Assembly: GCA_009843525.1 (NCBI GenBank)
Contig: VYDH01000016.1
Coordinates: forward strand, 62,001 to 126,000
DNA length: 64,000 nucleotides
Source of the DNA: Acidimicrobiales bacterium
Lineage (GTDB): Bacteria; Actinomycetota; Acidimicrobiia; Acidimicrobiales; Poriferisodalaceae
Reading direction: 5' to 3'
The notes below the pieces were generated by a model, which saw only the letters and a list, made by a program, of their open reading frames with translations, ran no database searches and was not told where the DNA came from. The position numbers and the translations under genes were made by a program. Below, piece by piece: positions 1-64,000 of the stretch (its first letter is position 1; each line of letters opens with the position of its first letter).

Positions 1-1
1 C

Positions 2-835
2 ACCCACTTCGTGGCCGGTGCAGGTACAGGTGGCACCGTCGCCGGCGTAGGTCGCTATCTCAAAGAACAGGATCCCGGCATTCAGGTCGTGATCGCTGAC
101 CCGCCGGAGTCGGTGTATGTCGGCGGAGACGGGCGGCCCTACTTGGTGGAAGGCATCGGCGAAGACTTCTGGCCGTCCACCTACGATCCCGGCGTCGTCG
201 ACCGTGGAATTCCCGTGACCGATGCCGAGTCGTTCGCGATGGCACGTCGGGTTGCCCGGCGCGAGGGCCTGCTGATCGGCGGTTCTGGCGGTACGGCTGT
301 GACAGGCGCATTCGCCGTTGCCGCGGAACTCGATGCCGCCGGCCGCTCGGAGGAGTCGTTAGTGGTCACGCTCATTCCGGACTCGGGCCGTGGCTACCTC
401 AGTCGGGTGTTCGACGACGAGTGGATGGCACAGATGGGGTTCCTGCCGCAGGTGCCCGGGCCTGGAACGGTGAGCGGTCTCGTCCACGGCGAGTTCGTGT
501 TCGTACGGCCCGACGACACCGTGGCCGCTGCGCGGCGATGCATGGATCGGGCGGAATTGCGTGCCGTTCCGGTGTGCACGGGCGAGATGCCACTGGCCGC
601 TGCTCAGGTCGTGGGCTCGGTGGCCCAAGAAGGGCTGCTGGCGGTGGAGGGCGGCGCAACGGTGTCTGCGGCGATCGAACCGCCTCTGCCTGCGGTCGGC
701 ATCGGAGAACCAGTCGGTCGAATCGCCGAGCTGCTGGCCCGAGCCGACCTGCTCGCGGGACCCGAGGCGGTCGTGGTCTATGACCAGGGCAGGCCAGTCG
801 CGACGCTGGGCGCGGACGCAATCGGAGGCAGCTGA
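2..835 (+). CDS. Cystathionine beta-synthase-like PLP enzyme with CBS pair (5' partial)
   Basis: The frame is open from the window edge, so the N-terminus and the PLP-binding lysine lie outside; 277 residues are visible. The visible part begins in the fold-type II PLP domain (glycine-rich GAGTGGTVAGVG, later IGGSGGTAV) and continues after about residue 150 into a pair of CBS-like regulatory segments. That layout matches actinobacterial cystathionine beta-synthase, which condenses homocysteine with serine or acetylserine in the cytoplasm. The stop overlaps the start of the next gene, a cystathionine gamma-synthase/lyase (ATGA), so the two form a transsulfuration operon. A cysteine synthase carrying CBS domains cannot be excluded without the N-terminus. 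Confidence 0.85.
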   Translation, partial: THFVAGAGTGGTVAGVGRYLKEQDPGIQVVIADPPESVYVGGDGRPYLVEGIGEDFWPSTYDPGVVDRGIPVTDAESFAMARRVARREGLLIGGSGGTAVTGAFAVAAELDAAGRSEESLVVTLIPDSGRGYLSRVFDDEWMAQMGFLPQVPGPGTVSGLVHGEFVFVRPDDTVAAARRCMDRAELRAVPVCTGEMPLAAAQVVGSVAQEGLLAVEGGATVSAAIEPPLPAVGIGEPVGRIAELLARADLLAGPEAVVVYDQGRPVATLGADAIGGS

Positions 836-2019
836 TGCTGGGCGGCGATCCGCAGGTGTCGGGCTTCGAGGACCCCGACGAGTTCGGCTTCGAGACGCGG
901 GCGATCCGGGCGGGCCAGCCCCACGACCCCTACACGGGTGCGGTCGTCACGCCGATCTCGCTGGCCACCACCTTCGCCCAGGAAGCCGTCGGCCGGCCCC
1001 GGCACGGCTACGAGTACGGCCGAACGGGAAACCCGACCCGTCACGCCTACCAGGTCTGCGTGGCGTCGCTGGAAGGCGCCCGGCACGGGTTCGCGTTCGC
1101 CAGCGGGCTGGCGGCGTCGGATGCGCTTCTGCGAGTGCTGCGCCCAGGCGACAGTCTGCTGCTCGGAGATGACGCCTACGGAGGAACGTTCCGCCTGATC
1201 GACAAGGTGTTCGGCAACGCGGGCGTGGGGCTCGCTGCGGTCGATCTCACCGCCCCGGACAAAATCCGCGACGCCTGGACGCCGAGCACCCGCATGGTGT
1301 GGCTGGAGACGCCCACCAACCCGCTGCTCACGGTGTTCGACATCGAAGCCATCTGTGCCGTCACGCACGAGCTGGGCGGCATCGTGGTGGTGGACAACAC
1401 GTTCGCCACGCCCTACCTGCAGCAGCCGCTTGCGTTCGGTGCCGACGCCGTCGTGCACTCGGCCACCAAGTACCTCGGCGGTCACAGCGACGTGGTCGGC
1501 GGCTTCGTGGCCACCAACGACGACGAGATGGCCGACCACCTCGTCTATACGCAGAACGCCGTGGGCGCCGTTCCCAGCCCGTTCGATTGCTACTTGACCC
1601 TTCGCGGCATCAAGACGCTCGGCGTGCGAATGGACCGCCACTGTGCAAACGCTCAAGCAGTGGTCGAACTACTGGAGGAGCACCCGGCGGTGCGGTCTGT
1701 GCTGTACCCCGGGCTTGTTGATCATCTCGGGCACGACATCGCCTGCCGCCAGATGAGCGGCTTCGGCGGCATGCTGTCGTTCCGGCTGCACGGCGGGCGA
1801 GCAGCTGCCGAGCAGATCGCGGCGTCGACCAAGGTCTTCACGCTGGCGGAATCGCTGGGCGCAGTCGAATCGCTGATCGAGCATCCCGGAGCGATGACCC
1901 ACGCGTCGGCCGCAGGTTCGGCCCTGGAGGTGCCCGACGACCTTGTCCGGCTGTCGGTAGGGCTCGAAACGGTCTCGGATTTGCTGGACGATCTCGGCGC
2001 CGCCCTCGACGCCGTGTGA
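835..2019 (+). CDS. metB: Cystathionine gamma-synthase / gamma-lyase family PLP enzyme
   Basis: The 394-residue product is a full-length Cys/Met metabolism PLP enzyme. Asp187 in VVVDNTFATP contacts the PLP ring nitrogen and Lys212 in HSATKYLGGHSD is the Schiff-base lysine; YGRTGNPTR is the phosphate and substrate region. The ATG overlaps the preceding cystathionine beta-synthase stop by one base, so translation is probably coupled. Gamma-synthase (forward) and gamma-lyase (reverse transsulfuration) cannot be separated safely by reading; the partnership with a beta-synthase favours lyase activity or bifunctionality. Confidence 0.88.
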   Translation: MLGGDPQVSGFEDPDEFGFETRAIRAGQPHDPYTGAVVTPISLATTFAQEAVGRPRHGYEYGRTGNPTRHAYQVCVASLEGARHGFAFASGLAASDALLRVLRPGDSLLLGDDAYGGTFRLIDKVFGNAGVGLAAVDLTAPDKIRDAWTPSTRMVWLETPTNPLLTVFDIEAICAVTHELGGIVVVDNTFATPYLQQPLAFGADAVVHSATKYLGGHSDVVGGFVATNDDEMADHLVYTQNAVGAVPSPFDCYLTLRGIKTLGVRMDRHCANAQAVVELLEEHPAVRSVLYPGLVDHLGHDIACRQMSGFGGMLSFRLHGGRAAAEQIAASTKVFTLAESLGAVESLIEHPGAMTHASAAGSALEVPDDLVRLSVGLETVSDLLDDLGAALDAV

Positions 2020-2111
2020 AACACGGCTCATAAGCGGCTGGCCTGCAATGATGTGCGGATCAGCCGCCGTATTACCCGCTGGCGCGCCCGCGCGCGACGA
2101 GGAGAGAAGCG

Positions 2112-3308
2112 ATGGAAGGCAACATTGCCTGGATACTGACCTCTGCGGCCCTGGTGCTGTTCATGGTGCCGGGGCTCGCGCTGTTCTACGGCGGCATGGT
2201 GCGCGCCAAGAACGCGCTGAACATGCTCAACATGAACATGTGGTGCCTGGGCATCGTGCCGGTGATCTGGGTGCTGATCGGCTACAGCCTCGCAGCGGGC
2301 GAGAGCGGCCTGCCGATCATCGGCGATTTCTCGCTGATGGGTATGGCAGGCATTCACGATGCCGAGGGACTGGCCACGTTCGCCTTCCTGATGACGTTCG
2401 CGGCCATCACTCCTGCGCTGATCTCGGGCGCCGTCGCCGACCGCATGAAGTTCTCGGCCTGGATGGTGTTCGTACCCGTGTGGTCGCTGCTGGTGTACGC
2501 GCCGGTCGTGTACTGGGTGTACGGCGCTGACGGCTGGATCTTCAACCTGCCTGCCCACGACTTTGCGGGCGGAACTGCGATCCACGTGAATGCCGGCGCT
2601 GCCGCAATGGCGCTCGCATTGGTCGTCGGCCGTCGCTCCGGCTGGCCCGACAACCGGCCGGTTCCCCACAACGTGCCGTTCGTGATGCTGGGTGCGGGCA
2701 TCCTGTGGTTCGGCTGGTTCGGTTTCAACGCCGGTTCGGCCCTTGCGGCCGACGGCGCGGCGGCGCAGGCCTTCGTCAACACCTTCATTGCCGCTGCCGC
2801 TGGCATGGTGGGCTGGGCATTCGCCGAGTACGCACGGCACCAGCGGGTGTCCACCATCGGCATTGCGTCGGGCGTCGTGGCGGCGCTGGTGGCCATCACG
2901 CCGGCGGCGGGCTACGTGGGCTCGATGCACTCGCTGGCGTTCGGCGCGATCGCCGGCGTCGTCTGCTTCTTCGCCATAGAGGCCAAGTTCCGGGTCGGCT
3001 TCGACGACAGCCTCGATGTGGTCGGCATCCACTGGGTCGGCGGCGCCGTCGGCGGCGTGCTGCTCGGCTTCTTCGCCGACGCCTCCGCGGTGCCCGGCGG
3101 CGACTTCATCGACGGCGTGTTCTTCGGCGGCGGCGTGCTGCTGTGGAACCAGGTTCTCTCGATCGCCGTGGTCACTGTGTACTCGTTCGCTGCCACGTGG
3201 ATCATCGCCAGCGTGATCAAGGCGACCATGGGCATCCGGGTCTCGGCCGAGGTCGAGATGGCCGGCATCGATGTGAGCGACCACGGCGAGGCTGCCTACC
3301 AGCTGTAG
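2112..3308 (+). CDS. amt: Ammonium transporter, Amt family
   Basis: This 398-residue integral membrane protein has about eleven hydrophobic segments and the Amt landmarks: FYGGMVRAKN in the first helices, the twin pore histidines His158 (GTAIHVNAG) and His307 (VGIHWVGG), and the LWFGWFGFNAGS helix. It conducts ammonium or ammonia across the cytoplasmic membrane. The start is set by a strong Shine-Dalgarno GAGGAGAG at 2099-2106, five bases before the ATG, in contrast to the leaderless starts common in this window. No PII (glnK) gene follows, although Amt genes are often paired with one. Confidence 0.95.
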   Translation: MEGNIAWILTSAALVLFMVPGLALFYGGMVRAKNALNMLNMNMWCLGIVPVIWVLIGYSLAAGESGLPIIGDFSLMGMAGIHDAEGLATFAFLMTFAAITPALISGAVADRMKFSAWMVFVPVWSLLVYAPVVYWVYGADGWIFNLPAHDFAGGTAIHVNAGAAAMALALVVGRRSGWPDNRPVPHNVPFVMLGAGILWFGWFGFNAGSALAADGAAAQAFVNTFIAAAAGMVGWAFAEYARHQRVSTIGIASGVVAALVAITPAAGYVGSMHSLAFGAIAGVVCFFAIEAKFRVGFDDSLDVVGIHWVGGAVGGVLLGFFADASAVPGGDFIDGVFFGGGVLLWNQVLSIAVVTVYSFAATWIIASVIKATMGIRVSAEVEMAGIDVSDHGEAAYQL

Positions 3309-3344
3309 CGCTCGGGGTGACGGCGGGCCTATTCGTGCCGCCGC

Positions 3345-3350
3345 TAGGTT
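3345..3350 (+). promoter_or_regulatory. -10 element of a leaderless promoter (histidine phosphatase)
   Basis: TAGGTT lies 7 bases before the GTG at 3358 and there is no Shine-Dalgarno sequence. A -10 at this distance places the transcript start at the start codon. Confidence 0.6.
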
Positions 3351-3357
3351 GCCCGCC

Positions 3358-4116
3358 GTGACACAACCCCAAGAGACAGCCGAGGCGGCCGCAGAAGCGG
3401 AGCCCGTCTACGACGACTACGACCTCGCGCCGTCCGATACCGAAGTCCGCCAATTCGAGCAGGAACGGTGGATCCGGCCGCCGGGCGCGACCGAGGTGCT
3501 GCTGGTGCGTCACGGTGCGTCCCAAGCCTTCATCCCCGGCGAGCCGTTTCCCATGCTCGGCGACCAAGGCGATCCGGCGTTGGCCCCGAAAGGGCACGAG
3601 CAGGCTGCGGCGATGGCCAAGCGGCTGGCGCATGAGCCGATCGACGCGCTGTATGTGTCGTCGCTGCGGCGCACCCAGCAGACGTTCGCGCCCCTTGCCG
3701 AACGGTTGGGCATGACCCCGACGATCGAGCACGATCTGCGCGAGGTGGCCCTGGGCGAGTGGGACGGGGGCCGCATCCGCCAGTTCGCTGCCGACAATCA
3801 CCCGCTGTACGAGCGCCTGCACATCGAACGGCGCTGGGATGTCATACCCGGCGCCGAATCGAACGAGCAGCTCATCGGCCGGTGCATGGCGGCGCTCGGG
3901 CGCATCGCTGACGCGCACCCGGATCAGCTCGTGGCGGCATGCGTCCACGGCGGGGTGATCGGCGCTGTGCTGGCGCACATCACCGAGTCCACGCCGTTCT
4001 CCTTCGGCGGCTCCGACAACTGCTCGGTCACCCAAGTGGTGCGGTGCGACGGCGACTGGGTGCTGCGCCGGTTCAACGACTGCTCACACCTCGACGACTT
4101 CCTGCACCACGCCTGA
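3358..4116 (+). CDS. Histidine phosphatase family protein
   Basis: The 252-residue protein carries the phosphoglycerate-mutase-like signature LLVRHGASQ with the phospho-accepting His, the SSLRRTQQT arginine segment, the acid residue in LREVALGEW and the second catalytic His in VHGGVIGAV. Length and motifs fit a cytoplasmic phosphatase of the cobC/gpmB-like branch; the substrate is not evident. GTG 3358 is chosen because a TAGGTT -10 element sits 7 bases upstream; an in-frame TTG at 3349 would overlap that promoter. The N-terminal 35 residues are acidic and look disordered. Confidence 0.85.
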   Translation: MTQPQETAEAAAEAEPVYDDYDLAPSDTEVRQFEQERWIRPPGATEVLLVRHGASQAFIPGEPFPMLGDQGDPALAPKGHEQAAAMAKRLAHEPIDALYVSSLRRTQQTFAPLAERLGMTPTIEHDLREVALGEWDGGRIRQFAADNHPLYERLHIERRWDVIPGAESNEQLIGRCMAALGRIADAHPDQLVAACVHGGVIGAVLAHITESTPFSFGGSDNCSVTQVVRCDGDWVLRRFNDCSHLDDFLHHA

Positions 4117-4189
4117 GGATCCTCCAACCTCCTCGAAGTCACCCGATACGCCGCGTCTCAGCGGGTCCGGGGGGTGCCAGCAGAAGCCA

Positions 4190-4195
4190 TAGGGT
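4190..4195 (+). promoter_or_regulatory. -10 element of a leaderless promoter (lipase-like lipoprotein)
   Basis: TAGGGT is 6 bases before ATG 4202, with no ribosome-binding site between them. Confidence 0.6.
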
Positions 4196-4201
4196 TCGAG
4201 G

Positions 4202-6001
4202 ATGAACCGCCTTCTCGTGCCGCTTGTGGCGCTTGCGTTCGTTGCTGCCGCTTGCAGCGAGGCCGAACCGGATTCGCCCCCGGCCACCGCTGCCGCCGAA
4301 GCTGCAACCCCGACGACTGCCCAAACGCCCGCGCCCACTACGACGGCGCCCGCCGCCACCACCGAGGCACCGGCGACCACCGAAGCACCGGCTGCGACGA
4401 CGACCGAGGCGCCTCCTGCCGAACCGGCTGCGGGCGACTTGGTGAAGGCCGAGCCGGTCGACGCCGGCGATCTCGACGGCTGGCGCATCACGTATCTCTC
4501 GACCGGTGTCGGGGGCGATCTGGTCGAGGTGAGCGGGCTGGTCTTCGCGCCGCCTGGCGTGCCCGCCGATACTCCGATCGTCTCGTGGGCTCACGGCACC
4601 ACCGGCGTGGCTGATATCTGCGCGCCGTCGGCGACGCATCCGGTCGGCTCAGAGTTCCCGATGGCGATCGCCGCCGCGGGCCACATCGTTGCGGCCACCG
4701 ACTACGAGGGCTTGGGCACGCCCGGCGTCCACCCGTACCTGGTGGGCGAAAGCGAGGGTCGCAGCAGTCTCGACATCGTGCGAGCCGTGCGCCAGATGGA
4801 TATGGGCGCCAGCGAGCGCTACGTCGTGTGGGGCCTGTCCCAGGGCGGCCACGCCGCGCTGTGGGCCGGGCAGCTGGCCGCGTCGTACGCGCCCGAGCTG
4901 GACTTGGCCGGGATCGTCGCAGCCGCTCCTGCAACCGACATCAACCGGCTGATGGAGACCATCGGCACGACGGCGCAGGGCTTCGCTGTCATGGCGGCGT
5001 ATGCCATGGCGGCCAACGATGACCACCTCGATCTCGAGGACTACTTCTCGGCCGAGGCCATCGGCCGGATGGGAGTTGTGGAGGAGGCCTGCCTCGGCGC
5101 GGTCTTCGAGGCGTTCTTCGATCTCGACGACGCTGCCATGCGCAACCCCAGCGGCTGGGACGGCATCGCGCCGGTCGGCCGGCTGGCCGAGGTGCTCGCC
5201 GCCAATCAAGCCGGCGGGTCGCCCATCGCCGATGCTCCGGTGCTGTTCGTGCAGGGTTGGGCCGATGCCGTCGTCCCGGCCGAGCTGGTCCGCGACCTGC
5301 ACGGCGTGTACTGCGCGGGCGGCACCGAGGTGACGCTCGAGGTGTATCCCAACGGCGGACACGTCGACACCTCGATCACGTCCATGGAGGCAACGCTCAG
5401 CTGGGTGGCCGACCGGCTCGACGGCGTTGCCGAGCCGCATGGCTGCGACTACGTCGACCCTGATCTCGCTGCGATCGAGGCGGCTGCGCAGACCCCGGCT
5501 GCCGTCGAGGGCACGCTGCTCGAGGGCTCGGCGCCGGAGGGCCTCGACAACCTGTTCAGCGAGACCACCACGCCGCTCGCGGAGACCTGCCCGGGCACCG
5601 TGGCCTTCGGCGGTGCCGAACCGGTTGCGTTCTCGGGCGCTGTCTGGGTGCAAGACCCCACGACAGGACCGTTCCTGGACGTCTGGGTTGCCCGCTTCGA
5701 ATCGCCCGAGGTTGCATCGGGGGCCATCCAGAGCCTCGGTGCCGAACTGATCGCCTGCGGGGAGTTCACCGATCCCGCCACGACGGCGCTGGGTTCGTTC
5801 AGCCCGGGAGCAGATCCGGAACTGGGCGACGAGTCATTCGGCGTCGACTACACGGGCGTCGTCGCCGGCTTCCCCGTCAACCGCTACGGCGCCGTGGTGC
5901 GGATCGGCGACACGCTCTATTCCTCTGCTCTCGCCGCCCTGTTCACCGGGCCCGACCTCGCCGCGGTGATGCACGCGCTCAACGCCATCCTCGGTCTCTG
6001 A
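4202..6001 (+). CDS. Secreted lipase-like alpha/beta-hydrolase lipoprotein with extra C-terminal module
   Basis: The 599-residue product begins with a lipoprotein-type signal ending at Cys18, followed by a Thr/Ala/Pro-rich linker to about residue 78, so it is probably anchored outside the membrane. The hydrolase domain (about 80-430) resembles the secretory lipase family: SWAHGTTG near 128-135, nucleophile elbow GLSQGGHA with Ser213, an acid in WADAVVP and a His in NGGHVDT. Residues from about 435 onward form a separate module (EGTLLEGSAPEG to the end) that is clearly homologous to the lipoprotein encoded at 8211-8975. The substrate is unknown; ester or lipid hydrolysis is likely. Confidence 0.82.
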   Translation: MNRLLVPLVALAFVAAACSEAEPDSPPATAAAEAATPTTAQTPAPTTTAPAATTEAPATTEAPAATTTEAPPAEPAAGDLVKAEPVDAGDLDGWRITYLSTGVGGDLVEVSGLVFAPPGVPADTPIVSWAHGTTGVADICAPSATHPVGSEFPMAIAAAGHIVAATDYEGLGTPGVHPYLVGESEGRSSLDIVRAVRQMDMGASERYVVWGLSQGGHAALWAGQLAASYAPELDLAGIVAAAPATDINRLMETIGTTAQGFAVMAAYAMAANDDHLDLEDYFSAEAIGRMGVVEEACLGAVFEAFFDLDDAAMRNPSGWDGIAPVGRLAEVLAANQAGGSPIADAPVLFVQGWADAVVPAELVRDLHGVYCAGGTEVTLEVYPNGGHVDTSITSMEATLSWVADRLDGVAEPHGCDYVDPDLAAIEAAAQTPAAVEGTLLEGSAPEGLDNLFSETTTPLAETCPGTVAFGGAEPVAFSGAVWVQDPTTGPFLDVWVARFESPEVASGAIQSLGAELIACGEFTDPATTALGSFSPGADPELGDESFGVDYTGVVAGFPVNRYGAVVRIGDTLYSSALAALFTGPDLAAVMHALNAILGL

Positions 6002-6015
6002 GGGACGCGCAGCGC

Positions 6016-7311
6016 TCAGCCGTCTGCGAGGAAGGCACCGAGCGCGGCCGTGAGCATGGCGGGGTCATCGCTGCCGCCGAGTTCACGGGCCGAGTGCATC
6101 GACAGCATCGGCGAGCCCACATCGACGACGCTCATGCCCAGCCGGGACGCGGTGATCGGCCCGATGGTCGATCCGCATGCCAGGTTGCCCCGGTGGGAAT
6201 AGATCTGGTGGGGCACACCCGCCGCGCCGCACGCCGCTACGAAGCGGGCGTGGGTGCGTGCATCGGTGGCGTAGCGCACGTTGACGTTGGTCTTGACGAC
6301 CGGGCCGCCGTTGAGCAACGGCAGGTGCTGGGGCTCGTGGCGTTCGGGATAGTTCGGATGCACCGCATGGGCCCCGTCGGCTGAGACGCACAGCGAACGG
6401 GCCACCGCCCGCAGGTACTGATCGCGGCTGGCGCCCAGCGCTGCCGCGATGCGCTCAAGTGCATCGGCCAGGATCGGGCTGCCGGCACCGGTGGCGGAGT
6501 CGCTGCCGATCTCCTCATGGTCGAACAGCACGACGACCGCTGCTGTGTCGTCGGGAAGCGAACTCAGGCGGGCCAGCGCTTCGACGGCCGCATGGCACGA
6601 TGCGAGATTGTCGATGCGACTGGCGGCGTACATCTCCCCGTAGCGTCCCAGCCGTGCCGGCGGTGTGAGGTCATGCGCCATGACATCCCACGCCAGCACG
6701 GCGTCGGGCTCGACCTTGAGCTCGTCTGCCAGAAACTCGCGGAACCCCGCAGCGCTCGGCTCGCCGAGCCCCCACACCGGGATCATGTGCTGCTGGCGGT
6801 CGAGCTTGAGTCCGTCGTTCACGTCTCGATCCAGGTGAATCGCGAGCTGCGGGACGCGCAGCAGCGCCCGATCGCAGCGCCACAGCACCGTTCGGGACCT
6901 AGCCGCTCGGCCGTCGCCGTCCCCGCTGCGCACCTCCACGCGTCCCGACAGGCCAAGGTCGCGGTCGAGCCATGAGTTCAGCAGCACGCCGCCGTACACC
7001 TCCACGCCGAGCTGCCGGTAGCCCAGCGTGCCGCTGTCGGGCTGGGGACGGACACGCAGGTTGGGGCTGTCGGTGTGCGCGCCGATCACACTGAAACGCA
7101 ACCGCTCAGGGTCTACCGCAGCGCCAGCGCGCACAGCCACCACGGTGCCGCCGTCGCGCACCGCGAAACCCTGCACAACGTCGAGTTCACTCCATGACTC
7201 GCTGCGGCCGGTCTCGACAAAGCCGGCCGCCGCCAGCCGGTCGACCGCCGCCGCAGCCGCATGAAACGGCGACGGCGATGCCTCGATGAACTCGAACAGC
7301 GAGTCGAGCAT
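6016..7311 (-). CDS. apeB: M18 family metallo-aminopeptidase
   Basis: The 431-residue enzyme has the M18 metal-site motifs: GAHTDSPNLRVRPQP (first zinc His), DHEEIGS (catalytic and metal Glu), and HSARELGG near the C-terminus. Members are cytoplasmic dinuclear zinc aminopeptidases that act on acidic or neutral N-terminal residues. ATG 7311 is chosen because it gives the normal family N-terminus (MLDSLFEFIEASPSPFHA) and lies 7 bases after the stop of the upstream LLM oxidoreductase; longer in-frame starts would intrude into that gene. The two genes form a minus-strand pair. The gene converges with the lipase gene, leaving 14 bases between stops. Confidence 0.92.
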   Translation of the reverse strand: MLDSLFEFIEASPSPFHAAAAAVDRLAAAGFVETGRSESWSELDVVQGFAVRDGGTVVAVRAGAAVDPERLRFSVIGAHTDSPNLRVRPQPDSGTLGYRQLGVEVYGGVLLNSWLDRDLGLSGRVEVRSGDGDGRAARSRTVLWRCDRALLRVPQLAIHLDRDVNDGLKLDRQQHMIPVWGLGEPSAAGFREFLADELKVEPDAVLAWDVMAHDLTPPARLGRYGEMYAASRIDNLASCHAAVEALARLSSLPDDTAAVVVLFDHEEIGSDSATGAGSPILADALERIAAALGASRDQYLRAVARSLCVSADGAHAVHPNYPERHEPQHLPLLNGGPVVKTNVNVRYATDARTHARFVAACGAAGVPHQIYSHRGNLACGSTIGPITASRLGMSVVDVGSPMLSMHSARELGGSDDPAMLTAALGAFLADG

Positions 7312-7318
7312 CAGGTCA

Positions 7319-8167
7319 TCACGCGTCGGCGTACGCGGTGATGATGTCCCGGCTGAATTCATCGAACCTGGAACGCGACATCGGATTGGTGATGAGCCGG
7401 GTGATGCCGATCGCTGCGTACTTCTCTACCCATTCAGGAGTGGCCGCGCCGATTGTGGTGAAGTCGAGCTTGTCGGGATCCCGTCCCGCCTTCTCCGCGC
7501 AGCGCTTCGCATGGTCGAAGAGCATCGCCATCTCGTCGAGGTCTCCTGAGACGGGGAAGAACCCGTCGCCGTGCTCGCCGGCGCGCCGAGCTGCACGCTT
7601 ACTGTCGCCGCCCACGATGATCGGGATGTGGCCCGACGGCTGGGGGCGGCAGTACACGCGGTCGAAGGAAACGTGCTCGCCGTCGAATGAGCAGACGTCC
7701 TGCTGCCACAGCGCTCGGTAGGCGCCCAGATGCTCATCGGTGATGTCGCCGCGGTCGGCGAACGGCACGCCCAGCGCATCGAATTCCTCCTCCATCCACC
7801 CGGCGCCGATGCCTAGCAGCACGCGGCCGCCCGAGAGGCGGTCGAGCGTGGCCACGGCCTTCGCGGTGACGGCGAAGTTGCGCTGCGGCACGATGAGAAT
7901 CCCGGTGCCCAGCTTGATCTCGGACGTCACCGAGGCAACGAAGGCCATCCACATCAGCGGGTCGGGAATGTCGATGTCGTCCCGCTTGCCGGGCATCTTG
8001 CCGTCTTCCGAGTACGGGTACGGCGTCTGGTAGCCCTCGGGCACCACCACGTGCTCGACCGTCCACAGCGACTCGAAGCCGGCTGCCTCTGCCGCTTGTG
8101 CATATCCAATCGCCGATTCGCCCTCGACGTTGGGGCCCGTGTTGGCGAGCGTCATTCCGAATTTCAC
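7319..8167 (-). CDS. LLM-class (probably F420-dependent) oxidoreductase
   Basis: The 282-residue protein is a luciferase-like monooxygenase-fold enzyme, with TLANTGPNVEGES at the start, TVEHVVVPEGY, GIGAGWMEEEF and IIVGGDSKRAARR. In actinobacteria such proteins usually use cofactor F420 rather than FMN; that is inferred here. The start GTG at 8167 has a Shine-Dalgarno GAGAGG six bases upstream. The frame stays open upstream through the antisense of a low-complexity linker, but that part is not coding. It is probably co-transcribed with the downstream M18 peptidase. The substrate is unknown. Confidence 0.85.
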   Translation of the reverse strand: MKFGMTLANTGPNVEGESAIGYAQAAEAAGFESLWTVEHVVVPEGYQTPYPYSEDGKMPGKRDDIDIPDPLMWMAFVASVTSEIKLGTGILIVPQRNFAVTAKAVATLDRLSGGRVLLGIGAGWMEEEFDALGVPFADRGDITDEHLGAYRALWQQDVCSFDGEHVSFDRVYCRPQPSGHIPIIVGGDSKRAARRAGEHGDGFFPVSGDLDEMAMLFDHAKRCAEKAGRDPDKLDFTTIGAATPEWVEKYAAIGITRLITNPMSRSRFDEFSRDIITAYADA

Positions 8168-8198
8168 GGTGTACCTCTCATCTTGTCGCGGTAGCCCG

Positions 8199-8204
8199 TA
8201 GTCT
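8199..8204 (+). promoter_or_regulatory. -10 element of a leaderless promoter (broken lipoprotein)
   Basis: TAGTCT is 6 bases before ATG 8211. The promoter is intact although the gene is interrupted. Confidence 0.55.
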
Positions 8205-8210
8205 GCCCTT

Positions 8211-8975
8211 ATGCGACGCATCTCTGCTTTGTTCGTGGTGCTTGCCCTGGTTGCTGCTGGGTGCGGCGGCGCTGACGATGATCCGCCTCCGGCGACTGAG
8301 GCGGCTGCGCCGACCACCGTGGCCACTACGGAGGCCCCGCCGCCGCCCACCACCGCGCCTCCGCCTCCCACAACGACATAAGCCCCGCCGCCCACCACTG
8401 CGGCTCCGCCTCCCACAACGACAGAAGCGCCGCCGCCAACGACCGAAGCCTCTGCTGGCACCGCGCTGCCCGGTGCCGTGGAGGGCGCCCTGCTGGAAGG
8501 TGAGACACCTGCCGGTTTCGACACCCTGCAGACCGCCACGAACATCCCGCGCCCCGAGACCTGCCCCGGTACCCCGGCCTACGGCGGCCTGCTGCCGGTG
8601 GCCTACTCCGAAGCTGTCTGGGCGGCCGATCCGCTGACGGGACCGTTCCTCGATCTCTCCATCACCCGATTCGAGTCAGTTGACGTGGCTTCGGAGGCCT
8701 TCAACAACTACAAGGCAGAGATCGTCGCCTGCGGCGAGTTCCCTGAGCCGTCGACCGGCGCCATCGGCGCGTTCACCTACGGCGAGGACCCCGCTCTCGG
8801 CGACGAGTCGTTCGGCACCGACTACACGGCCACCTTCCAGGGGCTGCCCGTCAACCGCTACGGCGTCCTCGTACGCGTCGGCGACTCGATCTACAGCTCG
8901 GGCGCGACCCATGTCTTCGTGGACCCCGACAAAGCCACCGTGCTGGAGGCGTTGAGCACCTTCCTCGGCCAGTAG
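8211..8975 (+). pseudogene. Lipoprotein related to the lipase C-terminal module, broken by an in-frame TAA
   Basis: The reading frame starts with a lipoprotein signal (MRRISALFVVLALVAAGCGG, Cys18), passes through a Pro/Thr-rich linker, hits TAA at 8379-8381 (codon 57), then continues in the same frame to 8975. The part after residue 90 (EGALLEGETPAG onward) aligns with residues 435-599 of the lipase-like protein at 4202-6001: both have CPGT, DP.TGPFLD, FES..VAS, ACGEF, LGDESFG.DYT and PVNRYG. The neighbouring tandem copy of the linker reads GAA where this one has TAA, so a single G-to-T change explains the stop. A restart at GTG 8478 would give a 165-residue protein without a signal peptide. 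Recent pseudogene, strain variant or sequence error are all possible. Confidence 0.75.
8355..8444 (+). repeat. Two tandem 45-bp linker repeats
   Basis: Units 8355-8399 and 8400-8444 share most of their sequence, including CTCCGCCTCCCACAACGACA, and encode Ala/Pro/Thr linker. The first copy holds the TAA stop and the second the GAA at the equivalent codon. Confidence 0.8.
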
Positions 8976-9004
8976 TCGAGAAGCCGACCTGACTCGGCGT
9001 TGAC

Positions 9005-10702
9005 ATGGCAGCGCTGAAGACGCCGACGCTGAACTACACCGCAGAGCAGCTGCGCGGGGACGTCTTCGGCGGTCTCACCGCGGCTGTGGTGATGCTGCCG
9101 CTCTCGCTGGCATTCGGCGTGGCCTCGGGTCTCGGCGCTATCGCCGGCCTCTATGGAGCCGTGGCCGTGGGGTTGCTGACTGCGCTCGGAGGCGGCTCGA
9201 CGACACAGATATCGGGGCCGACGGCGCCGCTGTCGGTGGCGATGTCGGTGGTGGTGGTCGACTACGCCCAAGGAGACGTCCGCAAAGCACTGTTCATCAT
9301 GGTGTTGGCGGGGGCCCTGCAGATCCTGCTGGGCCTGCTGCGCCTGGGCAGCTTCGTGGCCTACACGCCATACCCCGTCGTCTCGGGCTTCACCTCTGCT
9401 GTCGGCGTGATCATCATCGTGGTGCAGCTCATCCCGCTGCTGGGCCACGAAGTAGCGCTCGGCGGGGTGGCGGCCTCCATCAGCGCACTGCCCGACGCGA
9501 TCAGCGGCGTCGACACCAGCGCCGCCGCACTCGGCATCCTGGCGATCGCCGTGTGCCTGTTCTGGCCGCGGCGGCTCGCACGGATCTTGCCCCCGTCTGT
9601 CGGCGCCCTGCTCGTGGCCACCGTGGTCAGCGTGCTGTGGATCGACGATGTGGATGTCATCGGCGAGGTGCCGTCGGGCCTGCCCGACCTGGTGATGCCG
9701 AGCTTCGACTGGGCTGATATCGGCGGTGCCCTGCCCTCTGCCGTGACGCTCGCTCTGCTCGGCTCCATCAACAGCCTGCTGACGGCGCGAGTCGCCGATT
9801 CGATGACCCGCGATTCGCATCAACCCAATCGCGAGCTGATCGGCGTGGGCGCAGCCAACTGCCTGTCAGCGTTCATCGGCGCGGTGCCCGGCGCAGGGGC
9901 CACGTCGGCCACGGTTGCCAACGTCAAGGCCGGCGGCCGCTCACGAGTGTCCGGGACGCTGTGCGCGCTGGTGCTCGGAGCGCTGGTGCTCGGGCTGGGA
10001 CGTTTCGCGGAGGTCATCCCGCACCCGGTGCTGGCCGGCATCCTCATCAAGATCGGCTTCGACATCATCGACTGGCAATACCTGGTGCGGGTGCGGCGGA
10101 CGCAATTCGATCAGTACGCCGTCATGGGGCTCACCCTAGGCCTGTCGGTCGTGTCCGACCTGCTGCTGGCCGTCGGCGCCGGCCTGCTCGCAGCAGCGAT
10201 GACCGCTTCCCGGCAGTTCGAGCGCCTCGAGCTCGACAATGCGGTCTCCACGCCGTTGCTGGACATGACCTTCCTGAACCAGCCCGATGCCGCCGATGAG
10301 ACCGGCGGCCCAGCGATCCCCAGTCTCGATCTCGACGGTCCCGATCCGTTCACGGCCCGCACCGGCCTGCTGTCGCTGCGGGGTACCTACACCGCGGCCT
10401 CGTCGATCAAGCTGTTCAACGCCATCAACCACGACGTGGAAGAGCACGAGGTGGTGATCTTCGATTTCACCGACACGCGCTACATGGACGACAGTGCCGC
10501 CTACATGGTCGGCCAGCTTGTCGACGTCGCGGTGGAATCAGGGGCCAGGTGCATCGTGATGGGCCTCGAAGGCTCACAGGCGACGAGTGTCAGGGAGCTG
10601 AACGTGCTGCGCAGCGTTCCCGCGGAGAACTTCGTCGACGATCTCGACGGCGCTCGGGCTGTGGCCCGCCGGCTCCTCGACGGGTCCGACGGCGAGGCCT
10701 AG
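9005..10702 (+). CDS. SulP (SLC26) family anion transporter with STAS domain
   Basis: The 565-residue protein has an N-terminal membrane domain of about 10-12 segments containing the SulP hallmarks (GLTAAVVMLPLSLAFG, then DSMTRDSHQPNRELIG and PGAGATSATVANVKAGG) and a cytoplasmic C-terminal STAS domain from about residue 440 (DFTDTRYMDDSAAYMV, where the Ser position is the usual regulatory site). Bacterial members move bicarbonate, sulfate or dicarboxylates; the ion cannot be told here. Its stop shares a CTAG with the stop of the convergent AlkD-like gene. I see neither a clear Shine-Dalgarno nor a TANNNT box before ATG 9005. Confidence 0.9.
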   Translation: MAALKTPTLNYTAEQLRGDVFGGLTAAVVMLPLSLAFGVASGLGAIAGLYGAVAVGLLTALGGGSTTQISGPTAPLSVAMSVVVVDYAQGDVRKALFIMVLAGALQILLGLLRLGSFVAYTPYPVVSGFTSAVGVIIIVVQLIPLLGHEVALGGVAASISALPDAISGVDTSAAALGILAIAVCLFWPRRLARILPPSVGALLVATVVSVLWIDDVDVIGEVPSGLPDLVMPSFDWADIGGALPSAVTLALLGSINSLLTARVADSMTRDSHQPNRELIGVGAANCLSAFIGAVPGAGATSATVANVKAGGRSRVSGTLCALVLGALVLGLGRFAEVIPHPVLAGILIKIGFDIIDWQYLVRVRRTQFDQYAVMGLTLGLSVVSDLLLAVGAGLLAAAMTASRQFERLELDNAVSTPLLDMTFLNQPDAADETGGPAIPSLDLDGPDPFTARTGLLSLRGTYTAASSIKLFNAINHDVEEHEVVIFDFTDTRYMDDSAAYMVGQLVDVAVESGARCIVMGLEGSQATSVRELNVLRSVPAENFVDDLDGARAVARRLLDGSDGEA

Positions 10703-11418
10703 GCCTTGGCGTTGGCCGCCGCTTTGGCGGCTCGGCGCGCCGCCATCTTCTCGCGATGCGCGAGCGTGCGGTCGATGTAGGGCGCGATGGCAGGCGTCTT
10801 GCAGCCGGTCTCGCCGTGGTCGACCTGTATGGGGCCGATGTCGGCGGCCAGCTTGAGCACCGAGCGTCGCAGGTTGCCGTCGCGCAGACCGATCGCGATG
10901 AGCACGGCATTCATCTCGTGACGCACCCGATTCGGCCGCTCGGCGATCTCGGCGCAGATCTGGCCCATGAGGGTCCGCAACTCGTCGGCAGACCAGATGT
11001 CGCGCTGCTCGGCGGTGCAGGCCACGAGGAACCAGCCCACCGACGCAGGCCACTCGGAGGGGGAGTCCCGCCATTCGTTGCTGAGCTCTCGCGCCTGCCG
11101 CGTCTGAGCGAGCAGCCCGCCGAGGGCCTCGGCAAGGATGTAGTTGTCGACGTCGCGCAGCCAGCGCCGGGCACGGGTCTTGGTCATCGCGGACGCATCG
11201 GCCACGCGCAACGCCAGCACTCGTGCGTCGTGATTGCCGCTGTCCCACAAGTCGCCTGCCAAGGCGTGATCAGTCCGCAATGGCTTGGCGATACGACCGA
11301 GATCCTTGTAGCTGACGCCGAACATCGGCTCGGCTGCGCCGTGGCGGGCGTACACCTTGCGGTTCTGCGCTGTCCCAGCCGACCGCAGCTGCACCATCAC
11401 GTCCTGCAGCGTCGACAT
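10699..11418 (-). CDS. DNA alkylation repair protein, AlkD-like HEAT-repeat fold
   Basis: The 239-residue protein has the AlkD-type start (MSTLQDVMVQLRSAG, then FGVSYKDLGRIAK) and the helical-repeat pattern of DNA alkylation repair glycosylases, which remove N3- and N7-alkyl purines. The Trp/Asp-containing stretches (NEWRDSPSEWPASVGWF) are compatible with an active site. The C-terminus is Ala/Lys-rich. ATG 11418 is chosen because protein similarity begins there; the frame is open further upstream without recognisable sequence. It overlaps the SulP stop by four bases. Confidence 0.7.
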   Translation of the reverse strand: MSTLQDVMVQLRSAGTAQNRKVYARHGAAEPMFGVSYKDLGRIAKPLRTDHALAGDLWDSGNHDARVLALRVADASAMTKTRARRWLRDVDNYILAEALGGLLAQTRQARELSNEWRDSPSEWPASVGWFLVACTAEQRDIWSADELRTLMGQICAEIAERPNRVRHEMNAVLIAIGLRDGNLRRSVLKLAADIGPIQVDHGETGCKTPAIAPYIDRTLAHREKMAARRAAKAAANAKA

Positions 11419-11523
11419 GGCACCACGCTTTCTCGGGCGTCCTTCATCGGCATGCAGAAGGTCACACGGACGGAGAAACGCGACGCTACTGCGGGCTGCA
11501 TCTGCCGGCACGCGCACAACTCG

Positions 11524-11529
11524 TAGGGT
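11524..11529 (+). promoter_or_regulatory. -10 element of a leaderless promoter (rhomboid)
   Basis: TAGGGT is 8 bases before GTG 11538, and no Shine-Dalgarno site is present. Confidence 0.55.
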
Positions 11530-11537
11530 TCAGGCTC

Positions 11538-12341
11538 GTGCGTGGGCTCGGTGTTCGACGGGGTGGGCAGCCGGCGGCGACGGTTGTGCTCGGCGGCATC
11601 TCGGTGGTCGCCTTCTTCCTGACACACGACTTGGCGCGGGTGCTGTCGTTTACCGGTGGCTCCTTGAAGGACTCATCCCTCGGCAGTTATGGCACCGCTG
11701 CCGCTTACATCGCCGAGGAGGGGGATTGGTGGCGGATCTTCACGGGGACGTTTCTGCATGCCGACTTGCGTCATCTGTTGTTCAACATGTTCGTCCTGTA
11801 TCTGCTCGGGCGTCGGCTCGAGCAGGTGATCGGACCGGTCCTGCTGGCCGGTGTCTATATCACTTCGCTGATCGGCGGCTCGGCGGGTGCCATTCTGACG
11901 CTGCCCGCAGCGTTCGCGGTGAGTGCTTCAGGCACCGTGCTTCTGCTTCCGGCGGCGTTTGTGGTGGGGGCCTCGGGTGCCGTGTACGGCCTGGTGGGAG
12001 CGGCCTACGTGGTGGAGTACCTGCGCGGCGGCAACCCGTGGCGGGACGGCCTGGGCAGCTTGATCATCATCAACGTGATCATCTCGTTCCTCATCCCGGG
12101 CATCTCCATCGGCGGCCACCTCGGCGGCCTCGTGGCCGGTGTGCTGGCCGGCTTCGCGATCGGCGACACCAGCCGGCGCCGTCACCCGCCCACGCTGGCG
12201 GAACGACTTTCGAACGAGCCCATCGACACGCGGATGCGGCGTTCGCCGGTGGCGGTGTGGGGCTTGTTGGCGCTCATCGCGGCCGCAGCATTCGCGGGTG
12301 CGCTGGCGGCAGCCTCCACCTGGCGCGACCCGCTGTTCTGA
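11538..12341 (+). CDS. Rhomboid family intramembrane serine protease
   Basis: The 267-residue membrane protein has the rhomboid core: WWRIFTGTFLHADLRHLLFNM (the H..HL.FNM helix), the catalytic Ser in VVGASGAVYGLVGAA, and the catalytic His in SIGGHLGGLVAG. About six to seven membrane segments are visible. Rhomboids cleave transmembrane helices inside the bilayer; the substrate is unknown. The start GTG 11538 is supported by the TAGGGT box just upstream. An extra hydrophobic stretch before the GASG helix (residues about 115-135) is slightly longer than usual. Confidence 0.9.
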   Translation: MRGLGVRRGGQPAATVVLGGISVVAFFLTHDLARVLSFTGGSLKDSSLGSYGTAAAYIAEEGDWWRIFTGTFLHADLRHLLFNMFVLYLLGRRLEQVIGPVLLAGVYITSLIGGSAGAILTLPAAFAVSASGTVLLLPAAFVVGASGAVYGLVGAAYVVEYLRGGNPWRDGLGSLIIINVIISFLIPGISIGGHLGGLVAGVLAGFAIGDTSRRRHPPTLAERLSNEPIDTRMRRSPVAVWGLLALIAAAAFAGALAAASTWRDPLF

Positions 12342-12356
12342 GCCAGGCTGGCGCGC

Positions 12357-13247
12357 TCACCCGACGACATCGCCAGGCGTCGGGTCCGACTCCCGGTTGA
12401 TGACGATGGCAGCGATCACGGCCGCGATCCCTGCTACCTCACGCAGGCTCAACACCTGGTGCAGCCACACCAGCCCGATCAGCGTCGCGGTCACCGGCAG
12501 CAGCGCCTGCAGCAGGGCGAATCTCGCCCGGGCCAGGCGCTGCATCACGAGTTGGTCGATGCCGTACGGGATGACGTTCGACAGCACCCCCGCCGCCACG
12601 CCGCCTGCCAGCAGCAGCGGCGTTCCCACCGCCGCGCTCATCCCGCCGCCGCCGTCGGCGATTCCCGCCGGGCTGATCACCAGAGCACCGATGAGCATGC
12701 CCACGCCGAGCCCGTCCACGGCCATTCCGGCGCGGGCCACCCGATGCCCCAGAATGATGTAGCCCGCCCACAGTGCTCCGGCGATCAGCGAGAACAGCGC
12801 CCCGAGCTGGGCCTCGGGCGGCGCAAAACCCGCCAAGGCCACCACGCCGCCTATGGCCAGCACCAGCGCCGCGCCCGAGCGCAGCGTCCGAGTGCCGAGC
12901 GCCGCCACGGCGATCGGCCCGAGGAACTCGATCGCCACCGAGTTCCCCAATGGGACCCGCTCGATGGCCAGGTAGAAGAACAGGTTCATCGACGCCAACG
13001 CTGCCCCGAAGGCCGCCGTCCACACCAGTTCCGCGCGTGACCAGCGCCGCCTCCACGACCGACGCACCAGCACCAGCACCGCTCCGGCACCTGCCACCCG
13101 CAGCAGGGCGACCGTCGGTGGCCCCAGCTCCTCGAACAGCTCGAAGGCCGTGGCAGCGCCCAGGTATTGCGACACGGCGCCGACGGTGAACAGCATCTCG
13201 GGCGATACCCGGCTTGCGCTCCAGCTGCGTTCGACAGGTGCGCTCAA
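12357..13247 (-). CDS. EamA/DMT family transporter
   Basis: The 296-residue protein has ten hydrophobic segments in two homologous halves of five, typical of drug/metabolite exporters (RhtA/EamA type). Motifs include PPTVALLRVAGAG and LGNSVAIEFLGPIAVA in the first half and LGHRVARAGMAVDGLG in the second. It probably exports a small metabolite or amino acid. The start is read as TTG 13247 with the Shine-Dalgarno-like GGAAGG about 8 bases upstream. It is divergent from the branched-chain amino acid operon, but nothing ties the two functions together. Confidence 0.82.
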   Translation of the reverse strand: MSAPVERSWSASRVSPEMLFTVGAVSQYLGAATAFELFEELGPPTVALLRVAGAGAVLVLVRRSWRRRWSRAELVWTAAFGAALASMNLFFYLAIERVPLGNSVAIEFLGPIAVAALGTRTLRSGAALVLAIGGVVALAGFAPPEAQLGALFSLIAGALWAGYIILGHRVARAGMAVDGLGVGMLIGALVISPAGIADGGGGMSAAVGTPLLLAGGVAAGVLSNVIPYGIDQLVMQRLARARFALLQALLPVTATLIGLVWLHQVLSLREVAGIAAVIAAIVINRESDPTPGDVVG

Positions 13248-13416
13248 CTAGGTGCCTTCCCGTGACGGTCGCCATCTAGGCTGCGAGTCAGACGCATACA
13301 GCTTGGCGAACCATGCTGACGCTCGTGCACGATTCAGGTGGATGCGGTAGTGACCGACCGACGCACGGGGTGTCGTCGCGAGGATTCGCCGGGTGAACTC
13401 AGGAAGGAACATGCGC

Positions 13417-14772
13417 ATGAACAAGAAACTGCTGGCGCTCTTGGCGGCACTCTTTGCATTGTCGATCTTTGCCGCGGCATGCGGTGACGACGGCGATGAC
13501 GAGACCACGGATACGGCCGCCGCGCCGGCGGCGACCGAAGCGCCGGCCGAGGCGGCCGACGAACCCGAAGAAGAGATGATGGAGCATCTCGGCGACGGCT
13601 CGCTCGGCGTGGTCCAGGTAGAAGCTGGCGGTGCGGTCCAGATCCGCTCGCTCAATGCGATCACCGGCGATGTCGCCTTCTTCGGCCTGCCGCTCGAACG
13701 GTCGGTCGCCTTGGCAATCGAGGACTACGGGCCGATTCATGGCTTCGACGTCGACCTGGGCACCGGGCTCGACGACCTGTGCTCCAACGACGGCGGCCAG
13801 GCGGCTGCGCAGATCATCGTGGCTGACGAAGACGTGCTCGGCGTCATCGGCACGTCCTGCTCAGGTGCTGCGGTGGCTGCGGCGCCGCTCATCACCGATG
13901 CGGGCATGGTGCTGATCTCGGGCGGCAACACGTCTCCGGCGCTCACGTCTGACCTGGCGGGAACCGCGGGCGAGAACTACAGCGTGGGCTACTACCGCAC
14001 GGCGCACAACGACCTGTTCCAGGGTGCTGCGATGGCGCAGTTCGTCTTCGGCGAGCTGGGGCTGACCACGGCTGCCGCGATCCACGACGGCGACCCGTAC
14101 ACCCAGGGACTGGCGCAGGCATTCGCCGATGCGTTCGAGGCCGAGGGCGGAACCGTCACCGGCTTCACCGCGGTCAACAAGGAAGACACCGACATGGTGC
14201 CGGTGCTGACCGAGGTCGCCGCCGGCGCTCCTGAGGCGCTCTTCTTCCCGATCTTCCAGCCGGCCGGCGACTTCATCGCCGATCAGGCGCCGGGAGTGTC
14301 GGGGTTGGAGAACACGGTGCTGCTGGCTGCTGATGGCCTGCTCAACACGAATTATCTGGCGCTGCCGCAGACCGCGGGCATGTACTTCTCGGGTCCGGAC
14401 ACGCGCTTCGGCGAGAACGTGAACCAGAGCACCGGCAAGACGGCGCAGGACTTCCTGGCTGCCTACGAGGAGCAGTGGGGCGAGGCCCCGGCTGCTCCGT
14501 TCTGGGCGCACGGCTACGACGCGACCACGCTGCTGCTCGACGCCATCGCTGCTGCGTCCTCGGTCGATGCCGACGGGAACCTCAATGTCGACCGCCAGGG
14601 CATCCGCGACCACCTCAACAGCGTCGAGGGCTACAGCGGCCTGATCGGCACCATCAACTGCGACGACTTCGGCGACTGCGGCGCTGCCCGCATCACTGTC
14701 GTCCAGAACCTCGGGGGCGAGGAGAACGCCGAGGCCAGCATGGACAACGTGGTGTTCTCCTTCGCTCCATGA
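13417..14772 (+). CDS. Branched-chain amino acid-type ABC transporter substrate-binding lipoprotein
   Basis: The 451-residue protein starts with a classical lipoprotein signal ending at Cys22 (SIFAAAC) and an acidic Thr/Ala linker, then a periplasmic-binding-protein type I fold (ITGDVAFFGLPLERSVALA, GVIGTSCSGAAVAAAPL, IHDGDPYTQGLAQAFADAF, FWAHGYDATTLLLDAI). It is the first gene of a five-gene liv-type operon. The Shine-Dalgarno AGGAAGG (13401-13407) sits 9 bases before ATG 13417 and 3 before the in-frame ATG 13411; the former spacing is preferred. The ligand could be a branched-chain amino acid, an amide or urea. Confidence 0.9.
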   Translation: MNKKLLALLAALFALSIFAAACGDDGDDETTDTAAAPAATEAPAEAADEPEEEMMEHLGDGSLGVVQVEAGGAVQIRSLNAITGDVAFFGLPLERSVALAIEDYGPIHGFDVDLGTGLDDLCSNDGGQAAAQIIVADEDVLGVIGTSCSGAAVAAAPLITDAGMVLISGGNTSPALTSDLAGTAGENYSVGYYRTAHNDLFQGAAMAQFVFGELGLTTAAAIHDGDPYTQGLAQAFADAFEAEGGTVTGFTAVNKEDTDMVPVLTEVAAGAPEALFFPIFQPAGDFIADQAPGVSGLENTVLLAADGLLNTNYLALPQTAGMYFSGPDTRFGENVNQSTGKTAQDFLAAYEEQWGEAPAAPFWAHGYDATTLLLDAIAAASSVDADGNLNVDRQGIRDHLNSVEGYSGLIGTINCDDFGDCGAARITVVQNLGGEENAEASMDNVVFSFAP

Positions 14773-14812
14773 GCACAGGGGGTCGGGTCCTAGGTGGTCG
14801 GTCACGGCCTTC

Positions 14813-14818
14813 TAGGGT
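14813..14818 (+). promoter_or_regulatory. -10 element of an internal leaderless promoter (livH)
   Basis: TAGGGT is 7 bases before GTG 14826, between the binding-protein gene and the permease genes. The permease and ATPase genes can therefore be transcribed separately. Confidence 0.55.
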
Positions 14819-14825
14819 CAATCCG

Positions 14826-15968
14826 GTGATGGATGAAGGGGCGCCCCCCAGCGGGGCGCCCCGCCCCCGGCTCCTGCGGCCCCGCACCCGGGTCGACTGG
14901 TTCCTCACGGTCATCCGGGTGGCGGTGCTGATCGTTCTGGCCGTCGGCTTCATGGCCTTCATCGCCCAGGAGATCAACCCCGACAATCCGTTCGCCCGCT
15001 GGGCCAACCCCGATGCCACCGGCCTCACCGGGGCGCAGTTCCGCGGACTGGTGATCTCGGGCATCGCCCAGGGCTCGATGTACGGGCTGATCGCGCTCGG
15101 CTACTCGATGGTCTACGGCGTGCTGGGATTCATCAACTTCGCCCACGGCGAGGTGTTCATGGTGGGTGCCATGACCGGCATGATCACCTCCAACAAGCTG
15201 GCCGACGTCGGCCTGTGGGAGTCGAACTTCATCGGCTCACTGGTGTTCATCGTGGTGGTGTCGATCATCGTGTCGTCGCTGACGGCGGTGGTCATGGAAC
15301 GGGTTGCGTACCGGCCGCTGCGGGGGGCGCCGCGGCTGATCCCGCTGATCACCTCCATCGGCGTGTCGTTCTTCCTGCAGAACGCGTCGGTGGTGCTGCT
15401 GGGGCCGGCCAGCAAGTCGTACCCCAACGTGCCGGACTGGGTGAAGGCCAAGCACACCTTCCTGCAGATCGAGGGCGCCAAGATCCTGGTGATCGTCGTG
15501 GCTGCGCTGTCGATGGCGGCGCTGTGGTACTACGTCGACCGCACCAAGACCGGCAAGGCGATGCGGGCGGTGGCCGAGGACGCCGAGATCGCGTCGCTCA
15601 TGGGCATCGACGTGAACCGCACCATCGTGAAGGTGTTCGCCGTGGGCGGTGCGATGGCGGGCATGGCCGGGATCCTGTGGGGGATCCTGTTCCGCAGCGT
15701 CATTCACACCACCGGTTTCCTGCCGGGTATCAAGGCATTCAGCGCGGCGGTGGTGGGCGGCATCGGCCACTTGGGCGGTGCGATGGCGGGCGGGCTGTCG
15801 ATCGGGGTGGCCGAGTCGGTGGGGCCGCTGCTGATCCTGGAGCCGCTGGGGGTGAGCGGCGTGTCGCAGCTGCGTGACGCCGTGGCGTTCTCGATGCTGA
15901 TCATCGTGCTGCTGGTAAGGCCGGCCGGTCTGTTCGGCGAGCGGCTGCCCGCGGAGGATCGGGCATGA
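14826..15968 (+). CDS. livH: Branched-chain amino acid-type ABC permease, LivH family
   Basis: The 380-residue permease has a Pro/Arg-rich cytoplasmic N-terminus, one extra helix (about 25-50) and the LivH core (GSMYGLIALGYSMVYGVLGF, INFAHGEVFMVGA, AVAEDAEIASLMGID, FSAAVVGGIGHLGGA). It forms the membrane channel with the LivM-like partner downstream. GTG 14826 follows a TAGGGT box by 7 bases; ATG 14829 is the alternative. Codons 5-13 encode Gly/Ala/Pro inside a perfect 10-bp inverted repeat. The stop overlaps the next start (ATGA). Confidence 0.92.
   Translation: MMDEGAPPSGAPRPRLLRPRTRVDWFLTVIRVAVLIVLAVGFMAFIAQEINPDNPFARWANPDATGLTGAQFRGLVISGIAQGSMYGLIALGYSMVYGVLGFINFAHGEVFMVGAMTGMITSNKLADVGLWESNFIGSLVFIVVVSIIVSSLTAVVMERVAYRPLRGAPRLIPLITSIGVSFFLQNASVVLLGPASKSYPNVPDWVKAKHTFLQIEGAKILVIVVAALSMAALWYYVDRTKTGKAMRAVAEDAEIASLMGIDVNRTIVKVFAVGGAMAGMAGILWGILFRSVIHTTGFLPGIKAFSAAVVGGIGHLGGAMAGGLSIGVAESVGPLLILEPLGVSGVSQLRDAVAFSMLIIVLLVRPAGLFGERLPAEDRA
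14838..14862 (+). promoter_or_regulatory. Strong hairpin just inside livH
   Basis: GGGGCGCCCC at 14838-14847 and again at 14853-14862 form a perfect 10-bp stem with loop CCAGC. It begins 12 bases after the start codon of a transcript predicted to be leaderless, and lies downstream of the binding-protein gene. It could lower read-through into the permease genes or their translation. Confidence 0.5.
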
Positions 15969-17827
15969 GCCTCACGACGCCATCCGAACCGGGGCCGCCG
16001 CCTGCGCCGGAGGCCGGGCCGAGCGCTGGCGGCGCCGCCAACGGCCCCAGCAACGATGCGCCGCCGCGCCCGCCGTTCGCGCAGGACTGGCGTCGCATCG
16101 CCCGCATGGGTGCCATCGGCGCTATCGGGCAGATCTTCATCTCGCTGTCCAACATGCCGGTCAAGCTCGACGGCCGGGCGATCATCGAGGGTGTCCTCAG
16201 CCTGGGCTACCTCTCGCTGGTGGTGCTGCCGCTGGCGGCAGGCAGCCGCGTCGGGCACCAACTCCGGCGCGAAGGCGTGCCGTTCCACCGTCCCGGTGCC
16301 CACGAGGTGATCGGCGGAGCCGCATGCGGTGCGCTTGTCGGCGGGGGACTGTCGCTGCTGGCAATCCTCATCGCCAACTTCGACCTGCGCGAACCGCTGG
16401 TCAACTGGAGCCCGATCCTGGCCGATCTGCTGGCGTTCAACCGCGGTACGGCGTTCGCAGTGCTCATCTGGCTTGCCATCGGCGCAGCCGTGGGCGCTGC
16501 AGGCGGCCTGCTGCGAGTGGTGCCGCCGGCGGCGCGGCGAGTGCTGTCGACCATGGTGCTCACGCTGTTCGGCGCTGCAGTGCTCGAATCGCTGACCACC
16601 GACCTGGCCGAGGGCATGGGCATTGAGGGGCTGATCGAGTGGTTTTATGCCCCGCGGGGCGGGCTCACCATCACCGGTGCCATCGCCCTCGCCGCCGGAT
16701 CGGGAGTGCTGGCGTTCGTGGCCCGGGGCCGCGTCAAGGGGGCCAAGGCCCGCATCGACGCGCTCGAAGGCCCTGCCCGCAACCGGGCGCATCTGGGCTT
16801 GATCATGGCCACCGCTGCGGTGCTCGTCATTTTGCCGATGTTTGCCGGCAAGCTCACCAACGAGCTGCTCGCCAACGTCGGCCTGTTCGTGCTGCTGGCG
16901 CTGGGGTTGAACATCGTGGTCGGCCTCGCCGGCATCCTCGACTTGGGCTACGTGGCGTTTTTCGCCGTGGGCAGCTACAGCGCAGCCGTGCTCACGGCCG
17001 CCACATCGCCGAAGATCCACCCGGAGCTGCCGTGGTTCGTGGCGCTCATCGGCGTCGTGGTGCTGACCGGGCTGGTGGGGCTGTTCATCGGCGCCCCGGT
17101 CATCCGCATGCGTGGCGATTACCTCGCGATCGTCACGCTCGGCTTCGGCGAGATCATCCGGCTGCTGTTCTTGTCGGATTGGCTGTCGGGCTGGTTCGGC
17201 GGCTCCCAAGGCATCACCAACATCCCGGGTGCGGAGATCTTCGGCCTGGCCGAAGTGGCCGGCACCGATCCGCGAAGCGTCTTCTACCTGGTGCTCGCCT
17301 TCTGCGCGATCGCCATCTACGTCTCGTGGCGGCTGGAGCGGTCGCGCATCGGCCGCGCGTGGATGGCCGTGCGCGAGGACGAGACCGTGGCCGAGGCAAT
17401 GGGCATCAACACGGTCAACGTCAAGCTGCTGGCGTTCGTGGTGGGTGCCGTGCTCGGCTCGTTCAGCGGGGCGATCTTCTCGGCGAAGGTGGGCTCGGTG
17501 TTCCCCGCCAGCTTCCTGATCCTGGTGTCGATCGTGATCCTGGTGGTGGTCATCTTCGGTGGCATGGGCAACATCGTCGGCGTCATCGCCGGCTCGGCGG
17601 TGCTGATCGGCGTGCTCGGCGGGCCGAAGCAGCCGGGCCTGCTGGCGGAGTTCTCCGAGTTCAAGCTGCTTATCTACGGAGCGCTGCTGGTGTGGATGAT
17701 GCTGGCCCGGCCCGAGGGATTGATCCCCAGCGTGCGCCGCACCCGTGAGCTGCACCAGGAAGAGCTGGCCCAAGACGCTTGGCTGCGCGGCCAAACCGAA
17801 GACGAGCAGGACGAAGGTCAGCCATGA
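15965..17827 (+). CDS. livM: LivM-family ABC permease with long N-terminal membrane extension
   Basis: The 620-residue protein is about twice the usual LivM length. Residues 1-42 are Pro/Gly-rich; about 45-260 hold several hydrophobic segments I do not recognise from LivM; the canonical LivM core runs from about 290 to 590 (LALGLNIVVGLAGILDLGYVAFF, VIRMRGDYLAIVTLGFGEI, AWMAVREDETVAEAMGINT, IFGGMGNIVGVIAGS). It pairs with LivH in the membrane. The start overlaps the livH stop and the stop overlaps livG, both as ATGA. The polar C-terminal tail is cytoplasmic. Confidence 0.9.
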   Translation: MSLTTPSEPGPPPAPEAGPSAGGAANGPSNDAPPRPPFAQDWRRIARMGAIGAIGQIFISLSNMPVKLDGRAIIEGVLSLGYLSLVVLPLAAGSRVGHQLRREGVPFHRPGAHEVIGGAACGALVGGGLSLLAILIANFDLREPLVNWSPILADLLAFNRGTAFAVLIWLAIGAAVGAAGGLLRVVPPAARRVLSTMVLTLFGAAVLESLTTDLAEGMGIEGLIEWFYAPRGGLTITGAIALAAGSGVLAFVARGRVKGAKARIDALEGPARNRAHLGLIMATAAVLVILPMFAGKLTNELLANVGLFVLLALGLNIVVGLAGILDLGYVAFFAVGSYSAAVLTAATSPKIHPELPWFVALIGVVVLTGLVGLFIGAPVIRMRGDYLAIVTLGFGEIIRLLFLSDWLSGWFGGSQGITNIPGAEIFGLAEVAGTDPRSVFYLVLAFCAIAIYVSWRLERSRIGRAWMAVREDETVAEAMGINTVNVKLLAFVVGAVLGSFSGAIFSAKVGSVFPASFLILVSIVILVVVIFGGMGNIVGVIAGSAVLIGVLGGPKQPGLLAEFSEFKLLIYGALLVWMMLARPEGLIPSVRRTRELHQEELAQDAWLRGQTEDEQDEGQP

Positions 17828-18621
17828 GCCCGGCGGCGCAGCAGCCGATTTTGGAAACCCGGGGCCTTGGTGTCGACTTCGGCGGGCTCAAGGCCCTCGA
17901 CGGGCTCGACCTGGCGGTCTACCCGGGCGAGATCGTCTCGGTCATCGGCCCGAACGGTGCTGGCAAGACCACGCTGTTCAACGCCATCACGGCCACGGTC
18001 GCCGCCAGCGAGGGCGACATTCTCTTTGAGGGCGAGTCGCTCATCGGTCTCGATCCCAACCGGGTCACCTCCCGCGGCATCGCCCGCACCTTTCAGAACG
18101 TCCGCCTGTTCGCCAACATGACCGTGCTCGAGAACGTGATGGTGTCCCAGCACTGCCGCACCCGCCAGAGCGTGTTCGGGGCGCTGCTGTTCACCAAGGC
18201 GTTCCGCAATGAAGAGGCTGAGATCACCGAGCGGGGCAAGGAGGTGCTGTCGTTCTTCGGCAGCCGGCTGACGGGCTACCGGTTCGATCAGCCCGCCTAC
18301 ACCCTGTCGTATGCCAACCGGCGGCGGCTGGAGATCGCCCGGGCCATGGCCACCCAGCCCAAGCTGATCCTGCTGGATGAACCGGTCGCCGGCATGAACC
18401 CCACTGAGTCGGCCGAGCTGACCGGCCTGATCGGGCGGCTGCGGGACGAGTGGGGCTTCGCCATCGTGGTGATCGAGCACGACATGGAGGTAGTGCGCGA
18501 GGTTTCCGACCGGGTGGTGGTGCTTGACCATGGCGTGAAGATCGCCGAGGGCGACTACGCCGACGTCTCGGCTGACCCGCAGGTCATCGAGGCGTACCTC
18601 GGCCGCGGGGCATCGGTATGA
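17824..18621 (+). CDS. livG: ABC transporter ATP-binding protein, LivG family
   Basis: The 265-residue ATPase has Walker A GPNGAGKTT, the LivG-type insert RTFQNVRLFANMTVLENVMV, the signature region LSYANRRRLEIARAMA (the usual SGGQ is degenerate, as is frequent in LivG), Walker B LILLDEPVAGMNP and the His switch VVIEHDMEVV. ATG 17824 overlaps the livM stop. It powers the LivHM channel together with LivF. Confidence 0.93.
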   Translation: MSPAAQQPILETRGLGVDFGGLKALDGLDLAVYPGEIVSVIGPNGAGKTTLFNAITATVAASEGDILFEGESLIGLDPNRVTSRGIARTFQNVRLFANMTVLENVMVSQHCRTRQSVFGALLFTKAFRNEEAEITERGKEVLSFFGSRLTGYRFDQPAYTLSYANRRRLEIARAMATQPKLILLDEPVAGMNPTESAELTGLIGRLRDEWGFAIVVIEHDMEVVREVSDRVVVLDHGVKIAEGDYADVSADPQVIEAYLGRGASV

Positions 18622-19394
18622 GCAGCAGTGTTGGGCGCATCCCGCTGCTGGAGATGCGCAAGGTGAATGCGCACTACGGGGCGGTGCATGCCCTGCGAGA
18701 CGTCGACCTGTCGATCTACGAGGGCGAGTTGGTGTGCCTGCTGGGCGGCAACGCCAGCGGCAAGTCCACCACGCTCAAGACGCTGCTCGGCATGCTGAAG
18801 CCCACCTCCGGCGAGGTGGTGCTCGACGGTGAGGTCGTGAACGACCGCCCGACCAGCTACCGGGTGGCCCGGGGCATCACGATGGTCCCCGAGAACCGGC
18901 GCTTGTTCAAGCGGCTCACGGTGCGGGAGAACCTGCAGCTCGGTGCCTACCTCCGCAAGGACAGCGACGGCATAGCGGCCGACTTGGAGCGTGTGTATGA
19001 GCTGTTCCCCCGAGTCAAGGAGCGGCTCGGCCAGAAGGCGGGCACGCTGTCGGGCGGCGAGCAGCAGATGGTGGCCATCGGCCGGGCGCTCATGTCCCAG
19101 CCGCGGGTGCTGCTGATGGACGAGCCGTCGATGGGCTTGGCACCCGCGCTGGTGCAGCAGAACTTCGAGCTGATCAGCCAGATTCACGAGGCCGGCATGA
19201 CGGTGTTCATGGTGGAACAGAACGCCAACATGGCGCTCGGCATCGCCGACCGGGGATGGGTGCTGCAGACGGGTCGGGTGGTGCTCGACGACACCGCTGA
19301 GGCTTTGCTGGCGAACCCGGCCCTGCGCACGTCGTACCTGGGCGGCAGCAAGGACAGCGGCGACGCAGCAGAAGGCTCGGGCGAGCCGGGTTAG
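18618..19394 (+). CDS. livF: ABC transporter ATP-binding protein, LivF family
   Basis: The 258-residue ATPase has Walker A GGNASGKSTT (Gly-Asn-Ala-Ser variant), VPENRRLFKRLTVRENL, signature LSGGEQQMVAIGRALM, Walker B VLLMDEPSMGLAP and the His-switch position replaced by Gln in FMVEQNANMAL, as is normal in LivF. It is the last gene of the liv-type operon. Its stop overlaps that of the convergent LLM oxidoreductase within TTAG. Confidence 0.93.
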   Translation: MSSSVGRIPLLEMRKVNAHYGAVHALRDVDLSIYEGELVCLLGGNASGKSTTLKTLLGMLKPTSGEVVLDGEVVNDRPTSYRVARGITMVPENRRLFKRLTVRENLQLGAYLRKDSDGIAADLERVYELFPRVKERLGQKAGTLSGGEQQMVAIGRALMSQPRVLLMDEPSMGLAPALVQQNFELISQIHEAGMTVFMVEQNANMALGIADRGWVLQTGRVVLDDTAEALLANPALRTSYLGGSKDSGDAAEGSGEPG

Positions 19395-20287
19395 TTTTGC
19401 AGCGGCAGGACGGCGTTAGCGACGCCCTCGAGCTCCGCGAACCAATCGTCGGGCTCGCCCACCAGCACGGGCACGAACTTCGACGCGCCCACCTCGATGA
19501 ATCGCTGGATCTGGTCGCGCAAACCGTCCCAGCCGGTCGGGATGATGTCGCCCGGGTCGGCATCGGGCGCCCGCCGTTCGAGGATGGCCTTGTAGCCAGG
19601 GCTGATCTCGCCGTGGGTGTAAGGGATGAGCACGCCGAAGTGCTCGGGGTCGATCCAGCGCTCGTGCTCGTCAGCGGCCTCGTTCACGATCTTCCAGCCG
19701 GCCGCTGCGATGTCGGGAGTGCAGAACGACGGCAGCCACCCGTCGCCGAATCGCCCGCAGCGGCGCAACTCCACTTCCGCCGCACCGCCCAGCCAGATGT
19801 CCATGGGCTTCTGGGCCGGCTTCGGCAGCAGTGACACCTCGTCGTAGTGGTACCAATCGCCATGATGGGTGACGGGCTCGTCCTCCCAGAAGCGCTTCAG
19901 CAGCGGCAGGGCTTCGTTGAACATCTTCGCCCGCTCGCGGCGCTCCACGCCGAAGGCCGCCTGCTCGTGCACATCGGCCACGCCCAGTCCGAATGCGGGC
20001 AGCAGCCGGCCGTCGGACAGGCGGTCGAGGCTGGCCAGTTCCTTGGCCAGCACGGCGAGGTTCCGGCCGGGCAGCACTAGCACCGACATGCCGAACTTCA
20101 TGCGCTTGGTGCGGCCCGCCGCGTACGCGAGGCCCACGATCGGGTCGGGGCATTCGCCGCCGAGCCGTTCGCTCATCCACAGCGAGTCGAAGCCGTTGTC
20201 CTCCAGCGCGTCCACGAACGGGTCGAAGGTGGCGTGGTCGTTGGTGAAGCTGCGCGTGCCCAGCCCGAAGCCGATCCGGATCTTCAT
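19391..20287 (-). CDS. LLM-class (probably F420-dependent) oxidoreductase
   Basis: This 298-residue luciferase-like enzyme starts MKIRIGFGLGTRSF and contains DSLWMSERLGG, MKFGMSVLVLPGRNLAVLAKELASLD and FGLGVADVHEQAAFG. The arrangement is that of actinobacterial F420-dependent dehydrogenases; cofactor and substrate are inferred, not shown. ATG 20287 is fixed by a TAGCGT box 7 bases upstream; the frame continues further upstream without protein features. It ends opposite livF with a four-base overlap. Confidence 0.85.
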   Translation of the reverse strand: MKIRIGFGLGTRSFTNDHATFDPFVDALEDNGFDSLWMSERLGGECPDPIVGLAYAAGRTKRMKFGMSVLVLPGRNLAVLAKELASLDRLSDGRLLPAFGLGVADVHEQAAFGVERRERAKMFNEALPLLKRFWEDEPVTHHGDWYHYDEVSLLPKPAQKPMDIWLGGAAEVELRRCGRFGDGWLPSFCTPDIAAAGWKIVNEAADEHERWIDPEHFGVLIPYTHGEISPGYKAILERRAPDADPGDIIPTGWDGLRDQIQRFIEVGASKFVPVLVGEPDDWFAELEGVANAVLPLQN

Positions 20288-20294
20288 GGGGCCC

Positions 20295-20300
20295 ACGCTA
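20295..20300 (-). promoter_or_regulatory. -10 element of a leaderless promoter (LLM oxidoreductase)
   Basis: On the minus strand TAGCGT is 7 bases before ATG 20287. Confidence 0.6.
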
Positions 20301-20414
20301 GGACACTGCAGCCGCTTCGACCCGGGTGGCGCTCCCGGCGGCGGTCGGCATGAACGGCGTTGCTGTGCACCGTACCCTCGGGCGATACGTGACGGTGCTG
20401 ATGAGAGGGCGTCC

Positions 20415-21209
20415 ATGAACCAGCCAGCAGCGAACGGGCAGATCGATCTGAGCTCGCCATTCCGGCTCGATGGGCAGGTGTGCTTGGTGACCGGTGCATC
20501 GAGCGGCTTCGGGGTCCGCTTCGCCCGGGTGTTCGCGGCGGCGGGCGCCAAGGTGGCCGTGGCCGCCCGGCGGGCCGACCGGCTGGAGGCGCTGGCCGCC
20601 GAGCTGCCCGATGCACTCGCCGTGCGATGCGATGTGGGCGACGACGACGCTTGCCGAGACCTGGTGGCGCAAGTGGTGGACCGCTATGGGAAGGTCGATG
20701 TGCTGGTCAACAACGCCGGCGTGAGCGACGCCATCAACCCCGGCGAGCAGGCCGACGTGGAGAGCTTCCGGCACGTGGTCGACATCAACCTGAACGCGTG
20801 CTTCCTGCTGGCGGGACTGGTCGCCGCCGACATCATCGGCCGGGAGGCCACGGGCAGCATCATCAATGTGGCATCGGTGCACGGGCATGTGGCCTCGGCG
20901 CCCAACCTGCAGCCTGCGTACGCGGCATCCAAGGCGGGCTTGGTGAACCTCACCCGCGACTTGGCTGTGCAATGGGCGACCCGTGGCGTACGGGTCAACG
21001 CGCTGTGCCCTGGCTACTTCGAGACTGAGCTGACGGCGCCGATGTTCGACGACGATCGCTCGATGGCGTGGATCAGCCGGAACGCCCCGATGCGGCGCCC
21101 CGGGCACGAACACGAACTGGACGGGGCGCTGCTGTTTCTGGCCAGCGACGCCAGCAGCTACGTAACCGGCAGTTCGCTCATGGTGGACGGGGGCTGGACC
21201 GCCCGGTGA
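20415..21209 (+). CDS. SDR family oxidoreductase
   Basis: The 264-residue classical short-chain dehydrogenase has the cofactor motif TGASSGFGVRFA, NNAGVSD, the catalytic Ser in INVASVHGHVAS, Tyr/Lys in YAASKAGLVN, and PGYFETEL near the C-terminus. The basic AARRADR after beta-2 suggests NADP(H) preference. The start ATG 20415 has a Shine-Dalgarno GAGAGGG about 5-6 bases upstream. Upstream open frame exists but is antisense to the LLM gene. The substrate is unknown. Confidence 0.9.
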   Translation: MNQPAANGQIDLSSPFRLDGQVCLVTGASSGFGVRFARVFAAAGAKVAVAARRADRLEALAAELPDALAVRCDVGDDDACRDLVAQVVDRYGKVDVLVNNAGVSDAINPGEQADVESFRHVVDINLNACFLLAGLVAADIIGREATGSIINVASVHGHVASAPNLQPAYAASKAGLVNLTRDLAVQWATRGVRVNALCPGYFETELTAPMFDDDRSMAWISRNAPMRRPGHEHELDGALLFLASDASSYVTGSSLMVDGGWTAR

Positions 21210-21255
21210 GTGCCACTCGCTGTCTCGATCCGCATTCCCGGTGCGGGGGAGTTCG

Positions 21256-21843
21256 GTGAGCCGCTCGGTCGCATCACGGCTGCGCGTGGGAGCAGCTGCA
21301 CTGGCCGCAGCGCTCGGCGGCGGCTGGTGGCTGGCGTCGGGCCGCTGGCGTCGAACGTGGCGTGCCGACTCGCTGACCGGAGTGGCCACCCGCGACGGGG
21401 CGTTGCGCCATTTGCATGCCGAGCTGGCGCGCTCGGCACGCACCGGCCGCGTGGTCGGCGTCGCATTCTGTGACATTGATGCCTTCAAGCAGGTGAACGA
21501 TCAGCATGGCCACCTGGCCGGCGACCTGGTGCTGGTCACGGTGGCGCAGTGCCTGCGCGATGCGGTTCGGCCGTCCGATGTGGTGGCCCGAGTCGGCGGT
21601 GACGAGTTCGTAGTGGTGTGCGGCGGTTTGCGCAGCGCGGGCGACATGGAGATCATCACTGAGCGTTTGCAGGCGTCGCTCACCCAAGCGCCTGTGCAGA
21701 ACGAGACTGGCAACCCCCTGGCCGAGATGGGCGTCACCGTGAGCATCGGCAGCGCCACCGGCCGCGGTGGCGACGTGACGCCCGGGGCGCTGTTGCACGC
21801 AGCCGACCGCTCGATGTACCGGCAGAAGGGCTGGCGACCCTAG
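21256..21843 (+). CDS. Membrane-anchored GGDEF diguanylate cyclase
   Basis: The 195-residue protein has one N-terminal hydrophobic segment (residues about 8-25) followed directly by a GGDEF domain: DSLTGVATRDGAL, CDIDAFKQVNDQHGHLAGD, and the intact active-site RVGGDEFVVV. The RPSD sequence five residues before GGDEF is a complete inhibitory I-site (RxxD), so the enzyme probably makes c-di-GMP and is product-inhibited. GTG 21256 is chosen for the purine-rich GGGGGA ending five bases upstream; GTG 21241 is in frame too. No sensory or EAL domain is present. Confidence 0.88.
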   Translation: MSRSVASRLRVGAAALAAALGGGWWLASGRWRRTWRADSLTGVATRDGALRHLHAELARSARTGRVVGVAFCDIDAFKQVNDQHGHLAGDLVLVTVAQCLRDAVRPSDVVARVGGDEFVVVCGGLRSAGDMEIITERLQASLTQAPVQNETGNPLAEMGVTVSIGSATGRGGDVTPGALLHAADRSMYRQKGWRP

Positions 21844-21941
21844 GCGTTCAGCTGCCGCACAGGGCCGTACCACCGGTGTCGTCTTTGCATCGTCGCAAGT
21901 AACGGGCGCCTGCCGAGCCCGATCATCCTCGGTCACCATTC

Positions 21942-24900
21942 GTGTCGCAGCCAAGTGACACACTCACAGCCGTGACTGCGGCGGCAGAACTGAGCGCTGA
22001 CGATCCCCGCTTTGCCGACTTGGCGCGTGAGTTGCTGCATTGGCATGGCACCAGTGCTCACGAGGACAACATCAGGTCCGCTGTACGCAATTTTCTCGTT
22101 GGCACCGAGCTAACCGAGTTCTACGACATTGAGTCAGAAGCCAGCCCCAATCCTCAGCGCATCAAGCGCAGCCGCGTCGACCTGGTGCTGCCGGATGCCT
22201 TCATCGAAGTGAAGACGCGGATCGGGACCGCCGCAGACGCAGCGGCGCCGGCCACTGATCATGTCGCCCAGCTCGATAGTTACCTCAACGCATCCCAAGA
22301 TGTGAACTTGGGGGTGCTTACTGATGGGCGTCACTGGATCCGTCGCTCTACCGGCCAGTCGGAGGTGCCGACTGCGCATCCGTGGGCGTTCACGCTGAGT
22401 GAACCTGACGACGGCGTGGAACTCTACCGATGGCTCAATGAGTACATCTTCAGCGGCCGACGAGCAATGTCGATTGACGCGAACACCGTTGGCAAGGAAT
22501 TCGGCCCCTCCAGCCCGGTGTATGCGACCCACATCGAGCTCATCCGTCGGCTGTTCGAGCGACATGGCGAGGATCGAACCGTTGCGATCAAGTACGACCT
22601 CTGGCAAGAACTCCTGGAAGTTGCCCTCGGAGAGGTAGTCGGAGATGGAGGGACCGAATCGCTGCACAGCCTGTTTGTCCGCCATACGTACCTGGTGACG
22701 ATGATCGGCATGATCACCCAGGCAACGTATGGGGTCGACATCGAGCATCTCTCGGCCCACGACCCGGTGGACTTGCTGGTTGGCAACAAGTTCGCCGCCG
22801 ACACCGGTCTCGTCGGCGTCATCGAGACTGACTTCTTCACATGGCTGGGTGAAGTGGACGGCGGAATCGATGTCGTGCGGGAGATGGCGGCGTGGGCTTC
22901 CTCGTACGACTGGTCGAATGCCGAATTGGGCATGGCTTCGGCCTTGTATCAGAGCGTCATCCCGGCTGCGGAGCGTGAGCAGCTTGGCGAGTACTACACA
23001 CCTGACTGGCTTGCTGACGCCATGGTGCAGCAGGCCGTGACCGACCCACTTGCACAGCGAGTGCTCGACCCAGCGTGTGGCTCTGGGAGCTTTCTCGTCG
23101 CCGCAATCCGGCACCTGCTGGTTGTGGCACAGGCGCGGGCACTGAGTCCTGCGGAGACCTTGGACAGACTGCGCCGCAACGTCATCGGCGTGGACGTGCA
23201 CCCGGTTGCTGTCCATCTCGCACGGTCCGAGTGGGTTCTCGCTTCACGCGATGCCATCGCAGGTGCAGTCGACCGGCCCGACTTCACGCCGCCCGTCTAC
23301 TTGGGGGATTCCCTGCAGCTGCTGACCAGAGGCGACCAACTGCTGGATCGCGCGGAGGTCAGCATCGGAGTGACAGGCGATCCTCTGCGCCGCGAGCTGC
23401 GGTTCCCTCGCTCTCTGATCGAACGCCCCGAGGTATTCGATTCGGCAATGGAGCGCGTAGCTGCTCAGGTTCGAGTTGACGGCGATCCCCGTCAGGCACT
23501 CGTCGATGCAGGGCTACCGGAAACGGAGCGCACGGCGCTGGAGCCAACGCTTGCTCTTCTGGAAGCTCTTCATGCGGAAGGCCGGGACCACATCTGGAGC
23601 TACTACGCGCGCAACGTCGTGCGACCGCTCGTGCTCGCGGAAGAAACGGTTGACGTGGTGATCGGAAACCCACCGTGGATCACGTACAACCAAACCGTGG
23701 ATCGTCTTGGCGAGCGTCTCAAGGCACTCAGCACTGAGTACGGCATTTGGAAGGGCGCCCAGTTCGCCACGAACGCCGATCTTGCTGCCCTGTTCTTCAC
23801 GCGCAGCGCCGACCTGTATCTCGCTCCTGGCGGCGTTTGCGCCATGGTCATGCCGCACTCCGCCCTTGCTCAGGGCCACTACGCAAGATGGCGAACCGGA
23901 CGATGGACCAAACCCGACGCCCCGCTCAACATGAATCTCGCCCATGCGCTTCCGTGGGACTTGGAGACGCTAGATCCGAATGACTTTTTTCCGGTACCTG
24001 CATGTGTGGTGTACGGCAGTCGGGCCGAGTCCGGGAGCGCGCTTCCCTCCGAGGTGGAGCGATGGTTCGGCGAGCCTGGAACTGCCGGAGTCAAAAGAGC
24101 CGTCTCTCGGCTCGCATCCAGCGACGGGTTTCAGTCTCCGTATGCGGGTCGCGTACGCAACGGAGCGACGATCTTTCCCCGGCGACTCTTCTTTGTTGAG
24201 GAAGCACCGCTCGCAGGTCCGGTGACGGCTGCTGGGACAGTCCGTGTCCGACCTCATCGCGAGCTCTTGGGTGACGAGCCGTGGCGGTCCCTCGACCTTG
24301 CCGAGATCGAACCGCACACCGTGGAAGTCGACTATCAGTACCAAGTAGCCCTCGGAGCGAGCATCGCTCCGTATCTCTTCATGCGCACGTTTTCTGCGCT
24401 CTTGCCGATCTCACCAACTGGAGAATTGGTTCGAAAGCAGAGCGATGCATCGCGGATCGACCTCGCTTCACTCTCACCGCGAATGAGGGAGCGCTGGGCC
24501 TATGTCTCCGACATCTGGGAAAGACGTCGAGACCGGTCACTGATGGACCGCCTCGACCACGTGCGTGCCCTGACGGCTCAGTTGAATTGGCGAGCAGACG
24601 TCGAAGCAGATCGAGCAGTGCGACTGGTGTACGCATCTTCGGGCCATCCGACGGCTGCGATCTGCGATGACCCTGATGTCATTGTCGAGAACTCCCTCTA
24701 TTGGGCCGCTACGACGACTCGTGATGAGGCTCTGTACCTGTGCGGCATCATCAACTCGCGCTCCCTGCGCGATCGCGTGGCGCCATACATGCCGCGGGGC
24801 CAGTACGGCGTTCGCCATCTGCACACACACCTCTGGAAATTGCCGATTCCACCCTTCGACCAGGGTGAAGTTGCGCACGTTGACTTGGCGAACGCCGCCG

Positions 24901-25070
24901 CGAGCGCGGCCGTCGGCGTCGAGAGTCGAATTGCTGCCGAGTGCGAGCGTCGCGGCGTCGAGTCGCTGACGACTCAAACTGCGCGCAGGATCGCTCGGGA
25001 GTGGCTGGCGACGTCCGACGACGGAATCGTCGTTGAGAGCGCCGCTGGTCGCGTGCTCAATGCCGAATAG
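21942..25070 (+). CDS. Single-chain restriction-methylation enzyme (type IIG-like, Eco57I-type methylase)
   Basis: The 1042-residue protein combines an N-terminal PD-(D/E)xK nuclease signature (Asp80 in RVDLVLPD, then Glu89-Val-Lys91), a helical region, and a gamma-class N6-adenine methyltransferase core: GEYYTPDWLADAM (about 349-361), SAM motif I LDPACGSGSFL (375-385) and catalytic motif IV NPPW (576-579). The remaining 400 residues probably hold the target-recognition domain. Such enzymes methylate and cut from one chain, so no partner is needed and none is seen. Its base composition looks less GC-rich than the neighbours, consistent with transfer. The start is uncertain: GTG 21942 has no clear ribosome-binding site or -10 box; GTG 21972 is an alternative. 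Confidence 0.82.
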   Translation: MSQPSDTLTAVTAAAELSADDPRFADLARELLHWHGTSAHEDNIRSAVRNFLVGTELTEFYDIESEASPNPQRIKRSRVDLVLPDAFIEVKTRIGTAADAAAPATDHVAQLDSYLNASQDVNLGVLTDGRHWIRRSTGQSEVPTAHPWAFTLSEPDDGVELYRWLNEYIFSGRRAMSIDANTVGKEFGPSSPVYATHIELIRRLFERHGEDRTVAIKYDLWQELLEVALGEVVGDGGTESLHSLFVRHTYLVTMIGMITQATYGVDIEHLSAHDPVDLLVGNKFAADTGLVGVIETDFFTWLGEVDGGIDVVREMAAWASSYDWSNAELGMASALYQSVIPAAEREQLGEYYTPDWLADAMVQQAVTDPLAQRVLDPACGSGSFLVAAIRHLLVVAQARALSPAETLDRLRRNVIGVDVHPVAVHLARSEWVLASRDAIAGAVDRPDFTPPVYLGDSLQLLTRGDQLLDRAEVSIGVTGDPLRRELRFPRSLIERPEVFDSAMERVAAQVRVDGDPRQALVDAGLPETERTALEPTLALLEALHAEGRDHIWSYYARNVVRPLVLAEETVDVVIGNPPWITYNQTVDRLGERLKALSTEYGIWKGAQFATNADLAALFFTRSADLYLAPGGVCAMVMPHSALAQGHYARWRTGRWTKPDAPLNMNLAHALPWDLETLDPNDFFPVPACVVYGSRAESGSALPSEVERWFGEPGTAGVKRAVSRLASSDGFQSPYAGRVRNGATIFPRRLFFVEEAPLAGPVTAAGTVRVRPHRELLGDEPWRSLDLAEIEPHTVEVDYQYQVALGASIAPYLFMRTFSALLPISPTGELVRKQSDASRIDLASLSPRMRERWAYVSDIWERRRDRSLMDRLDHVRALTAQLNWRADVEADRAVRLVYASSGHPTAAICDDPDVIVENSLYWAATTTRDEALYLCGIINSRSLRDRVAPYMPRGQYGVRHLHTHLWKLPIPPFDQGEVAHVDLANAAASAAVGVESRIAAECERRGVESLTTQTARRIAREWLATSDDGIVVESAAGRVLNAE

Positions 25071-25320
25071 AGCTCATTGTGGGCTAACTAGCTTGGCACA
25101 ATGCACGCTGGCGAGGCTCAGCATCGCACCGTAGGCAGAATAGTGGGCAAGCTGGTGCCCCTACTGGTCGAACGCCTATCGCGCGGTGACACAGTGGCGA
25201 GCCACAAAGGATCTGTCAGCCTGGGCCTTGAGGCTCATCTGCCAGGTACAGCACTGTGTGCTCGCGCGTGACTTGCGCATGGGGTCGTGGCCGCTCGTAC
25301 AGGCGTCGTGGAAGGTCGCG
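25071..25320. other. Intergenic region after the methylase, no convincing gene
   Basis: These 250 bases between convergent genes are the largest gap in the window. A 42-codon frame (GTG 25143 to TGA) encodes VGKLVPLLVERLSRGD and more, but has no family resemblance or ribosome-binding site. No repeat or attachment site was seen. It may be the scar of an insertion that brought in the methylase. Confidence 0.4.
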
Positions 25321-25812
25321 CTAGCCCGATGCCGGTGTGCCTTCGAAGTTGCCCGGGTCGTCGGCTGTGGGCAGCACCGGGCGTGCCCGCCAGTCCATGG
25401 CCTCTTCGACGCCGTCGATGACGTCCGACCACTCCCCGGCAATCCAGCCTTGGGCCGCGCCGAGCACGCTGGCGTCCTGGGCGAGATGCACGAGGGCGGG
25501 CAGCCGTTCGAGTCCCAGCGATCGAACGAACTCGCGCTCGGGGTCGAGCAGCACGAAATGCTCGTCGGCAAAGCGGCCCAGGAAGCTGCGGGCGCCGTGC
25601 GCATCGCTGCACACCACGAATGCGCAGCGCACGTCGGCTTCCTCGTACACCAGGAACAGGCGCGATGCAGTAGGCAGGATCCAGCCGCTCTGGTGCGTGT
25701 AGGGGTCGATGACGACGCCCATCAGGTTGAACACCACCAGCCATTCGGCCAGCGTGTGGGTGTGGCCGGTGAGCGTCTCGAGCTTGATGTCGGTGGACGG
25801 CGCGTCAAGCAC
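25321..25812 (-). CDS. Redoxin-like thioredoxin-fold protein lacking the active-site Cys
   Basis: The 163-residue protein reads like an AhpC/peroxiredoxin-type thioredoxin fold (VLDAPSTDIKLETLTGHTHTL, VVFNLMGVVIDPYT, AFVVCSDAHGARSFLGRFADEHFVLLDPEREF, LPALVHLAQDASVL). The position after the first strand, where CxxC or the peroxidatic Cys would be, reads PYTHQSG with no Cys. The two Cys present are in the AFVVCSD strand region and RCAF. GTG 25812 is chosen because TAGTTT lies 7 bases upstream; a longer GTG start at 25848 would span the promoter. Function unknown, perhaps a binding rather than redox role. Confidence 0.65.
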   Translation of the reverse strand: MLDAPSTDIKLETLTGHTHTLAEWLVVFNLMGVVIDPYTHQSGWILPTASRLFLVYEEADVRCAFVVCSDAHGARSFLGRFADEHFVLLDPEREFVRSLGLERLPALVHLAQDASVLGAAQGWIAGEWSDVIDGVEEAMDWRARPVLPTADDPGNFEGTPASG

Positions 25813-25819
25813 GGCAGGC

Positions 25820-25825
25820 AAACTA
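25820..25825 (-). promoter_or_regulatory. -10 element of a leaderless promoter (redoxin-like protein)
   Basis: On the minus strand TAGTTT is 7 bases before GTG 25812. Confidence 0.55.
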
Positions 25826-25873
25826 GCGCTCCCGGTGGGCGCGGCCACGGTTCATGCGCCGATGCGCCGGTTG

Positions 25874-26665
25874 TCAGATCGGCGGGCGCAGCAGCTCGGC
25901 GGCAAGGGGGCAGTCAGCCCGCTGCCAGCCGGTGGCCGGTTCGATGCCGCCCGGACCCACGACGTGACTGAACAGACCAATCGGCACGATCTCCTCGTCG
26001 CATTCCCACGGCTCGTCGGCCACGGAGCCCGCGGCGGCCTCGAAGAGCGGCTGCGGCAGTGCACGTCCCTGCCCGACGATGCACCAAACCTCCACGCCCG
26101 ACACGTATCCGACCGCAGCGGCGGCATGGGAACCGCCGGCTGCGATCACAGCTTCGGGACCGGCGGCGGCAGCTTCCACCAGGATCACCTCTGCGGTCGA
26201 GCACGCAGCCGCCAAGCCGGCGAGCGGCACGTCGGTCACCTCGCAGCCTTCGCCGGCAAGTCGCCGGGCCAGTCCGGCTCCCTCGCCGTAGGCGTCGATG
26301 ATGCGCACCTCGATGTCGGCGCGTCGGCCCAGTCCCTCAGCGGCAAGGTCGGGCCAACCCAGCAGGCACACCGTGGCGCCCTCGGGCAGCGCAACGGCGG
26401 CGCGGTCGGCAGTGGCATCGGCTCGCAGCTCGGCAGCGAACTCGTGTGCCGCCCGGTACGGCTGCGACGAGGCGCACACCCGCGCTGCCATCGACCACAG
26501 CGCGCCGGCGATCGGATACTTATCGAGGATGCGACGGCACACCGTGACCAGCTCGAGCGGGTCCGAAGCGAGCGCGCCCAGCGCCGATGCGGCCTCGCGC
26601 ACCAGCAGGTCCTGCGACAGGTCGCCCGCACGCGCCACATAGCGCAGATGCTCCATCGGGTGCAC
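25874..26665 (-). CDS. IF-2B / NagB-fold family protein of unknown substrate
   Basis: The 263-residue protein has a helical N-terminal part and a Rossmann-like C-terminal half resembling the eIF-2B alpha/beta/delta family: VTDVPLAGLAAACSTAEVILVEA, then EAVIAAGGSHAAAAVGY and VWCIVGQGRALP, corresponding to the family's pattern of a ligand site, a conserved Gly-rich loop and a following strand. Bacterial relatives include methylthioribose-1-phosphate and ribose-1,5-bisphosphate isomerases, but the sequence is shorter and diverged, so no reaction is assigned. GTG 26665 follows a TAGCTT box by 6 bases; ATG 26656 is the alternative. Confidence 0.6.
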   Translation of the reverse strand: MHPMEHLRYVARAGDLSQDLLVREAASALGALASDPLELVTVCRRILDKYPIAGALWSMAARVCASSQPYRAAHEFAAELRADATADRAAVALPEGATVCLLGWPDLAAEGLGRRADIEVRIIDAYGEGAGLARRLAGEGCEVTDVPLAGLAAACSTAEVILVEAAAAGPEAVIAAGGSHAAAAVGYVSGVEVWCIVGQGRALPQPLFEAAAGSVADEPWECDEEIVPIGLFSHVVGPGGIEPATGWQRADCPLAAELLRPPI

Positions 26666-26671
26666 GCGCCG

Positions 26672-26677
26672 AAGCTA
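26672..26677 (-). promoter_or_regulatory. -10 element of a leaderless promoter (IF-2B-like protein)
   Basis: On the minus strand TAGCTT is 6 bases before GTG 26665. Confidence 0.55.
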
Positions 26678-26733
26678 TCCCGTGCCGGCGATCTGATTCG
26701 TTGCAGTCCCGGATGGCCGCTGCGCGGCGCTGC

Positions 26734-28332
26734 TCAGGCGCTCTGCGTCTGCAGCCGGCGTGCAATCACCTTGAGGCACAGCGTTTCATCCGCGCCTTCG
26801 AAGATCGACAGCACCCGGGCGTCCACGAACAGCCGGCTCACCGTGTATTCCTCGGCGAAGCCGAAGCCGCCGTGGAGCTGCTGCGCTTCGCGGGTCACCC
26901 ACTCGGCGGCCTTGCAGACATACGCCTTGATCATCGACGCCTCGAGCGCGCCTTCGCCCCGCGCCATCATGCGGGCCACCTGGTAGCTGTACTGGCGGGC
27001 GGCAGCGATGATCGCCGCCATCCGGCCCAGCTTTGCCTGGGTCAGCTGGTACTCCGCGATCGGCTGGCCGAACACCTTGCGCTCGTCGGCGTAGCTCCGG
27101 GCCTCGTCGTAGGCCGCCTGCATCACGCCCACTGCACGCGCCGCAGTCTGCAGCCGGCCGTTCTCGAAGCCGGCCATCTGCAGGTAGAAGCCCTGCCCGA
27201 TGCCGTCGTCGCCGCCGATGAGGTTCTCCGCCGGCACGAACCAGTCGTCGAAGGCGATCTCGAAGCTGTGCATGCCCCGGTAGCCCAGCGTGGCGATGGC
27301 CCGCCCCTCGATGGTGCCGCCCCGCTCGTCGGTGAACTGGAAGTCGTGGCCCTCTGACTGGGGCTTCGGAACGATGAACAGGCTGAGGCCACGGTGGGCC
27401 TTGCGCCGGTCTGGATCGGTGCGGGCCAGCAGCATCAGCACGTCGGCCCGGCCGGCGAAGGTGCACCACGTCTTGGTGCCTGAGATCAGCCAGCCGCCCT
27501 CGGTGGGCGATGCCGACACGACCAGGTTGGCCACGTCGCTGCCGTAGTCGGGCTCGGTCACGGCGACCGCCACCATGGTCTCGCCGGTGGCGATCTGGGG
27601 AAACCAGTGCTTCTTCTGCTCCTCGGTGCCGCCCCGCTCCAGCGCCCGGGTGAGGATCTCGGGCCGGGTGATGAGCGAGCCGCCCGCACCCAGCGATGCC
27701 CGCGACAGCTCCTCGGTGGCGATGACCATGCCGAGGTAGTCGCTCTCGGAGCCGGACGCGAACCCGCCGTATTCCTCGGGCACCGACAGGCCGAAGCAGC
27801 CCAGCTCGGCCAGCCCACCGATGATTTCTTCGGGGATGTCGGTGTCGCCCCGGTGGATGTGCTCGGCGGCGGGAGCGATCTTGTCCTCGCCGAAGCGGCG
27901 GAAGGTCTCCGCCACGAGCTCGAAGTCGTCGTCGAGGTGGCTGGGTGCGTCGAGGCCGGCCAGCGTGGCCACGTAGGCCGGGTCGCGGTAGGCGGCTACG
28001 AAGTCGCGAGCGTCGTCGAGGGCGCCGGGTGCGAGACCCCACTGGGCCTCTCGGGCGAACAGCCGAGCGTGGAATTCTCCGAGGGCGTCGGCGATGAAAC
28101 CGCAGGCGAGCCGAGCTTCGGCATCGCCCAGCGCACCCCACGCGACCAGCGAATCGCAGATGCGCAGCGCCGACGCCGTGTGGGCCAAGTCGTACAGGAA
28201 GCACTGGTGGTCGTCGCCCATGCCGACCGCATGGCTGCACGCACGGCTCAACGCGGCGTTGCCCACCGCCAGCGCATCGGCCGCCGCCTGTATATCCGGC
28301 TCGGTCACAGTAAGGCCAGCGTCGGCAGTCAT
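26734..28332 (-). CDS. mcd: Acyl-CoA dehydrogenase with N-terminal extension, (2S)-methylsuccinyl-CoA dehydrogenase-like
   Basis: The 532-residue flavoprotein is about 150 residues longer than ordinary acyl-CoA dehydrogenases. The extra N-terminal helical region is characteristic of (2S)-methylsuccinyl-CoA dehydrogenase of the ethylmalonyl-CoA pathway, which makes mesaconyl-CoA. The core has LSVPEEYGG, AVAVTEPDYGSDVANL, WCTFAGRADVLMLLART, ERKVFGQPIAEYQLTQAKL and the C-terminal QLHGGFGFAEEYTVSRLFVDARV. The neighbouring divergent MaoC gene would hydrate the product, supporting this assignment. ATG 28332 has a GGGGACGAG Shine-Dalgarno-like stretch directly upstream. A generic acyl-CoA dehydrogenase cannot be excluded. 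Confidence 0.7.
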   Translation of the reverse strand: MTADAGLTVTEPDIQAAADALAVGNAALSRACSHAVGMGDDHQCFLYDLAHTASALRICDSLVAWGALGDAEARLACGFIADALGEFHARLFAREAQWGLAPGALDDARDFVAAYRDPAYVATLAGLDAPSHLDDDFELVAETFRRFGEDKIAPAAEHIHRGDTDIPEEIIGGLAELGCFGLSVPEEYGGFASGSESDYLGMVIATEELSRASLGAGGSLITRPEILTRALERGGTEEQKKHWFPQIATGETMVAVAVTEPDYGSDVANLVVSASPTEGGWLISGTKTWCTFAGRADVLMLLARTDPDRRKAHRGLSLFIVPKPQSEGHDFQFTDERGGTIEGRAIATLGYRGMHSFEIAFDDWFVPAENLIGGDDGIGQGFYLQMAGFENGRLQTAARAVGVMQAAYDEARSYADERKVFGQPIAEYQLTQAKLGRMAAIIAAARQYSYQVARMMARGEGALEASMIKAYVCKAAEWVTREAQQLHGGFGFAEEYTVSRLFVDARVLSIFEGADETLCLKVIARRLQTQSA

Positions 28333-28479
28333 CTCGTCCCCGTCGTCGTCACAGCCGCACAGGCTAAAGCCCGCTTCTGCGCGCGGCCCGGGCAGTGACG
28401 GGGCTGGGTCCGGTCAGCGAGGACGTTGCGCCGTACGATGACTCGACCCACTCACCCGCAGCACCGCACGGAGGTTCCT

Positions 28480-29001
28480 GTGACCGTCCATGACCGCCCG
28501 TTCGGGCGCTACTTCGAGGACTTCGAGATCGGCGACGTGTACCGGCACTGGCCGGGCAAGACCATCACCGAGGCCGACGACCACCTGTTCTGCATGATCA
28601 CGATGAACCACCACCCGCTGCACACCAACGAGTGGTTCGCCCAGCACGAGACCGTGCACGGCAAGAACGTGGTGGTGGGCAACCTCGTGTACTCGCTGGT
28701 GCTGGGCATGAGCGTGCCCGATGTCAGCGGCGCAGCCATTGCGAACCTCGAAGTCGAGACGCTGACCCATTCGCGCCCGACCTTCCACGGCGACACCATC
28801 TACGCCGTCACCAAAGTGCTCGACAAGCGCGAGTCCGGCTCGCGGCCCGACCGGGGCGTGGTGACCGTGGAGACCCGGGCGTTCAACCAGCGCTCGGAAG
28901 AGGTGTGCTACTTCCGGCGCAAGGTGATGATCTGGAAGCGGGACGCCGCGCCCGAGCGGCGCTTCCCCTACAGCGATGAGGCGGCAGTCGGGCAGGGCTG
29001 A
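28480..29001 (+). CDS. MaoC-family hydratase, possible mesaconyl-CoA hydratase
   Basis: The 173-residue hotdog-fold protein starts VTVHDRPFGRYFEDFEIGDV and contains TITEADDHLFCMITMNHHPLH (the hydratase catalytic region with its His) and HGKNVVVGNLVYSLVLGMSV. This is the form found next to ethylmalonyl-CoA pathway genes in actinobacteria, where it hydrates mesaconyl-CoA to beta-methylmalyl-CoA. GTG 28480 is fixed by Shine-Dalgarno GGAGG (28470-28474), five bases away. It is divergent from the mcd-like gene by 147 bases and overlaps mutY by 26 bases. Confidence 0.72.
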   Translation: MTVHDRPFGRYFEDFEIGDVYRHWPGKTITEADDHLFCMITMNHHPLHTNEWFAQHETVHGKNVVVGNLVYSLVLGMSVPDVSGAAIANLEVETLTHSRPTFHGDTIYAVTKVLDKRESGSRPDRGVVTVETRAFNQRSEEVCYFRRKVMIWKRDAAPERRFPYSDEAAVGQG

Positions 29002-29905
29002 TCGCTTGCACCATGCGGAGTCGGATGCGCTTGGCTCACGCCACGCCGAACTGATCGGTTGGTGGGCGTCCGAGCGGCGGGATCTGCCGTGGCGGCGCAC
29101 GCGAGACCCGTGGCTCGTGCTCGTCTCGGAGGTCATGCTGCAGCAGACCCAAGTGGACCGGGTGCTGTCGTACTTCAAGGCGTTCGCCGAGCGCTGGCCG
29201 ACGCCGGAGCAGTGCGCGGCGGCGGAGCTCGCCGATGTGCTCGCCACTTGGCAAGGGCTGGGCTATCCCCGACGCGCTCGCAACCTCTGGCGGGCGGCGG
29301 CGATCATCACCGAGCACCACGACGGCCGGGTGCCCGCCGATCTCGAACACCTGCTGGCGCTGCCTGGCGTGGGGCCGTACACCGCTCGGGCAGTTCGGGC
29401 CTTCGCCTTCGGCATCGACACCAGCGTGGTAGATACCAACGTGGGCCGCATCCTGGCCCGCTGGACCGGTCGTCGGCTGGCTCCTGCAGAAGCCCAGCGG
29501 ATTGCGGACGAATGGGTGCCCGCGGGGGAGAGCTGGGCATGGAACCAGGCGCTGATGGACCTTGGTGCCCAGGTTTGCACCAAGCGCGATCCGAGCTGCA
29601 TTCGCTGCCCGGCGCAACCGTGGTGTGCGTGGGCGGGCGAGGTCTTGGGCTCGGAGCCTTCGGATCGACCAGATCCAGCCGACCGCAGCGCCGGGGTCAG
29701 TGCGCGGCAGGCGCCGTTCGAAGGCAGCGACCGCCAGGCCAGGGGCCGCCTGCTCGCAGCACTGTCAGATGGCCCGCTTCCCACGGAACGGGCCGCTGCG
29801 GCGATGGGGCTCGAAGGCGACGCAGCCCGCGTTCAGCGACTCGTCGACGAATTGATTGCTGAGGGTTTGGTCAGCGCGACGAGCAGCCAGATTCGCTTGG
29901 GCTAG
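28976..29905 (+). CDS. mutY: A/G-specific adenine glycosylase MutY
   Basis: The 309-residue enzyme removes adenine mispaired with 8-oxoguanine. It shows LVSEVMLQQTQVDRV with the catalytic Glu, the helix-hairpin-helix LPGVGPYTARAV, the catalytic Asp in VDTNVGR and the 4Fe-4S ligand set C-x6-C-x2-C-x5-C (CTKRDPSCIRCPAQPWC). The C-terminal 60 residues look like a winged helix (RQARGRLLAALSDGPL) rather than the usual NUDIX-like 8-oxoG-sensing domain. The start at ATG 28976 overlaps the MaoC gene; TTG 29006 is a possible shorter start. Confidence 0.92.
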   Translation: MRRQSGRADRLHHAESDALGSRHAELIGWWASERRDLPWRRTRDPWLVLVSEVMLQQTQVDRVLSYFKAFAERWPTPEQCAAAELADVLATWQGLGYPRRARNLWRAAAIITEHHDGRVPADLEHLLALPGVGPYTARAVRAFAFGIDTSVVDTNVGRILARWTGRRLAPAEAQRIADEWVPAGESWAWNQALMDLGAQVCTKRDPSCIRCPAQPWCAWAGEVLGSEPSDRPDPADRSAGVSARQAPFEGSDRQARGRLLAALSDGPLPTERAAAAMGLEGDAARVQRLVDELIAEGLVSATSSQIRLG

Positions 29906-29936
29906 GCGGCCACGCTGTACTTGTCTGGCTCGTGGC

Positions 29937-30455
29937 TCAAGCAGCCACGAGCTGTTCGATCAGCTCGTCGAAGGCCTTGTCGGCGATGGCGACCATCTCG
30001 TCGTCGGTGCGGTCCTGGATGGGGTGCTCCACCCACACGGCCGCTGGGTCGAAGCCGAGCGCCTTGCCCTGCACCTCGGCCCCGTCGACGAACTGGACGG
30101 TGGCGACGAACACCGACGGGATGCCGCGGCGTTCCAGATCAGCGATGTCGTGCACACTGCACGACGTGCAGCTGCCTCAATCGGCTAGCGCTTCGATCAC
30201 CACGTCGCACTTGGTGGCGATCTCGTGGCGCAGGTCGACCGGGGCCGGCTTGGTGAACGTGGGCTTGGAGTAGCGCTCGACGCGCAGTCCCCGCTCCGTC
30301 AGCCGTTCCTCCAGCCGGTTCAGGAAGCGGTCGCCGCGGGGCTTGCTGATGTCCAGCAGGCCCACGGTGAGGCCGTCCAGCGAATCGGGCCGGGTGACCC
30401 GTTCACGATGGGCGGGCGCCGCTTCGTTCGTCGGGTCCAAGACGACAGTGCTCAT
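29937..30455 (-). CDS. UGSC-family selenoprotein (in-frame TGA read as selenocysteine)
   Basis: The 172-residue product is read through one TGA at 30177-30179, giving residue Sec93 in EALAD-U-GSCTSCSVHDIAD. Before the TGA the protein has GLLDISKPRGDRFLNRLEER and after it LERRGIPSVFVATVQF; both flanks match the UGSC-motif family, named for this U/C-G-S-C site, in which some members use selenocysteine. The frame is continuous, and ends at a second TGA at 29937. A hairpin at 30147-30165 follows the TGA at the right distance for a bacterial SECIS. ATG 30455 has a strong Shine-Dalgarno AGGGGGG. The gene lies 88 bases downstream of a thioredoxin-fused protein on the same strand. The biochemical role is unknown; a redox function is inferred. 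Confidence 0.85.
30147..30165 (-). promoter_or_regulatory. Candidate bacterial SECIS element of the UGSC gene
   Basis: On the minus strand GTCGTGCA-GTG-TGCACGAC forms a perfect 8-bp stem with a GUG loop. The stem begins 12 nt and the loop 20 nt after the in-frame UGA, and the loop starts with G, as bacterial SECIS elements require. Confidence 0.7.
30177..30179 (-). other. Selenocysteine codon (TGA) of the UGSC protein
   Basis: TGA occupies the first position of the [U/C]GSC motif; everything before and after is in one frame and conserved in the family. Confidence 0.8.
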
Positions 30456-30512
30456 GTGGTCCCCCCTGTGTTGGAATCCGGTGGGCACGTCGGCATCGAC
30501 TGTAGCCGCCTC

Positions 30513-30529
30513 CGGGCCCGAGCGGCCCG
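30513..30529. terminator. GC-rich intergenic hairpin between the UGSC-module genes
   Basis: CGGGCC-CGAGC-GGCCCG is a 6-bp stem without a U tract, between the thioredoxin-fused gene and the UGSC gene. It may attenuate transcription. Confidence 0.35.
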
Positions 30530-30543
30530 TGAGCACTGGCCTA

Positions 30544-32064
30544 CTAGCGCCAGGGATCGATCTCGACGCACACGGGCTGAGCGCCCACGTCGCCATTCAC
30601 CCAGCCGCCGATCACCGCCGAGAACAGCCCGGCGCCGCCGCCGCAGTGCACTAGGTGCAGGCCGCCGTCACGGAACTTCGGCAGGTCGGCCTCGGCCAGG
30701 AACTGGGGGACCCCCTCGGCGATGCCGCCGGCGCCGCGGACCAGCTCGGCGCCAGGACGGGTCGTCAGTTCGTTGATGCGCTCGGCCGTGTGCTGGCGCG
30801 TCCAACCGCTGTCGATGAACACGCGGGAGTGATCGGGGGCCACGGCCAGGATCGCATCGAACCCCAGCACCAGCTTCGGGTGATGGATGGCGTTCAGCGC
30901 GGCCGCCATCGTGCGTGCCAGCGACTCGGGATCGCGAGAGAGCTGGTCCACCACCGAGCGGGGCGCCTCGCCAGGGAACGCTGTGACCGTATTGGTGCCG
31001 GCCTCGAAACCGAAGTCGGTGCACAGCGGGCCCCAGCCGTTCCCGCCGGCGCCCTCGGTGCCGTCGTCGCTGTTATCAGAGTCATCTTCGATCTCGGCGA
31101 AGCAGAAGCCCACCTTGCCGGGTTGGCCGAGTGCGGCTCGATCCACTTCGCCGGGCCGTCCCCCGCCCACATTGCGCACGATGAGCTGCACCGCCCGGCC
31201 GATCGTGCTGTTGGCCCGGTTGCCCTGCCCGAACACGTTGATGCCGCTGTTCATGCCGATCTCGCGGGCGATGGGGCCGTTCACGATGAAGACCGGCCCC
31301 ACCGGCATGGTGGTGGCGAGCATTCCGTGCATGTTGAACGTGTCATTGCAGACGGCGGTCAGCGCAGCGAGCACCACCGGGAAGTACTCGGGCCGGCAGC
31401 CTGCCATCACTGCGTTGACGGCGGCCTTGGTGACCGTGCAGTCGGCGAGATCCGGTGCCACGTTGGCGACGACTTCGTCTGCGCGGCGTGACGTTCCCGC
31501 CAGCATCGCCGAGACCCGCTCCGCGGACGGTGCCACGAGCGGCAGGCCGTCCGACCAGCCCCGGTCGTGCATGGCTTCCTGAGCGTCCTCGAGCGAGCCG
31601 AACTCGACTCTCCGTGCGGCCAGGCCGTCGCTGCCGAATCGTGCTGCGAGCACGTCGACCATCGACGAGTCGACCGACAGCGATCCGCACCCGGGCCGGT
31701 GCTCGGGCAGGCTGTCGCCGAGCGCGTCCAGTTCGGTGAAGGCTTGCCACTCAGGCCGGGACCAGCCCACGATGCGTCCGACCTCGGTGCCGCCGGAGAT
31801 GCGCATGAGCGTCGGCACCGTCTCGATGTCGTGGTGCCACGAGAACGACAGGTCGCCGTCGTGATGCCGGATCGAAACCGATTCGGGAAAGCTCGGGTCG
31901 TCCTGGGTGTACACGGTCAGCGAGCCCCGAGCTTCGATGTCGGCCAGCACCGGGGCGATCAGCTCGCACGTCGGGCAGTCGCGCTTCACCACCGCCACCA
32001 AGCCATCCCGTGGCGCGCCCGCCGCCTCGCCGTTCGTGGTGTCTCGGTCGACGCTGGAAGTCAT
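30544..32064 (-). CDS. Thioredoxin-fused partner protein of the UGSC selenoprotein
   Basis: The 506-residue protein starts with a thioredoxin-like domain (about 20-105; redox motif CPTC in VVKRDCPTCELIAPVLADIE). A second large domain from about 150 (WSDGLPLVAPSAERVSAML, DCTVTKAAVNAVMAGCRPEYFPVV, NMHGMLATTMPVGPVFIVNGP, GWGPLCTDFGFEAGTNTVT) contains several conserved-looking Cys. I do not know an assigned activity for the second domain. Position and strand suggest that it works with the downstream selenoprotein, perhaps as its reductant. ATG 32064 follows a TAGCCT box by 6 bases, so the transcript is probably leaderless. Confidence 0.65.
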   Translation of the reverse strand: MTSSVDRDTTNGEAAGAPRDGLVAVVKRDCPTCELIAPVLADIEARGSLTVYTQDDPSFPESVSIRHHDGDLSFSWHHDIETVPTLMRISGGTEVGRIVGWSRPEWQAFTELDALGDSLPEHRPGCGSLSVDSSMVDVLAARFGSDGLAARRVEFGSLEDAQEAMHDRGWSDGLPLVAPSAERVSAMLAGTSRRADEVVANVAPDLADCTVTKAAVNAVMAGCRPEYFPVVLAALTAVCNDTFNMHGMLATTMPVGPVFIVNGPIAREIGMNSGINVFGQGNRANSTIGRAVQLIVRNVGGGRPGEVDRAALGQPGKVGFCFAEIEDDSDNSDDGTEGAGGNGWGPLCTDFGFEAGTNTVTAFPGEAPRSVVDQLSRDPESLARTMAAALNAIHHPKLVLGFDAILAVAPDHSRVFIDSGWTRQHTAERINELTTRPGAELVRGAGGIAEGVPQFLAEADLPKFRDGGLHLVHCGGGAGLFSAVIGGWVNGDVGAQPVCVEIDPWR

Positions 32065-32070
32065 GGCCGG

Positions 32071-32076
32071 AGGCTA
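32071..32076 (-). promoter_or_regulatory. -10 element of a leaderless promoter (UGSC module)
   Basis: On the minus strand TAGCCT is 6 bases before ATG 32064. It is divergent from the flavin reductase promoter; the two predicted transcript starts are about 48 bp apart. Confidence 0.6.
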
Positions 32077-32099
32077 CGTCCCGAACCCGACGGCGTGTC

Positions 32100-32105
32100 T
32101 AGGGT
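32100..32105 (+). promoter_or_regulatory. -10 element of a leaderless promoter (flavin reductase)
   Basis: TAGGGT is 7 bases before GTG 32113. Confidence 0.6.
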
Positions 32106-32112
32106 TGCAGCC

Positions 32113-32607
32113 GTGACTGACGCGAGCGACCAACCCACCATCGACAGCAGGCTCTTCCGGGACGTTCTGGGGCATTTCCCCACGGGGGTCACGGCCGTGA
32201 CGGCCATGATCGACGGCCGGCCGGTCGGCATGGCCATTGGCTCGTTCACGTCGGTGTCGCTCGATCCGCCGCTGGTGGCATTCCTGCCCACCAAGGACTC
32301 GACGACGTGGAGCGACATCCGCGCTGCGGGCAGCTTCTGCGTGAACGTCATGGCCCAGGATCAGATGGCCACCTGCGGCGTGATGGCCAGCCGGTCCGAC
32401 GACAAGTTCGCAGAGGTGAGCTGGCGGCCCGGGCCCACCGGCGCTCCGATCATCGACGGCTCCATCGCCTACATCGATTGCACGATCGAAGCCGTCCACG
32501 ACGGGGGAGACCATGACATCGTGGTCGGCCGTGTGGTGGAGCTCGAGATCCTCGATGCCAAGGATCCCCTGCTGTTCTGGAAGGGCGGCTACGGCACCTT
32601 TGCCTGA
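32113..32607 (+). CDS. Flavin reductase-like FMN-binding protein
   Basis: The 164-residue protein has the split-barrel flavin reductase pattern: LFRDVLGHFPTGVTAVTA, GMAIGSFTSVSLDPPLVAF, AGSFCVNVMAQDQ and DHDIVVGRVVEL near the end. Members supply reduced flavin to two-component monooxygenases or act alone. The closest possible partner in the window is the acyl-CoA-dehydrogenase-fold oxygenase at 44215-45384, but they are not linked. The start GTG 32113 follows a TAGGGT box. Confidence 0.88.
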   Translation: MTDASDQPTIDSRLFRDVLGHFPTGVTAVTAMIDGRPVGMAIGSFTSVSLDPPLVAFLPTKDSTTWSDIRAAGSFCVNVMAQDQMATCGVMASRSDDKFAEVSWRPGPTGAPIIDGSIAYIDCTIEAVHDGGDHDIVVGRVVELEILDAKDPLLFWKGGYGTFA

Positions 32608-32639
32608 AGGCGGGCCGATGCGCCGGGCACGGTGATCGT

Positions 32640-33014
32640 GTGATCGGCACCGTCGCCCGCATCGTGCTGGGAGCGCTGCTCCTGGCGTCTGGGGCACTGA
32701 AGCTGCGCGACCCGTCCTGGCCGGGTGCAGCGAGGGCGATGGGTGCACCGCAGTGGTCGGTGCCGTTGATCGCCCCAGTTGAGATCGTGCTCGGCGCGGC
32801 GCTTGCGGCTGGTGCGGTCCGACCGTGGCCGGCGTGGCTGGCGCTGGCGCTGCTGGCAGTGTTCAGCGTGGCTCTGCTGCGCGTGCTGCGTCAGCCCCTC
32901 GCTGAGCGTCCCGCTTGCGCCTGTTTCGGCCGCTGGTCTGCCAGGCCAGTGGGCGTTGGCTCGCTGCTGCGCAACGCCGTGTTGGCTGGGATCGCGGTGG
33001 TCGCGCTGCTCTAG
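32640..33014 (+). CDS. MauE/DoxX-like small membrane protein
   Basis: The 124-residue protein has four hydrophobic segments and the ACACFGRWS segment typical of MauE-like proteins, which help supply disulfide or electron equivalents to periplasmic redox proteins. Features are IVLGALLLASGALKLRDP and IAPVEIVLGAALAAG. A MauD- or TlpA-type thioredoxin partner is not adjacent; the nearest in the window is the lipoprotein at 63243-63857. GTG 32640 is the first plausible start, with no clear signal upstream. Confidence 0.65.
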   Translation: MIGTVARIVLGALLLASGALKLRDPSWPGAARAMGAPQWSVPLIAPVEIVLGAALAAGAVRPWPAWLALALLAVFSVALLRVLRQPLAERPACACFGRWSARPVGVGSLLRNAVLAGIAVVALL

Positions 33015-33038
33015 GCCGCCTGTGCCTGCTGCGTGTGG

Positions 33039-35219
33039 CTACGCCACCCCCAAGACATCGCAGATGAACGCCAGAATGAAGGCTTCGTCGCGCCAGGCGT
33101 CGTAGCGGCCGGACGGGCCGCCGTGGCCGGCTCCCAGCTCGGTGCGCAGCAGGATGGGCTTCGTCGACGTTGTGGTCGCTCGCAGCTTGGCCACCCACTT
33201 GGCGGGCTCCCAGTACTGCACCCGTGGGTCGGTCAGCCCGGCGGTCACCAGCAGTGCCGGATGGTGGGCTGGCTCGACGTTCTCATACGGCGCGTACGAC
33301 CGGATCGTCTCGAACGTCACGGGGTCGGCTGGGTCGCCCCACTCGTCGTACTCGGTGACCGTCAGGGGGATGGCCGGGTCGAGCATGGTGTTCAGCACGT
33401 CCACGAAGGGGACCTCGGCCACGACGCCGCAGAACAGCTCTGGGTGGCGGTTCACCATCGCGCCCATCAGCAGGCCGCCGGCACTGCCGCCACGGGCGCA
33501 GATCCGGGCCGGGTCTGCCCAGCCTGCTGAGGCAAGGTGGGTGGCGCAGGCAGCGAAGTCGTCGAACGTGTTGTGCTTGTTAGTGAGCTTGCCGCCCTCG
33601 TACCACGCCCGCCCCAGCTCGCCGCCGCCACGGATGTGCGCGATGGCGAATAGCACGCCCCGATCCAGCAGCGACAGCCGGGCTGTCGAGAACGACGCCG
33701 GCATCGGGATCTCGTAGGCCCCGTAGCCGTACAGCAGGCAGGGTGCGGGCCAGTTCACCGCGCCCGGCTTCCACACCAGGCTGATCGGCACCGCGGTGCC
33801 GTCGGGTGTCGTGGCGGTGATGCGCTCGGTGGTGTAGGCGGCCAAGTCGACATCGCCGAGCACCGGGAGCTGGTCGAGCAGTTCGCGCTCGCCGCTGTCG
33901 AGGTCCAGCTCGAAGATCGATGGCGGCGTCACCATCGACGTGTAGCCGAAGCGGTAGCGCCGGGTGTCGAACTCGGCGTTTGCCCCGCCGCCGGCCTCGT
34001 AGACCGGCTCGGGCATCTCGATCTCGAACGATGGGCCGAGCTCGCCCGAATCTGCACTATTCGAATCCAGCCCGCTCGGCTGGGCGCTGCGAGTGTCATG
34101 AACCCGCAGCCGGACCAGACCGTCCTGGCGCTCGTGAACCACCACGAAGTCCTGGAAACAGTCGATGCCGTCGATACGGATTCCGTCGCGGGCGCCGATC
34201 AGCTCGCGCCATGTGCTGCCGTGCCCGAAAGGAGCGTCTTCTGGCGGTGCGTCGCCCGCGCCAGGTGATTCGCCCGTGGCCGGCGTGTCGCCTGCACTCG
34301 GCACGGGTGCCTCCACTAGCCGGAAATCCAGCGCGCCATCGTTCGTCACGATGAGCAGTCGCTCGCCTTGGTGATCGATGCCGTACTCGATATTCGCTCG
34401 CCGCTCGCGCACGAGCAATGGTTCTGAATCTGGCCGATCGGCGTCCACCAGCCGGTGCTCGGACGTGGTCTTCGACTGCGAGCCGATCACCACGAAGCGT
34501 TCGCTGCTGGTGCCGCCGACGCCCACCCAGAACCGCTCGTCGTCCTCCCGGTAGGCCTCGACGTCGCCGACGGGGTCGGCTCCCACGACATGGCGGATGA
34601 CCCGGTTGGGTCGCTGGGCCTCGTCAGTGCGCACCGCGAACAGCGTCGAGTTGTCGTTTGCCCACACCAGCCCGTAGCTGAGCTTGGCGAGCCCGCACCC
34701 TGGCGCAGGGGTGTCCGGGCCGTCCAGCACCTCGCCGCTGGCGATGTCGAAGACGGTCAGCGCGTACTGCTCGTCGCCGTCGGTGTCGACGGTGTAAGCG
34801 AGCAGGCGATGGTCGGGGCTGACTGCCAGGTCGCCGACGGCGAAGTACTCGTGACCCTCGGCCAGCTCGTTCTCGTCGAGCAGCACCACCTCGTCATCGT
34901 CGGTGCCGTCGCGGGGGCGCCGCACATGGATGACGTACTGCAGGCCCTCCACCGTGCGAGCCCGGTATTCCCAGTCGTCCTTGGGCGTCGGGAGCGACTG
35001 GTGGGTCTCCTTGGTGCGGGCCTTGATCTCACCGAAGATCGCCTCGCGCAACTCGGCCAGGTGCGCGGTGACAGCCTCGGTGTAGGCATTCTCGGCCTCG
35101 AGGTACTCCCGCACCGCCGGGGCGTCGCGGTCGCGCAGCCAGTGCCACGGGTCGGCCGTCTCGGTGCCGTGAATGCGCCGGACATGGGCCCGCTGCGGTG
35201 CCACCGGAGGTTGCGTCAT
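33039..35219 (-). CDS. ptrB: S9 family prolyl oligopeptidase (oligopeptidase B-like)
   Basis: The 726-residue enzyme has an N-terminal seven-bladed beta-propeller (starting PPVAPQRAHVRRIHG, DPWHWLRDRDAPAV) and a C-terminal alpha/beta-hydrolase domain with nucleophile motif RGGSAGGLLMG, catalytic Asp region GLTDPRVQYWEPAKW and His in GAGHGGPSG. It cleaves short peptides after basic or prolyl residues in the cytoplasm. The propeller carries low-complexity inserts (SAGDTPATGESPGAG). ATG 35219 is chosen because similarity begins there; a TACGGT hexamer 9 bases upstream may be the -10. Confidence 0.9.
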   Translation of the reverse strand: MTQPPVAPQRAHVRRIHGTETADPWHWLRDRDAPAVREYLEAENAYTEAVTAHLAELREAIFGEIKARTKETHQSLPTPKDDWEYRARTVEGLQYVIHVRRPRDGTDDDEVVLLDENELAEGHEYFAVGDLAVSPDHRLLAYTVDTDGDEQYALTVFDIASGEVLDGPDTPAPGCGLAKLSYGLVWANDNSTLFAVRTDEAQRPNRVIRHVVGADPVGDVEAYREDDERFWVGVGGTSSERFVVIGSQSKTTSEHRLVDADRPDSEPLLVRERRANIEYGIDHQGERLLIVTNDGALDFRLVEAPVPSAGDTPATGESPGAGDAPPEDAPFGHGSTWRELIGARDGIRIDGIDCFQDFVVVHERQDGLVRLRVHDTRSAQPSGLDSNSADSGELGPSFEIEMPEPVYEAGGGANAEFDTRRYRFGYTSMVTPPSIFELDLDSGERELLDQLPVLGDVDLAAYTTERITATTPDGTAVPISLVWKPGAVNWPAPCLLYGYGAYEIPMPASFSTARLSLLDRGVLFAIAHIRGGGELGRAWYEGGKLTNKHNTFDDFAACATHLASAGWADPARICARGGSAGGLLMGAMVNRHPELFCGVVAEVPFVDVLNTMLDPAIPLTVTEYDEWGDPADPVTFETIRSYAPYENVEPAHHPALLVTAGLTDPRVQYWEPAKWVAKLRATTTSTKPILLRTELGAGHGGPSGRYDAWRDEAFILAFICDVLGVA

Positions 35220-35281
35220 GGAGAGCGCACCGTACCGCCCGGCCCCTCTCGGGCCATGTGTGGCGGCTGGCGACAACCGCG

Positions 35282-35287
35282 TAGCGT
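35282..35287 (+). promoter_or_regulatory. -10 element of a leaderless promoter (gamma carbonic anhydrase)
   Basis: TAGCGT is 6 bases before GTG 35294. Confidence 0.6.
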
Positions 35288-35293
35288 GGCGGC

Positions 35294-35812
35294 GTGCCCA
35301 TCTATGCGCTTGGCGATTACGAGCCCGACATCCACCCCGACGCCTTCGTGATGCCCGAGGCGATCATCATCGGGCGGGTGACCATCGGCGCGGAGGCGTC
35401 GATCTGGTCGGGTGCGGTGCTGCGCGGCGACGACAACGACATCTTCGTGGGCGCCGGCTCATCAGTGCAGGACAATGCCGTGCTGCACGTCACCGAGGAA
35501 TGGTCGACCACCGTGGGGGAGCGCTGCACCATCGGCCACCTGGCCCACATCGAGGGCGGCGTGGTGCACGACGAGGCCCTCGTCGGCACCGGCGCGATCG
35601 TGCTGCACGACGCCGAGATCGGCGAGCGAGCACTCGTCGGCGCCGGCGCCGTGGTGCCAGGCGGCATGAAGGTGCCACCCGGCACGATCGCGGTGGGCAC
35701 GCCGGCCAAGATCCGCGAGGGCGTCGACACGGTGCCGCTGATCCTGCCGGGCGTGCAGAACTACCTGGACCGCCGGGTCCGCTACATGGGCGAGCTCCGC
35801 CGCATCGACTGA
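35294..35812 (+). CDS. Gamma-class carbonic anhydrase-like hexapeptide protein
   Basis: The 172-residue left-handed beta-helix protein has the hexapeptide repeat pattern (IIGRVTIGAEASIWSGAVLRGD, then IGHLAHIEGGVVHDEALVGTGAIVL) and His residues in AVLHVTEEW and GHLAHIEG at the trimer-interface zinc site. Members hydrate CO2 or have unknown substrates (YrdA/PaaY type). The start follows a TAGCGT box by 6 bases. It stands alone on the plus strand, divergent from the oligopeptidase. Confidence 0.88.
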   Translation: MPIYALGDYEPDIHPDAFVMPEAIIIGRVTIGAEASIWSGAVLRGDDNDIFVGAGSSVQDNAVLHVTEEWSTTVGERCTIGHLAHIEGGVVHDEALVGTGAIVLHDAEIGERALVGAGAVVPGGMKVPPGTIAVGTPAKIREGVDTVPLILPGVQNYLDRRVRYMGELRRID

Positions 35813-35864
35813 CCTCGCAAGAAAGGTCAGCGAGCGCACTCTGACGCGCCCTGCACGGCGGCGG

Positions 35865-35870
35865 TAGCGT
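35865..35870 (+). promoter_or_regulatory. -10 element of a leaderless promoter (LLM oxidoreductase)
   Basis: TAGCGT is 8 bases before ATG 35879. Confidence 0.55.
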
Positions 35871-35878
35871 CACGGCCC

Positions 35879-36784
35879 ATGAGCATGGGAAGCATCGACC
35901 TGGGACGCATCGGCATCTGGACGGGGGTGCTCGACGCGCTGCCGTCTGCGCAGGGCGTGGAGTTCGTCGCCGAAGCCGAAGAGCTGGGATACGGGGCGTT
36001 CTGGATCCCCGAGGCCGTCGGGCGTGACCCATTCGTGGCGGCCGCCCGGCTGCTGGAAGGCACCAGCACCATCAAGATCGCCACCGGCATCGCCAACATC
36101 TACGCCCGCGACCCCATGACCATGGCCAACACGCTGCGTACCATCGACGAGGCGTTTCCGGGCCGGTTCCTGCTGGGTCTCGGCGTCAGCCACCACCACC
36201 TGGTGGAGTACATCCGCAAGCACGACTACTCCAAGCCGCTCAGCTACATGCGCGAGTACCTCGAGCGCATGGGCAAGTCCCGCTTCATGGCCCACGGCCC
36301 CCAGGAGCTGCCCGAGATCGTGCTGGCGGCGCTGGGCCCCAAGATGCTGGAGCTGTCGGCCACGGCGACCGCGGGCGCCCACCCGTACTTCGTGCCGCCC
36401 GAGCACACGGCGGTGGCCCGCGAGACCATGGGCCCCGACGCGGCGCTGTATCCCGAGCAGATGGCCATTCTGGACACCGACGCCGATTCAGCCCGAGCGC
36501 TGGCCCGCAAGAACATGGCCATCTACCTGGGCCTGCCGAACTACGCCAACAACCTGCTGCGGCTGGGCTTCACCCAGGCCGACATCGACGGCGGCCCCGA
36601 CGGCGGCCCGTCCGACAAGCTGGTCGACGCCATCGTCGTCTGGGGCACCGAAGAAGACGTCAAGGCCCGCGTGGACGCTCACTTCGACGCCGGCGCCGAC
36701 CACGTCTGCGTGCAGGTCCTGGCAGACGACCCTGCAGCGGCGTTCGACGGCTGGCGCCGCCTCGCCCCCACCCTGCTGAGCTGA
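35879..36784 (+). CDS. LLM-class oxidoreductase, TIGR03620-like
   Basis: This 301-residue luciferase-like enzyme has GVEFVAEAEELGYGAFWIPEAVGRDPF, IATGIANIYARDPMTMANTL and FLLGLGVSHHHLVEYIR. The pattern is typical of actinobacterial F420-dependent family members; the substrate is unknown. It is the third LLM enzyme in the window and is closer in style to the MSMEG-type subfamily than to the other two. The start follows a TAGCGT box by 8 bases. Confidence 0.87.
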   Translation: MSMGSIDLGRIGIWTGVLDALPSAQGVEFVAEAEELGYGAFWIPEAVGRDPFVAAARLLEGTSTIKIATGIANIYARDPMTMANTLRTIDEAFPGRFLLGLGVSHHHLVEYIRKHDYSKPLSYMREYLERMGKSRFMAHGPQELPEIVLAALGPKMLELSATATAGAHPYFVPPEHTAVARETMGPDAALYPEQMAILDTDADSARALARKNMAIYLGLPNYANNLLRLGFTQADIDGGPDGGPSDKLVDAIVVWGTEEDVKARVDAHFDAGADHVCVQVLADDPAAAFDGWRRLAPTLLS

Positions 36785-36787
36785 TCG

Positions 36788-36828
36788 CGCCGCCCGCGCC
36801 CTGCACTATGACCCGGGCAGGGGCGGCG
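36788..36828 (+). terminator. Compound GC-rich hairpin between the LLM gene and sufB
   Basis: CGCCGC (36788-36793) pairs with GCGGCG (36823-36828), and CCCTGC (36799-36804) with GCAGGG (36817-36822). The structure ends one base before the sufB -10 box and has no U tract. It may end the LLM transcript. Confidence 0.35.
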
Positions 36829-36829
36829 T

Positions 36830-36835
36830 TAGGCT
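36830..36835 (+). promoter_or_regulatory. -10 element of a leaderless promoter (sufB)
   Basis: TAGGCT is 6 bases before GTG 36842. No SufR-type regulator gene is next to it. Confidence 0.6.
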
Positions 36836-36841
36836 GAGGTT

Positions 36842-38253
<1,412 letters not shown>

Positions 38254-38254
<1 letters not shown>

Positions 38255-39312
38255 TGCGCAGCCCAAAGGACTTCTTCGCCCCGCTGGCGCTCGGGGCGCC
38301 TGAACCGCTGCGCGAGGTGCCCTTCCGGCCCTCTCGCATGATCCACTTCTTCGACCCGTCGAACGAGCGGATGCGGGCCAAGGTGCCCGACATCGCCCCC
38401 ACGGTCGACGTGCTGCTCGGCAACCTGGAAGACGCCGTGTCGGCCGACAGCAAAGACGCTGCCCGTGCCGGGCTGATCGAGGTGGGCAAGGCGTGGGAGC
38501 CGGGCCACACGCAGCTGTGGACCCGGGTGAACAGCCTCGACTCGCCGTGGTTCCTCGACGACGTGTGGGCGCTGTGCCACGAGATCGGCGACAAGCTCGA
38601 CGTGATCATGGTGCCCAAGGTGGAAGGCCCCGAGGACATTCACTACGTGGATCGGCTGCTGGCCCAGCTCGAGGCCCGCGTGGGGCTGGAACGGCCGCTG
38701 CTGGTGCATGCGATCCTCGAGACCGCCCGTGGCGTGGCCAACGTGGAATCGATCTGCCTGGCCAGCCCCCGCATGCAGGGGCTGTCGCTGGGGCCTGCCG
38801 ACCTGGCCGCTGACCGCCGCATGAAGACCACCCGCGTCGGCGGCGGGCATCCCGGCTACCTCGTGCGCACCGACCCCGTGCCCGACGGCGACGACGACGC
38901 GCGCACGTCATTCCAGCAGGACCTGTGGCACTACACGCTGGCCCGCATGGTTGACGCCTGCGGCACCGCTGGCATCCTGCCCTACTACGGGCCGTTCGGC
39001 GACATCGCCGACCCCATCGGCTGCGAGGACCAGTTCCGCAACGCCTACCTGCTCGGCTGTGTGGGGGCGTGGAGCCTGCACCCCAGCCAGATCGCCATCG
39101 CCAAGCGGGTGTTCAGCCCCGAGCCTGCCGAAGTGGCGTGGGCGCAGCGGGTGGTGACCGAGATGGGCGACGGCACCGGCGCCGTGATGATCGACGGCAA
39201 GATGCAGGACGACGCCACCGTCAAGCAGTGCCGCGTGGTGCTGCAGCTCGCCCGTGACCTGTCTGCGGCCGACCCCGAGCTGGCCGCTGCCTACGGGCTC
39301 GAGACTGCCTGA
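38254..39312 (+). CDS. CoA-ester lyase of the HpcH/HpaI (malyl-CoA lyase-like) family
   Basis: The 352-residue protein has the CitE/Mcl fold: [66 protein letters not shown] and [15 protein letters not shown]-malyl-CoA/beta-methylmalyl-CoA lyases of this type cleave beta-methylmalyl-CoA to glyoxylate and propionyl-CoA, which would follow the MaoC and mcd-like steps encoded at 26.7-29.0 kb. ATG 38254 overlaps the sufB stop by one base, so it is probably translated from the sufB transcript. Confidence 0.75.
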
Positions 39313-39329
39313 GAGAGTCTGGACTCCAT

Positions 39330-40208
39330 ATGAGCGCTGCCGCCGCCCGCCCCGCCCGCCCGCGCCGATCGGTGCTCTATATGCCGGCGGCCAATGCCCG
39401 GGCGCTGGAGAAGGCCAAGGCCATCGGCGCGGATGCGCTCATCTTCGATCTCGAGGATGCGGTAGCGCCCGATGCCAAGGAAGCCGCCCGCGAGGGCGCG
39501 TGCGCCGCCGCATCATCTGGCGAGTACGGCTACCGCGAGCTGACCATCCGTTGCAACGGGCTCGACACCCCGTGGGGTCGCGACGACATCAGGGCCGCGG
39601 GTGCAGCGGCCCCCTCAGCCGTTGTCATCCCCAAGGTGTCGAGCGCCGCACATCTCGCTGCCGTGTCCGACCTGCTCGACACCGCGGGCGCCCCCGACTC
39701 GATGCGCATCTGGGCCATGATCGAGACACCTGCCGGCATCGCCCATGCCCGCGAGATCGCCGGCTTCGAGCGAACCGATGCGGTGGTGATGGGCACCAAC
39801 GACATGGCCAAGGAATTGCACGCCACTATCACGCCCGACCGGGCAGCGCTGGTGCCGCACCTCGCGACGTGCTTGGTGGCCGCCCGGGAAGCCGGCGTCA
39901 CCGCCCTCGACGGTGTCTACAACGACATCCGCGACGCAGACGGATTCGCGGCCGTGTGCCGCCAAGGCGCCGATCTGGGGTTCGACGGCAAGACGCTGAT
40001 CCACCCCAGCCAGGTCGATCCCGCCAACGAGGCCTTCTCGCCGAGCCTTGACGAGCTCGACTTCCACCGCCAGGTGATCGAGGCATTCGAGGCGGCGGTG
40101 GCAGATGGCCGTGGGGTGGTGACCGTAGACGGCAAGATGGTCGAGAATCTTCACGTCGATGAAGCCCGGCGGGCGATAGCGCTCGCCGACGCGATTGCGC
40201 AGCGCTGA
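39330..40208 (+). CDS. CoA-ester lyase, CitE-like
   Basis: The 292-residue protein has RRSVLYMPAANARALEKAKAI, ADALIFDLEDAVAPDAKEAAR, RCNGLDTPWGRDD, IETPAGIAHAREIAGFERTD and TLIHPSQVDPANEAF, the standard CitE-like metal and CoA sites. It is a second, shorter and distinct member right after the first, 17 bases downstream. Possible activities are (S)-malyl-CoA thioesterase, citramalyl-CoA lyase or malyl-CoA lyase. Two different paralogs in tandem recall pairs where one is a lyase and the other a thioesterase; that is inference. Confidence 0.75.
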   Translation: MSAAAARPARPRRSVLYMPAANARALEKAKAIGADALIFDLEDAVAPDAKEAAREGACAAASSGEYGYRELTIRCNGLDTPWGRDDIRAAGAAAPSAVVIPKVSSAAHLAAVSDLLDTAGAPDSMRIWAMIETPAGIAHAREIAGFERTDAVVMGTNDMAKELHATITPDRAALVPHLATCLVAAREAGVTALDGVYNDIRDADGFAAVCRQGADLGFDGKTLIHPSQVDPANEAFSPSLDELDFHRQVIEAFEAAVADGRGVVTVDGKMVENLHVDEARRAIALADAIAQR

Positions 40209-40222
40209 GGGAGGCGGCTGCC

Positions 40223-40636
40223 ATGCCGATGCGAACGAACTGCCGCCACTACGAGAGCCGGTCCTACCCCAACGGCGACACCGTGCGAAAGTGCAACCTC
40301 GACTTGGCCCCCGAGGCCCCGTGGCGCTGCCCCGAAGACTGTCCGTCGTATTCGCCTCGACGGCTAGACGCCGGCTGGCAGCACGGCTCGCTGGGTGTTC
40401 GCAACTTCGCCACCGAGCCCGAGAGCGTCGGCGTGGATGAGTCCATCGGCGACCTCCTCGATGCTGCCGAGGACATCCTGAACGAGGCCGGTCCGCGAAT
40501 CCTCGAAGAGGTTGCCGCGGAGCAGTCCCGGCGCAAGGGCATCCGCATCAGGTCCAAGAATCGCAAGGCTGCCCGCAAGGCAAAGCGTGTGAAGCGTCGT
40601 GCGGACCGCGACGACCGCAAAGACGGCGAGATCTGA
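40223..40636 (+). CDS. Cys-rich small protein of unknown function inside the suf operon
   Basis: The 137-residue protein has an N-terminal Cys cluster, Cys7, Cys24, Cys36 and Cys40 (CRHYESR, RKCNL, RCPEDCPSY), with His9 nearby, then an acidic helical middle (DESIGDLLDAAEDILNEAG) and a very basic C-terminus rich in Lys and Arg (KNRKAARKAKRVKRRADRD). I do not recognise a named family. The four-Cys set could bind zinc or an Fe-S cluster, and the tail could bind nucleic acid. It sits 14 bases after the CitE-like gene and before sufD. Confidence 0.7.
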   Translation: MPMRTNCRHYESRSYPNGDTVRKCNLDLAPEAPWRCPEDCPSYSPRRLDAGWQHGSLGVRNFATEPESVGVDESIGDLLDAAEDILNEAGPRILEEVAAEQSRRKGIRIRSKNRKAARKAKRVKRRADRDDRKDGEI

Positions 40637-40648
40637 TCACGGCTCGAT

Positions 40649-40667
40649 GCGGGCCGCTCCGGCCCGC
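40649..40667 (+). terminator. GC-rich hairpin before sufD
   Basis: GCGGGCC-GCTCC-GGCCCGC is a perfect 7-bp stem directly after the Cys-rich gene and before the sufD promoter. It lacks a U tract; it may end or attenuate the sufB transcript. Confidence 0.4.
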
Positions 40668-40689
40668 TAGGCCCTCACGGGCGCGCCGG

Positions 40690-40695
40690 TAGCCT
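40690..40695 (+). promoter_or_regulatory. -10 element of a leaderless promoter (sufD)
   Basis: TAGCCT is 7 bases before GTG 40703; sufD therefore has its own promoter apart from sufB. Confidence 0.6.
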
Positions 40696-40702
40696 CCGCA
40701 GC

Positions 40703-41953
40703 GTGTTCAGCCCCGACCTCGTCGACGCGCTCGACGGCTCCGACGCGTTGACCAAGCGGCGCCGCGCCGCGGCGGAACGAGCGGTCGCCAGCGGCCAGCC
40801 GTCGTTCACCGAAGAGGTGTGGCGCTACACCCCCATCGACGATCTCGACCCTGCGCTGTATGCCTTCGCGGCGCCTGGCGGCGCTGCGGGGCCGGCGGGC
40901 CTGATGGACGGTGTCGACGACGGCGCTGCGGCAGTGGTTCGCATCACCAACGGTGCCGTCGTCGACGTCTCGGTTCGGGCAGAGGGCATCCGCGTGGGCA
41001 CGCTCGGCGACGGCGCGGACGATCTGATCGGCACGGTCGCCCCCGAGGGGCCGGACGTCTTCGGCGACTGGAATCTGGCTCTGGCCACAGCGCCGGTGGC
41101 CGTCAGCATCGATCCGAACGCGGTGGTGACTGCGCCGATCGTCGTGCACGTCCACACCGATGTCGAGGGGCTGGCATGGTTCCCCCGGCTCGTCGTGGTG
41201 GCCGGCCGCACCAGCCAGGCCACCGTGATCGAGCATCACACCGGCGGCGACACGCCCGCACTCGTCTGCCCCCTGACTGAGCTGAGCGTCGGTGACGGTG
41301 CGCACCTCGGTCACCTCACCGTGCAGGAACTGGGCTCGGGCGCATGGCAGATTGCCAACCTCTGCTCGGACGTGGGCCGCGACGCCAACCTGCGGACCGG
41401 CCAGGTGGCGATGGGCGGCGCATACGCCCGGGCCCGCATCGGCATCGACATGACCGGGCGCGGCGGCCACAGCGAGATCGACGCCGTGTATTTCGGCCGG
41501 GGCAGCTCCACGCTCGACTTCCGCACCTTCCAGACCCACGTAGCACCCCACACCACCTCCGACCTGCTGTTCAAGGGCGCGGTCGATGACCATGCCCGGG
41601 CGGTCTACACGGGGCTGATCCGCATCGAGGCCGACGCTCCCCACGTCGTGGCCAACCAGACCAACCGGAATCTGAAGCTGTCCCCCAATGCGTGGGCCGA
41701 ATCGGTGCCGAACCTCGAGATCGAGAACAGCGATGTGCAGTGCAGCCACGCCTCCTCGATCGGCCCTGTCGACGCCGACCAGCGCTTCTACCTCGAGAGC
41801 CGGGGCGTGCCCACCGACGTGGCCGAGGCGCTGGTGGTGCGTGGCTTCTTCGACGAGGTGCTCGATGCGCTGCCGTCTGAAGAGATCTCGGCATCGGTGC
41901 GCCAGCGCATCGACGAGCTGGTGTCCGATGCCGACTTCGCGGTCGCGCAATGA
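40703..41953 (+). CDS. sufD: Fe-S cluster assembly protein SufD
   Basis: The 416-residue protein has the SufD beta-helix core and C-terminal helix: EEVWRYTPIDDLD near the start, GRGGHSEIDAVYFG, LLFKGAVDDHARAVYTGLI, NQTNRNLKLSPNAWAESVPNLEIE, VQCSHASSIGPVD and FLRRG-like VVRGFFDEVLDALPSE. It partners SufB in the SufBCD scaffold. GTG 40703 is fixed by the TAGCCT box. It is separated from sufB by about 2.4 kb holding three other genes. Confidence 0.93.
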   Translation: MFSPDLVDALDGSDALTKRRRAAAERAVASGQPSFTEEVWRYTPIDDLDPALYAFAAPGGAAGPAGLMDGVDDGAAAVVRITNGAVVDVSVRAEGIRVGTLGDGADDLIGTVAPEGPDVFGDWNLALATAPVAVSIDPNAVVTAPIVVHVHTDVEGLAWFPRLVVVAGRTSQATVIEHHTGGDTPALVCPLTELSVGDGAHLGHLTVQELGSGAWQIANLCSDVGRDANLRTGQVAMGGAYARARIGIDMTGRGGHSEIDAVYFGRGSSTLDFRTFQTHVAPHTTSDLLFKGAVDDHARAVYTGLIRIEADAPHVVANQTNRNLKLSPNAWAESVPNLEIENSDVQCSHASSIGPVDADQRFYLESRGVPTDVAEALVVRGFFDEVLDALPSEEISASVRQRIDELVSDADFAVAQ

Positions 41954-42007
41954 GCGCGACGGCCGTGCGGGCAGTGCAATGAGCTTGGTTGCCGTGGAGG
42001 CGGCGCC

Positions 42008-42340
42008 ATGAGCGCAGCAGACGAGACCCGCACCGAGGTGCTGTGCCAGCGTGGCGACGTGCCCGACGGCGAAGCCCACCGCTTCGACGTCGAAGGGCAC
42101 CGCATCGCTCTGGCGCGCATCGGCGACGACTACTACGCCATCGGCGACCGGTGCAGCCACCAGAACTACTCGCTGGCCGACGGCTGGGTCTGGCCCGACG
42201 AGTGCGCGCTCGAGTGCCCGCAGCACTCGTCGAGCTTTGACCTGCGGACCGGCAAGCCGAATTGCTTCCCCGCCACCCAGCCCGTTCCGGTCTATGAGAT
42301 CCGTATCAGCGGCGACGATGTCGCGGTGGTGCTGCCATGA
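42008..42340 (+). CDS. Rieske 2Fe-2S ferredoxin of the suf operon
   Basis: The 110-residue protein has the two Rieske ligand boxes, CSHQNYSLADG (Cys-x-His) and CPQHSSSFDLRTG (Cys-x2-His). Such small Rieske ferredoxins accompany suf genes in actinobacteria, perhaps delivering electrons or serving as a maturation target. ATG 42008 has GGAGG about 7 bases upstream. The stop overlaps the sufC start (ATGA). Confidence 0.9.
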   Translation: MSAADETRTEVLCQRGDVPDGEAHRFDVEGHRIALARIGDDYYAIGDRCSHQNYSLADGWVWPDECALECPQHSSSFDLRTGKPNCFPATQPVPVYEIRISGDDVAVVLP

Positions 42341-43227
42341 GCGACAACACCGCGCACACGCTGCGCATCGAAGGCCTGCACGCATCGGCGGGCGACACCG
42401 AAATCCTGCAGGGCGTCGACCTGGAGGTCTCCTCGGGCCGTGTGCATGCGGTCATGGGACCCAACGGCTCGGGCAAGAGCACCCTGGCCCATGTCGTCAT
42501 GGGCAGGCCCGGTTACGAGGTCACCGCTGGCTCAGTGACCCTCGACGGCGTCGACGTGCTGAGCCTGGCGCCCTGGGAGCGGGCGCAGGCTGGGCTGTTC
42601 CTGGCCATGCAGCACCCGACCGAGGTGCCCGGCGTCTCGGCCGCCCAGGCACTGGCCGAGGCACTTGCGCTGCGGGCTGGCGATGACGGTCCGAGCGATG
42701 ACCAGCTCGAGCGCACCCGCAGCCTTCTCGAAGCCGAGGCGGCCGCTGTCGGGCTGAAGGCCGAGCTGGTGGCACGGCCGCTGAATGTCGACATGTCGGG
42801 CGGCGAGAAGAAGCGCAACGAGACGGTCCAGCTCGCAGTGCTGCAGCCACGCATCGCCATCCTCGACGAGATCGACAGCGGCCTCGACATCGACGCGCTG
42901 CGGGCCTGCGCCAACCGCATCGAAGCGCTCACCGAGGCGGGCCTAGGCGTGCTGGCCATCACGCACTTCACCCGGGTGCTGGAGTACCTCCGGCCCGATG
43001 AGGTCCACGTGATCGTGGACGGCCGCATCGTGGACTCCGGCGGTCCCGAGCTCGCGGAGGCACTCGAAGCCGACGGCTACGCCCCGTACCTGCCCGAAGA
43101 GCCCGACGCCGGCGTGGCGGTGTCGATCGGCGGGCTCGGCAGCTCGCTCGGTACAGGAGCGGGGCCGTCTCCGGCCGACGATCCGTTCGCTGACCCCTGG
43201 GCAGATCCGCTCGACGAGTTGGGCTGA
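42337..43227 (+). CDS. sufC: Fe-S cluster assembly ATPase SufC, first copy
   Basis: The 296-residue ATPase has Walker A MGPNGSGKSTL, the SufC-specific LFLAMQHPTEVPGVS Q-loop, signature MSGGEKKRNE, Walker B IAILDEIDSGLDID and the His switch AITHFTRVLEYL. The last 40 residues are an extra acidic Gly/Pro tail beyond the usual 250-residue length. It is linked to sufD and the Rieske gene. A second, different sufC lies at 47162-47944 on the other strand. Confidence 0.93.
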   Translation: MSDNTAHTLRIEGLHASAGDTEILQGVDLEVSSGRVHAVMGPNGSGKSTLAHVVMGRPGYEVTAGSVTLDGVDVLSLAPWERAQAGLFLAMQHPTEVPGVSAAQALAEALALRAGDDGPSDDQLERTRSLLEAEAAAVGLKAELVARPLNVDMSGGEKKRNETVQLAVLQPRIAILDEIDSGLDIDALRACANRIEALTEAGLGVLAITHFTRVLEYLRPDEVHVIVDGRIVDSGGPELAEALEADGYAPYLPEEPDAGVAVSIGGLGSSLGTGAGPSPADDPFADPWADPLDELG

Positions 43228-43328
43228 GCGCCGCTGAATCTCCCTTGACGCGGGCACCGTTGCGTGCCTTCGATGTGCCGAGGAGTTCGTGTTGACTGGT
43301 CAAGGGGAAACAAGGGGAGGGTGATCCG

Positions 43329-43625
43329 ATGGCACGAGAGCTGTTGAGTGAAGACGAACTGGAAGCGCTGGCTGCCGAGCTCGGGGCATGGGATGTGTCG
43401 GGCAGCGAATTGCGCCGCACGTTCCGCTTCGGGAACTTCGTGGAGGCATTCGGGTTCATGGCCGCCGCGGCCCTGGTGGCCGAGAAGATGGACCACCACC
43501 CCAACTGGTCCAACGTGTACAGCACGGTGGAGGTTGCGCTGAGCACGCACGACCGCGGCGGGGTGACCGAGCTGGACGCCGCGCTGGCGCGTGCCATGGA
43601 CGGCCTGGCAGGCGGCGCAGGCTGA
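43329..43625 (+). CDS. Pterin-4a-carbinolamine dehydratase
   Basis: The 98-residue protein has the family core FGNFVEAFGFMAAAALVAEKMDHHPNWSNVY, including the catalytic HHPxW motif. It dehydrates 4a-hydroxytetrahydropterin produced by aromatic amino acid hydroxylases; homologs also occur without such hydroxylases. The Shine-Dalgarno GGAGGG lies just upstream of ATG 43329. An inverted repeat TTGACTGGTCAA at 43292-43303 may be an operator. Confidence 0.9.
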   Translation: MARELLSEDELEALAAELGAWDVSGSELRRTFRFGNFVEAFGFMAAAALVAEKMDHHPNWSNVYSTVEVALSTHDRGGVTELDAALARAMDGLAGGAG

Positions 43626-43635
43626 TTGCCGCTCG

Positions 43636-44190
43636 ATGCGACTGCCACGCCTGAGGCGGCGTCCGAAGCCCGACCAAACCGAACGACCCGCGCCTGCGCC
43701 GGTCGTCGAGGGAACGGTCGAATCGAAGCCGGGTCTGCGCCGGCTGCTGCATCAGCTCTTCGAGTTCTGGGTGCGCCTGCGGCCTGCCCGGGTGACGCTG
43801 GGTGTGCGCGGGCTGGTGGTCGACCACAAGGGCCGCGTCTGCCTGGTGCGGCACACCTACCGGGACGGCTGGTTCCTGCCGGGCGGCGGGGTCAAGACCC
43901 GCGAGGCGCTCGTGGACGCGGTGGCGAGGGAGCTGCGCGAGGAGACCGGCGTCGTCGTCGCCGAGACGCCCCAGAATGTGCTCGGCGTCTACTCGTCACG
44001 CCATGGCAACCGCAGCGATCACGTCGTGGTGTTCGTGGTCACCGACTGGCGCGTCGAGGAATCAGCCTCCCCCGAGATCGCCGAAGTGGCGTTCTTTCCC
44101 CCCGGCGAACTGCCCCCCGGCACCACACCAGGCACCTCACGCCGCATCTCCGAATGGATGACCGGCGTCCCCCCCGGCCACCGCTGGTAG
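43636..44190 (+). CDS. NUDIX hydrolase
   Basis: The 184-residue protein has a complete Nudix box, GGGVKTREALVDAVAREL followed by REETGV, within a normal fold (LVVDHKGRVCLVRHTYRDGWFLP before it). The first 50 residues are basic and Pro-rich, then comes a short helix LLHQLFEFWVRLRP that may touch the membrane. The substrate, a nucleoside diphosphate derivative, is not evident. ATG 43636 is chosen as the first start after the preceding gene's stop. Confidence 0.85.
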   Translation: MRLPRLRRRPKPDQTERPAPAPVVEGTVESKPGLRRLLHQLFEFWVRLRPARVTLGVRGLVVDHKGRVCLVRHTYRDGWFLPGGGVKTREALVDAVARELREETGVVVAETPQNVLGVYSSRHGNRSDHVVVFVVTDWRVEESASPEIAEVAFFPPGELPPGTTPGTSRRISEWMTGVPPGHRW

Positions 44191-44214
44191 CACCGGCCGC
44201 CCGCCGGAGGATGG

Positions 44215-45384
44215 CTAGAGGCGGGGGGTGCGGGGTGGGTGGCCCATGAGGATGCGTCCGTAGGCCTCGAGGGCTGGGTCGAGTGCTGTGATGGCGTGCA
44301 TGTTGATGGCCTGCAGATCGGCCTGCAGGCGGCCGATCCGGTTGGAGTCGCGCACGCCGCGGCCGCCAGTTGCCAGGTAGATCGTCTGGGTCGCTTCAAG
44401 GCAGCGGCGGACGGCGTACGCGCAGTCCAGGCGCACCCGTGCGCGCAGTGGAAGCTCCAGCGACTCGTTGTTGAGGGCCGTCTCCATGAGCAGCTCTGCG
44501 GTGCGTCGCATCAGCAGCTCGCCCTGGTCGACGAGCGCATGGGCTTCGGCGAATTGGCGGTGCGTCAGCGGCCAGTCGGTCTGCAGCACGTCGACGTGGC
44601 TGATGACCTTGCCGTCGACCTCCTCCGCGAACGCGGCCAACGACGCCCGGGCGGCCCCCAGAGCCGGTGGGACCAACGCGTAGGCCAGTGTCGGCATCAG
44701 CGAACTGCGCTGTATCCAGCCGGTGTTGCGGGCCATGCCCGGCGTGTCGCCTGAAGCCAGCACCTCGCCGGCGACGAAACGGTGTTCGGGCACGAACACG
44801 TCGTCGGCCACGATGCTGCTGCTGCCGGTGGCCCGCAGACCGTTGGCGTGCCAGTCGTCGAGCGCGGAGACGTCGTCGGCCGGCAGCACGAACATGCCCG
44901 AGACGTGGCCGTCGCCGTCTGGGGACGGGAAGTGTCCGCCCAGGATGACCCAGCCGGCGTGATCGATGCCTGACCCGAACGGCCAGAAGCCGCTGAGCTT
45001 CCAGCCGCCGTCCACCGGGGTGGCGTCGCCGCGGTCGACCAGCACGCCTGCCACATAGATGTCAGGTCCGCCGCAGTACATCTCCTCCTGGCAAGCGTCG
45101 GGCCAGTGGCCCACTAGCCACGCGTGTGCATTGCCAACGCACGAGTGCCACGCGGTAGACGGGCAGCCCTCGGCCAGCGCCGCATTCACTTCCAGGTACG
45201 TGATCCAGTCGAGCTCTTGGCCGCCATTGGCGCTCGGCTGGCCGATCGTCATCAGATCTGCGCCACGCAGCTCGTCGATGACGTCGGGCTCGACCCGGCG
45301 AGCCCACGGATCGGCCGCTGCCCGCGCAGCCAGCTTGGGGGCGAGCTGGCGCGCCCGCTCGACCAGTTCGGCTCGACGGCTCAC
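44215..45384 (-). CDS. Acyl-CoA dehydrogenase-fold flavin oxidase/monooxygenase (HsaA-like)
   Basis: The 389-residue protein follows the type-2 acyl-CoA dehydrogenase pattern seen in HsaA-like flavin monooxygenases and DszC-type enzymes: IGQPSANGGQELDWITYLEV, GCPSTAWHSCVGNAHAWL, GGWKLSGFWPFGSGIDHAGWVILGG, LRATGSSSIVADDVFVPEHR and QTIYLATGGRGVRDSNRIGR. It lacks the usual catalytic Glu context of beta-oxidation dehydrogenases. GTG 45384 overlaps the sufU stop (GTGA), so it is translationally coupled to the minus-strand suf genes, an odd pairing. A flavin reductase partner would be needed if it is an oxygenase. Confidence 0.68.
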   Translation of the reverse strand: MSRRAELVERARQLAPKLAARAAADPWARRVEPDVIDELRGADLMTIGQPSANGGQELDWITYLEVNAALAEGCPSTAWHSCVGNAHAWLVGHWPDACQEEMYCGGPDIYVAGVLVDRGDATPVDGGWKLSGFWPFGSGIDHAGWVILGGHFPSPDGDGHVSGMFVLPADDVSALDDWHANGLRATGSSSIVADDVFVPEHRFVAGEVLASGDTPGMARNTGWIQRSSLMPTLAYALVPPALGAARASLAAFAEEVDGKVISHVDVLQTDWPLTHRQFAEAHALVDQGELLMRRTAELLMETALNNESLELPLRARVRLDCAYAVRRCLEATQTIYLATGGRGVRDSNRIGRLQADLQAINMHAITALDPALEAYGRILMGHPPRTPRL

Positions 45385-45887
45385 TCGCCCTCGGCTGACT
45401 CGTCGAGGCCGGTGGCGAGCGCGTTCCAGCCGAGAGTGGCGCACTTTATGCGCACGGGGAACTTCACCACGCCCCGCAACGCTTCCAGATCACCTAGACG
45501 CAGCGCCCCGTCGTCTGAGCTACCTGACCCACCGGCTCCAGCTCCGTCGAGCGCTTCGCTGCCATCGCCGCCGATCGATTCCTCGTGAATCGACATCATG
45601 GCCTTGAACGACCGCGTCAGATCGCGGATCTCATCGATGGTCTTGCCGATCACCGCAGCCGACATCATCGACGCGGACGCCTGGCTGATCGAGCAGCCGT
45701 AGCCGCCGACTCGAAGGTCGGTCACCACTTCGCCGTCCATCTCGAAGGTCAGCACCACCTCGTCCCCGCACAGCGGGTTGAAGCCCTCGCTCCGGCGCGC
45801 GGGCGGGCACTCCAGCTCGCCGCGATTGCGCGGGTTCCGGTAGTGGTCGAGGATGATCTCCCGGTACAGGTCTTCGAGCCCAGCCAT
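45381..45887 (-). CDS. sufU: Fe-S cluster scaffold / sulfur acceptor SufU
   Basis: The 168-residue protein has the SufU ligand set: Cys in NPLCGDEVVLTFEMDG, Cys in GGYGCSISQASASMM and Cys in RIKCATLGWNAL, plus LYREIILDHYRNPRN at the start. It accepts sulfur from SufS via a zinc site. An Asp/Gly/Ser-rich insert (residues about 105-125) lengthens the usual loop. It lies 30 bases after sufS and overlaps the following oxidase gene by four bases. Confidence 0.93.
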   Translation of the reverse strand: MAGLEDLYREIILDHYRNPRNRGELECPPARRSEGFNPLCGDEVVLTFEMDGEVVTDLRVGGYGCSISQASASMMSAAVIGKTIDEIRDLTRSFKAMMSIHEESIGGDGSEALDGAGAGGSGSSDDGALRLGDLEALRGVVKFPVRIKCATLGWNALATGLDESAEGE

Positions 45888-45917
45888 CGGATCTCGCTTC
45901 GTCCCGGTCTGTTGCCT

Positions 45918-47165
45918 CTAGTGGCCGAACAGCGCGCCGACTTCGTCGAGCGCTTCGGCCAGCGAATCTATGTCGGAAGTGTCGTTGTACACGTACAGCG
46001 AGGCCCGCGTCGTGGCGGTGACGCCGAGGCATCGCATGAGCGGCTTGGCGCAGTGGTGACCGGCACGCACGCACACGCCGCTCTGGTCGAGCACCTGGGA
46101 GATGTCGTGCGGATGCACGTCGCGATACACGAACGACAGCACACCGCCGCGCTGGGCCGGCTCGGACGGTCCGTGCACGGTGATGTCGTCGCCGTGGCGG
46201 TCGGTCAGCGTTCGCAAGGCGTAGCCCGTGAGGCTGACTTCGTGGGCTCGCACGGCATCCATGCCCAGCCCCTCCAGGTATCTGACCGCTGCACCGAGGC
46301 CCACGATCTCGGCGATGGGCGGCGTGCCCGCCTCGAACTTGTGCGGCACCGTGTTGGGCCGGAAGCCTTCCTTGGTGACGTCGAGGATCATCTCGCCGCC
46401 GCCCAGGAACGGCGGCATGGCGTCGAGCAGCTCCATGCGGGCCCACAGCACGCCCACACCGGTCGGGCCGCACATCTTGTGCCCGGTGAACACCATGAAG
46501 TCGGCGCCCAGTTCACCCACGTCGGTAGGCAGATGCGGCACGTACTGGCTGGCGTCCACGCTGAGCAGCGCGCCGGCGTCGTGAGCGGCGGCGGCAAGGC
46601 GGGGGATCGGGTTGAGCGTGCCGAGCACGTTGCTCATGGCGGTGACCGACAGCAGCTTCGCCCCGTCGAGCAGGCGGTCGAGATCGGTGAGGTCCAAGCA
46701 GCCGTCGTGGGTGATCGGAATCCAGCGGATCTCGAAGCCCCGCTCGGCGGCCAGGATGTGCCACGGCACGATGTTGGCGTGGTGCTCCATCTCGGTGAGC
46801 ACGATCGCATCGGCCGGCCCGAGGTTCGAGCCGCCCCACGAGCGGGCCACCAGGTTCATGGCCTCGGTGGCGTTCTTGGTGAACACGATCTCGTCCGCGC
46901 TCGGAGCGGAGATGAACCGGGCAACGTCGGCCCGAGCCTGCTCCATCTGCTCGGTCGCGGCGGCAGCGATCTCGTACGCGCCACGATGCACGTTGGCGTT
47001 GACCGTGCGGTAGTAGTCGTCCATGGCGTCGAGCACCGCCACCGGCTTCTGCGACGACGCCGCAGAGTCGAGATAGACGATCGGATGGCCGTGGACGCTG
47101 CGCTCGAGCAGCGGAAACTGCGCCTTCACGGCTCCGTCGATGTCGGGGCCGGCGCCGGCGCTCAT
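45918..47165 (-). CDS. sufS: Cysteine desulfurase SufS
   Basis: The 415-residue group II desulfurase has YLDSAASSQKP, the PLP-binding Lys in FTGHKMCGPTGVG, the His in EMEHHANIVPW and the catalytic Cys in RAGHHCAKPLM. It transfers sulfur from cysteine to SufU. ATG 47165 overlaps the stop of the upstream sufC copy (ATGA). The frame remains open upstream over sufC but that is a shadow. Confidence 0.95.
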   Translation of the reverse strand: MSAGAGPDIDGAVKAQFPLLERSVHGHPIVYLDSAASSQKPVAVLDAMDDYYRTVNANVHRGAYEIAAAATEQMEQARADVARFISAPSADEIVFTKNATEAMNLVARSWGGSNLGPADAIVLTEMEHHANIVPWHILAAERGFEIRWIPITHDGCLDLTDLDRLLDGAKLLSVTAMSNVLGTLNPIPRLAAAAHDAGALLSVDASQYVPHLPTDVGELGADFMVFTGHKMCGPTGVGVLWARMELLDAMPPFLGGGEMILDVTKEGFRPNTVPHKFEAGTPPIAEIVGLGAAVRYLEGLGMDAVRAHEVSLTGYALRTLTDRHGDDITVHGPSEPAQRGGVLSFVYRDVHPHDISQVLDQSGVCVRAGHHCAKPLMRCLGVTATTRASLYVYNDTSDIDSLAEALDEVGALFGH

Positions 47166-47944
47166 GCCGCTGCCTTCTGCTCGAAGGGCTCGTAGCCGTC
47201 GCGTTCCAGCTCGGCGGCGAGCTCGGGGCCGCCCGAGGCCACGATCTGCCCGTCGACCAGCACGTGGACGTAGTCGGGCTCGATCTCGCCCAGCAGGCGC
47301 TCGTAGTGCGTGATGAGCACGACGCCCATGTGCGGCCGCTCGGCACGGACCTGCTGCAAGCCGGTGGCCACCACCCGCAGCGCGTCGATGTCGAGGCCCG
47401 AATCGGTCTCGTCGAGCACGGCCACGTCGGGCTCGAGCAGCGCCAGCTGCAGGATCTCGTTGCGCTTGCGCTCGCCGCCGCTGAAGCCCTCGTTGAGGTA
47501 GCGGTCCATGAACGACTCGTCCATGCCCAGCCGTGACATCCACTCGCCCATGGCGACATAGATCTCGATGGCCGACACGTCCTCGCCGCGCCGTGCCGAG
47601 ACTGCCTGGCGCAGGAAGTTGCGCACCGACACGCCCGGAATGTGCTGCGGGTACTGGAAGGCCAGGAACAGCCCGGCCTTCGAGCGGGCGTCGGGATCCC
47701 ACTCGGAGACGTCGTCGCCCCGGTAGCGGATCTCCCCGCCGGTCACCTCGTACTCCGGCGATCCCAGGATCGTGGTGGCCAGCGTTGACTTGCCCGACCC
47801 GTTGGGGCCCATGATGGCGTGGCACTCGCCCGCGTGGACCACCAGATCCACGCCGCGCAGGATCTGCGGGCCGTCGACGGCCCGTACGCCCAAATCGTCG
47901 ATCTCGAAGAGGGGTGCATCAGGCGCTGTGTTGGCCACTGCCAT
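47162..47944 (-). CDS. sufC: Fe-S cluster assembly ATPase SufC, second copy
   Basis: The 260-residue ATPase has Walker A MGPNGSGKSTLATTILG, SufC Q-loop LFLAFQYPQHIPGVS, signature FSGGERKRNEIL, Walker B VAVLDETDSGLDID and the His switch ITHYERLL. It is of normal SufC length and closer to canonical SufC than the copy at 42337-43227, which has a tail and a shorter middle. It heads the minus-strand operon sufC-sufS-sufU-oxidase. ATG 47944 follows TACACT by 7 bases; TTG 47947 is possible. Confidence 0.94.
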   Translation of the reverse strand: MAVANTAPDAPLFEIDDLGVRAVDGPQILRGVDLVVHAGECHAIMGPNGSGKSTLATTILGSPEYEVTGGEIRYRGDDVSEWDPDARSKAGLFLAFQYPQHIPGVSVRNFLRQAVSARRGEDVSAIEIYVAMGEWMSRLGMDESFMDRYLNEGFSGGERKRNEILQLALLEPDVAVLDETDSGLDIDALRVVATGLQQVRAERPHMGVVLITHYERLLGEIEPDYVHVLVDGQIVASGGPELAAELERDGYEPFEQKAAA

Positions 47945-47951
47945 CAACCGC

Positions 47952-47957
47952 AGTGTA
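47952..47957 (-). promoter_or_regulatory. -10 element of a leaderless promoter (second sufC operon)
   Basis: On the minus strand TACACT is 7 bases before ATG 47944. Confidence 0.5.
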
Positions 47958-47986
47958 TGGCTGGCCCCAAATGCCTCAACCGGCGC

Positions 47987-48008
47987 CGGGCCCCGGCCGG
48001 CCGGCCCG
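47987..48008 (-). terminator. GC-rich hairpin between the M20 peptidase and sufC genes
   Basis: CGGGCC (47987-47992) pairs with GGCCCG (48003-48008) around a self-complementary CCGGCCGGCC. It lies just after the peptidase stop on the minus strand and has no U tract. Confidence 0.35.
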
Positions 48009-48020
48009 TGAGCGCGGCCC

Positions 48021-49394
48021 TTAGTCCCAGAGGCTGTCGACCACGTCGAGCCACAGCTGGGTGGTGAGCGCCAGCGACTCGATGTCGATGCGCTCGTCGT
48101 TCCCGTGGAACCGGGCGCCGAAGTCGGCTCCGTCGAGCTCGGGGCTGAACAGGCCGGCGCCGTACGCGACCGCGCCCATGTCGCGATACACCCGGGAGTC
48201 GGTGAAACCGATGATGAGCTGCGGCGTCAGCCGGGCCGTCGGGAAGCGCCGCTCCACCGCCACCTCCAGTGCGTCCCACAGCGGCGTCTCGACCCGGCTC
48301 AGCGATGCCGGGTCGTTCATGATGATCTCCACCTCGACCTGGTCGGCCAGATCACCGAGCGCCTCGTCGAGATGCGCCTGCACCTCCGCAGTGCCTTCGC
48401 CGGGCAGCGTCCGCACATCCACCTCGATGTCGACGTGATCGGGGATGACGTTCGTCTTCATGGCGGTGGGCGCCCCGAGGACGTTCGGCGAGAACGATGT
48501 GTGGGTGCATGAGTACAGGTGCGCTGCGGCCGACGCGCTCGGATGGGCATCCAGCCAGTCCTCGATGAGGGTCTCGTCGAGCATGATGGCCTTGGTCTCA
48601 TCATCGACCCCAAGCGTGTCGACCTGCTCGCGCCACAGCTCGTGGAACTTCGGCGGGGGCCGGTACTGCGAGATCCGGTGCACCACCGCGGCGGCCTTCA
48701 CCAAGGCGTTGTCCTGACGGAACGGGCGTGAGCCGTGGCCGGGCACGCCGCGCACCCGCAGCCGCCGCCACGCCACGCCCTTCTCGCCGATGTTCATGCC
48801 GATGAACGGGGCGTCGGGCGACCCCGAGTGCAGGCCGCCGTTCTCGGTCAGCACGTAGTCGGCGCCGATGACATCCCAGTGGTTCTCGGCCATCCAGCGA
48901 GCGCCGTAGTTCGAACCGGCTTCCTCGTCGGCGCAGGCGAAGTAAATGAGGTCGCCCTTGGGCCGGTAGCCGGTCAGGGCCAGGTGCCGCATTGCCACCG
49001 CCATCGAGGACGTGAGGTTGAGCATGTCGACGGCGCCGCGGCCCCAGACTTCGCCGTCGACCAGCTCCCCGCCGAACGGATCGCGGCTCCAGCCGTCACG
49101 ATTCACCGGCACCACGTCGGTGTGGCCCATCAGGCACAGGCTGGGAGCGTTCGGGTCGCTGCCCTCGATGCGGGTCACCAGCGACCGCCGGCCAGGCGCC
49201 GCGTCGAAGACTTCGAGATCCAGTCCGGCGCCTTCGAGGTAGGCCTGAAGTGTGTCGGAGTTGCGGACCTCGCCGCCTGATTCGGGCGTGCCGTAGTTGA
49301 CGCATTCGTTGCGGATCAGGGTCTGCAGCAGCTCGACGGTCTGACCGGTGCGACGGTTCTCGTCGCTGGTCCCGGCAGTGAATGACTGGCTCAT
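48021..49394 (-). CDS. M20 family metallopeptidase
   Basis: The 457-residue enzyme has the M20 zinc motifs: LMGHTDVVPVNRDGW, GRGAVDMLN, ACADEEAGSNYGARW with the catalytic Glu pair, and the C-terminal His in ARFHGNDERID. The dimerisation domain contains PGHGSRPFRQDNAL. It is a cytoplasmic peptidase or deacylase of the ArgE/DapE/aminoacylase group; the substrate is not clear. ATG 49394 follows TAAGTT by 7 bases. Confidence 0.9.
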   Translation of the reverse strand: MSQSFTAGTSDENRRTGQTVELLQTLIRNECVNYGTPESGGEVRNSDTLQAYLEGAGLDLEVFDAAPGRRSLVTRIEGSDPNAPSLCLMGHTDVVPVNRDGWSRDPFGGELVDGEVWGRGAVDMLNLTSSMAVAMRHLALTGYRPKGDLIYFACADEEAGSNYGARWMAENHWDVIGADYVLTENGGLHSGSPDAPFIGMNIGEKGVAWRRLRVRGVPGHGSRPFRQDNALVKAAAVVHRISQYRPPPKFHELWREQVDTLGVDDETKAIMLDETLIEDWLDAHPSASAAAHLYSCTHTSFSPNVLGAPTAMKTNVIPDHVDIEVDVRTLPGEGTAEVQAHLDEALGDLADQVEVEIIMNDPASLSRVETPLWDALEVAVERRFPTARLTPQLIIGFTDSRVYRDMGAVAYGAGLFSPELDGADFGARFHGNDERIDIESLALTTQLWLDVVDSLWD

Positions 49395-49401
49395 GGGAAG
49401 C

Positions 49402-49407
49402 AACTTA
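49402..49407 (-). promoter_or_regulatory. -10 element of a leaderless promoter (M20 peptidase)
   Basis: On the minus strand TAAGTT is 7 bases before ATG 49394. It is divergent from the amidase gene, whose start is 51 bases away. Confidence 0.5.
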
Positions 49408-49444
49408 CGCGGCGGCGTGGGTGCGACTGTGGTCGAATGACCCG

Positions 49445-50887
49445 ATGAACTCGGGCTCTGGGAACGAAGCGGGCATCTGCGGGCTGCCTGCCACACAGAT
49501 GGCGGCCATGCTGGCCGGCGGCGAGATCTCGGCGCGGGAGCTGCTGGCGGCACATCTCGAGCGCATCGAGCAGGTCAACCCCGCTCTCAATGCCATCGTC
49601 ACGTTCACGCCGGAACTGGCGGCCGAGCGCGCCGCCGCTGCCGACGAGGCGCACGCCCGCGGCGAGTCGCTGGGACTGCTGCACGGGCTGCCCGTGGCCC
49701 ACAAGGACCTGGCGCTGACCGCCGGTGTCCGCACCACCATGGGCTCGCCGCTGTTCGCCGACTTTGTCCCCGACATCGATGCCCTGGTAGTGGAACGCCA
49801 GCGCGCAGCCGGGGCGGTGATGGTGGGCAAGACCAACACGCCCGAGTTCGGCGCCGGCTCGCACACGTTCAACCCGGTGTTCGGCATCACCCGCAACCCC
49901 TACGACGTCGGCAAGACGTGCGGCGGCTCCAGCGGGGGCGCAGCAGTGGCGCTGGCCGCCCGGATGCTGCCGCTGTGCGACGGGTCAGACCTGGGCGGCT
50001 CGCTGCGCAACCCGGCTGCGTTCTGCAACATCGTGGGCTTCCGGCCCTCGCCGGGTCGGGTGCCGTCGACCACCGCGATGGATGCCTGGTTCCCGCTGGC
50101 CGTCGAGGGTCCGATGGCCCGCACGGTCGGTGACGTGGCGTTCTTCCTGCAGGCGCTGGTCGGCCCCGATGACCGCTCGCCGGTGTCGAACCAGGAATCG
50201 CCGGATGTTTTCGCCGGTGCGCTGGAGCGCGATCTGCGCGGTGTGCGGGTGGCATGGTCGCCCGACGCCGGCGGGCTGCCCGTCGACCCAGCGGTGCGGG
50301 CAGCCACGGCGAACGTGCCCGACGTGCTCGCCGACCTGGGCTGCGAGGTGGTCGAGGCGTGGCCCGACCTGTCCGATGCGCCGCAGGTCTTCCAGGCCCG
50401 ACGCGCCTGGCTGTTCGCCCTCGGCTTCGGACCCTTGCTGTCCCAGCACCCTGGCCAGTTCAAGGAGACATTGGCTTGGAACATCGAACAGGGGCTGTCG
50501 ATGCCGATCGGCGAGTACGCCGACGCCTGCCGGCGCCACACCCAGCTGTTCGCCCGCATGGACGAGTTCATGTCGGCCGGCGGCGGCTTCGAGTTCATGG
50601 CCTGCCCGACCACCCAGGTGCCGCCGTTCGATGTCGAGGTCGAGTACCCCACCGAGATCGAAGGCGTCACCTTCGACACCTACATCGACTGGATGCGCTC
50701 GTGCAGCGATATCACCGTCACGACCCATCCAGCGATCTCGGTGCCGGCCGGCTTCACCGCGGACGGTTTGCCAGTCGGCCTGCAGCTCGTCGGCCGCCAT
50801 CGCGCCGACCGCTCGGTGCTGGAGCTGGCCCACGCCTGGGAGTCGGCCACCCGCCACATTGACCGCCTCCCGCCGCTGCCGGGCTGA
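49445..50887 (+). CDS. Amidase signature family enzyme
   Basis: The 480-residue enzyme has the Ser-cisSer-Lys triad elements: Lys in GLPVAHKDLALTAG, the cis-Ser in TCGGSSGGAAVALAA and the nucleophile Ser in DGSDLGGSLRNPAAFC. It hydrolyses amides in the cytoplasm; GatA function is unlikely because gatB/gatC are absent. ATG 49445 is chosen; TCGAAT, six bases upstream, is a weak -10 match. Confidence 0.9.
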   Translation: MNSGSGNEAGICGLPATQMAAMLAGGEISARELLAAHLERIEQVNPALNAIVTFTPELAAERAAAADEAHARGESLGLLHGLPVAHKDLALTAGVRTTMGSPLFADFVPDIDALVVERQRAAGAVMVGKTNTPEFGAGSHTFNPVFGITRNPYDVGKTCGGSSGGAAVALAARMLPLCDGSDLGGSLRNPAAFCNIVGFRPSPGRVPSTTAMDAWFPLAVEGPMARTVGDVAFFLQALVGPDDRSPVSNQESPDVFAGALERDLRGVRVAWSPDAGGLPVDPAVRAATANVPDVLADLGCEVVEAWPDLSDAPQVFQARRAWLFALGFGPLLSQHPGQFKETLAWNIEQGLSMPIGEYADACRRHTQLFARMDEFMSAGGGFEFMACPTTQVPPFDVEVEYPTEIEGVTFDTYIDWMRSCSDITVTTHPAISVPAGFTADGLPVGLQLVGRHRADRSVLELAHAWESATRHIDRLPPLPG

Positions 50888-50950
50888 CGCTCCGCCCCCG
50901 ACGTCAAGCGCCGGCCCGAAAATCGGGGGTCGGCACCGCAGGCCGCTCGC

Positions 50951-50956
50951 TAGCCT
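50951..50956 (+). promoter_or_regulatory. -10 element of a leaderless promoter (ABC exporter)
   Basis: TAGCCT is 7 bases before GTG 50964. Confidence 0.6.
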
Positions 50957-50963
50957 GCCGCCC

Positions 50964-52055
50964 GTGTCCGAGGCGGTGTCGAACGGATCCGTAACAGCCA
51001 TCGAGGCCCACGGGCTGGTGCGCGACTTCGGCGCCAAGCGCGCCGTCGACGGAGTGGACCTGCTGGTGCGCGAAGGCGAGATCTTCGGGTTCCTGGGACC
51101 CAACGGCGCCGGCAAGAGCACCACGGTGCGGATGCTGTGCACGCTGCTGAGCCCGACGGCCGGGACGGCCCGGGTTGCCGGCTACGACGTCGAGAAGAGC
51201 CCGGGTGAGGTACGCATCCGCATCGGCGTTGCCATGCAGGAAGCGGCGCTCGACGACAAGCAGACCGGCCGCGAGATCCTCGATCTGCAGGCCCGCCTGT
51301 ACGGCCTGCGCCCCGCAGACCGGGCTGCGTCCATCGCCCAAGCCATCGATCTGGCTGACATCGGCGATGCCATCGACGCCCGCATCTCCACCTACAGCGG
51401 CGGCATGAAGCGGCGGCTGGATCTCGCAGCATCGCTGATCCACGCTCCTGAAGTCATCTTCCTCGATGAGCCGACGACCGGTCTTGACCCCGTCAGCCGG
51501 GCACAGGTCTGGGACGAGGTGCGCCGCCTGAACAGCGAGTTGGGCGTGACGGTCTTCCTCACCACGCAGTACATGGAGGAGGCCGATGCGCTGTCGGACC
51601 GGGTGGCGATCCTCGCCGATGGCCGAATCGTGCAGCAGGGCACGCCCGCCGAGCTGAAACGGGCGGTCGGGTCCGACGTGATCGTGGTTGATCTGGAACC
51701 GGGTGACATCGCACGGGCAGCAGAGGTGGCGGGCACCGTGCCGGGCGCAGACGGGGTGACCGCCGGCCGGCTCGGTGTCACGATCGCGACTGCCGACGGG
51801 GCAGGACTCGTCGGCGCCGTGGCTGTGGCCTTGGCGACCGCCGACGTGCACCCGACAGCGCTCACCGTCCGTACGCCGTCGCTCGACGACGTGTTCCTGC
51901 AAGCGACCGGGTATCGCATGGCCGCCGCTGAGGAGGCTGCGGCCGAAGGTGCAGTCGCGACCGAGGAGGCTGCTGCCGGGAGCGCAGTCGCAGCCGAAGC
52001 ATCGGGAGACGAGGTACGTGACGGTCAACTGGCCGCCCCCGGAGGTGCGTCATGA
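50964..52055 (+). CDS. ABC exporter ATP-binding protein, DrrA-like
   Basis: The 363-residue ATPase has Walker A GPNGAGKSTT, signature YSGGMKRRLDLAASL, Walker B VIFLDEPTTGLDP and the C-terminal DrrA-type domain (TVRTPSLDDVFLQATG). The last 45 residues are a repetitive Ala/Glu tail. With the following permease it forms a drug or lipid exporter. GTG 50964 is fixed by a TAGCCT box; the frame is open far upstream as a shadow of the amidase gene. Confidence 0.92.
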   Translation: MSEAVSNGSVTAIEAHGLVRDFGAKRAVDGVDLLVREGEIFGFLGPNGAGKSTTVRMLCTLLSPTAGTARVAGYDVEKSPGEVRIRIGVAMQEAALDDKQTGREILDLQARLYGLRPADRAASIAQAIDLADIGDAIDARISTYSGGMKRRLDLAASLIHAPEVIFLDEPTTGLDPVSRAQVWDEVRRLNSELGVTVFLTTQYMEEADALSDRVAILADGRIVQQGTPAELKRAVGSDVIVVDLEPGDIARAAEVAGTVPGADGVTAGRLGVTIATADGAGLVGAVAVALATADVHPTALTVRTPSLDDVFLQATGYRMAAAEEAAAEGAVATEEAAAGSAVAAEASGDEVRDGQLAAPGGAS

Positions 52056-52873
52056 CCGACGCAACCATCACCCCTGGCGGCGGCCTGACGAATCGGGTCA
52101 GCTTCCTCACCGACATTGCCACGATTGCCCGGCGAGCCGTGCGCAGCGTGGTGCGGGAGCCCGAATACGTCGTCCCGGCGCTGATCATTCCCTTCTTCTT
52201 CTTCGTGGTGAACACGGGTGCGCTGGAGTCCTTCGTGGAGCGACAGGCCCCCAGTGGCAGCACCGTCGGTCTCGACTACCGGGCGTTCCAGCTTCCCGTG
52301 GCGATCATTTTCGCTGTCACGGGAATCTCACGAGCCAGCGTGCTCGTGATCGACATCCAGTCCGGCTATCTCGACCGGATGCTCGTGACGCCGATACGGC
52401 GATCCACGCTGCTGTTCGGGCTGATGGTGGCCGACATCGTCATGGCGCTCGGATTGGCCCTGTTCGTGGTCGCTCTTGGGCTCGTATTCGGTGTCTGGTT
52501 CGAGACGGGCGTCTTGGGGCTCTTGGTCTTCCTGCTCCTCGCGATTGCCTGGAGCGTGGCCTACAGCGGCATCCCGTACACGGTGGCATTGCGTACCGGG
52601 AACCCCGCCGCAGTGAACTCGTCGTTCCTGATCTTCTTCCCGTTCGCGTTTCTCACGCCGTCATACCTGCCGCGCGATCTGATGGGCGGCTGGCTCGAGG
52701 CGGTGGCGGCGTGGAATCCCGTCACCTACCTGATGGAGGGCATGCGAGCACTGCTGTTCATGGGTTGGGATGGGCTCGCCATAGTGAAGGGCGCTGCGGC
52801 CATCGTCGGGCTCGCGATCGTGACCTTCTACATCGCGTTCAGGTCGCTGGGTCGCCGGGTGGCGACGGGCTAG
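52052..52873 (+). CDS. ABC-2 type exporter permease, DrrB-like
   Basis: The 273-residue protein has six hydrophobic segments and the ABC-2 pattern: REPEYVVPALIIPFFFF, the coupling region GYLDRMLVTPIRRSTLL, and NPVTYLMEGMRALLF near the end. ATG 52052 overlaps the ATPase stop (ATGA). Its stop lies three bases from that of the convergent MBL gene. Confidence 0.9.
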   Translation: MTDATITPGGGLTNRVSFLTDIATIARRAVRSVVREPEYVVPALIIPFFFFVVNTGALESFVERQAPSGSTVGLDYRAFQLPVAIIFAVTGISRASVLVIDIQSGYLDRMLVTPIRRSTLLFGLMVADIVMALGLALFVVALGLVFGVWFETGVLGLLVFLLLAIAWSVAYSGIPYTVALRTGNPAAVNSSFLIFFPFAFLTPSYLPRDLMGGWLEAVAAWNPVTYLMEGMRALLFMGWDGLAIVKGAAAIVGLAIVTFYIAFRSLGRRVATG

Positions 52874-52876
52874 GGG

Positions 52877-53518
52877 TTACCAGCGGCGGTCGATCCACTC
52901 CTGCAGGTGCGGCGACTCGGTGCCGATGGTGGTGTCGAGGCCGTGGCCGGGCAGCACCATTGTGTCTGCGGGAAATGCCGAGAACATGCGGTCCTCGATG
53001 CTGCGGATGATCTGGTCGAAGTCGCCGCCGCCGCTGGTGGCGCCGGGCCCGCCGGGGAACAGCGTGTCGCCAGTGAACAGCAGCGGCGTGCCCTCCACGT
53101 GAAAGCTCATGGAGCCAGCGGTGTGACCGGGATTGTGGATGGTGCGGATCCGCAGGCGGCCCACTTCGATCACCGAGTCGTCTTCCAGGATGTAGTCGTA
53201 GCTGGGCAGCATCGACGCGTCCTCGGCGGTGATGCCCACCTCGATGCCGGCGTCGCGCACGGCAGGCACGGCCTGAATGTGGTCCCAGTGGCCGTGGGTC
53301 TCCACCACCGTGACGACGCCGAGCTTCTGGCACACCTCCAGCAGGCGCTCATGCTCGTTCGATGCGTCGATCAGCATCGCCTCGCCGGTTTCGGTGCAAC
53401 GGATAGTGAAAACGTTGTTGTCGAAGTCTTCGGGGAAGCCGTGGGGCAGGTTGCCCTCGAGCGGGCGCACGACGTGCTTGTGGACTTCGATACCGGTGGC
53501 GGACCAGTGCAGGGCCAT
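52877..53518 (-). CDS. MBL-fold metallo-hydrolase (glyoxalase II-like)
   Basis: The 213-residue protein has the dinuclear metal motif THGHWDHIQA, the second His in NPGHTAGSMSFH, the Asp in LLFTGDTLFPGGPGA and the last His in LPGHGLDTTIG. The short length, without a glyoxalase II C-terminal helical domain, suggests a general thioesterase or persulfide-dioxygenase-like hydrolase. ATG 53518 follows TAGGAT by 6 bases. Confidence 0.88.
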   Translation of the reverse strand: MALHWSATGIEVHKHVVRPLEGNLPHGFPEDFDNNVFTIRCTETGEAMLIDASNEHERLLEVCQKLGVVTVVETHGHWDHIQAVPAVRDAGIEVGITAEDASMLPSYDYILEDDSVIEVGRLRIRTIHNPGHTAGSMSFHVEGTPLLFTGDTLFPGGPGATSGGGDFDQIIRSIEDRMFSAFPADTMVLPGHGLDTTIGTESPHLQEWIDRRW

Positions 53519-53524
53519 GCACGC

Positions 53525-53530
53525 ATCCTA
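53525..53530 (-). promoter_or_regulatory. -10 element of a leaderless promoter (MBL hydrolase)
   Basis: On the minus strand TAGGAT is 6 bases before ATG 53518. Confidence 0.6.
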
Positions 53531-53655
53531 AGAGGCTGCAGGCAAGCGAGCCCGCTGCGGAGGCGGCAGGACCCTCGGCGACCAGCGATCCGGCAGGTCG
53601 CAACGTCGCCGATTCTCCTGCCGCCCCCGCAGCTAGTACTCCTGTGTCGTACCGT

Positions 53656-55401
53656 TCAGGCGGCGTCCACTCGCACGGCGACGCGGTGCCAGCCTTCGGC
53701 TCCGTCAGGCCGAACGTCCTTGGGTCCCTCGGGCTGGGTCATGCCGGTGCCGTCGATCGCCCGCACCTGCAATGAGTGCGTGCCTGCGGTGGGCGTCCAG
53801 GGAAGGTGCCACTGCACCCAGCTCTCGTCGCCCAGCGCCTCGCCCAGCTCGCAGCGCTGCCACGGCCCATCGTCGACGCGCACCTCGACCGCGCTGATGC
53901 CTCGTGTCGGCGCCCAAGCGATGCCTGCAATCGCCGTTTCCGTGCCTGCGACTGGGCGCTCGCCTCTGCCGGGAACGTCGATGCGGCTCTGCGTCTTCAT
54001 GGGGCCGCGCTTGGACCATCCCCGCGGCACCCAGTAACCATCGAAGCCATCCCAGGTGGTCAGATGAATCTCTTCGACCCACTTCACGGCCGACACGTAG
54101 CCGTACAGCCCTGCCACCACCAAGCGTGCGGGGAAGCCGTGGGCGGTCGGCAGCGGCTCGCCGTTCATGCCGACGGCCAGCACCGCGTTGCGGCCGTCGC
54201 GCAGGATCTCGGTGGGGAAGCCGGCGGTCCAGTCATCCACCGAGCGCCCGACAACCTGATCGGCACCGCTCTGAACCCCGGCCCGGTCGAGCAGATCCAC
54301 CAGCGGCACGCCGGTCCAGACGGCGTTGCCGACCAGGCTGCCGCCGACCCGATTCGACACGCACGACAGCGTGATCACGTGCTCTTGCAGATCCATCGCC
54401 AGGATCTCATCGAAGGTCAGCTCGTAGGGATTGTCGACCATTCCGGTGAAGCTGAGCTTCCAGTTGGCAGGGTCGACCTGGGGCACCGTCAGCGCCGTGT
54501 CGATTCGGTAGAAGTCGTTGTTGGGGGTGACGTAGCTCGAGATGCCGGTGATCTCGTCGAGCGTGTCGAGCGCGGCGACCTGGGTGGCGACGGAGGGTCC
54601 GGCAGCCGTGGTGGCTGTGGGCTCCGCAGCGGCAGCCGCGCCCGCAGCAGCGGTGGTGGACGGGGGCCTTGCAGCACTCAGGTCGATGCCGGCCCGAGCG
54701 GTCTCTGCCGCTGAGGGACCGCGTACGCCCCGACCGAGCGCGACGAGCCCGACGGCGGCTACACCGGCGCCACCGACCCCGAGCAGGAAAGCCCGCCGGC
54801 TGGCGTCGGGGGCAGCCTCGGCGGCTGCCGCGACAGCAGGTTCGTGCGGCGCTTGATCTTCCGGGGGTGCGGCGCTGCGGGCCGGGGCGACTCGCAGCAA
54901 CAGCCTCAGTGTGATGTAGCCCAACGCAGCGGCGACGATGGCCACCACCCACGAGCCCACGAACGGGCTCATCGGGTTGCGCGCAGCGGTCCAGCCGCCG
55001 ATCACGCCGAACGCAGCGAATCCGGCAAAGGGCACCCACCGGCGCCGTGGCGCCATGGCGCAAGCGCCCAGCAGGCCGCCGATGATCAGCGACACGCCGA
55101 CGATGCCGATCGCCAGCACGGCCTTGTCCTTCTCGCCGAACAGCTCGATGCTCAGCTTCACTGCCCAGTCGGGCGAGTAGTCCACCAGCGCCTCGCCGAC
55201 GGCCACCACGAGCGACGGGATCGTGTCCACCAGCCCGTCGATGAACTCGCCGAACGCCAGCGCGACGGCTGCACCTGCAATGCCGGCGATCAGCCCAGCT
55301 ACCGAGCCGGGCCGGCGGATGAGCCTGCCGATGCCTCGGCCGCCCAAGGCGTCGGAAGGGGAGGGTGCATCTGCCGTGGCCTCGTGGGAACTGTCGCTCA
55401 T
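53656..55401 (-). CDS. Membrane-anchored, Tat-exported sulfite oxidase-like molybdoenzyme
   Basis: The 581-residue protein has an N-terminal membrane region of about five segments (residues 30-175), then a twin-arginine motif SRRAFLLG at about 201-208, a Thr/Ala linker, and the sulfite-oxidase domain: VITLSCVSNRVGG with the probable molybdenum-ligand Cys347, GFPARLVVAGLYGYVSAVKWVEEI and a C-terminal dimerisation-type domain with MKTQSRIDVPGRGE. It is probably an extracytoplasmic oxidoreductase; the substrate is unknown. The start is uncertain: ATG 55401 lacks a good ribosome-binding site, and GTG 55479 is in frame. Confidence 0.85.
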   Translation of the reverse strand: MSDSSHEATADAPSPSDALGGRGIGRLIRRPGSVAGLIAGIAGAAVALAFGEFIDGLVDTIPSLVVAVGEALVDYSPDWAVKLSIELFGEKDKAVLAIGIVGVSLIIGGLLGACAMAPRRRWVPFAGFAAFGVIGGWTAARNPMSPFVGSWVVAIVAAALGYITLRLLLRVAPARSAAPPEDQAPHEPAVAAAAEAAPDASRRAFLLGVGGAGVAAVGLVALGRGVRGPSAAETARAGIDLSAARPPSTTAAAGAAAAAEPTATTAAGPSVATQVAALDTLDEITGISSYVTPNNDFYRIDTALTVPQVDPANWKLSFTGMVDNPYELTFDEILAMDLQEHVITLSCVSNRVGGSLVGNAVWTGVPLVDLLDRAGVQSGADQVVGRSVDDWTAGFPTEILRDGRNAVLAVGMNGEPLPTAHGFPARLVVAGLYGYVSAVKWVEEIHLTTWDGFDGYWVPRGWSKRGPMKTQSRIDVPGRGERPVAGTETAIAGIAWAPTRGISAVEVRVDDGPWQRCELGEALGDESWVQWHLPWTPTAGTHSLQVRAIDGTGMTQPEGPKDVRPDGAEGWHRVAVRVDAA

Positions 55402-55475
55402 GTCTGCCCGTTTCGATGGAGGATCGGCTTGCTGGCTGAAAGAGGCCGGCTCAGCCTCCGGGTCGAGTTTGACGG

Positions 55476-55502
55476 GCACCGGTCGGGGGGTCGAACCGGT
55501 GT
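55476..55502 (-). promoter_or_regulatory. Inverted repeat upstream of the molybdoenzyme gene
   Basis: Two ACCGGT half-sites extended to an 8-bp stem (one G-U pair) enclose an 11-base C/G-rich loop. They lie between TAGCTT (minus strand, 55528-55533), a possible -10, and ATG 55401, so this could be a leader hairpin or an operator. Confidence 0.35.
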
Positions 55503-55668
55503 ACCCCGCTAGGGGCGCCCGTCACGAAAGCTAACGCTCCAGGTGTGCCGGGGGTTCCACCGTTTCTGAGTCGATCCGGCCGCTGGGTGATAGAACTTCG
55601 GCTGTCCATCGCACCGGCAGGGCCGGTGCTCAGGCTGCACTGGCTGCATCAGCCCCGGAGGCGCGTCC

Positions 55669-56781
55669 GTGAACTTCGCATTCACTGAGGAGCAGGAAGA
55701 GCTCCGCAACTTCGTCCGCTCATTCCTCGAGGAGAAGTCCTCGGAGACCACCGTTCGGGAGCTGATGGAGACCGACGACGGCTACGACCCTGCCGTGTGG
55801 TCGCAGATGGCCGAGCAGCTCGGCCTGCAGGCGCTGATCATTCCCGAGGAATATGGCGGCCAGGGCGCCAGCTACGTGGAGCTCGGCATCGTGCTCGAAG
55901 AGATGGGCCGAAGCCTGCTGTGCTCGCCCTACTTCTCCACGGTGGTGCTGGCCGGCAACGCCATCTTGCACTCGGGCAATGAGAAGGCCAAAGAAGAACT
56001 GCTCGAAGGCATCGCTTCGGGCGAGATCATCGCCACCCTGGCCTTGGCCGAGGCCAGCGGCCGCTGGGACGCCGAGGGCGTCGAAGTGGAGGCCACTGAC
56101 ACCGGCGACTCGGCGACGATCTCGGGCGAGAAGATGTTCGTGACCGACGGTGGCACTGCGAACCTGTTCGTGGTGGCGGCGCGCTGCAACGGCGGGATCC
56201 ACCTGTTCACCGTCGAGGGCGATGCCGCGGGGCTCAGCCGCGAGAACCTCGCCACCATGGACCAGACCCGCAAGCAGGCCCGCATCACTTTTGACAACAC
56301 GCCGGCCAAGCACCTGTGCGACACCGACAACTTCGCCTACATCGACCAGGTGCTCGACCTGGCTGCGGTGGCGCTGGCCAGCGAGCAGGTCGGCGGTGCG
56401 CAGTTCGTGTTGGACATGGCCGTGCAGTACGCGAAGGACCGTGTGCAGTTCGGGCGCCCGATCGGCTCGTTCCAGGCCATCAAGCACAAGTGCGCCGACA
56501 TGTTGCTCGAGGTCGAATCGGCCAAGTCGGCCGCCTACTACGCGGCCTGGTGCGCTGCGGAGATGAACGACGAGCTGCCGTCGGTGGCGTCGCTTGCCAA
56601 GGCCTACTGCTCCGAGGCGTATTTCCATTGCGCCGCGGAGAACATCCAGATCCACGGCGGCATCGGCTTCACGTGGGAGCACCCTGCGCACCTGTATTTC
56701 AAGCGCGCGAAGAGCTCAGAGCTGATCTTCGGTGATCCCGCCTACCACCGGGAGCAGCTGGCCCAGCGCATCGGCCTGTAG
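55669..56781 (+). CDS. Acyl-CoA dehydrogenase
   Basis: The 370-residue protein starts MNFAFTEEQEELRNFVRSFL and has IIPEEYGGQGASYVELGIVLEEMG, LALAEASGRWD, AVQYAKDRVQFGRPIGSFQAIKH and the C-terminal IHGGIGFTWEHPAHLYFKRA. Such members act on CoA esters of steroid side chains or branched acids in actinobacteria; the catalytic Glu is not placed with confidence. GTG 55669 has GGAGG seven bases upstream. Confidence 0.9.
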   Translation: MNFAFTEEQEELRNFVRSFLEEKSSETTVRELMETDDGYDPAVWSQMAEQLGLQALIIPEEYGGQGASYVELGIVLEEMGRSLLCSPYFSTVVLAGNAILHSGNEKAKEELLEGIASGEIIATLALAEASGRWDAEGVEVEATDTGDSATISGEKMFVTDGGTANLFVVAARCNGGIHLFTVEGDAAGLSRENLATMDQTRKQARITFDNTPAKHLCDTDNFAYIDQVLDLAAVALASEQVGGAQFVLDMAVQYAKDRVQFGRPIGSFQAIKHKCADMLLEVESAKSAAYYAAWCAAEMNDELPSVASLAKAYCSEAYFHCAAENIQIHGGIGFTWEHPAHLYFKRAKSSELIFGDPAYHREQLAQRIGL

Positions 56782-56857
56782 GCCGGAACGCGACAGACTG
56801 AGGCAACCCGACGCGGCAGGCGCGCCGCGCGGGCATGTGAGCCGCCGGGAGGCGCCG

Positions 56858-57304
56858 GTGATTGTCGCGGTCATCGTCATCTCATTGGTGATCGGCTTCG
56901 TTGTCGCCGCGGGCGTGGTCGGCACCCAGGCGCAGCGGCTGGGCCGCCAGCGACGCGAGCCCGTGTGGCGTCTTGCCGAGGCGGCGGAAATCGTCGCCGA
57001 CCTCGTGCCGTTCGACATTGCTGCGGCACTGGAGCCCAGCGAGCTCGAAGCGCTGCTGCGGGCACACCTCAATCAGCTGCAGTTCGCGCCCCCAGCAACG
57101 CCAGACGGCGATGATCCTGACGCCGAAGGCGAGACAGGCACGACGGTCACCGAGGACCAGTCCTCCGCGGCCGATCTGTACCGCAGCGTCCGTCGAGACG
57201 GGCTCGAGGTGTCGCTGGAGCAGGTCAGCGCAGTCGCTGATGCGCATCTGGAGTACCTGCGCCTGATCGGCGCACTCGCCGTCGTGGACCCCGACGGAAG
57301 CTGA
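56858..57304 (+). CDS. Small single-pass membrane protein of unknown function
   Basis: The 148-residue protein begins with a hydrophobic segment (VIVAVIVISLVIGFVVAAGV), then a cytoplasmic part with helices (PVWRLAEAAEIVADL, EPSELEALLRAHLNQLQF) and an acidic linker, ending LEYLRLIGALAVVDPDGS. I do not recognise a family. GTG 56858 is fixed by GGGAGG (56847-56852), five bases upstream; the longer open frame is discounted. Confidence 0.6.
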   Translation: MIVAVIVISLVIGFVVAAGVVGTQAQRLGRQRREPVWRLAEAAEIVADLVPFDIAAALEPSELEALLRAHLNQLQFAPPATPDGDDPDAEGETGTTVTEDQSSAADLYRSVRRDGLEVSLEQVSAVADAHLEYLRLIGALAVVDPDGS

Positions 57305-57332
57305 GCCCGCAGCAGGACGGCAGAATGTTCCC

Positions 57333-57554
57333 ATGGACATCCCCAGGGAGCTCGCCGGCTGCCGATTCGTCGGCGACAAGCGCAACCAGATCGTCTACGA
57401 CATGGAGCTGGCGACCGATGATCCGGCGGTCACCGAACAGCTCGCCGCAGCCGTCGCTGACATCGTGGCGGCCCAGTCCTACGCCACTTTCGGCCCCGAC
57501 GAGTTGCCAGAAGCACGCAACCGCGGCTACCGCCTGTCGCGGCTCTGCCGCTAG
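57333..57554 (+). CDS. Small protein of unknown function
   Basis: The 73-residue protein MDIPRELAGCRFVGDKRNQI and following has a mixed alpha/beta look and ends in a basic RNRGYRLSRLCR. No family is recognised. CAGAAT six bases before ATG 57333 resembles the leaderless -10 boxes of the window but lacks the leading T. It sits in the 28-312 bp space between two better supported genes, on the same strand. Confidence 0.5.
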   Translation: MDIPRELAGCRFVGDKRNQIVYDMELATDDPAVTEQLAAAVADIVAAQSYATFGPDELPEARNRGYRLSRLCR

Positions 57555-57616
57555 GACGTGACGGTGCACCCTGCTACAGCTGCGCAAGCGGCGCTCGGCC
57601 GACAGCGCGCAGCGAC

Positions 57617-58381
57617 GTGAGCACCGACGTCACCGAGACCACCATCGAGGGCAGCCCGGGTCTCGCAGCGATCCTGGTGCGCCCGAAGCGATCTGTCCGG
57701 AGCGGGCCGGCAGTAGTGCTGTGCCACGGTTTCCCATCGATGCAGCGGCCCGGCGTGCCGAATCGCACCTACCAGCTCTTCGCCGAGCGCATCGCCGAGG
57801 CCCAAGGCTGGACGGTGCTTGCAGTGAGCATGCGCGGCTGCGGCGAGTCTGACGGCGATTTCTCCTTGCTCGGCTGGATCGACGACATCGGCCGCTCGGT
57901 CACCCGTGTGCTCGCCGAGGGTTGCCGGGGTGTATGGCTCGTGGGCTCGACAACCGGCGGATCTGTGGCGATCCTGGCGGCCGCGCGCGACGCCCGGATT
58001 CGCGGCGTGGCCGCAATGGCGCCCAGGGCGGATTTTGACGACTGGGCGAGCGACCCCAAGGCGTTCCTGCAGCACTGTCGCAACGTGGGTGTGATCCGAA
58101 CTGAGGGCTTTCCGAAGTCGACGGGCGCTTGGAATCGTGAACTGAAGCAGAACCGGGCGATGGACGCAGTGGGACAGCTGGCGGACCGGCCGTTGCTGAT
58201 CCTGCACGGCATCAACGACCGGCAGGTGCCCTACGAAGAGGCCCGACATCTGGCTTCGGGGCATCCCAGTGCAGAATTGCGCCTTATCGAGGGTGCCGAC
58301 CACCGCATCCGTCACGATCCGCGAGCGGTGGCCATCCTGCTCGGCTGGCTGGAGCGCCAAGCAGCCGCCCAGTACGCCTAG
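57617..58381 (+). CDS. Alpha/beta hydrolase with Thr at the nucleophile position
   Basis: The 254-residue protein has an alpha/beta-hydrolase fold: VVLCHGFPSMQRPGVPNRTY (oxyanion HG), VSMRGCGESDGDF, an acid in ILHGINDRQVPYEEA and the His in EGADHRIRHDP. The nucleophile elbow reads VGSTTGGSVA, so the central residue of G-x-S-x-G is Thr. The enzyme may be inactive or unusual. GTG 57617 is read as the start with no strong signal upstream. Confidence 0.8.
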   Translation: MSTDVTETTIEGSPGLAAILVRPKRSVRSGPAVVLCHGFPSMQRPGVPNRTYQLFAERIAEAQGWTVLAVSMRGCGESDGDFSLLGWIDDIGRSVTRVLAEGCRGVWLVGSTTGGSVAILAAARDARIRGVAAMAPRADFDDWASDPKAFLQHCRNVGVIRTEGFPKSTGAWNRELKQNRAMDAVGQLADRPLLILHGINDRQVPYEEARHLASGHPSAELRLIEGADHRIRHDPRAVAILLGWLERQAAAQYA

Positions 58382-58448
58382 ATCGCTGTCGCACCAGTCG
58401 TTTCCGGCTCTTGTTCGCTGTCGCTCACGGGCCGCTCGGGCTCGGGGC

Positions 58449-58946
58449 TCAGCCTCTGGGCCGCCGGGCGATCATCATGTTCGCCACCGAGCGCACCACC
58501 GTGGCGCCGTGCTGGTTGACGAGTTCGTGGGCCATCTTGACGATGCCCCGGTCGGGCTTGGAGCGGCTCGGAAGCATCTCCAGTACTTCCACCACGAGGG
58601 TGAGCCGGTCGCCTGGATGCACCGGGGCCAGCCAGCGCAGCTCGTCGAGACCGGGCGAGCCCATGCTGGACGGCCCCAGCAGGTGCTCGCCCAGCAGCCT
58701 CATCATGATCGAGCCGGTGTGCCATCCCGAGGCGATCAGCCGGCCGTAGACGGTGTGACGTGCGGCTTCGGGATCGATGTGGAAAGGCTGCGGGTCGAAC
58801 TTGCGGCCGAATTCGATGATCTCGGCCTCGTCGATCGTCGTCGAGCCGAACGTGAAGCGCTCACCGGCCTCGTAGTCGTCGAACCATCGCTGCGGGCACG
58901 GGATATCGCTGGGCACCGGGACAGTCTGGCGGCGCGGGCCGGACAT
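58449..58946 (-). CDS. MaoC-family (R)-specific enoyl-CoA hydratase-like protein
   Basis: The 165-residue hotdog protein has the hydratase-2 motif FDPQPFHIDPEAARHTVYG with the catalytic Asp and His, and GRLIASGWHTGSIMMRLL. It probably hydrates enoyl-CoA esters. It lies 28 bases downstream of aceE on the same strand. It differs from the MaoC protein at 28480-29001. Confidence 0.85.
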   Translation of the reverse strand: MSGPRRQTVPVPSDIPCPQRWFDDYEAGERFTFGSTTIDEAEIIEFGRKFDPQPFHIDPEAARHTVYGRLIASGWHTGSIMMRLLGEHLLGPSSMGSPGLDELRWLAPVHPGDRLTLVVEVLEMLPSRSKPDRGIVKMAHELVNQHGATVVRSVANMMIARRPRG

Positions 58947-58974
58947 TGCCGGACATGCCCGCTGCGCGCAGGGC

Positions 58975-61677
58975 TCAGTGCGCTGCCGCGGACCAGGGGT
59001 CGGCGCTGTCGGTGGCCAGGCCGTAGCGCTTGATGGCCTCCGCCGCCGCGCTCGAGTCGATCTCGCCCAGTTCGGCGAGGCGCCACAGCACGGCCACGGT
59101 GATGTGCTCGGCGGTGATCTCGAAGTGCTCCCGCAGCCGGCTGCGGGTGTCGCTGTGGCCGAAGCCGTCGGTACCGAGCGACGTGTAGTCGCGGCCGATC
59201 CAGCGCGACACCTGGTCGGGCACGGCCCGCATGAAGTCGGTCACGGCGATCACCGGTCCCATGCCCTCGGCCAGCTGCCGGGTCACGAAGGGCACCTGCT
59301 GGGGATCGTCGGGATGGAGCGTGTTCCACCGCTCGCACGACAGCGCCTCCTCGCGCAGCGCCTTGTACGACGTGGCGCTCCACAGGTCGACGCCTACGTC
59401 GTGTTCGGCCGCCAGCAGCTCTGCTGCTGCCCGCGCAGCCCCCTGCGCTGAGCCCGAGAACAGGATCGTGCCGGAGTGGGCGCGTCCGGGCGGTGACGGG
59501 GCGTAGCGGTACAGCCCCGCCAGCAGATCCTCCACAGCGAGATCGTCGGGTTCAGGCGGCTGGACGTAGTTCTCGTTGTAGATCGTGAGGTAGTAGAAGA
59601 CGTCCTCGCCCACGCCGTACATCCGCCGGATGCCGTCCTGCACGATGGCGGCCAGCTCGTAGGCGAACGCCGGGTCGTAGGCCTGGCACGGCGGCACCAC
59701 CGAGGCCAGCAGCGGTGAATGGCCGTCCTGGTGCTGGAGGCCCTCGCCCATCAGGGTGGTGCGACCCGCCGTGGCCCCCATGAGGAAGCCGCGCCCCCGC
59801 ATGTCGGCCAGCGCCCAGATCATGTCGCCGACCCGCTGGAAGCCGAACATCGAATAGAAGGTGTAGAAGGGCACCATCGCCACGCCGCGGGTGGCATACG
59901 ACGTGGCCGCGGCGGTGAAACTGGCCAGCGCACCCGCCTCGGTGATGCCCTCTTCGAGGATCTGGCCGTCGATGTGCTCGGTGTAGGACAGCAGCAGGTC
60001 GTGATCCACCGGCTCGTACAGCTGTCCCTGGCTGGCGTAGATGCCCAGCTCGCGGAACAGCGAGTCCATGCCGAACGTGCGGGCCTCGTCGGGAATGATC
60101 GGCACCACGCGGTCGCCGAAGCCCGGCTCACGCGTCATGGCCCGCAGCATCCGGGTGAACGCCATGGTGGTCGACACGGCCATCTCGCCCGATCCCGCCG
60201 AGAATTCCTCGAACGGCTTGGAGCTGGGCATCGGCAGCGCCTTGCGGCACCAGTTGCCGATGCGCTTGGGCAATGGGCCGTTGAGCGCCTTGCGGCGTGC
60301 CATGAGGTACTCGTGCTCGGCGCTGCCGGGCGCCGGCCGGCAATAGGGCGGGTCGTCGGGATCGAACTCGGCGTCGATCTCGTTGTGCAGCCGCAGTCGC
60401 TCGCGGATCGTCATGAGCTGCGTGCGGTTCAGCTTCTTGATCTGGTGGGTGGCGTTGCGGGCTTCGAGGTCGGGCCCCAGCGACCAGCCCTTGACCGTCT
60501 TGGTCAGGATGACCGTGGGGCTGCCCTCGTGCTCGACGGCCGCTTGGTATGCCGCATACAGCTTCTTGTAGTCGTGGCCGCCGCGGGGCAGCGTTTGGAG
60601 GTCTTCATCGGAGAGGTGCTGCACCATCTCGCGCAGCCGCGGATCGGGGCCGAAGAACCGCTCGCGGATGTACTGCCCGCTCTCCACCGAATAGCGCTGG
60701 TACTCGCCGTCGATGGTCTCGTTCATCTTGTTGAGCAGCACGCCGTCGCGGTCGCGGGCGAGCAGCTCGTCCCAGCGGCCGCCCCAGATCACCTTGATCA
60801 CGTTCCAGCCCGAGCCGCGGAAGTTGGCCTCAAGCTCCTGGATGATCTTCCCGTTGCCCCGCACGGGACCGTCGAGCCGCTGCAGGTTGCAGTTCACCAC
60901 GAAGATCAGGTTGTCGAGCCGCTCCCGGGCGGCGAGGTGCAGCGCGCCCAGCGTCTCGGGCTCGTCGGTCTCGCCGTCGCCCACGAAGCACCACACCTTC
61001 GATTCCGAGGTGTTGTCGATGCGGCGGTTGTGGAGGTAGCGGTTGAAGCGAGCGTGATAGATGGCGGTGATCGGTCCGAGGCCCATCGACACCGTCGGGA
61101 ACTCCCAGAACTCGGGCATGAGGCGGGGATGGGGGTACGACGACAGGCCGGTGCGGCCGATCTCGCGCCGGAAGTGCTCGAGGTCGGTGTCGTCGAGGCG
61201 GCCTTCGAGGTAGGCCCGGGCGTAGATGCCGGGCGCCGCATGACCCTGGATGTAGATGTGGTCGCCGGGCTCGCCGTCATCCTTGCCGTGCCAGAAGTGG
61301 TTGAAGCCCACGTCGTAGAGCGCCGCCGAGCTGGCGAAGGTGGACAGGTGGCCGCCGATTCCGTCGGCCCACGAGTTCGCATGAGTCACCATCGCGACGG
61401 CGTTCCAGCGGATGAAGGCCCGCAGGCGTTTCTCGATATCTTCGTCGCCGGGAAACCACGGCTCGTCCTCGGGGGCGATCGTGTTGATGTACGGGGTCGA
61501 GACGGTGGCGGGGAAGTCGACCTGCATCTCGCGGGCCTTGGACATGAGCCTGCGAATGAGAAACCGCGCGCGGTTCTTGCCCCGTTCCTCGACGACTGCC
61601 GCGAACGACTGCAACCAATCGTCGGTCTCATCGGGGTCGATATCGGGGATCTGCTCATGCAACCCGTCAAAGAGCAT
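58975..61677 (-). CDS. aceE: Pyruvate dehydrogenase E1 component, homodimeric AceE
   Basis: The 900-residue protein is a full-length AceE, with the thiamine diphosphate motif GDGETDEPE...NCN, the N-terminal NRARFLIRRLMSKAREM and the DGHSPLLAS and QASVQLWGSGTI-like C-terminal half (LLAAEHDVGVDLWSATS). It decarboxylates pyruvate and acetylates the E2 lipoyl domain; E2 and E3 are not in the window. ATG 61677 is 21 bases from the divergent rnhA start; a GACACT hexamer 7 bases upstream may be its -10. Confidence 0.95.
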   Translation of the reverse strand: MLFDGLHEQIPDIDPDETDDWLQSFAAVVEERGKNRARFLIRRLMSKAREMQVDFPATVSTPYINTIAPEDEPWFPGDEDIEKRLRAFIRWNAVAMVTHANSWADGIGGHLSTFASSAALYDVGFNHFWHGKDDGEPGDHIYIQGHAAPGIYARAYLEGRLDDTDLEHFRREIGRTGLSSYPHPRLMPEFWEFPTVSMGLGPITAIYHARFNRYLHNRRIDNTSESKVWCFVGDGETDEPETLGALHLAARERLDNLIFVVNCNLQRLDGPVRGNGKIIQELEANFRGSGWNVIKVIWGGRWDELLARDRDGVLLNKMNETIDGEYQRYSVESGQYIRERFFGPDPRLREMVQHLSDEDLQTLPRGGHDYKKLYAAYQAAVEHEGSPTVILTKTVKGWSLGPDLEARNATHQIKKLNRTQLMTIRERLRLHNEIDAEFDPDDPPYCRPAPGSAEHEYLMARRKALNGPLPKRIGNWCRKALPMPSSKPFEEFSAGSGEMAVSTTMAFTRMLRAMTREPGFGDRVVPIIPDEARTFGMDSLFRELGIYASQGQLYEPVDHDLLLSYTEHIDGQILEEGITEAGALASFTAAATSYATRGVAMVPFYTFYSMFGFQRVGDMIWALADMRGRGFLMGATAGRTTLMGEGLQHQDGHSPLLASVVPPCQAYDPAFAYELAAIVQDGIRRMYGVGEDVFYYLTIYNENYVQPPEPDDLAVEDLLAGLYRYAPSPPGRAHSGTILFSGSAQGAARAAAELLAAEHDVGVDLWSATSYKALREEALSCERWNTLHPDDPQQVPFVTRQLAEGMGPVIAVTDFMRAVPDQVSRWIGRDYTSLGTDGFGHSDTRSRLREHFEITAEHITVAVLWRLAELGEIDSSAAAEAIKRYGLATDSADPWSAAAH

Positions 61678-61683
61678 GGGTTC

Positions 61684-61689
61684 TAGTGT
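61684..61689 (+). promoter_or_regulatory. -10 element of the rnhA promoter, overlapping that of aceE
   Basis: TAGTGT is 9 bases before ATG 61699. The opposite strand reads GACACT at 61685-61690, 7 bases before the aceE ATG, so the two -10 boxes nearly coincide. Confidence 0.5.
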
Positions 61690-61698
61690 CGCACTTGG

Positions 61699-62763
61699 AT
61701 GAGCCAGATATCGAACGCGGCAGCGCGAGAGGTCTTTACGGACGGGTCATGCCTGGGCAATCCAGGTCCGGGCGGTTGGGCCTACGTGGTCGACGGCGGA
61801 CCGTGGGCCTGCGGCTTCGAGCCCGCCACCACGAACCAGCGCATGGAGGTCGTGGCTGCGGTGCAAGCCGTCGAGGACTTGGACGGGCCGCTGCGGATCG
61901 TCAGCGACTCCACCTACGTGGTGAAGTGCTTCACCGACGAATGGTGGAAGGGCTGGCACCGGCGCAACTGGCTGAACACTGCGAAGAAACCGGTGGCCAA
62001 CCGCGACTTGTGGGAGCCATTCATCGAGGCCGTGCTGGCGCGGGGCGATGTGACGTTCGAATGGGTGAAGGGTCATGCCGGCCAGCGGCTGAACTCTGCT
62101 GCTGACGCGCTGGCCGTGCATGCTGCGGGGGCAGGTGCCGGCCAGAGCGGCAATCGGTTCGACGATGACGTGCTCGATCGGCTGAGCGACCCGCGATCGG
62201 CACCGCAGCGCCCCGCCAAGGGTGCCGTCAGCACCGACGAGCCGACATCGGGGAACCGGGAGATCACCGGTCACGCCGTGGCCGTGCTGGGCCACCGGCC
62301 GCCGGAGCTCGGCGGCTACAACGAGAACCCGGTGTCGCGCAAGGTGCTCCGGCAGTTGAGCGACGTCATTGCGGCCAAGCGCAAGATGCATCCCGATCTC
62401 GTCGTGGCCACAGGCCTCGGGCTCGGTGCCGAGACCCTGGGTGCCGAGGCCGCGTTCGCGGCCGGTGTGCCTTATGTCGTAGTGCTGGCGTTCGAGGGCG
62501 TCGAGCGGCGGTGGCCGGGGCCGTCACGCCAGCGGTTCGCAGAGCTGCGCCAGCGCGCAGGGCAGGAATTCGTGCTCGCGAACAGCGTGCCGGTGGACAC
62601 CGAGGCGTTCGGCAAGGCCATGCGTCGTCGGGACACCTGGTTCATGCACAACTGCGACGAAGCCGTGCTGGTACGTCGCACTGACGATCGCACCTTGGGT
62701 GATCTGTATCGGCGTCTTGAAGAAGCGCTGGACGATGTCTGGGTGATCGAGCCCGGCGACTAG
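61699..62763 (+). CDS. rnhA: RNase HI fused to a SLOG (YpsA-like) domain
   Basis: The 354-residue protein has an N-terminal RNase HI domain (about 8-145) with the complete catalytic set Asp15 (VFTDGSCLGNPG), Glu50 (NQRMEVVA), Asp70 (VSDSTYVVK) and Asp136 (NSAADALA). After a linker (about 146-190) follows a Rossmann-like domain starting VAVLGHRPPELGGYNENP, with LVVATGLGLGAETLGAEAAFAAGVP and VLAFEGVERRWP, which matches the YpsA/DUF1273 branch of the SLOG superfamily (nucleotide- or ADP-ribose-binding). RNase HI cleaves RNA in RNA-DNA hybrids; the SLOG role is unknown. It converges with the SRPBCC gene within CTAG. Confidence 0.88.
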   Translation: MSQISNAAAREVFTDGSCLGNPGPGGWAYVVDGGPWACGFEPATTNQRMEVVAAVQAVEDLDGPLRIVSDSTYVVKCFTDEWWKGWHRRNWLNTAKKPVANRDLWEPFIEAVLARGDVTFEWVKGHAGQRLNSAADALAVHAAGAGAGQSGNRFDDDVLDRLSDPRSAPQRPAKGAVSTDEPTSGNREITGHAVAVLGHRPPELGGYNENPVSRKVLRQLSDVIAAKRKMHPDLVVATGLGLGAETLGAEAAFAAGVPYVVVLAFEGVERRWPGPSRQRFAELRQRAGQEFVLANSVPVDTEAFGKAMRRRDTWFMHNCDEAVLVRRTDDRTLGDLYRRLEEALDDVWVIEPGD

Positions 62764-63218
62764 TCGCCGTCGGCAGGAGCCTCGACGAGCGCAGCCAGCC
62801 GTTCGAGCGTCTTCTCCATGTTCGGCACGTTCTTGCGGTGGGCCCCGATGAGCTCGACACTGCGCGGCAGCTTCGCAGTCGACCAGTCGAAGGTCTCGCG
62901 CACCAGCGTGGCGCCGCCGGGCTGGGGCTCAAGCTGGTAGCTCCAGCGTTGGCCCTGCCAGTGCGCCCAGGTGATCAGGCGGTTCTCCTCGAACTCCAGC
63001 ACACGATTCTTCACGGTGTAGGAGACGCCCACCTTGATACGCATCGAGAACGTGCTGCCCAGCGTGAGCGGTGCATTGCTGGTGGTCAGGCGAGCCAGTG
63101 TTCCCGAGCCGTCGATTTCGCAATGACGGCGGGGATCGGTCAGCACGGCGAAGATCTTCTCCGCGGGGGCGGCGATGAGCCGCTCGACACTCACGCTCCG
63201 CTGGGTCGGCTTGGCCAT
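62760..63218 (-). CDS. SRPBCC (START-like) family protein
   Basis: The 152-residue protein has the helix-grip pattern: SVERLIAAPAEKIFAVLTDPRRH at the start, FSMRIKVGVSYTVKNRV in the middle, ITWAHWQGQRWSYQLEPQPGG and a long C-terminal helix (AHRKNVPNMEKTLERLAALV). Such proteins bind small hydrophobic ligands or act as polyketide cyclases. ATG 63218 has the Shine-Dalgarno AAAGGA four bases upstream. It lies 24 bases after the thioredoxin-like lipoprotein gene, probably in one operon. Confidence 0.82.
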   Translation of the reverse strand: MAKPTQRSVSVERLIAAPAEKIFAVLTDPRRHCEIDGSGTLARLTTSNAPLTLGSTFSMRIKVGVSYTVKNRVLEFEENRLITWAHWQGQRWSYQLEPQPGGATLVRETFDWSTAKLPRSVELIGAHRKNVPNMEKTLERLAALVEAPADGD

Positions 63219-63242
63219 GCTGTCCTTTGGGCGGGATCGGCC

Positions 63243-63857
63243 TCAGGCGGGCGTGAGGGCGTCTTGCACGATGTCGGGCGGGGGAGTGCCGCCGCCGCGC
63301 TCGATGCTGCCGTCGGCTCGCACCAGCACCCACCTCGGCTGGTAGCTCACGCCGAGCTGACCCCACAGCTCGCCGTCTTCGTTGGCGACCTGCGGGACGT
63401 CGCCCAGCTGGTGCTTGGCCACGAAGCGCCGGTACGAATCCTGGGAGTCGCCGCCGGGCACACCCACCAGGACCAAGCTGTCGCCGTGCTCCGCCTTCAG
63501 CGCTGCGACCGCAGGCGCTTCACGATTGCACGCCGGTCACCAAGGCGCCCAGAACCACAGGAGGACGTCGTTCCCGGCTGTCGCAGCCAGATCGAATTGC
63601 TGCCCGTCGAGCAGCGCACCTTCCAGCAGCAGGATCTCGGCTCGGTTCTCCTGTGCGACAGCGGCGGTGGCAGCCGGCTCGGCAGCCGCAGCGGTGTCAG
63701 CGCCGCCGGCCGTGGTCGCGGGCGCCTCGGCAGCAGATGTCGTGGCCGCGGTGTCGCGGGACACGCTGACCTCGACGCTCCCGCAGCCGGCCAGAACGCC
63801 GAGGCCTGCCAGCCCGGCCAGCAGCACGATGACCGCTCGGTACCGCGGATGCGTCAC
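63243..63857 (-). CDS. Thioredoxin-like lipoprotein with selenocysteine at the CxxC site
   Basis: The 204-residue product is read through one TGA at 63537-63539. It has a lipoprotein signal (lipobox LAGC, Cys25), a Thr/Ala linker, then a TlpA-like thioredoxin fold: VLLWFWAPW-U107-PAC110, followed by AVAALKAEHGDSLVLVGVPG and the cis-Pro-region equivalent SYQPRWVLVRADGSI. The active site thus reads UPAC where relatives have CPxC. The frame is continuous on both sides and a SECIS-like hairpin follows (63499-63519). GTG 63857 follows a TAGGCT box by 7 bases. It would act outside the membrane in thiol-disulfide exchange. A nonsense mutation is the alternative but would have to hit exactly this codon. 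Confidence 0.85.
63499..63519 (-). promoter_or_regulatory. Candidate bacterial SECIS element of the thioredoxin-like gene
   Basis: On the minus strand AGCG-(C)-CTGC-GGTC-GCAG-CGCT forms an 8-bp stem with one bulged C on the 5' side and a GGUC loop. The loop is 27-30 nt after the UGA. A bulge in the stem and a GGUC-type loop are features of the E. coli fdhF SECIS. Confidence 0.72.
63537..63539 (-). other. Selenocysteine codon (TGA) of the thioredoxin-like lipoprotein
   Basis: TGA replaces the first Cys codon of the WAPWCxxC active site, with Cys110 three residues later. Confidence 0.8.
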
Positions 63858-63864
63858 CTTGCCG

Positions 63865-63870
63865 AGCCTA
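63865..63870 (-). promoter_or_regulatory. -10 element of a leaderless promoter (thioredoxin-like lipoprotein)
   Basis: On the minus strand TAGGCT is 7 bases before GTG 63857. Confidence 0.6.
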
Positions 63871-63900
63871 TCCCTGGGCCTGGAATGGGAGAGCGCGGGT

Positions 63901-63906
63901 TACATT
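63901..63906 (+). promoter_or_regulatory. -10 element of a leaderless promoter (membrane protein at the right edge)
   Basis: TACATT is 7 bases before GTG 63914, divergent from the thioredoxin-like gene. Confidence 0.5.
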
Positions 63907-63913
63907 CGGCTCG

Positions 63914-64000
63914 GTGAGCACCCGGGCGCTGATTGCTTTGGCTCTCGTCACCGGGATGGTCATCCTGATGGCGTTCGCGGTCCAGGTGCTCATCGCGCTG
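63914..64000 (+). CDS. N-terminus of a membrane or secreted protein (3' partial)
   Basis: Only 29 codons are in the window: STRALIALALVTGMVILMAF and on, a single hydrophobic stretch that could be a signal peptide or first membrane helix. The frame is open to the edge and the start follows a TACATT box. Being divergent from the thioredoxin-like selenoprotein gene, it could be a cytochrome-biogenesis-type partner, but nothing in the sequence shows that. Confidence 0.5.
   Translation, partial: MSTRALIALALVTGMVILMAFAVQVLIAL

Follow-up and report, generated by a model that had tools for sequence, protein, structure and literature searches.

The locus and its reading frame

The minus strand of the window, meaning the whole 64,000-nucleotide stretch analysed here, contains a gene whose product is, very probably, an exported redox protein anchored to the membrane, with selenocysteine (Sec) in place of an active-site cysteine (Table 1). 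In a standard list of open reading frames this gene is split into two pieces, one of 106 amino acids (63537-63857) and one of 77 (63243-63476, with a TTG start). The preliminary description had proposed that these two half-frames join in one frame over one TGA, and this is indeed the case: the joined frame has 204 residues and a single internal TGA. The thioredoxin-type UxxC site it had read there, WAPW-U-PAC, is likewise present in the joined translation, whose active-site region is DVLLWFWAPW-U-PACNREAPAV.

Table 1. Features of the locus, with positions in the window
Feature	Position	Strand	Basis
Predicted selenoprotein gene	63243..63857	minus	GTG start codon (63857); codon 107 is an in-frame UGA; terminator UGA (63245-63243)
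Predicted signal peptide, residues 1-24	63786..63857	minus	Predicted by eye; hydrophobic stretch preceding the lipobox
Lipobox LAGC, residues 22-25, Cys25 the presumed lipid anchor	63783..63794	minus	Own pattern rule
Ala/Thr-rich spacer	63654..63782	minus	Translation
Thioredoxin-like (DsbE/DsbF/ResA type) domain, residues 69-204	63246..63653	minus	Pfam, AlphaFold2, fold search
UGA codon, predicted Sec107, first active-site position (UxxC)	63537..63539	minus	Aligns with Cys of the Cys relatives
Cys110, second residue of UxxC	63528..63530	minus	Cys or Sec invariant in the 46 sequences of alignment A4
Bacterial SECIS-like hairpin, +18 to +38 after the UGA	63499..63519	minus	Pairing, covariation, synonymous-site constraint, folding
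SECIS apical loop GGUC, +27 to +30	63507..63510	minus	Invariant in the 40 distinct sequences of family alignment A2
START/polyketide-cyclase-like gene, conserved downstream neighbour	62760..63218	minus	Pfam PF10604

Conservation of the UGA and of the downstream frame

The conservation search covered 60 relatives beside the genome itself. An orthologue with one TGA is present in all 10 other genomes of the genus, at 71-96% identity, and a TGA-bearing copy occurs in 24 of the 26 genomes from the family's other genera; the two exceptions, G022 and G036, yielded no UGA orthologue, only matches with no stop. The TGA falls at the first active-site position in all 34 of the genus and family orthologues, and in the phylum beyond the order all 20 further UGA-bearing loci (from 19 genomes) are UxxC. 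Not every match with one TGA is a Sec site, however, since in three weak matches (L101, L103, and L104, at most 41 bits) the TGA lies outside the active site. According to the preliminary description, random disrupting stops in close relatives would speak against selenocysteine; wherever the active site was read, the homologues have either UGA or Cys at this codon and no random stops, the sites having been picked by a regular expression that does not count strongly divergent ones.

The frame past the UGA is under purifying selection. Comparison of the 11 genus orthologues gives a dN/dS of 0.09 over the 38 codons that precede the UGA and of 0.17 over the part between the UGA and the stop; read in the two wrong frames, the downstream part has pN/pS values of 1.4 and 2.9.

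The order of the surrounding genes is also maintained. The START-like gene adjoins all 10 genus orthologues and 23 of the 24 from the family (33/34, the exception being L091), and lpd is found near 10 of 10 and 20 of 24, respectively, with the same counts for rnhA. These comparisons used flanks of ~1.5 kb, and thus the absence of a neighbour is weak evidence. Outside the family, L095 has both neighbours, and L094 has lpd. Within the genus, the conserved order runs on into E2 and lipB/lipA. The gene lies between aceE/rnhA and lpd/E2/lipB/lipA (58975-64000 of the window; 5382-10681 of L069) in an order that is largely conserved; these names, of pyruvate dehydrogenase and lipoate genes, come from the translations alone. 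A functional tie to lpd/E2/lipB/lipA was considered and set aside: the neighbourhood is conserved, yet no mechanism follows from it. The enzymes encoded by lpd/E2/lipB/lipA are cytoplasmic.

A pseudogene or a sequencing error, in which the UGA would be a true stop and the gene broken, accords with the way standard gene calling splits the gene, and a single genome could indeed hold such an error. However, the UGA recurs at the same codon throughout the genus and in nearly all of the family genomes, the low dN/dS persists past it, and the gene order is kept. Given the conserved UGA and the constrained downstream frame, this explanation was rejected and retains next to no probability.

The hairpin downstream of the UGA

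The bulged hairpin with a GGUC loop 27-30 nucleotides after the UGA, as initially described, is found in the sequence. It reads AGCGC-C-UGC-GGUC-GCA-GCGCU, with 8 pairs, one bulged C, and a loop that begins 26 nucleotides past the UGA, and as a 26-nucleotide segment it folds with -11.6 kcal/mol. Of 20000 resamplings of the 20 codons after the UGA, with the protein kept, 1554 produced a bSECIS-like hairpin of at least 8 pairs and 68 produced the exact form (GGUC at +27 with at least 8 pairs). Within the window, 97 of the 1422 TGAs on both strands are followed by a bSECIS-like hairpin of at least 8 pairs; only one, the UGA of this gene, has GGUC at +27 with at least 7 pairs. Folding z-scores are -1.84 for 26 nucleotides, +0.94 for 51 (where another fold is preferred), and -1.58 for 60, and at 48 nucleotides an alternative structure is preferred for the window sequence and for many relatives. 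A search of Rfam with positions 62500-64000 gave nothing relevant, the one match being a chance match to mir-3150 (19.6 bits versus a gathering score of 100). Taken alone, the hairpin is weak evidence, and single-sequence folds are not decisive; what places it beyond chance is its conservation across relatives.

One sign of this conservation is seen at synonymous sites. In the 11 genus orthologues, synonymous differences are zero in the hairpin codons, +7 to +13, compared with 0.31 before the UGA and 0.28 past codon 13.

Covariation was assessed in three alignments. A1 contains 54 distinct Sec sequences and leaves out 14 Cys sequences and 14 UxxU sequences, the latter having UGA at both active-site positions. 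A2 consists of the 40 of these 54 rows that come from the window's family, chosen by taxonomy. A3 is a hand-chosen set of 31 rows (9 family representatives, 8 others from the order, and 14 UxxU) out of the 68 distinct ones with Sec or UxxU; it leaves out a subgroup with a WAPH/GPL motif.

In A2 the GGUC loop and pairs 25-32 and 26-31 are unchanging, while pair 24-33 is UA in 21 sequences, GC in 17, and CG in 2, and pair 23-34 is CG in 38 and GU in 2. The covariation score of 0.235, against a shuffle mean of 0.089, was reached by none of 500 shuffles; the number of further pair types was matched in 97 of the 500. A shift of the 3' side by +1 leaves a score of 0.177, with 26 double-change cells versus 29. 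In the fixed register the outer pair 20-37 is unpaired in 33 of the 40 sequences, 21-36 in 20, and 22-35 in 21, and regular pairing is confined to the inner four pairs. RNAalifold recovers the hairpin from A2 unaided, with six pairs, four of which show double changes.

Pair 25-32, invariant within the family, varies in the wider A3 set: it is AU in 14 sequences, GC in 13, UA in 3, and unpaired in 1. The covariation score was again reached by no shuffle, and two other measures were reached by 96 and 84 of 500. Column 25 is a first and column 32 a second codon position, and their codons lie two apart; thus the residues they encode covary as well, as A-V-A, T-V-V, or S-V-E, in agreement with the pairing of the bases, with L043 (S-V-V, unpaired) as the exception. 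The hairpin seems to constrain the protein sequence too. In A1, with all 54 sequences, pairing holds in 72.7% of cells and no shuffle attains the covariation score; two other measures were reached by 89 and 353 of 500, and RNAalifold returned no structure for this alignment.

By a simple rule requiring at least 5 pairs, all 54 distinct Sec sequences and all 14 UxxU sequences have a bSECIS-like hairpin, as opposed to 2 of 14 Cys relatives. The specific form with GGUC at +27 and at least 5 pairs occurs in 45 of the 54 Sec and all 14 UxxU sequences; the other 9 Sec sequences have a different hairpin. In the WAPH/GPL-U subgroup (L096, L098, L099, L100, L102, and L105), the best hairpins are mostly at +35/36, ~9 nucleotides farther downstream, and have GUU in the loop, resembling that of the selD gene described below. 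Under this rule, the 17 scored loci of the phylum beyond the order have stems of 5-9 pairs; 1 has GGUC at +27, and the hairpins of the others are at +35/36 (12 loci), +26 (3), and +18 (1). The other three loci, which the first motif filter had missed (L137, L138, and L142), have GGUC at +27 by eye.

Selenocysteine machinery and its co-occurrence with the UGA

The absence of selB or selC had been named as evidence that would speak against selenocysteine, and a search for selA, selB, selC, and selD had been suggested. All four components are found in the genome, which is 3.34 Mb in size and 94% complete: SelA (381.3 bits), SelB (277 bits), SelD (352.4 bits), and a tRNA-Sec with the anticodon tca (66.3 bits), each over its cut-off. 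The genes for SelA and SelB adjoin on one contig. SelD (L072, G000:C5:68078-69031) has a UGA of its own in frame, at HGAG-U-ACK, and behind it a hairpin that reads, by eye, GGCGCAG-GUU-CUGCGCC.

In the order, 177 of 298 genomes have SelA. Among the matches listed, SelA is present in 92 of the 94 genomes with a UGA-bearing copy and in 3 of the 10 with only no-stop matches, a count that leaves out 17 of the 121 matching genomes. The Fisher p value of 4e-24 is uncorrected for kinship and, since the genomes are related, overstates their independence. The two order genomes with a UGA copy and no SelA match are G105 and G202 (~80% complete). In the phylum sample, 184 of 296 genomes have SelA, and outside the order the contrast is weaker: SelA occurs in 17 of 19 genomes with a UGA copy versus 7 of 12 with only no-stop matches (by eye), the exceptions with a UGA copy being G574 and G562 (93% and 73% complete).

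These data bear on whether the UGA might be read as an ordinary amino acid, through either a general change of code or readthrough by some other tRNA. The frame would be open under any code in which UGA has a sense meaning. However, 4 of the 8 window genes that were checked terminate in UGA, the predicted selenoprotein gene among them, and the Sec machinery is present, the hairpin covaries, other relatives have Cys at this codon, and UGA copies co-occur with SelA. We therefore regard this reading as very improbable, and a change in the genetic code was rejected.

Domain, fold, and lipoprotein features

The window protein has above-cut-off Pfam matches to Redoxin, AhpC-TSA, Thioredoxin_8, and Thioredoxin, of which Redoxin and AhpC-TSA are the best. 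Among proteins of solved structure, those nearest to it in sequence are M. tuberculosis DsbF (3ios, E 3.5e-22) and MPT53/DsbE (1lu4, E 3.1e-19). An AlphaFold2 model (pLDDT 91.7, pTM 0.87) gave the same two proteins first in a fold search against solved structures, DsbF with a TM score of 0.81 and DsbE/MPT53 with 0.79, followed by ResA. The thioredoxin fold together with a CxxC-type site (C or U) that characterizes TlpA/ResA/DsbE-like oxidoreductases is thus found here. In alignment A4, a Glu three residues past the second active-site Cys is nearly invariant; we take its position to be that of ResA Glu80, as the spacing fits the ResA variants named for Cys77 and E80Q.

No NCBIfam model matches the window protein above its cut-off: it scores 42.1 bits against a cut-off of 170 for ResA, 34.5 against 123.15 for DsbE, 42.9 against 230 for TlpA, and 30.6 against 300 for WAxxUGC_long. 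By these profile scores it would be classed as a relative, not a member, of the four subfamilies. At E 0.001 or better, the ResA and DsbE models match 46 of 46 members of A4, and NF040769 (SelL_rel_redox) matches only 4 of the 46.

The best Pfam matches raise the alternative of a Sec peroxidase, peroxiredoxin-like, in place of a disulfide exchange protein. In line with this, Prx and Prx-like proteins are among the larger Sec families of marine data, as given in the available part of PMC2398784. The closest sequences and folds, however, are those of DsbF, DsbE/MPT53, and then ResA, and ResA and DsbE are the NCBIfam models that match every member of A4, even though the window protein itself lies far below their cut-offs. 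A peroxidase is thus rather unlikely.

The protein had also been described as a lipoprotein, and a LAGC lipobox, identified by our own pattern rule, does lie behind a hydrophobic N terminus, as predicted for such a protein. By our own regular expression the lipobox pattern is present in 71 of 83 relatives scored, three loci with too short an upstream sequence being left out. In the 8 genus orthologues scored, the lipobox Cys precedes the Sec by 80-93 residues.

A proposed mechanism

Together, the conserved frame, the covarying hairpin, the Sec machinery, and the fold make it highly likely that the product is a Sec lipoprotein belonging to the TlpA/ResA-like thiol-disulfide oxidoreductases, in their actinobacterial DsbE/DsbF branch. 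SelB carrying Sec-tRNA-Sec would bind the GGUC-loop hairpin that begins 17 nucleotides downstream of UGA107, and the ribosome would insert Sec at this codon. The protein would then be exported and anchored to lipid via Cys25, so that its thioredoxin domain could exchange disulfides with presumed substrates outside the cell membrane via a Sec107-Cys110 selenenylsulfide. In this exchange Sec107 would attack and Cys110 would resolve.

The redox partner may be the CcdA/DsbD-type membrane protein of the genome, in which there is one DsbD_TM/CcdA match; no match to VKOR was found in this genome (94% complete). The CcdA/DsbD_TM gene directly follows a Cys-type TlpA-like gene (L134 720-2403). Because CcdA adjoins a Cys-type TlpA-like gene of its own, its link to the Sec protein is one that we infer.

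The direction of the reaction is a further question. The protein could act as a ResA/CcmG-like reductant instead of a DsbF-like oxidant. Sec often favours rapid reduction at a low potential, and the presence of DsbD_TM/CcdA, with VKOR not found, leaves room for the reductant route. On the other hand, CcdA sits beside the Cys-type TlpA-like gene, and M. tuberculosis DsbE and DsbF, which are described as periplasmic, fold hirudin oxidatively and showed no reduction of insulin (PMC3853704, available part), a result that would favour an oxidant. Overall, we rate a reductant at slightly under an even chance.

Paralogues and a branch with two UGA codons

Each of the 11 genus genomes contains a second copy of the family, also with one TGA and 46-51% identical. 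In these 11 copies the Sec follows the lipobox Cys at a distance of 216-260 residues. The second Sec protein of the genome under study (L070 5437-5823; G000:C18:206915-207343) has an acidic spacer of Glu-Glu-Val/Ile repeats, which contains an assembly gap. In another genome (G241, L127), a Cys copy (345-731) directly precedes a Sec copy (1095-1481), and the Cys copy is without a hairpin.

A side branch, L114-L126, comprises 14 genes at 13 loci in 13 genomes of the order, all 13 of which have SelA; this set leaves out G140:C360, 1 of the 15 two-TGA matches listed. The motif is W[FL]WAPW-U-P[FH]-U-R: both active-site positions are UGA, and a single GGUC hairpin follows. The first UGA is 26 nucleotides and the second 17 nucleotides before the same loop. 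The lipobox pattern is present in 12 of the 13 genes scored. A tree of 89 domains and 129 columns requires 8 changes among Cys, Sec, and Sec-Sec, with 39 of its 86 inner branches open, and the 14 UxxU sequences form one side of a branch with an SH-aLRT of 100.

A broader picture seems moderately probable to us. In this order and in other actinobacterial lineages, much of the extracytoplasmic disulfide chemistry may be selenium-based, carried out by an old, syntenic Sec-DsbF lipoprotein that has been repeatedly duplicated. One of its branches, WFWAPW-U-PF-U, with two UGAs that are separated by two sense codons and share one SECIS, would be a diselenide enzyme anchored to the cell membrane on its outside.

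The group affected consists of environmental bacteria known largely from metagenomes, and since standard calling splits the gene, a family of exported selenoenzymes would escape notice in them. Within the family one enzyme occurs in three forms, Cys/Cys, Sec/Cys, and Sec/Sec, and L127 adds the pair of a Cys copy beside a Sec copy; with these forms available the benefit of selenium to a thiol-disulfide enzyme becomes directly testable.

Comparison with known systems

M. tuberculosis DsbF (3ios) and DsbE/MPT53 (1lu4) are like the window protein in sequence, in fold, and in the LWFW-[AT]-PWCPxC site region, but they have Cys at the first active-site position, where the window protein would have Sec.

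Sec proteins of a related kind have been catalogued. A 'Redoxin family protein, PF08534, UxxC' and a 'Thiol-disulfide isomerase-like, UxxC' protein are listed in PMC13188914 and PMC9312934, and a 'Prx-like 3, pfam08534, UxxC' protein in PMC2398784, in the available parts of each. These share the Pfam domain and the Sec motif with the window protein, the comparison being by listed domain only, and these classes may well include its family; the redoxin-family representatives in the catalogue are HEU0032618.1 and MBA3499694.1. The gene thus joins an already known kind of selenoprotein. Accordingly, the suggestion that an exported Sec thioredoxin-like lipoprotein is unusual holds only in part: redoxin/TlpA-type UxxC selenoproteins were already on record (PMC13188914 and PMC9312934, as available), while the lipoprotein form is not described in the literature examined. 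That literature, as far as available, includes PMC13188914, PMC9312934, PMC2398784, PMC1088965, PMC5029168, PMC1794560, PMC12013277, and PMC3853704, subscription papers being mostly outside its scope; it likewise contains no account of the DsbE/DsbF kinship, the maintained gene neighbourhood, the linked changes in RNA and residues, or a UxxU branch in this family. In the available text of PMC13188914 the terms Actinobacteri-, Actinomycet-, DsbE, ResA, and lipoprotein are absent, as are Actinobacteria, DsbE, and TlpA in that of PMC9312934. For the Actinobacteria, 12 families and 19 selenoproteins have been reported (PMC1794560, in part).

UxxU has been listed in Prx-like proteins (PMC13188914 and PMC9312934), along with a 'UGC-containing TlpA' (PMC13188914), again in the available parts. 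The UGA-to-loop range of 16-37 nucleotides given in the available part of PMC13188914 accommodates both UGAs of the UxxU genes. The Prx-like UxxC/UxxU proteins there have two Sec, as would L114-L126; the latter are instead DsbF/TlpA-like and lipobox-bearing. The proteins of NF041054 (WAxxUGC_long) are also ResA-like with Sec in WAxxU, but by the name of the model their motif is U-G-C, whereas that of the window protein is U-x-x-C. Finally, SelL, a name that reportedly goes with a paper of 2007 about a redox motif with a diselenide (cited in PMC2398784), has UxxU with two Sec, as the L114-L126 branch would have.
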